From Dysidea avara (Eukaryota > Porifera > Demospongiae > Dictyoceratida > Dysideidae): a stretch of DNA of 64,000 bases. The position numbers were made by a program, and so were the translations under genes. The stretch is taken from positions 1,228,001-1,292,000 of the forward strand of contig NC_089274.1 in the NCBI RefSeq assembly GCF_963678975.1, written 5' to 3'. The notes below the pieces were generated by a model that saw only the letters and a list, made by a program, of their open reading frames with translations, was not told the DNA's origin and searched no databases. Numbering within the stretch: the stretch's first letter is position 1; every line of letters begins with the position of its first letter. This document shows, piece by piece, positions 1 through 64,000 of the stretch.

Positions 1-279
1 AAGAAGTTAAATAGTTATTTGTGGTTTTTGCTCCACTTACATTTACTAGAGCCTCAATTTATCCAGATCCATTATCCACTAGTGTAATTTAACAACATTT
101 ATGTGTCACTAAAAAATCATTACATCTTAAATAAGAGTCAAAACAAATAAAAATTCTTGTTTTGAATTGTCTTGAACATGAGCAATACATAGCAGCTGTT
201 TTGTTACAATCTCATGCAGTGCATGTATTACTTCATTGATCTTTAGCACATGTGTTACACACTACACTTAACTCATCAC

Positions 280-399
280 CTCATGTCCTAGCTCTCCTTT
301 CAACACTACTCCAAATCCTCCTTTACCAAGCTCATGCTCTGTGTCAATCCAGAGAGGTTCCTGGTGATAGCTGGTGTAGTCCCCAAGATCTCTAAAATA
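280..399 (-). CDS. LRRK1: LRRK1-like gene, exon with kinase ATP-binding loop
   Basis: Forty codons, open between an acceptor at 400 and a GT donor just below 280. The exon reads into the start of a protein kinase domain: DTEHELGKGGFGVVLKGELG, with the glycine-rich loop G-x-G-x-x-G. The following exons (catalytic HRD and DFG motifs) are not in the window. Bases 1-279 show no further exon, so they are read as the next intron. Confidence 0.78.
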
Positions 400-571
400 C
401 TAAGGACACAACACATAGCACTAATTTACTACATTAAATTTGACTAGCATATATAAACGTGTTGTGATCTACACTCTATAAAATCACATGCACACAATAA
501 GATAACTATTTTTGAACCAGGCGCGTGCCTACTGTGGGAACGCGCCTGGTCTACTGAAATTGTGTTTGTAA

Positions 572-643
<72 letters not shown>

Positions 644-3600
644 TGTGTACCTACTATGTGCCTATCTACCTATCTATGGTTTGTCCACATGTACCCACGT
701 GAGCAAAATCGTTAATAAAAGCAGCTTGCATGTAAAAAAACATCGTGAAGTCTGAAGCCACAGTAATTTTTTTCGGACTATACCTCAGATCACAACACAT
801 ATAGAAAATGACAAACCTACCAACTCTGGGGCTAGTTGCTCAATATTGAATGATGCATGGGCATCACACCAGAGAGATTTCCTCTTGATGGCAGGTATAA
901 TAATTGTGTCATAGCCCCAACAATACACTGTACTATCACCCCTCATGAGTGAGAAGGATGGTATAACCTGTTCTAATCCAGGTTGTTGTCCATCATTGGT
1001 AGAGCTGCTCTTACAACAACAACAACACTTCCAACATGGTACAAAACAGGGAACTTGTCCTTCAATAGTATCACCAACAAACATGCCAGGAAACCAGTCA
1101 GTGGCCAGTGAGGTGATGTGCTTTATAATCTCAACCATTATGGAGGTAGCATCCCCAGCAACATCTGGTGGAGTATCCTGGTCATTGTTTGGTGTACCAG
1201 AATTTCTTGCTACAGTAATCCAACCAGGAACATTGACACATGCTTCAATTCTGAAAGAACAATTCTCTGCTGTTGTCACATCTTCACTGGGATCAGTTTT
1301 GTTTACAGCCTCCTTCACCTCCAGAAGTAGCGTCTCCTTGTAGGCCAAAGCTAGACCACTCTTCCACAACCTCCATGGTAGAAAGGCATCGTCCTTAGAA
1401 GACTGATAGCCAGGAGACTCCATCAATAGTACAGCAAACAATGACTTGAGTGTCTTGTTGATACTGTGGTTAGTAGTGAGCCTGCAAACTAGACGAGGCC
1501 AGAATCCGTTAGGAATGAATTCTGTAAACCAAAACTTCCAGAGTGGAGGATAAGCAATAAACTTATCAACATCACTGACTTGCCTATTACTAATGTTAAC
1601 TGTTGGCAATGAAGTCGGAGGATCAGGAGACAAAAGGGAGGGAACTAGGAGAAGATGATTCTCTAATCGTAGAGCTATGTCAAACTTGCTCAGTAGATTT
1701 ATGCATTCATCCTTCAGATCCTCAAGCAATCTTGACCGAGACACCAGCTCATTAATCTCCACAAATCCTACATAGAGAGAACAACATCATATAACAGGTC
1801 TCTCTAGTTACTATAGGATACACTATACAGTCCTAACTATAGGATAACAGTTAAAATTATCTGTGTATAATTTATATAACAGTAGTTCTAGCCAATCACA
1901 ACATACCATTATTTACAAGTGACTCCTCTCCAGCACGAGGAACTCTGATCACACTAGACATCATGTCACACAACCATTGAGGGTCAAGGAAGTAAACATT
2001 CTTCAGTGCCTGATCAGTAAAGTGTAGCAGAGTCCCTTGATGATGGAGGTACTGAACAGCATCAGACAATTCCTCCTCGTCCTCTGTAACTTCAAGGAAC
2101 TTCTTCCTATAGAGTAACAACAACAACAAAATATCAATAGCTATAAAGCCTGTCATTTATACTATAATTCACACACAACAGAAGTTAGAGTGAGGAAGGC
2201 CACTGCACTGCACTACACATCACAGCTTAACATAATAACATGCACAACTTGTTAAACATCTCAGGCAAGCCAGTCAACCTGCTATGCCTGTAGGTTAATT
2301 TGGGTGAAAATTGGGCAAGCCCAGGACTTCACTGGGGTGTGCAAATCTATCAAAGGCTGTTGCAGGATTTTACAGTACTAAGTGCACTAGAGCAGTGACA
2401 AACTGGAGCAGTTGACTTGCCAAACTAAAATTTACTGCTGATAATAAACCCAAGGTGAAAATTCAAATTTTAATCCGAATCTAAATATGATTGCATTGTA
2501 CTAAGAGTTCATTTTAAACTCTTAATTATACTGAAATGACATTGTACAGATATTCTACTACTTGATAGACTATATACATGTTCAGTATATTGTACAAATG
2601 TTATGTTAGTCTCAGTTAGTACCACAGAGTGCAGCACACAGTAGCACTCGGTGGGTCGCAATAGACAGTAGTTACTGTTGCACACTTTAATCAAAGCATT
2701 GGCTAATATGATCAACAGCCAAGCTTGAGTCTGAGTGTGCCAGTTTTAGATGTAGAACAACAACATTTTTATTATGGAGAAAGTCCTAAACCACACTAGC
2801 CAAGAGGAGCATAACTGCTACTCTTCATTGGAGAGGCTATGATTTACCTAAACTCTTCACTCCTCATCACTGGTGGTTGTTGTTGGATTCTCATCTCCAC
2901 CATCACCTTACGGACTGCTTCCTGAAGGTCCAGGTAGACTTGCGGGATCTTCTGCTGGAACAGAGCTTCAGGATGATCCTCTGCCATGTCCTTATCATAT
3001 GCCACTAAGAAAAAGAATTCAGTAGATACGTTTGATACAAATGATACATTTGTTATTTAAAAAAAGTGTAATAACGTGGGATTTAAGCAAAGAGTCTAAA
3101 AAATGTAGGTGGATTAAATGGAAATTGAAACTTTTGATTGGGTAGTAGAATGATATAACGAAAGTGTTATTAGAAGCAATAATGCAAATATGAGTAATAT
3201 GGAGCCCAAGGGATTAATAATTAGTTGGTTGGTACTGGGTCCATTCAGTAGTAGAACATCCACACAAATATCAGCAATTACAGTAGGCACTTTCTAAAAA
3301 TAAAAAAATTGACCAGAAACCAGCCTCAGCAGTATTAGTATAACCAAGCCCAACGTGCTTCAGTATGCCTCCCAATAGGTGGCTACAAAATTTCAAATCT
3401 TTTTATTCAGTGGAATGTTTCACTGACTAACTGCCTCCCTGCATGCTGCCTTCAGACAAGTGCAAGTTAACAGGTAAGGCTATGGGAAGGTAACTGCCCC
3501 ACACTGACCCTCAAATTATTCATGACAAACAGTACAAGTGATCGTTCTATTAAAGTAATTTGTCCACTGAGAGTAAGTGACCATGAAAATGAATAGGCTT

Positions 3601-6600
3601 AGTCTGTTTGAGAGCACTTTTTGATTGAAGTGTTTGAATATACTTGAAATTTATTTAAAACTTGAAAATACACAGAAGTGCTATAAATGTTGTGTAGCAT
3701 ACGCTACATGTGGAAGGACTGCAAACTATATCCTTGAAATGCATCTTTCAACAATATCATTGCTTCTGGCTTAAACATAAAACATAGCAGGTAAGGAAGT
3801 AACTTAACATTCTGTGCAAGCAGTGAAGGGAAGTTCTGGCTCAATGAAATAACAAAATCATCGATTATAAGGAGTACTACAATATCTGAGGATTAGAGGA
3901 AAGAACCCGAGCTGTCCAAGCTGTAGCAACCTAGGAAGAAGCATCAACAGATTTTTTATTTTTATTTTTTTGATTTGTATATCAAATGTGATTGTTCTTG
4001 TTTGTGCTAATTATTGTAACATAAGCAGGTGCTTATGTTGTCAGTGTAGCTCGTTATATCATCTAAATTACTGTTTGCAGAGTTGGGGAAGTTACTTCAT
4101 GAAAGTAATATATTACATATTACTTCTATATCAGTATGATATATTACAGTTACATATTAGTATGATATATTACAGTTACATATTACTTAGAATAAAGAGT
4201 AACTTAATAATATTAGCTACAAATATTAAGTTACTATTTTATATTCATGCTAAGTTACTTTTTTATTAAGACAGCTAAGTTAAAGTTAACATATAAACCA
4301 CATGCAGTCACGTGATGCACATCAGTGACGCGTACATGCAACACCTGAGCACCATTATAGATGAAAGGCTAATGGATTAAGGTGATTAATTGATGGTAGA
4401 ATGGATAATTGGCAGTAAAATCCATTTATAATGTGTTACTTGCTCATCGTTACTTGTAAAATCACTCGTTACATCTCAGTAAAGTTACTCGTTACTTTTC
4501 GCTTCTACCTCCTCGTTACGTAATAATATTACTTTTGCCGTTACTAGTAACGACTTATAGTTTCCTAAAGTAACTTAAAGTTATATTACTGCATTTCCTA
4601 AAGTAATGCGTTATATTACTCAGAATCGTGAATTGTAATATATATTATGTAACGCGTTATATTACGTAACGCGTTACCCCATCTCTGACTGTTTGTGCAG
4701 ACAATGCCATGCAAACTGACAAATACCAGTGTTACGGCAGACAGACAGACTGTGTTGTCACTGTGTTACACAAGTACCTATTATTAAACTAACATTTAAA
4801 GCCATCATGGGCCACTTTAAGATGAGTTGCTACTCTATAGATAGTTCCACGAAGATGATCGATACTGCTATTCCGAAAGATGCTCCCCTTTTGGGTACAG
4901 CTGATACTGCATACCTCCACAAGGGTAGGATAAAGTCTGGAATCATTGTACCGTTCTTTAACACGAGCCTCACTCTCAGCAGCTATCTGCTTTGTTACTT
5001 GATCAAGGTGTGTCCCTATAACAATGACTGGGGAGTCAGGAGCTCTTAACTGGAAGATAACACAAAATTTAGCACCTTCCATCAACTCACTAGCATCACA
5101 ATACCTTAATATTTCTCAGCCATGAATCCAGCTCATCCACCCCTCCTTCATCATTCAACCGATACAAGGCAAGGTACAGTGAACGCCGTGAGTAAAAACA
5201 CTGATGTGTAGTGCTGTAGATATCCTGTGAATTGCACAAGGAACCAATATACATTACAGTGCATAAAGAAACTTGTATGTAAGTGTGAGGATATGGAAAA
5301 ATTGGAGCTTGTATGGGCTAAAGTAGACATTAAAGTTTTTCGTACTTCAGGTGACGATCTGCATCACTTTTTATTGTAATGATTCCTATTAGCTTGTAAA
5401 ATGCCAAGTCATTGAAACACCATCACAAAGCAAATTGAAAAGAATTGGATTCCATAACACATGCACTATAACTGCTGCAGTTGGCAAAAAGATATGTATT
5501 GGGCCAAAGCAATGTCAAATAGCAACAAAATTAAGCCCATAGTGTTAGCCATTATTCAATTATGCTTGTCTGAAGGGATTACTTAGTATCAGAAAATTCT
5601 GTTTTAAAATCTCCATTGAAGCTTATCAGAAGCATTTCAGATCGCACTACAAATTTGGGCTAGTTCCTAACCAATACTGTTAACATGTCACACGCAAAAG
5701 CTAAATAGTGTCACTGATGAACTCTTCCATTGTATACTTATTCAGTATTAAGGTTTTGAACAAGTTTCCACACAAGAAACGTGAAGTTAGACGAATTTGT
5801 GGTGTTAGTCTAGCTGGACAGTGGCCAACAATTGAGCCTTTCACCATAGACCAAGTCTGGTAGACACCTACTAAGTATGAAGAATCTGTGCATGGGACCA
5901 GGCTGTGAGCATAATAAAATGTTTCTCCGGGCTACCCACAATAAACTCAACGAGTACAAATAATCCAACATTTAGTGTTTCATCAGGAAGATGGAGTGCT
6001 GGTAATTTTTCTCCAATGCTTTTGTCTTGTCTGTAATGAAAGAACAAGCACTGGATTGGCCTATTTCACGGCAAATACAATATGGTACAAGTCTGCGCTC
6101 CGTATATCATTGCATTCGTAAGTTATAACCATTTTACTTTCCTACATGTTTCTGTTGTTCCTACATATTTTGTAGTGCTGCAACTCCAAAAGTTCTAAAC
6201 ATAATTATGTAGATATGAAGATGAAGCTGAAACTTCACCAGTACATTCCTTTGGCTGTATAGATAAAAGTGACGTAATAAAAAGGATTAGAGAAATGAGT
6301 TATGTCACAGATCCTATTAATAAAAACAATTTGAGAAATGAGTGATGTCACAGATCCTATTATGAACTGTCTGATATCACCATGGTAACACTTACTTGAC
6401 CAGCAAAGTCCCACGTCATGAATGTGATTGGTTGCTGTTTGTGAGAGGGGCTGGTTGGATACGTCCACTTCTCAATGTCAATGCCAATTGTACGTCCCGT
6501 TCCTTCAAAAGGTAATCCCCTCAATCTACGAAGTAGTGTGGTCTTTCCTCTCTCCCCACACCCAACCACAATCAACTTGATATACCGATAGAACACTGAT

Positions 6601-9600
6601 CTAATATTACAGTAAAACGTAAAATCAAATACACATCCCACCATTTGTATATATAATATAAATGTTTGATGAGCTAAGGTATTCTGATTAACCTACATAC
6701 GTATACATGCATTAGTGTCACAGAAATCAACCCCTTTATACAGAGATCAACAGAGATCAACCCCTTTATACAGAGATCAACAGAAATCAACCCCTTTACA
6801 CAGCAGAAAACATATTATATGTATTAAGAGTGCAAACAAAAATTTAGTAGATGAAACTATTAGAGTCATTGGTAGTGTGACCTAGAGTGATAGTGAATAA
6901 TAATGTTAGTATACTGTTAGTACACTGTATACAATTGTACTATTATGATAAATTATGTACAACCGCGCTTAGTCAAAAACATGGATAACAGAAACAAACA
7001 TCATAGTGAGGAAACTGTCAAAGAGCTCAAGTGTGGACTACAAAATAATACAGAGATAACACAATAACAACTAGAATATGTGATGTGTGTAATTGGATTA
7101 TACATTGTTAAAAGCAAGGCTGAGTATTGTTGGTAACTGCTAGTAATATTGTAATAAATAATAATAAAAGTTACTATCAAATTGTGATTGTGATTGTGAT
7201 AGTTATATTACTGCTCAGCTCTAGTGTGACCGTTATTAAGCTTTATAGTGTCAATTTACACTATTTCAGCTCAGCATCATGTTTAATGAAGCAGGTGCTT
7301 TGGTCACAGTGGTCACTATATTACAGAAACACTACCATATATGGTAAAGTTACTGACTTACTTTTTCAGTCTTGAGCTCATATAGGAGAGCAGTGGACGC
7401 AGTGCCATTCCTTTGCACTCAGGTGGAGGATCCCGCAGTTTGGGCAAGTCATTCCAGGATAACTGAGTGAAGCCAGGACACTTTTTGAAGTATGCAAATT
7501 CCATTGGCAGTGCTTCAAGCTCTGGATTAGAGCCAAGAGTGATACTCTTTAATTGTGATAGAAATCCGATGTCATGACTGAAGCAGCCTTTTAGGTTGTT
7601 GTTATACAATCTGAGATTCTCCAGTTGAGGGTACAGCAAGTCCAATTGACTAAGACCCATATGTCGTCGTAGTGACCCTGCATCTCTGACAGATACATAT
7701 CCAGATGACTTCATCAACTGAAAGATCTCCAACATGTTACAAGACAGATCAATAGTACTGAGGTTTTTCATCTCTTTGTGAGTACGATGGCGACAATCCT
7801 GCTTCTGTTCACTGTGTATCATACGACAATGGCGTATCATGTAATCCTTTAGCTTACGATCAATGATGGTACCTAACTTGTTGATCTTGTTATGAGATGC
7901 TAGGAGCTTCCGCATCATTGGTGGCAAACAGGATACATCAATTTCTGTTATCTCATTATGAGAAATATCCAGCTCCGCTAGCAGTGGAGCCAGGCAGGGC
8001 AATGCATCAGGGAACATTGTTAGCTTGTTTCTGCTAAGGTTGATCTTTTCTACACCACAACAGTTCTCATTATGAGTAATGTACTCCTCAGAATAGGCTT
8101 CTTGCGGTGTTTCAAGTGCTTTCACAAACCTGACTGAAGTCCTTCTCCTTCTTAACACAGTCGAACGGTTGCGAAATTTATCAAAGTTAGCTTCTAAGTG
8201 TGCCTTAGCACCAACCACTCTCCTGCCATATTGCACGGCAGCAAAAGATGTTTGTTTATCTGATGGCAATGATGACATCAGAGATGATTGTGGTTCACAA
8301 CTTGGTAACTCAAACAACACATTGTTAGAAAGATTCAATTCCTTCAATGACAAGCACTCCCACAGATTAGCTGGCAACTTGGTTAGTTCATTGTGTGACG
8401 CATTCAACTCCTCTAAAGAAGGAAGGTCCAGAACAAATGAAGGCAAAATCTCTAACTGATTCCATGAGATGTCCACTGTAGTCAGTGACTCAGATAACTT
8501 AGTGATATCAGCATTATCTTCCTCCCCCAATGACTGTAAGATATTCTTCTGCAGCTCAATACACTTCAAGTGTGGTAAATTCCAGAGTGATATGGGCAGT
8601 TCAATAAGCTTGTTGTTACTGAGGTTAATATCCTGTAAAGGAGAAGAAATCAGTGGAGTAAGTGACGCTATATGGTTGTATGATGCATCTAAAGTGACAA
8701 GGTTTGGTAGCTGGAACAATTCTACTGGTAATGATGTAAGATTGTTCTTCTTTAGTATTACACTTGTGAGCTTAAAAGCCTCCACTTCAGTTGGCAGTGA
8801 TGCCATTAGCACAATATTGTTATCATCATCTTCTGCACTTGCAGGACAAAAACTGGAATCCTTTGTAAACCACTTACCAGACACCTCTGATAACTTCATT
8901 CCATTCCACTCCACTGTCAGTGCATATGAAGAAGGCTGGACAATGCTCTCCACCAACAATTTGCAGTGATGTCGAATGATGTTGTAAGCAAGAACGTGAT
9001 TTTTTGTTAGCTGTGCCAATCGGATAGCCATACCATCCACGTCAAGAGCTCCAGCAGCCAACAACATGTCCACAGCTTGTGAGTGTCCCCAGGCACATGC
9101 CTCAGCTAGAGGAGTCAACAACACTTCATCAAAATCAATAGCATTTGGTGGCTTATGCTGACTCAGAAAAGTTCCATCTTTTGTAATGTAAAGAGACTCT
9201 GGAACATCAACATTTTCAGTAAAATCTGTAGAACTTCGGATTCTTTTCTTGACTGATGGATTGGAGGTGATAGTTCTTGTAAATAGTTCGGAGACTGATG
9301 ACTTACCAATTAATGAGCGGCCACTACTGATGGAAGACACTCTTGGGATCTGCTCCATGTCCTCATCTTCAGAGATGATGCTGAATGCATCACTACAACT
9401 TGCTGCGCTGGTTTGAGAAGACATACTAGCAATAGATGGTTTGGCTGATATTTTCTTATGTGGGACAAACTGCAGAACACGTTTTTTAGTGTCAGTTGAA
9501 GGATATCCTTGTAAATTTACTAAATTGTCTGTAGAATTCTTTTTATCATTTTTGATGTGGTTGAGTAAGACTTCCAATGTGGAAATATGGTTAAACTTGA

Positions 9601-10595
9601 CAGCTACATGAAGCGGGGTCCGACGTTTCAAGGAGGAAACACTCAAATTAAATGGCCGATAATTGTTAGACTTGGGCTGAAATTTCAACAACATTGACAC
9701 AACTTCCTCATAACCAAAATAGCAAGCACGATACAATGCTGTACACCCATCAGCATCACGGACATTTAAATCTAATGGAGAATCTTCACTATATTCCTCT
9801 GTGTCAAGCAAGAAAGATATCTTGCCAAGGATTATTTCAACAATCTGCTTATTGCCGTTCTCCAGGCACACAGTGTGCAGTGGTGAGTGACGCTTATCCA
9901 TCATCGTGTCACTAATGAGGGCAAGTTTTGGAGAATGATCCAACAATAGCTCAACTAGTCGTGTGTTGCTTTGTTTGCAGGCGATGTGGAGAGGAGTGTC
10001 ACCACGACCAAGGTTAGGTAATGGAGTCTGATCAGAACAATCCAACAAGAACTTAACTATTCTCTCACAGTTATAACTACAAGCCCTATTGTAAAACGCA
10101 ACAGTACCTGAAGAACACAGTTACTCTAGCATTACCTGTATAGTAAAGTAATATTTCCCAAATCTAACCAACGAGCAGCTAAGTCTTGGTGGTGCTGAAA
10201 CAAAGGAGAATAGGCCTCTTGAAACTGCTCAAAGATGTCTTCTTCCTCAGACACCATTTCATGTAGAGCTATACAATAGTAGTAGTGGATTACATGTTGC
10301 CATGGTGATGACAACTTACATTTTACTGTCTCTTCTTCAGTTCTACTCCGCTGTGGAATAGAATACTTTGCTACAAAAAGCAGTTCATATAAATGTGATT
10401 ACTGTATAGAGTATACAGTACTTATGGGTATATCAAAAGTAAACAAGAAGGTACATTAGTGTGTGTGTGTGTGTGTGTGTATGTGTGTGTGTGTGTGTGT
10501 GTGTATGTGTGTGTGTGTGTGTGTGTGTATGTGTGTGTGTGTGTAGTGTGTGTGTAGTGTGTGTAGTGTGTGTGTGTAGTGTGTGTGTGTGTGTG

Positions 10596-10680
<85 letters not shown>

Positions 10681-13600
10681 TGTGCATACTGACATCTAGA
10701 TAGCATTTGCTTGTCTTGTGTTCATCACATACAAAACTACACACATATAAACATACTACAGATAGAGAGCAACAAAATACACTCACCAATGTGATGGGTC
10801 ACTACAAGAGTACACTTTGGTCTCCCTCGTATGTGGTCCCGAGGTGTCCTCCTCTGCATGTCCTCCACATTCAGTTTAGCCCCATACTCCAGCAACACAT
10901 CCATACACTGCCAGTACCCACCCTTGGCAGCCAGATGTAGTGGTGTCTGCAGGAGTACAATACAACCATACCAATGTTTTTCTGCTCGCACTTTATTGAC
11001 AACATAAACAATTCAAGGGACACAACTTACATGTACTTGTAGTTTACAATAGAAAGTTAACAGACTCAATGGTATATATAGTAGTTATACGGGCACAATG
11101 TGGAGTCTATGAAATTTTTAAACCCGAAGGCCCAGGCTGTAACACACAAGCGAAGCGAGGGCACTACTAAGGGCCTGAGGGTTTATAAATTTTATAGACT
11201 CCACATTGTGCCCGTATAACTGCTTTAGACTCTATTTCACATTACACTCAGATTACTTACCTCATCCATGGCTGTTTCTGCTGTAGGCTTGGCAAAACCG
11301 GATGGTTTTCTTGCAAAAATACTAGCACCATGGCAACTATGCATCCTCACGTGACAAAATAATAGCGCTTGTTAAATCACTGCACGTGAACAATGCATAG
11401 CGATAGGATAAACCTAGATTTTGAGCATATATTATATAGTGCATGAAGGTGTGGAGTATGTTAGAAAACAAGGTGGAGTATATTAGAAATTTATTATCCA
11501 CCCAAAACAGCCTAAATAGAGTCTAAGTACAGTGCATTATAGTCTTTTGCTGACATGTTATGGTATGAGGTACAAAAAAACTTTTTTTGCTCTACCAATG
11601 AACACCTCACATATTCACAATTTGTGTAGAGCCTTCATGAATGTTCATGAAAAATTCTGACGAACATCGCAGAGTTTTATCGTGCATTCTACAGTATGTA
11701 TGTGGCAGCAGCCAAAGACAGTAACAGTAGTACTTTCTCCCTATATAAGATCAAAGGGACATAATGACACTGAAAAAACATTCCTGAGATGACTGATTAA
11801 TTCTGATCAAAGCTGATCACATCACTCATAAGGATTTAGTCATGGACAATACATTACTGCAATTAGTATATTGTATAAGCAAGAGGAAGATCTTCTGTAC
11901 ACCTTCATGCTGTGTGTTGACACATGTAAGCAAATCTATTGAAAGTCACCAGATTCAGCATAGCTCTTACACATGATGAACTGGAAATTACTTGCATGCT
12001 TAAACGATGTAATGAAGTTTACAAAGAGGCAATCTGATTGGTTCAAATTGTTGACTGCATTGTATACCTGACTTCCACTTTAATATTGTTGTCACACAAG
12101 AACTACTGACACACTACACTGCACACTAACATATGATACAGTAGTACTGTATAGTAGGGATTTTTAGCTTTCTTTCCCAAAACTTATCACCCATATATAA
12201 ACCTCACTTTCCCTTCATAACAGCTTGGCAGTGTTGGTTAGGTAAGCCCACATAATTGCTATGAAACTACAAAATTGTAGAAGTAGAAAATTGCTCTATA
12301 TTAACTCCAAAACTACTCAACATAAACAACTGAAACTTTACAGTCAGCAATTGGCCAGTGCAGTCATCACACTATAAGCATAAGCACCTCGTGCTTCAAT
12401 TCAAGCCCTAGCCTGGTATTAAGACACATGCATGCATGGATTAAGAAGGCGAAGAGCTAGCTAGAGTTCGCATCGAGTAAAACAGCTGTATTTATGTACA
12501 GACACAGCACATTTTTAAAAGTGCTATGTTGATGTTTATATGAAGATGGACGTGTGTATGTGTGTTGCATGACTGAATGGCTTGCTTGCCTAGTGTCCAG
12601 GCATGGCCAAAAGTCTACACTGGTCTAGGGCATTCATACAGTATGAGTAACAGCAAACAAACAAGTGTACAAAAGTGTAAGAAAAAATTAGAAATAAAAA
12701 TCAATGAAGTAATTTACACCTGTAGCTATGCTAGTTGACACTTATACTCCAACCATGGCTTTACTATTGACAGGCTAAAGTAGAAAATAAATGTCCACTA
12801 CCATAGCTACAGAAGATGACCTCCCTTGTTTCATTGCTATCAGGGATAGGACAAGCATGCACTACAAAGTGCTAACAATTACAAAACATAGTTGTACTAC
12901 CTTAGTCAGCCATATTACGTGTACAACGATTGTATTGTAATCATTGATGACCACTGTTACTGTTGATGTGAAAGTCATGACCACTACACATTGTCATCAT
13001 TGTAAATCTAATTATTCTATCATTTCTCCCATCATCAATCAACAAAATTAAAATATGCATCAAGCCCCATTAAGCCGCTTCCTCTGCTTTTTGTACAGGG
13101 TCCATTCAGCTCACATGAAATACTTTCAGTACTTGTGCAACGTCACTGCGCATCCACAATTTGATGTGGTCTTGTCGTATCCCCCATGCATCCCTAAAGT
13201 TTCTAATTTTTCTCTACACTTGTGATTCACAATGGTGATTACAGGTTACCAGCTAACACACTAGTGGTATCCCATAGCTACCTCCCATCATAATGCTATC
13301 GTATAACAATACCTCCTATAATGACATCCACTATATCTTAGAGACATGGATGACAAAAGAAGCCAAGAGCCATAACTTACCATTGTTAAACTCAAATCTG
13401 AATCTATAGTTGTCTTTTAAAGGTTCAGTCAATTGCAATATATTTTGTGTCAACAAGAAGTAGACACAAGAAATTCAGTACATAGTAGACTGGGGAGGTA
13501 CAAACACTGGACTGGACCCTTGAATGTTAAAATGCCAGGGGGGGGGGGGTAGGTCATGACGCGTTGATGACGAAATCATCCTCGTCATATAATTACTATG

Positions 13601-16600
13601 AAGATTTTAATTGCATTTTACACATTCCAAAGCACTATCCACGTGTTTACACGTGCTACTCGTGTTCGTTTTCATCAGTGCGGGATGGCTGCTGGCGGCG
13701 ATCCTGGTGCTGATCCACGTGGTCCCTGGGATCAAAACAGTATGGGAGTGTATCTAACTATCCCGTCTTTCAGGTATTCCAACATTGCCCAGGAGTTGAT
13801 GGAAGATGAAGAACCCGTGGGAATTTTGTCAGCTGGGGAGAAATTCTTGTATGTGTTGCCTGGATTTGACGTTCTTGGTGTTGAATTACAACATATAAAG
13901 GTAAAAGGATTCGGAAAAATTGGACCAGAGGAAGAAACTTATGATTTATTCATTAAAAATGACATTTCTTTGTGCCGCTCATACCCTACTTCCATACTTC
14001 TTAAGGATCTTACAGTTGTTAAGGTTAGTGATTACAATAATCACTTGAATACTGTACGTGTATATACTTTAAGGATAATAGTATGTTGTTAGTACAATAG
14101 CTTGGTAATATAGTTCAACAAATTTTGTGATGTCTTGTAGGAAAGTGATTTTAGTAAGAGGATTGTAACAGAGAACCTTCATTTCCCACCACAGGGGGTG
14201 ATAGTGATTTGGGAATGGGAGGAATCATATGACGACAATATAACACATGTGTCCGAAACAAATTCAATTGCGAACAGCTCCAATTCATTAAATTCTAATA
14301 CAGACTCGGATGCCACACAATGTAGTACAGTGGTACAGTCTACAGTGACATTCAAGTGCATCGGTTGCCAACACCGTACTTCTTCACAGGACACATTAGA
14401 AGTAGTTAGTGAATTGTTGGATCAAGGTGAGGCAGTACCAGTCAATGTATTCCCTGAAGAAGAAAATCCTCACGATTCAAAGGCAATCGCATTTAAATGC
14501 TGGGTCAATAACAAATGGAAAAGAATTGGGTATGTTGTTAAAGAAGCACGGGATGCTGTACATGAGGCAAGAAGAGCTGGCATAATTACTCAAGTACCCT
14601 TTAAGTGGGCCAAATATAAATCAAGGTTTGGACGGTCTGGTCCAGGATTATATGCAGGGATCAACATCACAAAGTATGGAGCGTGGGGGACAGAAGTGCA
14701 CAGATGTGCTAGTAGTTGCAATTGATGGTTTCTGTAATCATGCAGTGCTTTGTATACATATTTGATTGTAATAATATTCATTAACATAATCAACTTTAAG
14801 AATGATCAGAATGTTGCGCCATAGGAATGTTCATGGAGTACAATGGGAGCATTGGGTGGTGGGGGTAGTTCCAAAGGCACATTGTGAAACTTTGGTCTAA
14901 CAGCTAAAGTCCCTCTAACAGGCATGGTTGCACGCCTGGGACCAAACGCAGCAGGTTGTTCCCTTCTGGGTGCTCTTTTCTCCTTTGGCTGTTTCAGTGG
15001 GGGCTTGTCAAAGTCAGGATGAGCACCTTCATAGTATCGATGGTGAGCAGATGTATAATAATAAAATGGAAGATCAGGGTTAATACGCTTTGAAAACTGA
15101 GACATGATCTTCCACATTCCATATTTGACCTCCTTGGTGGTGAAGTTCTGTCCGATTGCATCCCTCATCATGCTAAAGAAGCATTCAACATCATCTGTAC
15201 TAGCTGCTCTTGGATTTTCCAAAGGACAGCTGCTATTAATGCGTTCTCGTCGAAGATGTTCCCTTCCTTCAATGTTGGTGGTAACTGCTACCAATGTCTC
15301 CCTGGAAAACCCCAAAACATTGCTTATGCTCCTAAATTGATACAAGTCCATTGAATAAAGACTAAAATATTGCTGTTAATTACCTGTTCACTTCCAAGAG
15401 ACTAAAATCGTAGGATTCTCTATACCACGGCATCAAATCCTCCAGGATAAAGTTGAGCAACTCATAATTGTACCTACATCTTTGTAAGCTAGTGAGGCCA
15501 TGCTCATCACTTGCTCTCCTCCAGTTCCACACCATCCTAATATATCTAGCTTCAAAATCATACCCTCTTTTCTCCATAAATAAGGCCAACTTGGGACTAA
15601 ACAACCGTTCAGCATCCACTACAGATTGTTTCCTTGACCCAACAAATGCTGGATAGGTTAACCCAGAACTTGAGTCATTCAGTGCTTCTACATATCTCTG
15701 CAACTTTAATTTAGCTGGTCCCCCATTTCTTGTGTGACTTGCAATACGCTACATTTACATTACAGTGTAATAGTTATAAAGTCATTTACTAAGTTACTTT
15801 AATCAGGTGGGCTTCATCTTCGCGTTCATAAAAAATTTCATTCGTCTCCGGATGCTTTTCCGGTATGTACATATATGTCTTGAACATCACACCCTTTGCT
15901 TCAAATCCTTTGATCAAATCCTTTGAGTTAGAAACCACTGTAGGAGCCGAGTTAGAAACCACTGTAGGAGCCGAGTTAGAAACCACTGTAGGAGCCGAGT
16001 TAGAAACCACTGTAGGAGCTGAGTTAGAAACTGATGTAGGAGCTAAAAGCAAATGCTGCATCTGGACTGGTGCATGCGCAGTCACTGATGTCTGGGCTGA
16101 AGTAGTCATTGTCAAATCCTGGACTGAAGTAGTCATTGGAAGATGCTGAGCAGAAGTAGTCGTTGTTAAATTATTTGTCAAATTTTGAGCTGAAGTAGTC
16201 ATTGGTAAATGCTGAACAGAAGTGGTGGTTGTCAAATGCTGAACTGAAGTACTCGTTGTCAAATGCTGAACTGTAGTAGTTGGTAAATGCTGCTGAACTG
16301 ACGCTGTTTTAGTTACAGTGTTAGCTGCAAGTATAGCAATGTAATGCTTTTCAGCTACTGCAGGAGATTCAAACTGCTTGGTCAGAATCTTGGTGACTCT
16401 TAACCTACAAGAAGCACCTGCAAGATGCACTGTTAACCACTTCATTTAATTTATGAATTGCAAATCTTACCAGTTCGACAATGTGAAGTCCCTGAATATC
16501 TCTGAACAAAAATGCCTGCATCGTTCCAAAATTTCATGTCTTTGTGCACCACTCAGCGCTTCCCATCTGTGTATAGCATCATGAACAGCACTAAGGCATA

Positions 16601-17894
16601 GGCTTCATTATCTGTCCAATTAACTTTCTCAGTTGGTTCCACTGAAAAGAGTGTTCTTCCTTTTGTTCCTGCTCTTAGTCTTGACCGTGAAGACTTGGTC
16701 AACTGAGTTGATTTTGGACTTTCTAACAATTGCATTTCACTTAAAGCATTCATAGTTTCAGTTATATCAAGCATAGAAGTTAATCGGTCCGGAGTACTGA
16801 GTGGTTCTGACATGCTAATACCTCAGTATTCTAATTAATACACGATGCACTAGAAAGTCTACTTACAGTTGGGGCGCGATGGGGCGCGACGAAAAAATCC
16901 GTTATTCCAGTGGAGATAAATTATCACACCACAAATCAATAGGTATAAATAGAATATACAGCAACTTCTCAAATGTACAGTTCAGTGCTGAGCAACGAAG
17001 GCATACGCTACGATTATTGGCATCGCACGTGGGCTTGGCCTACCCCCCCTGTTAAAATGCTACAGTTTACTTCTGATCAGGACAAACAAACCTTATACAA
17101 TAGATCAAGAACATTGTGTTTTGTCGTTGATTGGTTAAATGATTGATTGCTAAACCTCGAAAAAGTTCAAAGCACTAGCTATTCCCTGCTAGAGGGGTAC
17201 ACATACATGTAACACGAACACTACAACAGTTGACCACAAAATATACAATGATTTCACCTCCAAGACATGTTGAATTGTATTTGAGTGGTATCAAGTAACC
17301 TTCTTCTGTGACATAAGGAAATTCATCACTTTGGGAATATTATTTTTTGGGGAATTATAAGTCACCCTAGCTGGCTACCATTACAAGTATTTTGTTAAAA
17401 TCTTTTTCAATACTGTACATGGAACATTCAATATGTATATGAATAGCAAGCACGTGTACACAGACACACAACTGTTTACTGGTAAACCCTAAACTTCAGT
17501 ACAACACAAACACTAACTTGTTTAAGATCTGGAAGAGCTGACTCTACGTTAGGGTTTCCTGCAAGAGGAAAGGAAACATTAAAATGATTATTCCTAGTAG
17601 AAGCTATATGCACTTTAGTACACATACCACTAGTAGCTCACAAATGACATACTAGTTCTTACCTCCATGTGTTAAAAGAATACGTAGAAATGGTGTCAGC
17701 CCTTTGTCTGCAGCAATGTGCACTGATGTCCTGTTGTAAAGTCTTGCCAGTGGAGCATTGATTATCTTCTTACGTTGGGTTGGCTCGTATTTTATTAAAA
17801 AGTTACGAAGTGTATCTATGGTCGCTGCGGACACATCTCCCTTTAATAAGAAATCACGTAGTCTCTCCTGAGGTGTAAATTGGCGAGCCATCAT
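280..17894 (-). CDS. LRRK1: LRRK1-like Roco protein kinase: ankyrin, LRR, Roc, COR, start of kinase (3' end off window)
   Basis: Multi-domain Roco kinase that couples a GTPase-like Roc-COR module to a protein kinase. Exons on the minus strand, in order: 17663-17894, 17518-17558, 10787-10946, 10320-10370, 10136-10268, 7362-10085, 6396-6600, 5105-5224, 4794-5049, 2848-3004, 1907-2106, 821-1767, 280-399. All junctions use GT-AG sites and keep phase, giving 5346 coding bases (1782 codons). Domain order is ankyrin repeats, leucine-rich repeats, Roc P-loop (GCGERGKTT near residues 1127-1135), COR, then a kinase glycine loop (GKGGFG near 1767). This is the known order of LRRK1; LRRK2 has other N-terminal repeats. 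The remaining kinase lobe lies left of base 1. A 6.6-kb intron contains a whole transposon and another intron a hAT-type MITE. The remaining introns hold no other gene I can support. Family assignment is firm; orthology to LRRK1 rather than a lineage-specific Roco paralogue is inference. Confidence 0.88.
574..641. repeat. (GT)n-(GTCT)n microsatellite
   Basis: About 20 GT units followed by about seven GTCT units, in a LRRK1 intron. Just upstream (about 517-555) is a short hairpin whose arms are ACCAGGCGCGT and its complement. Confidence 0.95.
821..1767 (-). CDS. LRRK1: LRRK1-like gene, long exon, C-terminal COR and COR-kinase linker
   Basis: A 947-base exon encoding 316 residues between the COR start and the kinase. 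It includes a hydrophobic-aromatic stretch typical of COR-B (FWFTEFIPNGFWPRLVCRL) and a cysteine-rich run (CWKCCCCC) just before the kinase linker. Function by analogy with Roco proteins: COR is the dimerisation module that transmits the Roc nucleotide state. The five-cysteine run is unusual and could be a lipidation or metal site, but no known motif was recognised. Confidence 0.8.
1907..2106 (-). CDS. LRRK1: LRRK1-like gene, COR-domain exon
   Basis: Two hundred coding bases in phase with both neighbours. They carry the COR-A signature of Roco proteins: LHHQGTLLHFTD followed by NVYFLDPQWLCDMMSSVI, which matches the family pattern of a short helix, 'G.llhf', then 'ldPqWL...m..vi'. Confidence 0.85.
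2848..3004 (-). CDS. LRRK1: LRRK1-like gene, Roc-COR linker exon
   Basis: Reads IPQVYLDLQEAVRKVMVEMR, the link between the Roc domain and COR ('iP..Yl.Le'). Acceptor and donor are canonical and phases 1 and 2 fit the neighbours. The flanking introns (2107-2847, 3005-4793) hold no other gene; the second contains a hAT-type MITE. Confidence 0.75.
4078..4687. mobile_element. hAT-type MITE (610 bp, 8-bp target duplication)
   Basis: Termini CAGAGTTGGGGAAGTTACTT and, on the other strand, CAGAGATGGGGTAACGCGTT form terminal inverted repeats. Perfect 8-bp direct repeats ACTGTTTG flank them at 4070-4077 and 4688-4695. An 8-bp duplication with CAGAG termini is the hAT pattern. The interior is AT-rich with many GTTAC/GTAAC words and has no transposase. 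It lies in a LRRK1 intron. Confidence 0.85.
4794..5224 (-). CDS. LRRK1: LRRK1-like gene, two Roc exons (5105-5224 and 4794-5049)
   Basis: The first exon reads FYSRRSLYLALYRLND then LDSWLRNIK; the second begins LRAPDSPVIVIGTHLD. In Roco GTPase domains the G4 base-recognition motif is THxD, and THLD is present near residue 1235. They are separated by a 55-base intron. The 3' donor of 4794 (gttagt) was chosen because it gives the phase the next exon needs. Confidence 0.82.
6396..6600 (-). CDS. LRRK1: LRRK1-like gene, Roc GTPase P-loop exon
   Basis: Encodes the G1 loop GCGERGKTTLL and ends at the switch II motif DFAGQ (residues about 1127-1182). G1 and DxxG are the nucleotide-binding motifs of Ras-like GTPases, here in the Roc form. 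Intron 5225-6395 downstream holds only a short direct repeat around 6290-6360 (ATGTCACAGATCCTATTA twice). Confidence 0.88.
7362..10085 (-). CDS. LRRK1: LRRK1-like gene, large exon with ankyrin repeats and leucine-rich repeats
   Basis: A 2724-base exon. The N-terminal third has ankyrin repeats (TPLHIACKQSN, SPLHTVCLENG, TALYRACYFGY, TPLHVAVKFNH, TPLAEACAWGH). A serine-rich, probably disordered insert near 9240-9460 interrupts them. From about 8790 down, leucine-rich repeats follow with the LPxxLxxLxxLxxLxLSxNxL pattern, interrupted by a basic stretch (VLRRRRTSVRF) near 8150. Ankyrin and LRR arrays act as protein-binding scaffolds. One exon holding both repeat types is compact compared with vertebrate LRRK1. 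Confidence 0.9.
10136..10370 (-). CDS. LRRK1: LRRK1-like gene, two small exons between ankyrin blocks
   Basis: Exons 10320-10370 (reads AKYSIPQRSRTEEETVK) and 10136-10268 (reads FEQFQEAYSPLFQHHQDLAARWLDLG in part). Phases 1 and 2 agree with the ankyrin exons on either side. No named domain; probably helical linker between the N-terminal ankyrin pair and the main array. Confidence 0.65.
10459..10679. repeat. (GT)n microsatellite with TA interruptions
   Basis: About 220 bases of GT with periodic GTGTAT and GTGTAG interruptions, in a LRRK1 intron. The apparent open frames here are poly(Thr-His) artefacts. Confidence 0.97.
10787..10946 (-). CDS. LRRK1: LRRK1-like gene, ankyrin-repeat exon
   Basis: Begins exactly at an ankyrin consensus, TPLHLAAKGGYWQCMDVLLE, followed by YGAKLNVEDMQRRTPRDH. 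Joins in frame to exon 17518-17558 (ends PDLKQ) across a 6.6-kb intron; the join rebuilds a normal ankyrin loop. Confidence 0.85.
11083..11526. mobile_element. Foldback element with hairpin plus inverted-repeat cassette (copy A)
   Basis: Bases 11083-11221 form a near-perfect hairpin (arm begins AGTTATACGGGCACAATG). The loop holds GCGAAGCGAGGGCACTAC. It is followed by a segment bounded by TTTAGACTCTATTTC (11224) and its inverse near 11514-11526. Inside the segment, on the minus strand, there is an ATG-led open stretch (MHSCHGASIFARKP, then TAETAMDE) that ends in a canonical GTAAGT donor near 11261, like a stranded first exon. A second element with the same plan lies at 60505-61039. No clear target duplication was found. 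Confidence 0.6.
11527..13526. other. LRRK1 intron, no gene seen
   Basis: About 2 kb of AT-rich intron sequence between the foldback element and the HIRAN-carrying transposon. No convincing exon, RNA gene or repeat structure was recognised. Confidence 0.6.
13685..14725 (+). CDS. HIRAN-like domain protein carried by the transposon
   Basis: Two exons, 13685-14023 and 14141-14725, join in frame (307 residues). The start ATG at 13685 has a strong context (gggATGG). The N-terminal part (MAAGGDPGADPRGPWDQ, then a beta-rich region) is unrecognised. The C-terminal part reads FKCIGCQHR, then PVNVFPEEENPHDSKAIAF and KRIGYVVKEARDAVHEA. This fits HIRAN domains: a beta strand, a 'ePeNphDpnAi.v' loop and 'iGYvp.e.a'. 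HIRAN domains bind DNA 3' ends in HLTF, where they are fused to a helicase; here the domain stands without one. A role in element DNA handling is inference. Confidence 0.65.
14806..16813 (-). pseudogene. Transposase-like protein of the 3.5-kb transposon, one nonsense codon
   Basis: Four exons on the minus strand: 16471-16813, 15798-16417, 15384-15748, 14806-15331. Introns are 53, 49 and 52 bases, and total coding length is 1854 bases, an exact multiple of three. The N-terminus has a Myb/trihelix-like stretch (VNWTDNEAYALVLFMMLY, then MKFWNDAGIFVQR and CRLRVTKILTKQF). The middle is a low-complexity run of TTTSVQHL and NSAPTVVS repeats. The C-terminus has PRAASTDDVECFFSMMRD, which looks like the end of a DDE-type transposase, though no full triad could be assigned. 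An in-frame TGA at 16553-16555 (after YTDGKR) breaks exon 1; translation could restart at the next Met. Likely mobilises the element; probably inactive in this copy. Confidence 0.6.
15925..16044. repeat. 24-bp coding minisatellite, five copies
   Basis: Unit GAGTTAGAAACCACTGTAGG plus AGCC, five times in tandem inside exon 2 of the transposase-like gene. It encodes the octapeptide NSAPTVVS. The last copy has diverged. Repeat length keeps the frame, so copy number can vary without breaking the protein. Confidence 0.95.
17518..17894 (-). CDS. LRRK1: LRRK1-like gene, first coding exons
   Basis: Exon 1 (17663-17894) starts at ATG 17894 with MMARQFTPQERLRDFLLKG; a second ATG follows at once. It runs into a partial ankyrin repeat (RTSVHIAADKG, then FLRILLTHGG). 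After a 104-base intron, exon 2 (17518-17558) gives NPNVESALPDLKQ. No signal peptide is seen, consistent with a cytosolic protein. No further upstream coding exon was found before the repeats that start at 18030. Confidence 0.75.
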
Positions 17895-18029
17895 CTATCA
17901 TTAGATAATCAGACGAGGCAGCACACACCAATACTATAAATGAAACTGTCAACACATACTGAAAGTGAGTAGCATACATACAACTCATACATGTGGTCTA
18001 GGCTCTCAGGCCATACCCACGCCATGGGC

Positions 18030-18107
18030 TAGTCTCGCGTGCCAGACGGTTTGTGTGGGGGCGGCAAATTTACCGCCCCCACACAAACCGTCTGGCACGC
18101 GAGACTA
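18030..18107. mobile_element. 78-bp palindromic mini-element, 9-bp target duplication
   Basis: Almost the whole element is a hairpin (arm starts TAGTCTCGCGTGCCAGACGG). It is flanked by perfect 9-bp repeats GCCATGGGC at 18021-18029 and 18108-18116. Arms share sequence with the longer element at 19566-20107. Confidence 0.88.
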
Positions 18108-18436
18108 GCCATGGGCATAGGGCGAGATACCACATTTGATTCCACACTAGACCAGTAAACAGTTAGGTAAAGGAAATGAAACATCTACCAGCGGCATTCA
18201 GTGTTTAACAACACATTTTGCCCTAGCCAACTATACACGACCTCGTACACGACTGAACATCACGCGCCTGTCGCGTTTTACCTCAGGCGACAATGTAGAA
18301 TATACAAACAGTACACGCTTAAGCATTAGTTGCTCACCTAGACTATTCACTTACAACATCAAACTCGACCAATTACCTCTCGAGTTTCTTTGTGCTTCGC
18401 TGTTGTGCACGAATTTTATCTGCACAGATAATCATC

Positions 18437-18611
18437 CTCACGTGAGCACATCCTTATAGTCACGGGAAATACCCACCTTTCCAATGAAGCTAATCTAGAG
18501 GCCACATCAGATGGGGTGACTGGGATCGAGCTGGGATAGCAAGTCGAGGCCGGGGATGAAGTACTGGTCACGAAAAAAAAAAGTACTAGTCACATGGATC
18601 CAGCGAGACAA
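18437..18611 (+). pseudogene. Degraded copy of the first HECW exon and its upstream region
   Basis: Matches the HECW start region near 33500-33735 in the same order: CTCACGTGAG, CACGGGAAATACCC, GGGGTGACTGGGAT, GGGGATGAAGTACTGGTCAC and CAGCGAGAC, with gaps and an A10 insertion. The match includes bases upstream of the HECW ATG, so this is a genomic duplication rather than a retrocopy. No open frame survives. Confidence 0.75.
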
Positions 18612-18625
18612 GCCATATGGACAAG

Positions 18626-18680
18626 TAGTCTGACGTAGCCGACCCGCGCGCGTAGTGCGCAGGTCGGCCACGCCAGACTA
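18626..18680. mobile_element. 55-bp palindromic mini-element, 9-bp target duplication
   Basis: Starts TAGTCTGACGTAGCCGACCC and ends in the near-inverse GGTCGGCCACGCCAGACTA. Perfect 9-bp repeats ATGGACAAG flank it at 18617-18625 and 18681-18689. The GC-rich loop is only about 15 bases. Confidence 0.85.
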
Positions 18681-18872
18681 ATGGACAAGCAAAGCAGGTA
18701 TAACTGTATAATTACTGTGTGGAGTAGAACGCACTTTGAATGTCCTCCATTTTATTGCTCAAGATTTACCAATATCAAAAAAAGCATCAGTGAGACTCAA
18801 ATTTTAGACAGTAGCTCAAAGATTTGCATCACAGCATCTCAAAAGATATTTCTGGCACGAACCAGCAACAGG

Positions 18873-18874
<2 letters not shown>

Positions 18875-18920
<46 letters not shown>

Positions 18921-19138
18921 ACGTGTGTGTGTGTGCACGTGTGTGTGTGTGCACGTGTGTGTGTGTGCACGTGTGTGTGTGTGCACGTGTGTGTGTGTGC
19001 ACGTGTGTGTGTGTGCACGTGTGTGTGTGTGCACGTGTGTGTGTGTGTGTGTGTGCACGTGTGTGTGTGTGTGTGTGCACGTGTGTGTGTGTGCACGTGT
19101 GTGTGTGTGTGTGTGTGCACGTGTGTGTGTGTGTGTGT

Positions 19139-19169
<31 letters not shown>

Positions 19170-19320
19170 CACATGTGTGTGTTGTGTGTGTGTGTGTGTG
19201 TGTGTGTGCACATGTGTGTGTGCACATGTGTGTGTTGTGTGTGTGTGTTGTGTGTGTGCGCACATGTGTGTGTGCACATGTGTGTGTGTGCGTGTGTCTG
19301 CACATGTGTGTTGTGTGTGT

Positions 19321-19360
<40 letters not shown>

Positions 19361-19388
19361 ACATGTGTGTGTGTGTGTGTGTGTGTGC

Positions 19389-19434
<46 letters not shown>
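18875..19434. repeat. 560-base (GT)n array with phased GCACGTG interruptions
   Basis: Alternating GT tract in which GTGTGTGTGCACGTGT units recur every 16-24 bases in the left half and GCACATGT in the right half. Six apparent open frames across it are Val-Cys or Thr-His artefacts. Confidence 0.97.
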
Positions 19435-19436
<2 letters not shown>

Positions 19437-19565
19437 CCTGCTTAAACTCTGAATCTTGTAACTTATAATTAGAGGTAGCATTATATTTATGTACTTTCAC
19501 CCTTACCATGCCCACACTGGTTTCATTTTTGAGCCAGTCTGCCATGCATGCATATGTACTTAATG

Positions 19566-20107
19566 TAGTCTCGTGTGCCAGATGGTTTGTGTGGGGGTGG
19601 CAAATAAACCATCTGGTCACTGTTGCACACATTCTGTGAACTCACTGGAATGCAATTAGATTACATCACGGTATTGTTTTGTGCCAAGGATGATGTAATA
19701 ATCGTTCCAATCACCTCTGTGAGCAGACTAAGACGATAATTGTACTGGTAATGTCCTGGTGACGTATTCGAAACGTTGCTGAACATCTTCCTCTACAATT
19801 CCGCCATTTCACAAATCTGTAGTGAACCATAATCGTTCTTATACCAATGCTTTTAAGAGCCCTGTACTAGGAAAACAAAGATCCTAAACCCATGGCATTG
19901 TTAAACTTTTAAAAAAGTAATCTGTTGCCGAGATTCTGTTCTTTATTACACTAAGAATTTGAATTATTAGTGTTTGTTTCATTACAGAGTCCGCAAAGCG
20001 ATCTGATTGGCTCTGCCAACATTCTGGCAGTGGTCCCGGAATGTGTGCAATAGTGACCAGACGGTTTATTTGCCGCCCCCACACAAACCGTCTGGCACTC
20101 GACACTA
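19566..20107. mobile_element. 542-bp MITE with about 71-bp terminal inverted repeats
   Basis: Left arm starts TAGTCTCGTGTGCCAGATGG, right arm inverse starts TAGTGTCGAGTGCCAGACGG; the arms match for about 71 bases. Direct repeats CTTAATG (7 bp) flank the element at 19559-19565 and 20108-20114. The outer arm sequence is shared with the 78-bp hairpin at 18030, so it is the longer relative of that element. No coding capacity was recognised. Confidence 0.85.
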
Positions 20108-20414
20108 CTTAATGTATTACATTCTCTCATTTTATAATGGGTTTCAGTACTTGTAGACTGGTCAATGCCATGGGACTTCAGATGAGCCACCTGTGTGAAG
20201 AAGTTATAACACTCTAGTGATGCAAGCATAGATAGGGTATGTCTTATATTGATAGGGTACTATCTAGTGATTTAACAGGAGACTGGCATCAGTTAGAAGA
20301 ACTGTTTTTCAGCAGTGCCCTACAATAGCATACAATAAGAAACCAAATTACAAACACAACAAAGCAACAAAACATATACAAAACACATCATTAATAATGG
20401 AATACAACACATGG

Positions 20415-20600
20415 AAAGTGCAAAAAAATTAACAATACAATTTCTTAAAAGTAGATTTAAAATCCAATGGACCATTTATTCCACACAATGCAGGGGGTAA
20501 GTTAGTCCAAATCACTGCTCCACGATAAAAATCCGTTTTTCCCAATGTTAGTGTTAATTTGTGGAATAAACAAACAATGCTTATTATGTCCACTACATCC
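20415..20600 (-). pseudogene. Decayed 3' end of a LINE reverse-transcriptase ORF
   Basis: Minus-strand reading, with one frameshift, gives HNKHCLFIPQINTN then FYRGAVIWTNLPPAL and LDFKSTFKKLYC. This is the C-terminal pattern of many LINE ORF2 proteins ('fsyrGa.iWN.LP ... sl..FK..LK'). It is only about 185 bases, so the call is tentative. Confidence 0.45.
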
Positions 20601-22110
20601 TATATATACCTCCGCATTGTGACTGGGATCAAGAATTTTTGATCATAAAAATTTTCCTTTGATTACTTGATGCCACCTTGATCGTCAACTATAAAAGTTT
20701 TGTGTTGCTTAAAGTTAGCTCATTTTCAAAGGTGCTTGATCACCACTTTTCTGAACATCTGGATTGCTTGATTCATTGTAGAAAAGCCTCTTGATCGCTT
20801 GATTGAATCTTGATCCTGGTCATAAGTGTTTCAACAGACAGTATAGTAGTTAGTCTAATGACTTCCCCTTAAAAGCTTTCCAAACAATAATTATAACTTG
20901 GGCTGGGATTACTGTGAGAGTGGTTCCCCTCCCCAAACTGATTTCAGTTCTTTGTAATTAATCTACATGTACATATGCTTGTACTTGTCACTTGAACACT
21001 ATATAGCTCACACAGATTGTGCATGATTGTATGAGGACTCGTTTATGTATTGTCTCAATGATGGTTTGCATTCTGGTTCTGACCACACTACACAATGTAA
21101 AACTAATAGAAACTGAATAATGGATTTGGTATTCATTGTGAAACAAGGAAAAGAATACTTATTTAGGAAAACATTATTAGTTCCTGCCTTATTCCTTGTC
21201 TAGCATGCATACTATAGATTAGCTATAAAATGGTTACCCTTGTCTGGCTCACATTAACTGTAAAGCTCAACTTTGTACACCAAATATTATTCTCATGGAC
21301 TTGTGATGAACTATGTAGCTGACTATGTTGTTATCTTGTATACTGATGAAATATTAAATGTGTACACAAAGATCCACCCACACATGCAGAGATAACAGCA
21401 GCCTACAAAGTCATGTTTCTTACTCTCACATCCATACTCTGTATAGGTACCAATGTCAGCTGATATCCTTCATAACTGATATACTCCTTCACCCACAATA
21501 GCTTACTCTTGAACAATTTATAAGGTTTTGTGTACATTAAATAATGTAGTGAAGCCATGAGTTGTCTATAATATCACTACAACATGTGTCTGTCCAGAGC
21601 AACCACATGCACAGTGCTAATTTTCAATGATTTCGTTTGTGTTTAGTGGGAGAGTTATAGAGAGTTAAGGAACAATTCAGGATCTTTTATTGAAAATCAG
21701 AATCATGCACAACGTACCTTGATGGTGACAAAGATGTGGTGGACAGGAGGGGAAAGACAATTACCCCCTCCATGCAGTTATCAGTTATAAAATTATTTTG
21801 ATTTTATTTTGTACATATAACCTATAGTGTAGATTGAAGTTACTGTATATATGTCATATCTGCATCCCTCCCCCCCCCCCCCCCCCCCTCCCAAGTAATA
21901 GAAGACATGCATGGATCTATCATCTCCTATAGTCCCATTGTTCAGATCAGTATGTGAGGCTCGTTGTAATATAGTTACTTTACAAGTCTGTAGATAGCCA
22001 ATTTTCAAAATTTCTTGTGGAAATCCTTTCAAATTTTCTCAAATTGCCTAACGGCAATCCCACCTAGTCATAGCTATGTAGAGTAGCTATTCTATACTCT
22101 TTTGCAGCTT
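20601..22110. other. Intergenic, no gene seen
   Basis: AT-rich spacer. Contains an interrupted TTGATC-rich stretch (about 20630-20830) and a poly-C tract near 21867-21888. No supported coding or RNA gene. Confidence 0.6.
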
Positions 22111-24715
22111 AATTTCCAGTAAACATTCTGAGTGCTGGTGCTGATAATCTGACACAAAAGGACTATAACTATGTGATGAGTCTGTTTGAGACACCTGGAT
22201 GGGACACTGTTCTTCCTGCACCTTGTGTTCAAGGTCTTACAGAAAGTAATGGAAGATGATTTTATTATTATTGGATGGATATACAAACAGGGTCACAAAT
22301 ATAAAGTTTGGATCAAAAATAAAGTTTAGACTAGCGCTAGGCCTTTGCTCATATCCATATCCTATGTCATTCCAATAATTATCTAGACTTGCTTTGAAAG
22401 TAGAGATTGTTGGTGCTGAAGCAACTTCTGCTGGCAGGTAGTTCCATGTATTTATCACTCTCTGGGTGAAAAAGTTTGACCTTAAAAGTAGATGTGATGG
22501 TTTTTTGAAAAATTTCATGTGGTGTCCTCTTGTGCCAGTGATGCACAGAACTTAAGAGTAAAGTACCTTGACCAGTCAACATCATAATAACCGTGTAAAA
22601 GCTTGTATATAAGCTTCAATGAGATGCCGTCGGCAATAAAGAGAATAGAATCCAAGTTCTCTTAACCTTGACTCATAAGGTAGTTTGACTAGTTCATTCA
22701 CAAGTTTAGTGGCCCACCTTTGTACATTTTTAAGAGTGTCAATGTCCCGGGCTAGATATGGACACCAAAGCTGGATCCAATATTCTAGCTGTGGTCTAAC
22801 ATAAGTTTTATACAGGAAGATACACAATTCTTTGGAGAATTTTGTAAACGTTCTTTTAAGCATTCCCAGGATCCTGGTTACAGCAGCTGCAGCTTTGTCA
22901 CAGTGCAAGGAAAGTTTAAGAGAAGATGTTATCCATATTTTAGATCTTTCTCAAAATCTGTTTTTGTCAACTCCACAGTAGACCCCAAAGTTTCCATTGT
23001 ATAATTTGCACACTTTGCACTTCTCTAAGTTAGGTTCAGTAACCAGATTCCATTCCATTCTTGCATGTTATTCAAGTCTCTTGGAGTTTCGTCACATCAC
23101 ATATGCTTCTAATTATTGAAAATATCTTTGTGTCATCTGTAAAGACACCTAATTCAGACTGGATAGCTTCAGCAAGATCATTTATATAACACAAAAAGCA
23201 GTAGCCCTTGAGAAACTCAGCTAGTTACCCCAGACCATTGACCGCACACCTCCATTTAGTACTACCCTCTGGAATCTACCAAGTAGGAAACTCTTCAACC
23301 ATAACAACAGACTGCCACCTATTCTGTATCCCTTCAACTTTTCAATGAGCCTAAAATGAGGTAACAAATTAAAAGCTTTGCTATAGCCCAAGCAGATTAC
23401 ATCAACATCACCAGAGTCCACTGCATCCGTCTAAGCTTCAAGTGTTTTGAGTAAATTGTAAAACAGGATTTTTTAGGGACAAAACCATGTTGGTAGTGAA
23501 GCATTATCTGGCCCTAATCATTGATTCCAATATTTTGATGTTGTCAGTGAATTGGCCACTTTTCCTGTTGGTACGTACTTGGCAAGAAAGGGAAATAAAG
23601 TTGTGCTCTTGAGTCCTATGTTGACAATGCTGTTAGATGCAAGCATGCCAGAATGGCCAAACCATCTTGTTGGAGAGTTGGCAGCAGATATGACAGACAA
23701 TATGACATTCCTCGACAGACTAAGAAACTATCTCCTCAAGTCTTTTTGTCAAGCCATTCTCTCACCTAGCTTATGGAAATAAAGTATACCGAAAAGGTTA
23801 TGGAAAGAGTGGACTTCACTAGCCATGTTGGAATTAGCATTCCTCTGATTATAACCACCGTGATGGGTTTTGAGTACCCAAAGACTAGCCATGCTCTTAC
23901 CCACTATGTTGGACCAATTCTTATGAGTTCTCTGCCCCCAATTGATGAAAAGATGAGTGGTTGGTTGAATACCAAGGAGGAAAAATCTGTAGTATGGGAA
24001 CAACAGGACTCTTAACTGTCAAAATGGCAAAGGCACTTGTTGAAGGGATCTTGTCCACAAGGTACGTATTTATGATGTGTGGTCACTGTGCAAAAGTAAC
24101 CAAAATGTTTTGAAGGATATTTATTGTTGAAAGAAGAGATTTTACATATCAAGTTAGGTGCCCCAACAATCTCTCCTCAAGTATCCTGCTGTAGCTATAG
24201 CTATACTACACTGTGGTATGAACAGACTTCAAGAAACTCTCTTTCATGGAATACCAGTAATGTGCATACCATATGCTTTTGACCAGTATGAACTGGCCAC
24301 TAGATTGAATTCTTTTGGGGCAGGGATTGGGTTGACCAGGACTAATATATCTACACAGATAATTACAAACGCAGTGACTTAGTCTACCATTTCTGAAAGC
24401 AAAGAGTACTTCAAACAAGCTAGGAAGATTTGTAAGATGCATATGTTTGCTGGTGGAGTTAAAACAGCTGCTAATCTTGTAGAGTTTTATTCAGACATTG
24501 CATATGACCATCTGGTTTTAAGTTCGATTAAAGATCATAGAAAAAGTAGGGAGGTCTCCTACACTTGCAGATATAGTAGTGGACAATTAATCCCTAATTC
24601 AGTCTATGTGTACTGTTTGCTCCTGATCCTGGACTGTCTGTTGATCTACTGTTCCTACAAACTACTGAAGTGTTGTTGTAGAGTTTGCTGTAGTAAGAAG
24701 CAAAAAGTTGAATAG
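22111..24715 (+). pseudogene. UDP-glycosyltransferase pseudogene, 5'-truncated and split by a LINE
   Basis: Closely matches the intact UGT at 28601-30214. The left piece, 22111-22258, equals roughly codons 96-152 with small deletions. The right piece, 23534-24715, equals roughly codon 153 to the stop. The first 95 codons and signal peptide are gone. Frame breaks include a shortened segment near 23775-23810, loss of the region around WVPQ (near 24120-24160), and an in-frame stop near 24378. The C-terminal membrane segment (VYCLLLILDCLLIYCSYKLL) and dibasic tail remain readable. High identity to the neighbour indicates a fairly recent tandem duplicate. Confidence 0.92.
22259..23533 (-). mobile_element. 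Decayed LINE (Jockey/CR1/L2-like reverse transcriptase) inserted in the UGT pseudogene
   Basis: Minus-strand fragments in 5' to 3' order: VDVICLGYSKAFNLLPHFRL (RT motif; usual D is G here), then LYKTYVRPQLEYWIQLWCPY and TLKNVQRWATKLVNELVKL, then TQRVINTWNYLPAEVASAP and ISTFKASLDNYW. This is the standard order of the RT C-terminal half in non-LTR elements of the Jockey/CR1/L2 type. Breaks and stops show it is dead. It ends in an ATT-rich 3' tail (22262-22275). It separates two halves of the UGT pseudogene exactly (between GATGATTTT and the following GATGTTGTCAG), which places the insertion after the duplication. Confidence 0.85.
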
Positions 24716-27700
24716 TGTTGATGATCATGATGTCGTGTGTAGTTTACCTCATAACTACTTTTGCTGGCACCTTGACTCACTAATGAGGGTAAACAGTGGA
24801 TACTAGATAAAGTAACATAAGAAAAGTATCTTAGGATCTCGCTCTTAATTACATATACAAATCTCTCTCATTTAACCTCTGATGTCACTCCAATAATTAT
24901 AATAGCACTTCAAAACATTTTGAGATTGCTATTTTGTGCATGTATGTATACATCATGAATGGATATTGATTCTTACATATGAGGTACAGTACACTGTGAT
25001 AGGTAGGAATTGGGTGGATGTGCCTGGCAGGACTGCTGGGGAGTCACTTGTGAGGCATAAGACTTCTTAGTTGTGCAGCCAATGTCTTTTTATTATGTAT
25101 AATCATAGGAGGCCTGGGTTCCTATTAATGTTCTGACTAATTTCGAGTGGCCATGTATATGTCTGCATGGCACTTTTCAACCTAACCCGTTCAACAGCCA
25201 GGTTAAGCTCCCATCATGGACGAATCACTGCCAAGATTTGTGTAATATAAAATATTGTGACATGTTAATTATCCCACTAATGGTTAGTCAGCCACTATAT
25301 GTACATTTATTGAAGTGGGTGATGAAATATTATCTTTGTGATTATACATTATAATATCGAGTGCATTCATGTTGTGAGTTTGAAAGATTGATTAAATATT
25401 TTTCAGTTGGATTATTTGCTGAATCATCCAATGTGACATAACATTGTATAAGATATAATCATTTGTGTATCGAAGAGCTAGCTGTTACCTGTATGCACAG
25501 CTCTTCAATTTGCTTTAAGCCATGAAGTAACACAGCTGATATGTCCAAGCAATAGAATATAAAATATTCCTTCCGATTTTCTTTCAAATGGAATAATGTA
25601 AAAGGACAACTGGACTGGACAGTACAACTAAAGTACTTCCAGATACTAAACACTAGTGATTTTTGGGGTGGAAAATCAACATGTAAAGGAAAGTTACACA
25701 CATAAGAATGACACTTGTATTTAGCATGTGGAAGTGTTTTTAAAACTTTACATGTTGACAGTATTGGACCCAATTGCAATGTATATGTATACTCTAATAG
25801 AACAATACAGTATACAGGTACATCCACTTGTACACAGTGTGTACGTCTGTTTCTTTTGTTATTTACATGTTAATGAGCCACCCCAAAAATATGAGGTGTG
25901 CTGTGTCAGGATGTATTTTTTGTTCTTAATGTACTGTATGATCTATTAGAGTACATTGGGACCAATAGTGTAAAAATTTAAAATACTTCCAAATGCTTCA
26001 CATATAAACAAAATATAGTAGCCATTAAGCAATGAGTTTTCTGCTTGTTTTGTTCAGCTTGTAGGATCCCAATATATTACCCAAGTAGTATGATCTGGCA
26101 AGTAAACACAGTGTATACATATACATTCAAATATGACACCTGAACAGTATACAGGTAATACATACTGCTTAAGAATTTGCATCTATATAAAGGAATGTAA
26201 GATGGTATATTACTATACTGCATGGTTGTTATGTTATTCGGTACTCTATTGACATATGAGAAGTTAGTGTATTCATTTCTCCGTAGTAACGTATAGTCCA
26301 GCAACTGCTCAGTAGTGAACAGTTTGCATATTAATTTTAGTGATCAGAACCAAGAGGCCCACTGTTACAACAAGGTGAAAAGCACTCTTAACTTGACTAG
26401 TATTTAAATGTGCTATATGTGTTATCTTGTATAGTATGTAGACGTCAACTGATGCAGTCAGTCAAGCAGTTGGTATACATGCTTCATACATTGTTTATGT
26501 TAATATACTGTGTAAGAATCCTATGTCATAGTTTGGAGTATATGTATCATCACTATGAATATATATGCCAATGTGTAGTTCATATTAAACATATCATGAT
26601 AGGCTTCCTTTGTCTGGATTTGTAATTCTCCATAAATATTTACAAGAATATATGTCTAATGTCTTGTAGTTTTATAAATAGGCTTTGTGTAAGTGGGCCT
26701 TCTTATGTAGATACATAACAGTTTGGTTGTAAACAAGACACTTAACAACTAGTGCACTATGTATCATAATGTGTGGGCCATTAGGACTATAATATATTAC
26801 CAAGAGTAAATAATGGAAGAGATATTATGTATATATCTTTTTTCAAAATTTTATTTTCTGTTATAGCTCTATCTGGTTCATTATTCTCAGCTGCGTATTG
26901 TTTACATCCTCATTGGACATGGTCAGGACCACAGTATTCAGTGGAGTATTAACAATGAGGAATTGTCCAAAATGTTCCCTAAAAAAAAATTTCTAGTGAC
27001 TAAAATTACTAAGACTGTCATTATATTTATTTCTTATCACCACCCATATCAATTTTTAGAGCCCCTCTACTAGTTTTGTTTCACTGCTGTAATAGAACAA
27101 TAATCTACTATTATGAACAGTCTTGCATCACCCCCACCCACATCTGCATTGCCTCACATAGCTAGAATGGGAAACAAGTAACACCAACCAAACAATATTT
27201 CCTGCCATAAAGTATGTTTTCATTCATAAGGATCACCGGAACTGTGCAGTAGTGCTACATAGTATATGAGATCATGAAGGTTTGCAAGAAACATCACCCA
27301 AAGACTAGCCTTCATATTGATATATGGCAGGTCCAAATGCCGTGCATCAAAATCTTTTGACAAGTTTTAGCTACAGGAATATAAAAATAATATTATTGAT
27401 TAGCTGACTGATGCCTTTAGCCAAGTGTAACTTGACAACATATGAGAATGCTACTGTGATGGGTTTGATTGACTATATTTGGTGTTACTTAGACTCAACT
27501 TGCCTTTTTGTCCACTGCAGCAGCTACAATGAACTTATTACTCAATTTTGTCCTTTGTTGTGACATTTCTTTTTCCACTACATCATATAGACATTAATTT
27601 GTGGGTAGCACATTAACGAGGCAATATTTCATCTTTCAGAAATAATTTCAGAGGTAACTTACGAAATTTCAGGTCAATACCTACCCCTCGCACATCAATG

Positions 27701-28600
27701 GCTGGCTTCTTGTATCTAGTCTGGCTAGTGGCTGGTCCAGCCAAGGCTCCCACCAAATTAGCAGGCAGATTAGTTTGGTGGCTATCTGGCACTAATGAGA
27801 ATCCTTCATAGTGGGTGGATAACCAATTGCAGAGACATTTCTCACACTGTTCTTACTGTGAAACAGGTGGGACATAGCTAAAAATGGTGTGAAATTGCCA
27901 CCTCACTTCGCACCTCACTTTTTACAAGGCTTTTGATAGTGCTAATGAGGCCATACCACATGTTTCATGAATTGTTTGCCTTCTAGTAGTGACCCAGCAG
28001 GTCGAAATATGAATAAAATCATTTCAGATGTAACTGACATGTTTATCATGTTTCGTTAGAGTTTATATGACTGCTCTATTAGAGTATCTCAATCTTGACA
28101 GGTGCAAAAGCTTCAAAACAAAGTGATGGAACTCCATTTCCTTCCCTATTCTATTAAACCTGCTAATGCTTGTGCAATATTAAAGAGTCTACGTACTCTT
28201 TTAAGAGATTACATGATTTACATTTATTTATTTTCATTAAGACATTATGGCACAAGTGCTGAAGGTCTGTAGGGCACCTGGTCCTACAGCCTGTTACAGA
28301 AAGTATGCTTGAAAAGGTGGAGATTTATTTTGGATTTACCGGCAAAACTATAGATAAATCTATGCCAAAACATTCACCCGCCGCATCCGTAAAATAAACT
28401 TGTCATGGCCTGATTTATTCGCTGTAGACTATAGCCGTTCCTCCTTATTAGAGTACAAAATAAGAAATACACTAGTGACTTTAAACATCAACTTGGGGCG
28501 CGCCCTGCTTTGTATAATGCGAAGGGGCGGGCGCTGCAGGTTACGCCGAGACGAAAAATTTCTTTCATCCTTTCTAAAACTCACGTGAGGAGTTTAAGGG
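24716..28600. other. Intergenic spacer between UGT pseudogene and UGT gene
   Basis: AT-rich, no intact gene. Holds one degraded HECW exon copy (26881-26970) and several copies of the dispersed TACTCTAATAGA motif (25791, 25934, 28073). A short GC-rich stretch at 28495-28560 (GGGGCGGGCG and CpGs) just upstream of the UGT start may be its core promoter. Confidence 0.6.
26881..26970 (+). pseudogene. Degraded copy of HECW exon 2 and its upstream intron edge
   Basis: Matches 35440-35570: TTATTCTCAGCTG, then ATCCTCATTG, GGTCAGGACCACA and CAGTATTCAGTGGAGTATTA followed by ACAATGAGGAATTGT. A stretch in the middle is deleted. Intronic bases are included, so it arose by DNA duplication. Confidence 0.75.
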
Positions 28601-30214
28601 ATGCTTCGTGTTTTTACGACTTTATTGGCACTGTTTGGTACGCAGTGTACAGCAACAAACCAACCTCCAAAGGTAGAAACTGTAGTTGAAGTTGAACCGA
28701 ACAAGCTGGAGTGGGTGGATCAACCTCTATCAATCCTGATGACAGCTGGCTTTTTCCCAGGCCACCTGTACCCCATGCTCGGTCTGGGTGAGGAACTGAT
28801 AAAGAGAGGCCACAATGTCACACTGTGTACAACCGTTATGGAAGGTTCCCATGTTATTCCCAGCCTGCCAGAAAAGCTGGGTATAAACATTCTGAGTGCT
28901 GGTGCTGATAATCTGACACAAAAGGACTACGACTATGTGATGAGTCTGTTTGAGGCACCTGGATGGGACACCGTTAGAGATTACCTGCTCCCTGCACCTT
29001 GGCAATGGACTGTGTTCAAGGTCTTACAGAAAGTAACGGAAGTAAACATGGATGATTTTGACATCATTGTCAGTGAACTGGCCACTGTACCTGTTGCTAC
29101 ATACTTGGCAAGAAAGGGAAACAAAGTTGTACTTTTAAGCTCTTTGTTACCAGGAATGACAGACGGAAGCATGCCAGAGTGGCCAAGCCCTCTTGTTGGG
29201 TTTTCAGCAGACATGACAGATGATATGACATTCCTCAACAGATTGAAATGCCATCTCCTCAGTTTCATTGTCAAGCCATTTTCTCGTATAGCATATGGAG
29301 ATAAAATATACCAAGAAATCGCTGACTATTCAAAGATTATGGAGGGTGTGTCCTTTACTAGAGACGCTGGAGTTAGCATTCCTCTGATTATAACCACCGT
29401 GATGGGTTTTGAGTACCCAAAGACTAGTCATGCTCTTACCCACTATGTTGGACCAATTCTTATGAGTTCTCCACCCCCAATTGATGAAGAGATGAGTGGT
29501 TGGTTGAATACTAAGGAGAAGAAATCTGTTGTCTACATCAGTATGGGAACAACAGCATTCATATCTGTCAAAATGGCAAAGGCACTTGTTGAAGGAATCC
29601 TGCCTACAAGATACGATGTTGTGTGGTCGCTGCGTAAGAGTAACCACGATGTTTTAAAGGAATTCACTTTGGAAAAGAAGAGATTTTGCATCTCAAGTTG
29701 GGTGCCCCAACAATCTCTCCTCGAGCATCCTGCCGTTGCTATAGCTATACTACACTGTGGTATGAACGGACTTCAAGAAACTCTCTTTCATGGAATACCA
29801 GTAATATGCATACCATATGCTTTTGACCAGTATGAACTGGCCACTAGATTGAATTCTTTTGGGGCAGGGATTGGGTTGACCAGGACTAATATATCTGCAC
29901 AGATAATCACAAACGCAGTGACTAGCATTTCTGAAAGCAAAGAATACTTCAAACAAGCTAGGAAGATTCGTAAGATGCATATGTTTGCTGGTGGAGTTAA
30001 AACAGCTGCCAATCTTGTAGAGTTTTATTCAGATATTGGATACAACCATCTGGTTCCAGCCTACATCAAGTATGGATGGAGTTGGGTGCAATATTACAAC
30101 TTTGACGTGTACTGTTTGCTCCTGATCCTGGACTGTCTGTTGATCTACTGTTCCTACAAACTAGTGAAGTCTTGCTGTAGAGTTTGCTGTAGTAAGAAGC
30201 GAAAAGTTGAATAG
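28601..30214 (+). CDS. UDP-glycosyltransferase (UGT family, GT1), single exon
   Basis: Transfers a sugar from a UDP-sugar to small lipophilic acceptors; UGTs act in the ER lumen. 537 residues, usual family length. Start M-LRVFTTLLALFGTQCTA is a signal peptide. H55 in PGHLYP fits the catalytic base. The partner Asp of vertebrate UGTs is Glu here (FDIIVSE, E159), as in many invertebrate UGTs. The donor-binding signature runs from W367 (WVPQQSLLEHPAVA) to DQ at 409-410, with HCG in place of the usual THGG. A C-terminal membrane segment (about 503-522) is followed by a cysteine-rich tail ending KKRKVE, a KxKxx-type ER retrieval signal. It has no introns. A decayed tandem copy lies upstream; ATTAAA at 30323 may serve polyadenylation. 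The substrate cannot be inferred. Confidence 0.95.
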   Translation: MLRVFTTLLALFGTQCTATNQPPKVETVVEVEPNKLEWVDQPLSILMTAGFFPGHLYPMLGLGEELIKRGHNVTLCTTVMEGSHVIPSLPEKLGINILSAGADNLTQKDYDYVMSLFEAPGWDTVRDYLLPAPWQWTVFKVLQKVTEVNMDDFDIIVSELATVPVATYLARKGNKVVLLSSLLPGMTDGSMPEWPSPLVGFSADMTDDMTFLNRLKCHLLSFIVKPFSRIAYGDKIYQEIADYSKIMEGVSFTRDAGVSIPLIITTVMGFEYPKTSHALTHYVGPILMSSPPPIDEEMSGWLNTKEKKSVVYISMGTTAFISVKMAKALVEGILPTRYDVVWSLRKSNHDVLKEFTLEKKRFCISSWVPQQSLLEHPAVAIAILHCGMNGLQETLFHGIPVICIPYAFDQYELATRLNSFGAGIGLTRTNISAQIITNAVTSISESKEYFKQARKIRKMHMFAGGVKTAANLVEFYSDIGYNHLVPAYIKYGWSWVQYYNFDVYCLLLILDCLLIYCSYKLVKSCCRVCCSKKRKVE

Positions 30215-33200
30215 TTTTGAACCAATTATCCTGACTCCATGTTACCGTGCATGTATTTCACCTCCTGCCTACAATTGACTGTATCAGTCGCAGATTATTT
30301 GTAGGATAGGCATGCCTGATCAATTAAAGCATAAAAAATTTGGTGCCAATTACCATATCAATGAATCTGTGTGACTGCCAGAATGGCACGTTATACATTA
30401 TGAGCTGTGTTAGATATGATGACATTTTATAACACATCTTTGTGTATAACCTGCATGAAAGGGTTGATACAGGGTGTGTTCACTGGACTGATATAAACTT
30501 TGCTGAAACACATTATTTCAACTGCCAAAAGTGACCAGCTATATGACCATTATTTATTATTCACACAATCATACAGGGTTCTCAATGTCTTGTCTTGCAT
30601 ATTAGAGCATAATATGGCTACAGTAACTGCATGTAGTCTGGTTTAGTCAATTTAACAGTAAGAGCTCATAAGTAATTCTTAATTGTGCTTCTCGATGTAC
30701 ACACTATCTAAGGTAGGTAGGTAAGGCTGCTACTTTTATCGTACACTGCTCGCTCATAACAATAAATATAAACTGAACAGCTGACAATTGAATGTGCAGA
30801 CTGCTATAGGCGATGCTGTATCATTTCAAGTATGATGAGCTGAGGTTTTGTGAATAATGTGCAGTTTAATGTATTATGGTGAATCTAGTTGATTTCAAAA
30901 ATGTTTCTGTGGCCATAAAAGGCTTTAAAACAGAACAAAAAATGCTATCCATTATCCATGCAGTCCAGTCAAGATCTCACTGACCTGCCTAGATCTTTAT
31001 ACTGCCGTATGGTCACTTTGCCTCTACCTAGGCCTGTCACACTCCTACCTCTGGCAGATAAGTGGCCACATATTCCAGCTACTGCAGTACTGATTAACAC
31101 TGTGTTTTTCAGCATGTATTTTATACATATAAATCTATTCGAAGTGTGTTTTGTGGTTGAGTCAATATGACTCATACTTAGGGTATAAGTGTTCCATCTT
31201 TTGTTTGCAGGACCCCAGGAGAGAGAGGGGAGGCAAGGCTTGTTCCAGAACCTCCTTGAAGTTCACTGACATCTATATAAGGTGAGCAGGGGCCCATAAC
31301 ACTGACAAATCTCAGGCCCAAAGGCAAATTTCCTGGGGGGCATGTCCACCTACAATTTGGCTACAAATGCATGTAAGTGAAATACTCTAATAGAGCAGTC
31401 AACTACCCTTATAGAACAATCACATTTTGTATTTTTGAATGTTACGTTGCACCAACACAGTAAAAATAGTATCTCAGAGTGTTTAAGACCTGAAATATAT
31501 TCTGGGGGCATGACCCAGATCCAGTATCCATGTTTGTTGCATTCGCATAGCTACACCTCTTGACTATTTAGCTTGCTTCTGATAATATGCTTAAAATGTC
31601 AGCTTTAAAAATTTTTGGTGAAAATTGTTACCAGATTAAATCCCAGAATACAAAATTTCTTGGGGGAGCATGTCCTCAGACCCCCTAGATTTTGAAATCT
31701 GTCAACCAAAATTCCTGGCATCACCCTTGTCTTGCACCCACTTTATGTAATACTGATACTATGTAGCTACGTGTATATGCAACCCATGTACTACTTACCA
31801 CAGCAAGGGTCTAGGGCACAACCCCAGCCACTGGGAGACCTTAAATAATTATTTAATGATCCAAATTGCTATTATTTCATGAATAAATATTAATCACATA
31901 ATTTGTATAACCTGGGAATGGCGGCTATACATAAATGAAATAATTGTATACAAAGTATTATTTTGATTTCTAACTGCAATTATGTTTTGTACATATGGTG
32001 GTTAGCTATATCTAATCCCATGCATAATTAAATCATCCACACTTCAATGTCTAGTCTAGAAATACTCTTTAAAAGTTCAACACTCTACATAATTTCTAAT
32101 TCCTTCTCACACTAATAAATCTGTTAATTAATGCATGGAAATTTATATGAATGCTCTATTAAAGTATATAGGTGACTGCTCTATTAGAGTATATAGGTGA
32201 CTGCTCTATTAGAGTATATAGGTGACTGCTCTATTAGAGTATAATATTATAGATGATGTTCTATTACTGTATACCAGCATTGGTATTTGCGGACCATCTC
32301 CACGATGTAATGGCAAGCTGTTAACTTGGAACATCAGTGCCATTCATGTATGCAGCATACATGGTAATGTCACTTTCATAGTGCATGAGTGTTATGCCAT
32401 TCTGCTAAGTATATGCATGCAGGTAAGTTAAACAGCAGAACTAAGCTATAAAAGGCAATTACACTATTGATAATGCTTACCACACACTAACTATATGCAT
32501 TAAATGTACACTGATACATGTATATGGTAAGGATCTAACAGTTATTTGAAATGCACGCTACTGTGGCACAGTATAGTATTCTCACATGTATTGCCTACGT
32601 ATATGGTTCATGTGTACCCTTTATCCTGCCTATTTATCATCAACTTGCTTAAAGGCTAATACTCATTCATATTAGCATATACAAAAGGAACACTAAAGTG
32701 TTAGTGTTTGGAAATACAACTAGGTGTACAATGCCAAAATGGTGCATGGCCGTATGAAAAATCATACGCAATGGAAAAGAAAACTGTCCTATACATGCAG
32801 AACTTTATTGCCCTATGAACTACTTAACTTCTTCAGTTACAAAAAGTTTAATATAAACTGCATGAGCTTAATATGGCTATATAGTAGTGCATGGTAAACA
32901 CTTGGATTCTAATTGCAGCTATATACTGGGTATATATAGTGAGTTGGAACAATTTAATGCACCAGCTTTGAATATACTGCTGCATTTTAAGAGCTGTAGG
33001 AACCAAATGTACTATATTTGCTGAATGTTTACAGTGGGAACAATACTGATGATACAAAACCAAACCATACACTTTGCATGAATTGCTAAGTTTGTAATAT
33101 AGCTAAAAGGAGACAAATTTATTTATGTGTGTAACTTATGTGTTACCATTGAAGATGGCAAAATGGGAACCTCACATGGAGTACCTTGGGATTAGTTCGC

Positions 33201-33385
33201 ATTGATAAAAAATGATCATTGTTAAGAATTTTTGACTGAACAAGGCAGAATGTAGCTATGTGTATTTCCGAGTGTATGATTAAGTACACAATAATACTCT
33301 ATATAGCTTGTTGTATTATCATTTTAAAAATGTAAGTATAGTTTCATGGCCAGCCGTGATTGGCTAGTCACACACCCCTGTATCA
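30215..33385. other. Intergenic spacer between UGT and HECW
   Basis: About 3.2 kb, AT-rich, without a supported gene. Contains the 25-bp tandem repeat at 32147-32243 and another copy of the same motif at 31383. The stretch 31290-31710 has several G-rich CTGGGGG words of unknown origin. Confidence 0.6.
32147..32243. repeat. 25-bp tandem repeat built on the TCTATTAGAGTA motif, four copies
   Basis: Unit GGTGACTGCTCTATTAGAGT plus ATATA, repeated about four times; the first copy has diverged. The unit is the same motif that is dispersed singly elsewhere in the window. Confidence 0.92.
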
Positions 33386-33394
33386 GTGGTGTAG

Positions 33395-33469
33395 TAGTCT
33401 CGTGCCCAGACCCCACCCACTGCGTTGAATAGTACTCAACGCAGTGGGTGGGGTCTGGGCACGAGACTA
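33395..33469. mobile_element. 75-bp palindromic mini-element, 9-bp target duplication
   Basis: A perfect hairpin (arm TAGTCTCGTGCCCAGACCCC and onward) flanked by perfect 9-bp repeats GTGGTGTAG at 33386-33394 and 33470-33478. It lies 110 bases upstream of the HECW start codon, so it is probably within or beside that promoter. Arm interiors differ from the copies at 18030 and 18626; only the TAGTCT ends are shared. Confidence 0.9.
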
Positions 33470-33578
33470 GTGGTGTAGCTGTCCTTATGCCATCTCTGAC
33501 TCACGTGAGAGCATCCAGATAGCCACGGGAAATACCCGTTTATTCCAGTAAGAGAGTGAGAAGCTGAGTGAGTAGTTG

Positions 33579-47918
<14,340 letters not shown>

Positions 47919-48030
47919 TATTTATAAAATTTGAAAAATTGTATTATGTGCATACAATGGACTATAATAATCTTTTTTTAAATATAATTGTCTATACAAA
48001 GAAACGGTTACAATCACATACAACACATAA

Positions 48031-49800
48031 TTAATCATAGTGGTCTATAGAGTAGCCAGTGTAACCACCCCCACTGGTTGAAGTGTGTGCAGACATTGTG
48101 TCGTCCTCATTGTCCATATCATCCTGGCCATAGTCTTTGTATAGAGAACCAGTGTAACCTTCTGTAGAGTGAGAGTACTCCACATCTGGTGGAAGAAGTT
48201 GTGTTCTCTTTGATGGAGGCATCAAGTGCTGTGGTAGCTCCTCAGGTAGGTCTTGTCCTTTAAGCTTCTGCTCAATTAGAAATTTAGCAACAGCAAATTC
48301 ATCTCTATCTAGCATGCCATCTTTGTCTATGTCTGCTAAGTTCCATATTCGACGTAAAACTGAGTTGGGTAGCTTTGATCTGACCATTTCTTCTCGAGCC
48401 ATTGAGCCACTGATCTTGCCATGCACATTAGGGCCAAGCTTTTGAAACATCACATCATATTTTGTAATCTCTGAGGAAACCAGCCATCCATCGTCATCAT
48501 TTGCAGCATGCTTTGACATGGAGTAAGTGTCTGAGAAGGGATCAGTACCTCCACTGCCAAATGCCCCTCCTTTGATGCGAAAATCTTTTGCCACCTGTTC
48601 TTCTCGAGGGATAAGCTTCAACACTCTCGTAATGTCGTCAGCTAGTAAGCTATCCACATCATCAATATGAGACTGGTTCAACTTGGGAAAAGCTTTAAAG
48701 TCATACTCGGTCAGTTGCTCTTGCATCCTCTTCACATTGGGAAAATCTCCAATTGGTAGCTGCTTTTGTTTCTGAATGGCAAAAAAGATGTTAGCAAGAT
48801 TAGCAATCAATTCATTTTTCTTTGCTTGCTGTCCAAACCAGGAAGGCATTTCTGATCGCAGCTGGTACAGAATGAACGCATGAACCTTGGCCAATCTTGA
48901 TCGTTTGATCAAGTCGTTGACTTTTCTGACAGCTGCAGTGCGAGGTAGAGATTGGATGTCTGCAAACAAGTCATCTTGTTCAGCTTCAAACAATTTTCTG
49001 TTCTCGTCAAACTGCATTGGCCTGTCCCAGAAGGAACCAATGTAAACCCGAGCCACCTCTGGTGTCTGCATCACCTTTCCCAGTGACCACATCAAAGCCC
49101 CATACACCCTCATCAATTGCTGGGTTGTTACCATGTCTGCCTTGTTCAAGACAATGCGAATCTTGTCATGCATTCTTTTGATCACATTAATGACACGTTG
49201 AAACTCGTCAGAAATATCCAACTTGTGAGCATCAAAGAGGAGAATGATCCTGTCTGCTCTTTCAGCAAACCACTCTATTACAGCCTCAAAATCATAACCT
49301 CTGTGGAGTCTCTGCTTCTCCCCCGACAGTATTCCTGGGGTGTCAATTAGAGTGATGCTCTCCAAGACTGGGCTAGGTAACATGGAACCCTCAAAGCGAC
49401 TCAGGAAGGCATTACCAAACTGTTGAAGAGCTCTAAACTGCTTCTCAGGGTTAACAGCTAAGGCGTTGCCAGGAGTGACCTGTTCATGCGGTCCGTGCAT
49501 GATGGCCATGAAACGATCCGTGGTGGGCTCTGGTCCAATTCGACAACCGGGAAAATCTCTCTCGAGTAGGTAGCGTATGAATGTAGTCTTCCCTGTAGAG
49601 TACTGGCCAATTAAAAGAACCATTGGCTTTGCGTCAAAGTCACCATCATTTAAATATGGAGAGTGAAACTCGCCAAATTTGTATGCTTCTTCTAGAGGGC
49701 GCAGCTTGGATTTGTACATCTTCTTGAGTCCATCCACGACACTTCTGAACACCTGCTGGTGTTGTTCTCTTTTAGTATCTTTCTTCAGCCAAGAGAACAT
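48031..49800 (-). CDS. EHD1: EHD-family membrane-remodelling ATPase (EH-domain protein), intronless
   Basis: Dynamin-related ATPase that oligomerises on endosomal membranes and drives recycling. 589 residues from M at 49800 (MFSWLKKDTKR), chosen over an in-frame ATG 45 bases upstream because EHD1-4 begin MFSW. P-loop GQYSTGKT is at residues 65-72, the DxxG motif is IDTPGILSGEKQR, and NKAD supplies base recognition. A helical region follows, then a C-terminal EH domain with the EF-hand loop DIDKDGMLDRDEF. After the EH domain there is an extra tail of about 55 residues, acidic and Tyr/Gly-rich (GYTGSLYKDYGQDDMDNEDD), absent from vertebrate EHDs. One exon encodes everything. Tail to tail with HECW (112 bases) and head to head with gamma-tubulin. 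Which of the four vertebrate paralogues it pre-dates cannot be told; the symbol names the family. Confidence 0.95.
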   Translation of the reverse strand: MFSWLKKDTKREQHQQVFRSVVDGLKKMYKSKLRPLEEAYKFGEFHSPYLNDGDFDAKPMVLLIGQYSTGKTTFIRYLLERDFPGCRIGPEPTTDRFMAIMHGPHEQVTPGNALAVNPEKQFRALQQFGNAFLSRFEGSMLPSPVLESITLIDTPGILSGEKQRLHRGYDFEAVIEWFAERADRIILLFDAHKLDISDEFQRVINVIKRMHDKIRIVLNKADMVTTQQLMRVYGALMWSLGKVMQTPEVARVYIGSFWDRPMQFDENRKLFEAEQDDLFADIQSLPRTAAVRKVNDLIKRSRLAKVHAFILYQLRSEMPSWFGQQAKKNELIANLANIFFAIQKQKQLPIGDFPNVKRMQEQLTEYDFKAFPKLNQSHIDDVDSLLADDITRVLKLIPREEQVAKDFRIKGGAFGSGGTDPFSDTYSMSKHAANDDDGWLVSSEITKYDVMFQKLGPNVHGKISGSMAREEMVRSKLPNSVLRRIWNLADIDKDGMLDRDEFAVAKFLIEQKLKGQDLPEELPQHLMPPSKRTQLLPPDVEYSHSTEGYTGSLYKDYGQDDMDNEDDTMSAHTSTSGGGYTGYSIDHYD

Positions 49801-50024
49801 GTTGCTCGACTGTTCACCACCTTTAGCAAATTCGAAATAACGCACATGTCACGTGTTTAACTTTCATAAGCACCACAAATTTTAACTCAAAAGACTCTTT
49901 TTAAGCGCTTAATATTTAAAATACTGGTAGGGGCATCTGGTAACATTTGGCGCGAATGTTTCCTAGTTGAAAATAATTCCAATCATCTTGTTTGAAGGTT
50001 ATCCAGCAACTAAATCCAGTCACC
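49801..50024. promoter_or_regulatory. Shared divergent promoter of EHD and gamma-tubulin with E2F-like site
   Basis: The two start codons are 224 bases apart on opposite strands. TTTGGCGCGAA at 49946-49956 fits the E2F consensus TTTSSCGC, about 70 bases from the gamma-tubulin ATG. CACGTG occurs at 49852-49857, near the EHD start. No TATA box was recognised. That the region drives both genes is inferred from geometry. Confidence 0.6.
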
Positions 50025-53000
50025 ATGCCCCGAGAAATCATTTCCGTACAGCTGGGACAATGTGGGAACCAGAGTAAGTGTATCCAGATGTAATGCTGTC
50101 ACTAGTGTTTATATGTTACTATCTAGTTGGCATGGAATTCTGGAAACAGTTGTGTGCGGAACATGGCATCAATCCAGGTTGGAAGAGGTTGCTGCTTAAA
50201 TTTATTAGAATACAACTTCATTACAGAGGGGATCTTGGAGAAGTATGCCACTGAAGGTAAAGACAGAAAAGATGTATTCTTTTATCAGGTGAGTGAACAC
50301 TAATATACTGGACACGTATAGTAAGCTATCTATTCTTGGACACCATATACTTAGACACTCGTTCTTGTAAACTGCTAAACGAAATAATGTGAAAATAGGT
50401 GTGAATATACCTTGCATAAAGCCCAACCAGACTTCCAAGTTTGAGCGTAAAATCTTAATTGGTTGCTGCACTAGACCGGATCAAAGTTGCTGCACAAAAT
50501 CCTGTATTCTAAATTTCATATATTCTTGGACACCCGCCAGTAATTCTACATGAAATACTTACCAAGCACACTCACCATGTCAGTATATATGTCCATCTTC
50601 TAAACTGGAAACCCCCTTTATAAATTCCCAGATCCGCCATTGCCAACACCATCACTTAGGGCTATTCATTGGCTATCAACAGAATCATAGTTTATTTCTT
50701 TCCATCTCATCTGTAGGTGGCTGTGATAGGGTGTGTCACCTCCTCTAATCTCGGACAGGAATTAATCAGCTTATTCTCGTAAACTACTATTTATTATTAG
50801 CACTTTACAGTGACCAGCACTACTAAACCGAATCATGAAAATTGGTGTGGAAATACTTAATAATGACTAACTAAACCTCCAAATTTGAGCTAAAAATCTT
50901 TTATGATAGATTTGTTAGGGTTGCAACAAAATCATATTCTCTGACAAACTACAAATATTCTTAAACAACAAATAGTATTTCCTACACCAAATAATTTAAC
51001 CACTTGCAACCAACACCAAGTTTATTTCTTTCTGTTACATTTAAGGATAGCTTTAAGGGGGCATCTCCAAACTGATTTTGTTATACTTAACGTCATTGTG
51101 ACGTTGGGGGGAGGGAGAGTCAGTCCATGATGTTCTTGAATTTTATTTAATGCAATGTAGTGTAAACAACTAGGAATAGTAATTACTGGAAGTAACCAAG
51201 CAGCAGTACTGTTTCAGGGATTTTTCTAGAAAATAAATTCAGGAGGGGGGCAATCCGAGTTTTTCAGAAATTGAAGGGGGAGAACTTAAATTAGGCTCAA
51301 TCCCCCCCCCCCCCCCCCCATCATTATTAGGCTGGGGGGCAAAATTCCCCCCTTGCCCTCCCCTAGAAAAACCCCTGCTGTTTGTAGGCCATGTATTCAA
51401 GCAAGAATATTGTTGTGTACTAGCTTGTATTGACAGTACATTAGTTTCCTAGTGTGACATTATGGGGGGGGGGGAGAGGGTAGAATCATAATAACGTTAA
51501 ATGTACCTAAATAAGCTTGGAGATGCCCCTATGCAGGCATGTAACGATTCTGTTCTCGGACGTGTTGCTTCTGAGCCTATCATCCATTCTTGGTTCCAAC
51601 TATTTCTAGTGGTCCAAAGTGGTGATTTACTATACTATTTTAACCCTTAAACCCGCAGAGAATTTTTCAAAAATGCGTGTTTACACAATATGGGCATGCA
51701 TGGCGACACTAGGTGGGGTAACTTAATTTTTACAGCCTACAAACACGCATAGATTAAAAGTGTGTTCATTGGGCTACTTGGAGAAGGTTAAATGAATACT
51801 GTAACTATAGTGGCTTACTTGTTATGAAGCAATGAACAGCGACGAGTGGCGTCTCTGTATTTCAAAAATCTTGCCACGTGTTTAATTTTGATTGTGGGTT
51901 TACTCATGTGAGTCATATATGGCCTGATGGAGAATTTCACGACGGATCAAATGGAAGTTGTTGCAAGGTGATAGGAGCAACTACCATCGAGTTATCGACT
52001 GTTGTATATAAAGGTATGTAAAGGGTTTGCGTGTTTCCTTACTGAAAAGTTATTTTCACGGCTAGTTTTGACCTCACCATTTAGCGTTAGGGTAAAACCC
52101 TAGGTATCACTTTAATCCTTGTTACATCACAAGTAGAATGACATAAATTGTGAAGCCATAGGATGGACACTTCGAAAGTTACAGCGCTTTGTGCAAGGCA
52201 TGCATATTTATTAAATTTAAATCCAGTTTTCTGGATTATGCAGGTTTAAGGGTTAATGGGTAGATATAATTATTGGCATATTTTAGCTCCTTATGGTAGC
52301 TATGTAGCTAACTGTATAGCTGTTACTCATTAAATGGTTAATACAGGCCATGAAGTGTCATACACGTTGCATGTCATATCAAATCCATATAATTTAATGT
52401 GTTTTCAATATGTTTCTTAATCTCAAGACCGATCCATTATACATAAGCTCACTTATAAAAAAAACTTTAAAAAGCATGAGATAGCTAATCCGTGGCTTCT
52501 GTACAATATGACTACGATGTCGTAATCCAAGAACAGATCCTAAATTACAATAAAATCCCAGGAAATACTTGAAGCTGTTGAAATAGCATGAAGTGTCATC
52601 ATTTTAAGCCACCAGAAAAGCTGCAGCCAAGAATAAATGAAACACCATAGAAACAACATGTCTGAGAATTAAGGTGGTTGCATACCCAAGCATTTCCGAT
52701 CATAACTATCCATAAACGTGATGGGAAGAAATAAATTATGGCTCTGTTTACAACCTATGAATAGCTCTAACAGATGGTGTTGGTTGCAAGTGGTTAAATT
52801 ATTTGGTATAGGAAATATTGTCCCTTGTCTAAGAATGAATGATGTTGGCAGAGGATGCAGAATTTTGAACTGCAGCTTTAATCCACTCTAGCAAGACAAC
52901 CAAAGGCTCAAATTTGGAGGTTTAGTTGAGCTTTATGTGAAGTATTAGTATTTCCACACCAATTTTCATATGATTCGGTTTAATAGTTTATGAGAACAAG

Positions 53001-56000
53001 CTGATTAGCTCCTGTCCAAGATTAGAGGTGGTGACACACCCACACATTTCCTATCACAGATGAGATGAAAAGAAATAAACTATGGCTCTGCTGATACTCA
53101 ATGAATAACCCTAAGTGATGGTGTTGGTAGTAAGTCATCAAAGTATTTGATGTAGGATTACTGGCGGGTGTCCGAGAATACATGAAATTTGTCTGAGAAC
53201 ACAGGATTTTGAGCAACAACTTTGATCCGGTCTAGTACAACAACCAATTATGATTTTAGGCTCAAACTTGGAAGTCTAGTTGGGCTATATGCAAGGTATA
53301 TCCACACCAATTTTCACATGATTCCGTGTAGCAGTTTACAAGAACGAGTGTCCAAGTATACATGGTGTCCGAATATGCATAGCTTGTTGCTCTAGCTAAT
53401 ATTACAGCAGTACAGCTCTGTGCATATTAGTGCTGTACTGATATGAGATTTTGCCGATAACCGATATTGGATAACGTATTCAAATATACGTAGCCGATCT
53501 GACGTATTACTGTGTGCCTATCTGCTTTATAAGGAACCAATTTAACTTGTTTATAATGCTAGTAGTGCACAACAGTAGCTAACAGTACATTTAAGCAGTA
53601 ATAGCAACATTGTCATGGTGGAGAATATAGTTCAATGCATTTATAAGCATCGTTTGGTGTACACGAGTAATGCATTTAAAAAACATTATCTGCTGCTGTT
53701 TCCATCATGCTGTTGTTTCCATCATGCTGTTGTTTCCATCATGCTGCTGTTTCCATCATGCTGCTGTTTCCATCATGCTGCTGATCCAATACCCAATACC
53801 CAATACAGGCGATGTATGGTTTTTCCGATAACCAATCCAATTATCAGTGCAACATTAGTATATATACTTAGCATGATGGTTCCTTGTGCGTATATTATGT
53901 AGTATGTTGGGGTGAGCCTGAGGAGCCCCACACAAGGTAGTCACTACCAAATATCCTGTAGAATGCCAGGAGCCAGTGTTGTACAGTATTGTGTTACACA
54001 TCATTATGCCATTGCCACACCATTAATGTACCAGCACTCAGCTACCAGTAGTTTCGCATGGCCAAGCCATTGGGCCTGGCAGGCCATTGTGTGGAGAAGG
54101 CACGGTTTTCAGGTGATAAGTTTGTGTGATAATCGATAATCATGGCTCTCAACATGAAGCCTTTCAGTGCCAGGGTCGAGTGAGATCACTGACATGCACT
54201 TTGAGACGAAACTATAAAAACACTGCCATAATTACATCCCATGCAACCTGATGGAGATAACAAACACAACATACACAAAATGTGTCCTTAGGCAGATTAT
54301 TGTTGTGTGGTTGTGCTTGCTGCTGTCTATTTACTCACATACCTTAAAGTATATTATTGGTGTAGTTACAGTCTGCTGATCAGCCGTTTGTTCAGTTCTC
54401 CAAAATTTAATTTCATCTTGTAGTGTATCCATTGCATCATGTGATCATTTTAGGACATGTACCATGAAACCACCTAACTTCAAAGGAAAATTTCAGGGTA
54501 TATATCTCATAAACCCTGGCTTGCCATGGTACATTTAAGTTAAACCATGGCTGGGTAAGTTAAACCATGGCTGGGTTAGTTAAACCATGGCTGGCCATAG
54601 TTTATTTTAGTTAAACCATAGCCTTGATATCTGGTGAGGTAACGTTAGTTTGTGTTTATAAGAATCCTCGCAGCATTCGATTGTGGGGGTTTATTATTGC
54701 TCACGTGATGAAAACTATGAGGCCGATTTTCCATCCTACAGGAGGCGATACGACTCCCTCACCACCCTATGAGTTGACAAACGAAAGTTCAAGGTGAGAA
54801 CTAGTGTCATGGGTAATTTACAAGCGCTTGTCCGTGTGTTTGATTATGTACCACGTCCACTTTTCATATATCACAAGGTAACCACTCTACAGTGAAGCTT
54901 ACCCCTCTAGATGTTTAGAAAACTGTGTAAACAGTGTTTAAGTGATGTAGCAACTTTGAAACACTTGTAAAATTGCTAAATTGAGTGTTTCCGTGATATC
55001 CGTAGGATTTGCCCATTTATGTTAACAAACGTAGTCACAACGTTAGTTGTTGCTGTCCCATAATCGAATTTCACAAGTTGGTCTATATAATGAATTTGGT
55101 GGTTGGTCTCGTATTGGTTTGGGTGATTAGTCGCCCGCAGGCTCTTAGCCTGCATTGGCATGGTACATATCAATTGTATCACGTGCCCTCGTGATTTGCC
55201 TGATATGTACACCCACGCTCTCAGGCCTAATGGCCCTCGAGCTTAGGTGTACATATCAGGCAAATCACTCGGGTATATGATACAACTATTACATATGGTC
55301 CAGCTAACATTAAAATTAACAGATAACAGTTGCTAGTGACAGACAGTTGAAATACTCTACTTCTTTTATCATTAAGGTCTGCTGTTGGCAACCATGTCTT
55401 AATCCAGTACCCTGATCCATCCTCTATAGATGTGAGAGCATGCATTTGCACCTTAACTTGTGAGAATCATGCAGGAGGGGTGACAATGTGGTCTTCCATC
55501 AAGACTATGCATCACTTATGTTTACTGTTATGGTGGTTGTACTTGGTTGTATGTGCCGTTGGCCTAGATAAAATTTAATAACAAGTAGTTAAACTGACTG
55601 TCTTCTTTACTGCCTGCAATGCATAACAGCTCATTGATCAGTACAACACATACATCATTATTTGTGTACCTAATTATGCAACAGGCTTTCTCAACATGAT
55701 TGATGACATCATCCAGTGAATAAGCACTGTGCTCACATGACATCCTATCATGTGATGTTATGATGAAATCTTATGATGAAATTTTACAATTCCCTCTTGA
55801 TGTCATTACTGCTGTCTCAGCACTGGTTTGAACGCTTTGGTTGTAAATCATCAAAGCTTCAAACAGTCTTTAGCATTAAAAATTATATACACAGTAACGA
55901 TTCATGTTATTTTGTATGCTACTATCAGGTCCCACTGTTTGGTGTTGATGGAATCAATCATTGGCATTATCATGAACCGGATAGTGGGTTCATTATTCAT

Positions 56001-59000
56001 AATAGGTTCATTATTCATAATAGGGTTTGTGTTTTGCAAAAATCCAAAATGAATGCACGCCAACTTGGAAAACATCCTTCAACTCAAGAGAGCCCTGTGG
56101 TGGTTTGTTACAAGGACTATACGTAGGTCCACTAGTGAGTATCAAATGAAAAGGATTTTAGTTTGCTGTATCATGATCAATCTGTCCACATAGTGCTAAA
56201 AACTAACTTTCCTATAAACAATGCTGTGCCTGCCTCATTGCAACCTTATAGTAAATGACTAAATCAATTAATCCATTAATGGATTTATAAAAAGTAAACA
56301 AACTAGATAGATAAAAAAATTGGATAAATTTAGAAAGAGGAATCGGGTTCACTAAAAAATTCCACCAAACAAGAAGGGATCGCTGTAAACCACTAATCCC
56401 TATTTTGACTGTTCTATCGAGGCAAATTAGGGGTGTGGTTTACCATACCTCTCCAGTGATCCCTTCTTGTTTGGTGGCTTTTATTAGTGATCCCTGTTCC
56501 CCTTTTTAAATTTCCAATCTTTTATCTATCTTGTTGTACTTTGCCATACATGTGTTTGTAAACAATACACTCTAGTGTCCATGTCTTAAGCCTGTTAGCT
56601 CACCAACTGTAGCACTAATTGATGCAGCGTTTATATACACACAACACACATATATGTATCTAGTTCTGTACAAATATATTTAAAAAAATAAAACGTACAT
56701 CTGTAACACATGAAGATAGTTTGTGCACCCATATGATTGATTAGTTGAGTATGAAATTCTCTTGCCTTATGGTATAGGATTGTTCTGTTGGGAAAGAGGA
56801 TCTATATTGCTGTCTTGTAGGAAAATGGCGGTGGATCAGTCGGAGGCTTGCTTATCAATGCAAGAAGCCAGCAGCATAGTGGAAATATGGGAGAAAACTA
56901 TGTTTTTATTTTATGATGTGGCCCTCATTGCAGCTTCTCGAGTGTATCCATGGAGACTCAACCTCAGGTTGCTGCCATACTAATTGTGGTTCGGATGTGA
57001 GGCAGTTTGCGGGCTTGATGTCTACCCTGACTCTGATCAGAGGAAGTGCTTAGCTTTCTCCTTAGGCTCCTCAAGAGTAGTGATATCAAGCTCAGCTGTG
57101 AGATCTTTGTAGAGGAGGACAAAAAAGAAAAGATGTTTTCTGCTATGTAGAAATGTTTGCTGTCAATGCTATGTAGTAACGTCATGTTATCGCACGATGG
57201 TTTGCAGACGATCATTGAAAATTTTGACCACCCACATGGCTACCCAAATGCCAGCCCTCAACACTGATAAAAACTTAGTAACGGTGAATTATGACAAAGC
57301 AGTTCAGAAAGCTTGCCAACTTCCACCATTAGAGGGTAAGGCCAGTTTAGAAAAGTCAATTCATCGAACATGATTTGCACAGTGACCTCGATGTTATGTT
57401 ATACTCTGTCTGTTTGCCTTCTTGCTGAATTGTAAGGATATTTCATTAGTTATGGGCATAAGTTCCACATAGGATACACTATTTGGGGTAGAGAGTAGGC
57501 TTGTAGAGTTTGAAATTTTTAACTAATGAAATGTTGGCATGGCACATGTCAGAAAATGTTCAAGACTTCTATTCCATAGTGACACCCTATAGTACGTTCG
57601 CGTTGAGCTGAATCCTGGGTTGTTGATTAAGAAGCCATACAAGATCAAAGGCTTTAAACATAATGTTTATGACGCATTTATTCGTAAGCCCATGTTACGG
57701 GTGCGCACTTAATTGTTGTGAATATGGCGTCCAGTGCACCGTCAGCGAGTGCGGAGCGAACCCCCCTTGGAAAGAAGTTAAACAGCCAAACGAAGTATCT
57801 ACTTATGAAACTATGGGAGTACTTTAAGCAAGAAGCGAAGAAATGTAAAATTTCTATCAACATCACGGAGAGAATCTCGAAGGCCACCGGTATTGTATGT
57901 AATGCCTTCTTTGCTGGGTTTTGGCATACATTACGCCACGCAGAGATTTCAAGGACATCTATTAGAATGGAGCACCGCAAGAAAGGTGGTTTATTTACGC
58001 CAAGAAAAAGATACAAAATGCACTTTGCACAAGCCCGCTCAATTGTAATCGTCAGGTACAAATGTTCACGAGTCCATGTTGATGCAGACAGTTTTGACCC
58101 AGATACTGTCAGACAAGATCCATTCATTGTACGAAAGGAAGGAAATCTATCGCTCTCAAAGATTTTGGTAAGTTAAATTTTGAAACCTGGAACTTTGTCA
58201 CGTACTCCGTCTTAGGCCAAACTTAAGAATGATGGTGTTTTCTCTGGGGGTAGAACATTGCTTTAAAGAGTGTTGAGTGATATGGGATTTAAGTACAAGA
58301 CGATTAATGACAAGAGGTTAGAATTGAAACTGTTTGTGCTTTAATGTCACTACACGTATATGCAGGGTATGCTATGAGCAGCCCTGCACAGTCCATCAGC
58401 ATCATAAATATTAAAGACGAACGAGGTGCAACAGAACTGAAGGAAGACCAGTTGTGTATTTGGATGAGACTTGGGTAATGAAGAACTTCTAGAGCAATTC
58501 CTCATCCAAATCAGCAGTGATAGTGAAGATGGTGATGGTGGTATTAATGAATCTTCCACTAGCAGCAACGGGTCCAAGTCTTCTTCTGGGCTTACTTCAT
58601 CTGATGTAAGATTGTTTGATATTTGCAGCATTGGTGTTACAACTTGATTTTGTTCCCCAGGAGTCATCGGGTAGCTGGGATTAAACTCTGTGAAGTACAT
58701 AAAAATACAGATGAAGTGTAAGTGTGTGCACTTTAATAAAAAATACCATTGCTTTATTGTGCTAGCAGAAGTTGAACATACCATCCCTTGTATATGAAAT
58801 CAGTGCAGGAGTGTTTGGAAGTCACTACAGGTACTATCAGCCCAAATTCATACAAACAGTATTATTTCATTTGTTGAAAATTTTAAGAGTTTTTTGGGAA
58901 TGTAACTTCAAAAACAAAATGCTGGCTGTTAAAACTGTGTACATGTGTGGTGAAGTGATGAGAAAAGGATTAAAATGACAAATTGACTAAATGGGAACAG

Positions 59001-62000
59001 AAGACGATAGTCAGCTGTGGTGAATGTGAAATAAAATACATGTTGTTTGGCTCACTTGCAGGAACACCAATGCTGAATAACAGATTTTGAGCTGTTATAA
59101 TTTGGTTTTTTTCTCTTTTGAGGCTGAAGAAGTTTTTTACCTAAATATAAGCAGGCCACTTATCTTCTAAATAGTGCAACAGTGGCCCCAGCTCTTCTAC
59201 TTATGCAACTCTGTTTTACACACTCAAAATCTGTTTTATTTTTCTTGTAAAAGTGTATTACAGCCTCTTACATAACGGATGGTGAAATCATGCGTGTTGA
59301 GGGCGGGTGTGTGACGTCTGGCTTGGCCACAAACATGTGTCAACATGACCATCAAAGGGCCGCGCTTTAGAGGCTTCCCCATTGAAAATGTATGGCGAAA
59401 CTTTACAGTGTCATAACTGGAGTGTCTTACATTCGAATGAAGCGCTTTTAATATATTTTTAGCGGATCGAGAAGCGCTACATATCGAGCAATACAGGAGG
59501 CCCATGCGATGTAGCAATCGTAAGTTATTAATCGTTTTTGAGGGTTCAGCTCAACGCGAACGTACTATAGCAGTAGAAATCGCTGTGTAACTACTGCCAA
59601 AGGGAGTACATTAGAACGTAGGTCAATAGTGTAGGCCGTAGGGCTGTAATCGTCATTCCATGTAGTGAGAAGTAGCTGTGCTCGAAAAACCTGTTTGCGA
59701 ACTTGCGGTAATGGCAATTTTTTGGTGCTGTACTGCTAACGGAACATGCTAGAAGTTTCCCTTAATAAACTAGTTGGTGCCAGCTTGATGATTGATATGC
59801 AACAAGTCTGTGGTCAATCAGTGCTATATGATTTGGGAGTTAGCTAGTTATATAGTAGCTAATTTTTGCTTCACAGGCATAGCAACTCCCACATCATACC
59901 CTGACTACACCATATGACAATGGGTAATGTGACAGTGAGTTATGTAAAGTCCAAATTCTACTTCATCACCATCCGTATCATCTAGAACACAGCTAAGGAA
60001 AATAGGGAGGGGGGATGGGAGCCAACCTGTACTAAACACGTGGCATAGAATGAATTAAAGCACACCATACAAACCTTGTATATCCCCTGCGTCACGTGAG
60101 GTGTGATGCCAACACATTATGTATTCTTGTGGGAGCTTATTTTCTGTCTAATTCATTATGTTCAACCGCCAGAAAATACATGGATAAAATGTAGCAAGGC
60201 TTGATGAATGGATCAGTTTGCGTGTCCATGACTTATTTTGATTTCATTGTCAAATGAAAACAGCCATTTCTTCTTGTCAAAATACCATTACACATGCAAA
60301 GGTATAAAAGTTTGCACTCAGAATTGGGTTTGCTGGTATGAGCTTCTTGAAGTATGTTGTATTAAACTCAATATAGACCAGGACACTTTGTAGTTATTGT
60401 ACATGGTAGGGCTCTCACAATTAATCGATTAAATCAATTATTCGATGAAAAATTTTAATCAATTTTTTAATTGGTTGATCGCATAGTGTATGTGATTAAA
60501 TAATAGTTAGACACCAAGACCAAGGAAACTAAGCGATTTAGTAACCCTGATGGCCCGAGGCTGTAGTGTCCCGAGCGCAGCGAGGGCGCTATTAAGGGCC
60601 AGAGGGGTTACTAAATTGCTTAGTTCCCGTTGGTCGCGGTGTCTAACTTATTTAGACTATGGTTTAAAGTACATACCTTTATAGCCAGAGCATTAGGGTG
60701 GGGTGAAAGAGCAATACAGAACAGCAGAATGGTTTCTTCCTTATGTCCTTACAGCGCCCACAAAAAAATTTTTTCAACCGGTAACCAGAGTAACGGCTAG
60801 AGCTTTAGTAGATACGCCGCTTAGTCTACTATTTCTCCAGAATTATTCGCAGAACACGGAGAAGAATTGTATTACAGTATTATCAAGTACTCCAGTGTAC
60901 CTTTTGTGTTGTAATTATTTTTCACGTACAAATTTGCCTGAGGGCGGGTTACTAAATGAACTTGTGTAGGTGACTAAATGAGTATGTCAGGTGACTAAGT
61001 GATTTAGTAACCCTGTAAATGAGCTATATCATAGTCTAAGTGTAGCTGATGCTATATGCATGGTGTGCTACATATAGATTAATTGATTTAGTAATTGATG
61101 ATTAATTGATTAATTTTTAAACTGAGAGCCCTTGTACTGTACATAGGCAAGCAATACTCTAATAGAACAGTGACGTAATAGGGATTTGTGGTTTACATTA
61201 TCACCCCAATGATCCCTTCTTGTTTGGTGGCTTTTTCAGTGATGCGTATTCCTCTTTGAAAATAATTTATATTAACAAACCATGTCGCCAACATATGTGA
61301 CCATACACAACGGGTTTGTGCAACTCCTAAATTCTGTGTATTTTGTGATGGTATAAGCCGACTGTGTGTTACCATACTTATCACTGACACAGCTCACATG
61401 TGACATATGTAATTGTTTGTATAGTAACTACTATATTGTAACTATACTTACTATTGTTGCTATTACATCACCACTGGTTATGGTACTACACACAGGCGGA
61501 TGATGAGCACTACATCCCAAGAGCTGTATTACTGGACTTGGAGCCAAGAGTGAGTCCAGTAGTATATAACATGAATAACGCAACTACATTAGACCCTCAG
61601 TTATCCAAACCCTTTTGTTCTCAGGAAATGGTAAAAAGTGTTAATTGTTCTGAAACTGAAGCCATTACATTTATATACAGAGCTCTGTTAAAATACACAC
61701 TTGTGCTCAAAATACTCTAATAGAACAGTCGAATCATTTCCTAATCAAGGGTACGGATAAATGAGGGTCTACTGTACCTCTTAAAAACACACCCCTGAGT
61801 TGTAGTCAGCCTGCATAAGGAACACTTGTCTCCTCCAGTATTTTATATCCCTCTGAACTAAGGATATAACAGAGAGCAAAATTAACACCTAATAATGTTC
61901 ATCTTAGAGAGGGCTCAGTCATATATATGTGTGTGGGCTGTATAGCTAATAATCTTTGGAGGTTTGGTCATTGAACAAAAGATTCAAGGTACTTTGTTGC

Positions 62001-62656
62001 ATATTCATAGTATTGGGGGTATGTAGTACAACTTTTGAACAGAAAACAGTGTGATTTCTGTCTCTCAACAATTTTTCTTCCTACGGAATACATTCTCCTA
62101 CTTTGGTCACTTTTGGGCCAAGCAGTTGGTTACATTATTCAGTGACTTTATTGTACTGTATAGTCAAAATTCAAATGAATGCCATGGAGGTGCTCCTATT
62201 GCTGTTATGATTGACTTCTAGCAACTAGAGATGTGCAGCTTGTAATACCATATAGCCAGGGGACAATCTTATGCTACAATGTGTAGAAAGAAATTTTCAC
62301 AATTTTCATTCACAAAATGCCAGACACATAATGATGATATGTACACAAGCTGTCACTTGTGTAATTTGTGAAAATTTTGTCACTCAAACATTTCCAGCTA
62401 TACCCTGTACATGCATCGACTGACATATCAACATGACATCATTTCCTGTTGGTCAGGTGATCCACGGCATCCTGTCCTCCCCATATGCCAAACTATATAA
62501 CCCTGAGAACATCTACATGTCAGAACATGGTGGTGGAGCAGGGAATAACTGGGCCAGTGGATATGCACAGTCTGAACGCCTCAGTGAGGAGATCTTTGAT
62601 ATCATTGACCGTGAAGCAGATGGCAGTGACAGTCTAGAGGTGTGTGTGTGTGTGTG

Positions 62657-62746
<90 letters not shown>

Positions 62747-63635
62747 TGTGTTACTGTCTATGTGTGTAGGGTGTGCATGTGTGTAGTGAGTGTGTGAGCA
62801 CGTGTGTGTAGTGTGTTTATTGTTCAAATTTGGTAGCCATATACAGTGTAGGGAAGGCGTATACCAGAGGAGGTTGGAAGTGCTGCTCAAAAATATTACG
62901 TTAATTGCATACCTCTGTTTAGAATTTCATGTGAGCCTCAATAGTCGTAATACAAAACTAGCGAACAGTGGGGATCACTGGAGATCATTAGATATTTAGA
63001 TTGTACTTCGTGTAAGCATTACGATGATGTACTTTGTTTTGTAAAATCACTTAGTGTTCAGGGCAAAACTGATGAAACACTTTCGCACGTAGAACACTTG
63101 CACTAACCAGGTATGTATATTATTCAACAAGACAATGATGCCATACTTCGTTACACCATTTACACGATTTAGTTAATCACAGAATACAAGCATTTTGGAT
63201 AATTCATTTTAACGGCGCTTAAACCGCTTCCACCCTCCTCTGGGCGTATTCACAGCCTTGCATGTCTAAACCATTTTCTACACTTGGTGCTTATGTGTTC
63301 TAATTGATACCATACAACAGAAAATTTTTGATGAATCAGTTAAACTTGTCAACTTTTAATTAGTTAACATCAACAAGCACCAGTGAGTGTTTATTATTTG
63401 TCAACATTTAATTTGTCAAAGCTGTGGATTTGTCAATTTTCTCTTCTGTCAAATTTTCTGTCATACAGTAAATATTGTGTGAAACTAGGATGACAATTTC
63501 ATTGTATTCTGTATCAACCATTTACTACAATCTCTATAATTGCTGTTTTGTATAGGGTTTTGTGCTGTGTCATTCCATTGCTGGAGGTACTGGGTCAGGA
63601 ATGGGATCATTCTTCTTGGAGAGGCTGAATGACAG
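50025..63635 (+). CDS. TUBG1: Gamma-tubulin, exons 1-6 (3' end off window)
   Basis: Component of the gamma-tubulin ring complex that nucleates microtubules at centrosomes. Exons: 50025-50073, 50127-50177, 50227-50288, 61496-61549, 62457-62639, 63556-63635; phases agree throughout. The product reads [16 protein letters not shown], then [105 protein letters not shown] and LERLNDR. This matches gamma-tubulin from residue 1 to about 160, including the GTP-binding glycine loop [16 protein letters not shown] and [17 protein letters not shown] separate it from alpha and beta tubulins. Intron 3 is 11.2 kb and full of transposons; introns 1 and 2 are about 50 bases. The remaining two thirds lie beyond base 64000. 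Confidence 0.96.
51055..51530. mobile_element. MITE with AGGGGCATCTCCAA termini, nested in the inverted repeat
   Basis: Left end AAGGGGGCATCTCCAAACTG, right end inverted AGGGGCATCTCCAAGCTTAT. Internal ends continue with TTAACGT words in both arms. It contains another complete MITE, 51215-51377. Target duplication unclear. Confidence 0.7.
51215..51377. mobile_element. 163-bp MITE with 6-bp target duplication, nested inside another MITE
   Basis: Left end CAGGGATTTTTCTAGAAAA, right end inverted CAGGGGTTTTTCTAGGGGA. Perfect 6-bp repeats CTGTTT flank it at 51209-51214 and 51378-51383. Contains G- and C-homopolymer runs. Confidence 0.82.
51644..52252. mobile_element. piggyBac-type MITE (609 bp, TTAA target duplication)
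   Basis: Starts CCCTTAAACCCGCA and ends, inverted, CCCTTAAACCTGCA. Both sides have TTAA (51640-51643 and 52253-52256). CCC termini with a TTAA duplication are the piggyBac signature. No transposase frame inside, so non-autonomous. Confidence 0.82.
53394..55172. other. Gamma-tubulin intron 3, minor repeats only
   Basis: Holds a 17/18-base tandem repeat (CATCATGCTGCTGTTTC, five copies, 53704-53782). Imperfect inverted copies of CCGATAACC flank it (about 53453 and 53828), so the repeat may sit in an old MITE. A further tandem of TTAAACCATGGCTGG occurs at 54538-54620. No gene seen. Confidence 0.6.
55173..55286. mobile_element. 114-bp foldback element
   Basis: Arms GTGATTTGCCTGATATGTAC and inverse, with outer ends TTGTATCA and TGATACAA. 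The loop contains a second small palindrome (AGGCCTAATGGCCCT). No clear target duplication. Confidence 0.7.
55287..56290. other. Gamma-tubulin intron 3, no gene seen
   Basis: AT-rich intron sequence. Two overlapping open frames near 55773-56126 have no family resemblance and no splice context. A short direct repeat TTCATTATTCATAATAGG occurs at 55990-56025. Confidence 0.55.
56291..56543. mobile_element. 253-bp inverted-repeat MITE
   Basis: Arms of about 110 bases meet around a central TGACTGTTCTATCGAGG, a variant of the dispersed motif. Landmarks are CCACCAAACAAGAAGGGATC and its inverse, and CTAGATAGATAAAA with TTTTATCTATCTTG. One arm recurs alone at 61151-61265. Confidence 0.8.
56544..57589. 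other. Gamma-tubulin intron 3, unassigned open stretches
   Basis: Between two transposons. A plus-strand ATG at 56825 opens about 52 codons ([20 protein letters not shown]) and a second open stretch near 57238 reads [12 protein letters not shown]. Neither resembles a family I know nor shows clear exon borders. They could be remnants of a transposon gene. Confidence 0.35.
57590..59567. mobile_element. Tc1/mariner (IS630-type) DNA transposon, degraded, 2.0 kb
   Basis: Terminal inverted repeats of 27 bp with one mismatch: TAGTACGTTCGCGTTGAGCT on both ends, then GAATCCT or GAACCCT. TA flanks both ends (57588-57589 and 59568-59569), as expected for this superfamily; because the ends read CTATAG, the exact edge could shift by two bases. 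Inside is a broken transposase gene (57724-58490). Inserted in gamma-tubulin intron 3. Confidence 0.88.
57724..58490 (+). pseudogene. Broken IS630/Tc1-type transposase of the 57.6-kb element
   Basis: Three exons can be read: 57724-58167, 58216-58318 and 58366-58490. The first ([20 protein letters not shown]) is an N-terminal helix-turn-helix region ending [18 protein letters not shown]. The second gives [10 protein letters not shown], a stop, then [17 protein letters not shown]. The third gives [10 protein letters not shown], a stop, then [10 protein letters not shown], where D is the catalytic Asp of the first DDE block. A third stop follows at once and the remaining two catalytic acids are missing; an Asp/Glu/Ser-rich tail ([11 protein letters not shown]) remains. 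Three stops and an internal deletion show it cannot make active enzyme. Confidence 0.82.
59568..60504. other. Gamma-tubulin intron 3, no gene seen
   Basis: AT-rich sequence with a stretch of TTAATCGATT-type words at 60418-60480 that partly mirrors 61078-61120, so it may be the outer inverted repeat of the following foldback element. Confidence 0.5.
60505..61039. mobile_element. Foldback element with hairpin plus inverted-repeat cassette (copy B)
   Basis: Hairpin 60505-60650 (arm AGTTAGACACC; then ACTAAGCGATTTAGTAACCC) with loop GCGCAGCGAGGGCGCTATTA. Then follows a segment bounded by TTTAGACTAT (60651) and ATAGTCTAA (61031). The layout and loop core (GCGAGGGC, then TAAGGGCC) match copy A at 11083-11526. 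On the minus strand the segment has a donor-like GTATGT at about 60680, the same position and direction as in copy A. An open stretch of 88 codons on the plus strand (60703-60969) is unrecognised. Confidence 0.6.
61151..61265. mobile_element. Solo arm of the 56.3-kb MITE family
   Basis: ATGATCCCTTCTTGTTTGGT with GGCTTTTTCAGTGAT and TGTGGTTTACATTA matches the right arm of 56291-56543. The second arm is missing. It starts right after a copy of the dispersed motif (TACTCTAATAGAACAGTGAC, 61146). Confidence 0.7.
61590..61771. mobile_element. pogo/Tigger-type MITE (about 182 bp)
   Basis: Left end TAGACCCTCAGTTATCCAAA, right end inverted TAGACCCTCATTTATCCGTA. GACCCTC-TTATCC termini are typical of pogo/Tigger elements. 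The right half includes TACTCTAATAGAACAGTCG. It begins 41 bases after gamma-tubulin exon 4. A diverged copy lies near 39706-39990 in a HECW intron. Confidence 0.7.
61772..62456. other. Gamma-tubulin intron 4, no gene seen
   Basis: AT-rich intron sequence; apart from the MITE at its start nothing was recognised. Confidence 0.6.
62640..62741. repeat. (GT)n microsatellite that starts at a gamma-tubulin splice donor
   Basis: About 50 GT units with one interruption, beginning at the first intronic base after exon 5 (SLE, end 62639). The donor is therefore GTGTGT within a run of identical candidate sites. Confidence 0.95.
62742..63555. other. Gamma-tubulin intron 5, no gene seen
   Basis: AT-rich intron sequence including a (GT)-rich tail to about 62815. 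No exon or element recognised. After exon 6, bases 63636-64000 are also intronic without features. Confidence 0.6.
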
Positions 63636-64000
63636 GTGCCTAGTTATGTTGTGACTACCATTTAAACTAATGCCCAAGAATTTTATAAGTGATCATAGGT
63701 CTGGTGATTAAATGAGGCCACAATGTGACTTGTATTGTAGTAGAAATAACCTAGTCTCATGTGGCTAGACTGCTATCTTGCCTCCTCTTTTTCTTTGTGA
63801 TGTCATTGGTCAGCGAGATAGGGTCTGGTGAATTACCGTTGACTAAGTTGTGAATTTCCACCAAAATTTGGTGGATTTGATTTCATTGGCTAGCTGTATG
63901 TTGGCATGGCAAAACATAAATTTTACCGCAAAACTTTGAACAAGGCTGATACTGTTGCTACGTATGGCTATGTAGCATCTTCCCTGCAAGAACAGCAAGA

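Follow-up and report, generated by a model that had tools for sequence, protein, structure and literature searches.

The genome of the sponge Dysidea avara contains a transposon in which a transposase-like gene lies beside a gene for a small protein with a HIRAN domain. HIRAN is a DNA-end-binding fold that normally occurs in repair helicases, and the locus raises the question of whether the two genes are a true transposon gene pair and, if so, what a HIRAN protein would do in transposition. The element occupies positions 13536-17051 (3516 bp) of the window, by which we mean the whole stretch of 64,000 nucleotides analyzed, on a contig (C3) of the 550.8-Mb assembly. The original prediction had described a nearly intact transposon, bounded by terminal repeats and a perfect 9-bp target duplication, that carried two spliced convergent genes. 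The element, its ends, its duplication and its gene pair proved to be real; the words "nearly intact" did not hold, as described below. Scans of the window for tRNA and Rfam families were empty. The boundaries are as follows.

13527-13535, unstranded: left 9-bp target-site duplication, TTAAAATGC, an exact 9/9 match to the right copy
13536-13563, plus strand: left terminal inverted repeat, CAG(G)nTAGGTCATGACGCG, like the ends in other copies
17024-17051, minus strand: right terminal inverted repeat, CAGGGGGGGTAGGCCAAGCCC
17052-17060, unstranded: right 9-bp target-site duplication, TTAAAATGC, an exact 9/9 match to the left copy

Read inward, both sides of the element show CAGGGG...TAGG (CAG(G)nTAGG). 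Between them, a plus-strand HIRAN gene and a minus-strand transposase remnant converge, and both are interrupted by GT-AG introns within the predicted range of 49-117 bp. The exons of the minus gene run 16813-16471, 16417-15798, 15748-15384 and 15331-14806, with GT-AG introns of 53, 49 and 52 bp. Its features are listed here.

16471-16813, minus strand: first exon of the transposase remnant, marked as a Myb/SANT-like region by its resemblance to long copies
16553-16555, minus strand: in-frame TGA inside the Myb-like region
15798-16417, minus strand: transposase remnant exon 2, with the end of the Myb-like region, repeats, the deletion junction and the D-x-x-H motif
16175-16292, minus strand: 27-bp tandem repeats
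15925-16031, minus strand: 24-bp tandem repeat, 4.5 copies
15914-15925, minus strand: approximate junction of an internal deletion, roughly 2.2 kb gone relative to long copies, beside the 24-bp repeat
15807-15818, minus strand: DEAH, the motif of [C/D](2)H type that P transposases carry after beta5
15384-15748, minus strand: transposase remnant exon 3, putative position of the insertion domain
14806-15331, minus strand: last exon of the transposase remnant, with a conserved acidic block and the C-terminal tail
15175-15198, minus strand: TDDVECFF block, with the E at 15184-15186 as the putative third acid of the catalytic triad

The low-complexity middle that had been noted in this gene consists of the 24- and 27-bp tandem repeats, and the block noted near its C-terminus, TDDVECFFSMMRD, is present. 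When the window copy was compared with long transposase copies from the same genome, roughly 2.2 kb was found to be absent from it; the gap falls between the repeats and the exon that reads ...EAKGVMFKTYMYIPE. In long copies, the missing stretch codes for the initial portion of the catalytic core; its loss takes out D385-D409 and D607 (numbered as in the long-copy alignment below), and DEAH and TDDVECFF are retained. The window copy was not among the at least 98 genome matches to a transposase-middle query, which covers the part deleted in the window. Of the three presumed catalytic acids, the window copy would thus lack two (D1 and D2), and it would not be catalytic if the triad is as we place it. 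Because both presumed acids are deleted and a TGA stop is present, we are very confident that the window element is non-autonomous, an internally deleted copy whose mobility would depend on a long copy.

Searches of the genome placed this copy in a family. The HIRAN protein query gave at least 88 matches (82 loci after fragment merging) and the transposase-middle query at least 98 (92 after merging), all match counts being lower bounds. A convergent transposase middle lay downstream on the opposite strand within 6 kb of 64 of the 82 merged HIRAN loci, at a median distance of 1846 bp. The linkage of the two genes in other copies, on which the original prediction had staked itself, was therefore recurrent, as were the same ends and the 9-bp duplications, more often than expected by chance. 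Unpaired loci numbered 18 of 82 for HIRAN (these 18 include the window copy itself and 12 loci on contig C14) and 28 of 92 for the transposase middle; at one unpaired HIRAN locus (C14:8203719), a nearby middle match lies on the same strand. When a flank of 1.5 kb was inspected, the C-terminal half of the transposase was found at 28 of 29 non-window HIRAN loci (L008-L036), the exception being L022. At least five of these loci (L011, L030, L031, L033 and L036) have the C-terminal half beside HIRAN and no middle match, which makes it likely that the family includes more copies that are deleted or decayed. Because 64 of the 82 merged HIRAN loci are paired, we regard the HIRAN and transposase genes as a true transposon gene pair rather than a chance neighbourhood. 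Judged from sequence, the window element belongs to a multi-copy family that pairs a distant relative of P transposases with a separate small HIRAN protein, and we consider it likely that this two-gene P-related family is real. Relatives were not found in viral contigs by single-sequence or alignment queries, nor were relatives of the transposase core found in prokaryote genomes; sequence searches of the PDB returned nothing relevant.

Full-length copies are 5.1-5.9 kb long (5137-5926 bp in the eight with duplications). We searched for duplications of 9 bp outside CAGRGG-type ends in 11 two-ended copies, namely L037, L038 and nine extended copies, chosen among the best matches. A perfect 9-bp duplication was present in 7 of the 11 and one with a single mismatch in another; none was found in the remaining 3. 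As controls, we searched at lengths of 7, 8 and 10 bp and also used the reversed or the complemented right flank; each of these gave 0/11. When the search was extended to all 30 merged HIRAN-matching contigs, the same eight copies were found, and most of the others were missing one end. Further, L037 and L038 share 99.5% identity across 5150 aligned bp, with the identity extending from CAGAGGAGG to CCTCCTCTG, and they are flanked by different exact 9-bp duplications (TGCAGCACC and TATCAACTT, respectively). We read this near-identity at two different target sites as recent movement.

The plus gene of the window has the following features.

13685-14023, plus strand: HIRAN gene exon 1, N-terminal domain, unmatched in Pfam in all 4 copies scanned
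14024-14140, plus strand: GT-AG intron of the HIRAN gene, 117 bp
14141-14725, plus strand: HIRAN gene exon 2, stop codon included
14414-14563, plus strand: stretch matching Pfam HIRAN at 17.3 bits, under the 24.7 cut-off in the window copy

The 307-aa frame is open and encodes no helicase. The whole window protein matched the Pfam HIRAN model (PF08797) weakly (E 0.0074, 16.5 bits). Among aligned copies, the model matched 19/19 at E<=1 (best 2.9e-7), which bears out the prediction of a HIRAN-like domain without a helicase; scanned singly, 2 of 10 copies exceeded the cut-off of 24.7 (L028, 30.6 bits; L023, 26.6 bits) and 8 of 10 fell below it. The alignment comprised 19 of 24 open HIRAN stretches, with L014, L017, L031, L035 and L039 excluded as near-duplicates or, for L031, because of odd length. 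It has 22 invariant columns, among them E42, N45, D48, I65, G66 and Y67. When HLTF residues are placed by motif position, from its NNPYD stretch, N45 would presumably equal HLTF N91 and D48 would equal D94; on the same placement, the position aligned to HLTF N90 is variable and that aligned to Y93 is often not aromatic.

The HIRAN domains of the copies are 42-60% identical to that of the window. In a set of 21 sequences (the 19 aligned plus L014 and L017), pN was 0.28-0.42 and pS 0.68-0.85 when the window was compared with the other 20 copies. Only four pairs had usable dS; their w was 0.175-0.378, with three of the four at dS about 1.55. These values point to purifying selection on HIRAN, although they are not a strong test of it. 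HIRAN domains fold as a six-stranded beta barrel; a single-sequence structure model of the window HIRAN exon reached a pLDDT of 42.5 and was not usable.

To characterize the transposase we used the long copies. L037 encodes 1066 aa with no stop, in 12 exons separated by GT-AG introns of 47-163 bp. The predicted layout is a Myb/SANT-like start, a linker (S/T/Q-rich in several copies), an HTH-like region recognized by eye, a split RNase-H core and a basic C-terminal tail. Of 20 copies that were spliced, L038, L053 and L062 were dropped (two near-duplicates and one badly decayed) and L037 was added, giving an alignment of 18 sequences, some with stops or frameshifts and five near-duplicates of one another; a spliced copy at C14:11071000 stands outside this alignment. 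With the five near-duplicates included, D385, D404, D409, D938, D939 and E941 are conserved in 18/18. D388, D406, D607 and D762 are kept in 17/18, and H765 is near-invariant. The candidates for the catalytic triad are D607 (17/18) and E941 (18/18), with the first acid ambiguous among D385, D388, D404, D406 and D409.

Profile searches linked this core to P transposases. PF21787, the N-terminal part of a P-element-like RNase-H domain, matched the core sequences of all six members of a subset of the 18 aligned transposases (best E 5.3e-6), and among the Pfam models matched only the P model recurred in 6/6. In its strong sense, the earlier label of an unassigned transposase thus no longer applies. 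The match is partial (profile positions 62-130 of 137) and spans the strands and helix leading to D607. Singly, L058 scored 27.2 bits, over the cut-off of 24.6, and L069 (23.5 bits) and pieces of L061 (24.4) and L013 (19.4) scored below it; of single-exon pieces, 1/9 matched (E 0.11). DEAH (D762-H765) stands downstream of the D607 region, so that a [C/D](2)H motif, D762-x-x-H765, is present between the second D and the last acid. An excerpt of PMC8230255 gives the [C/D](2)H pattern after beta5 as part of the P signature string. The spacing from the second D to DxxH is about 155 residues, versus 36 in the fly enzyme. TDDVECFF, the block that contains D938, D939 and E941, probably stands at the place of the last catalytic (helix-4) glutamate of P. 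In the six subset members, no match at E<=1 was obtained to the Pfam RNaseH_C model, that is, the P C-terminal RNase-H model, or to the P-element GTP-binding model, at whose position there is a large region. THAP was not matched by Pfam in the window pieces or in four long-copy N-terminal stretches; by eye the N-terminus is Myb/SANT-like, and PF13837 (Myb_DNA-bind_4) matched 1 of the 4 stretches under its cut-off (E 0.0083).

The same genome contains canonical P-like loci (at least 151 matches), with which the transposase could be compared directly. With hhalign, one P-like protein aligned over the same stretch, FMVR...SLTGDKGSCN with FMIS...GFTTDGEWN, at E 0.0028 and a probability of 11%. A second aligned over the DEAH stretch only (E 0.21), and all eight P-like proteins together gave E 0.0022 and a probability of 13%. 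When an HMM of the eight was used in hmmsearch, the best real sequence had E 0.0066 versus 0.14 for the best shuffle, and most real sequences scored like shuffles. Because these direct comparisons are weak, the proposed link to P rests mainly on the Pfam model and the order of motifs. The family resembles P element/THAP9 in its PF21787 match, in the predicted order D-D-[C/D]xxH-E, in a large region that separates DxxH from the last acid, and in an HTH-like stretch upstream, seen by eye. It differs from them in a Myb-like rather than a THAP start, in additional stretches on either side of the second D, in having no GTP-binding-domain match and in a second gene with HIRAN. It also differs from the P element in its duplications, which are of 9 bp in 7/11 copies plus the window, the search for 8 bp having given 0/11. 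Because neither 8-bp duplications nor THAP were found, we call the element a P-related variant and not a P element.

These differences could be taken further. If the PF21787 match reflects a shared RNase-H architecture and not P ancestry, the family would be a new superfamily, distantly linked to P. The partial profile match and the weak comparisons with same-genome P-like proteins are in keeping with this, as are the missing THAP, GTP-binding and RNaseH_C matches and duplications of 9 bp where P has 8 bp (PMC7776569, excerpt). Against it, only the P model recurs in 6/6 members and exceeds its cut-off once, and the DxxH motif lies downstream, as it does in P; on balance we consider a new superfamily somewhat unlikely, and retain the P-related variant. 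The size of the duplications also brings to mind Mutator (MULE) transposases. Duplications of 9 bp, as found here, are usual for Mutator elements. Papers on 9-bp target-site duplications include one on a maize Mutator-type element and one on a citrus MULE. However, Pfam scans of the transposase matched no MULE or other Mutator model, whereas the P model recurred, and we rejected a Mutator origin as very improbable.

Two further alternatives concern what the genes do. The HIRAN gene could be a passenger, captured from the host and irrelevant to transposition: HIRAN domains belong to host repair, and 18 of the 82 merged HIRAN loci are without a detected convergent transposase middle. This is improbable, given that the convergent pair is kept at the other 64 loci with HIRAN domains 42-60% identical to that of the window, that pN is low relative to pS, and that the HIRAN frame of the window is open while its transposase is broken. 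For the window copy itself, repression by P elements with internal deletions is known, and the coding parts that flank the deletion stay in one frame, as would be expected if deletion had fused the DNA-binding start to the C-terminal half to make a KP-like repressor. A whole fusion would not be made, however, since the DNA-binding region is interrupted by the TGA at 16553-16555. Nor did the own-genome DNA search find a close relative of this copy, the five next-best matches all being partial and 64-83% identical. We rejected the repressor, chiefly for the stop, and give it very little credence.

Taken as a whole, the locus is probably best explained as a deleted member of a cut-and-paste two-gene family with a HIRAN protein that may cap its cut ends. 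The autonomous form, of 5.1-5.9 kb, would encode the convergent transposase and a stand-alone HIRAN protein with an extra N-terminal domain. The transposase would bind the CAG(R)GGRGG...TAGG ends and cut there, and from this cutting onward all steps are ones that we infer. It would then join the element to the target strands at points separated by 9 bp. The helicase-free HIRAN protein would cap the 3' single strands of the cut complex and help to hold it together, and the cap would block host translocases of the HLTF/Rad5 type, which could use the same 3' end to dislodge the complex.

We propose the cap because the transposon ends cut by P transposase carry 3' single-stranded extensions of 17 nt, which the enzyme contacts in the complex (PMC7776569, excerpt), and because the HIRAN domain of HLTF binds 3'-OH single-stranded ends, by which HLTF finds 3' ends (PMC11237066, excerpt). 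Further, according to the same excerpt, the isolated HLTF HIRAN domain inhibits the removal of Cas9 from cut DNA by HLTF in vitro (PMC11237066). HIRAN function in HLTF has been disrupted by changing N90/N91 to alanine (excerpts of PMC4666394 and PMC11237066). The HIRAN domain of yeast Rad5 shows no 3'-OH specificity (PMC7804152, excerpt), and a HIRAN fold therefore does not guarantee end binding. That this HIRAN protein reads cut DNA ends is plausible; its specific role as an end cap we put forward tentatively, as rather less likely than otherwise.

A bolder version would make the family a separate superfamily, sister of P, with two-protein transposition in which HIRAN captures long 3' ends as a decoy against the HLTF/Rad5 fork remodellers. 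We hold this to be unlikely; if true, it would mean a transposon-made mimic of a host DNA-end reader. Returning to the proposed end-capping family, if the two proteins work together, this would be a cut-and-paste transposon that encodes its own 3'-end-binding protein, with the fold by which the host finds broken or stalled ends, and one could test whether transposons protect their cut intermediates against replication-fork remodellers. Such shielding would parallel the effect of the isolated HLTF HIRAN domain on cut Cas9 complexes in vitro (PMC11237066, excerpt). The P superfamily would then also be widened by another DNA-binding head and by 9-bp duplications.

Compared with the HIRAN domains of HLTF/Rad5, that of the family shares the PF08797 match and the E-x-x-N-x-x-D and I-G-Y cores; unlike them, it stands in a protein with an extra N-terminal domain and without SNF2 helicase or RING, has by eye a longer beta1-beta2 link, and does not conserve the N90- and Y93-type residues. 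Harbinger elements also combine Myb-like DNA binding and a transposase in one element, but their Myb-like part is a separate protein, their duplications are of 3 bp and they have no HIRAN. In open-licence papers on HIRAN, P elements and transposon superfamilies, we found no description of a transposase-HIRAN pair. KolobokP/KolobokD are likewise DDE transposons with an extra DNA-acting protein, a His-Me or DEDDh nuclease, but belong to another superfamily with another architecture, and their accessory protein is a nuclease and not an end binder (PMC9587614, excerpt). In RAG1L-RAG2L transposons, a transposase and an accessory gene lie tail-to-tail between inverted repeats, as here; their duplications, unlike ours, are of 5 bp and their accessory protein is other than HIRAN (PMC7204232, excerpt). 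If the pairing described here is functional, it would stand beside RAG2L as an independent example of a DDE transposase together with which an accessory protein has been conserved.

Merged matches to the HIRAN stretch were distributed unevenly in the Dysidea avara genome. One contig of 15.0 Mb (C14) makes up 2.7% of the assembly, yet it carried 21 of the 82 merged HIRAN loci (binomial p ~5e-15 relative to its share of the assembly). Further, 12 of the 18 HIRAN loci that were not paired with a convergent match to the transposase middle were also located on this contig. C14 may be a transposon-rich small chromosome.

At five HIRAN loci (L011, L030, L031, L033 and L036), the C-terminal half of the transposase was present, and no match to its catalytic middle was detected within 6 kb of HIRAN. 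These loci are probably additional copies of the transposon, internally deleted or decayed. The first exon of the HIRAN gene (13685-14023 in the window) encodes a stretch common to related copies; when this stretch was scanned against Pfam, no match was obtained in any of four copies. The long copy with an intact transposase (L037) seems to sit inside a retroelement, because the frame adjoining it (880-1551 of this locus) resembles a reverse transcriptase by eye.

Canonical P-like transposase loci were numerous in the same genome, with at least 151 matches to the Pfam P-element RNase-H model (PF21787). Several of the matches listed formed equal-score groups, suggesting that P-like elements were recently active in the genome that harbors the HIRAN transposon.

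Elsewhere in the window, the following repeats were observed:
10459-10684, long GT/CA microsatellite, ~226 bp
18031-18106, foldback whose 34-base arms, AGTCTCGCGTGCCAGACGGTTTGTGTGGGGGCGG and the complementary sequence, enclose an 8-base loop
18875-19434, long GT/CA microsatellite, ~560 bp

Two pieces related by eye to the foldback lie nearby (~19572-19612 and ~20056-20108), and together the three look like a hairpin MITE family.
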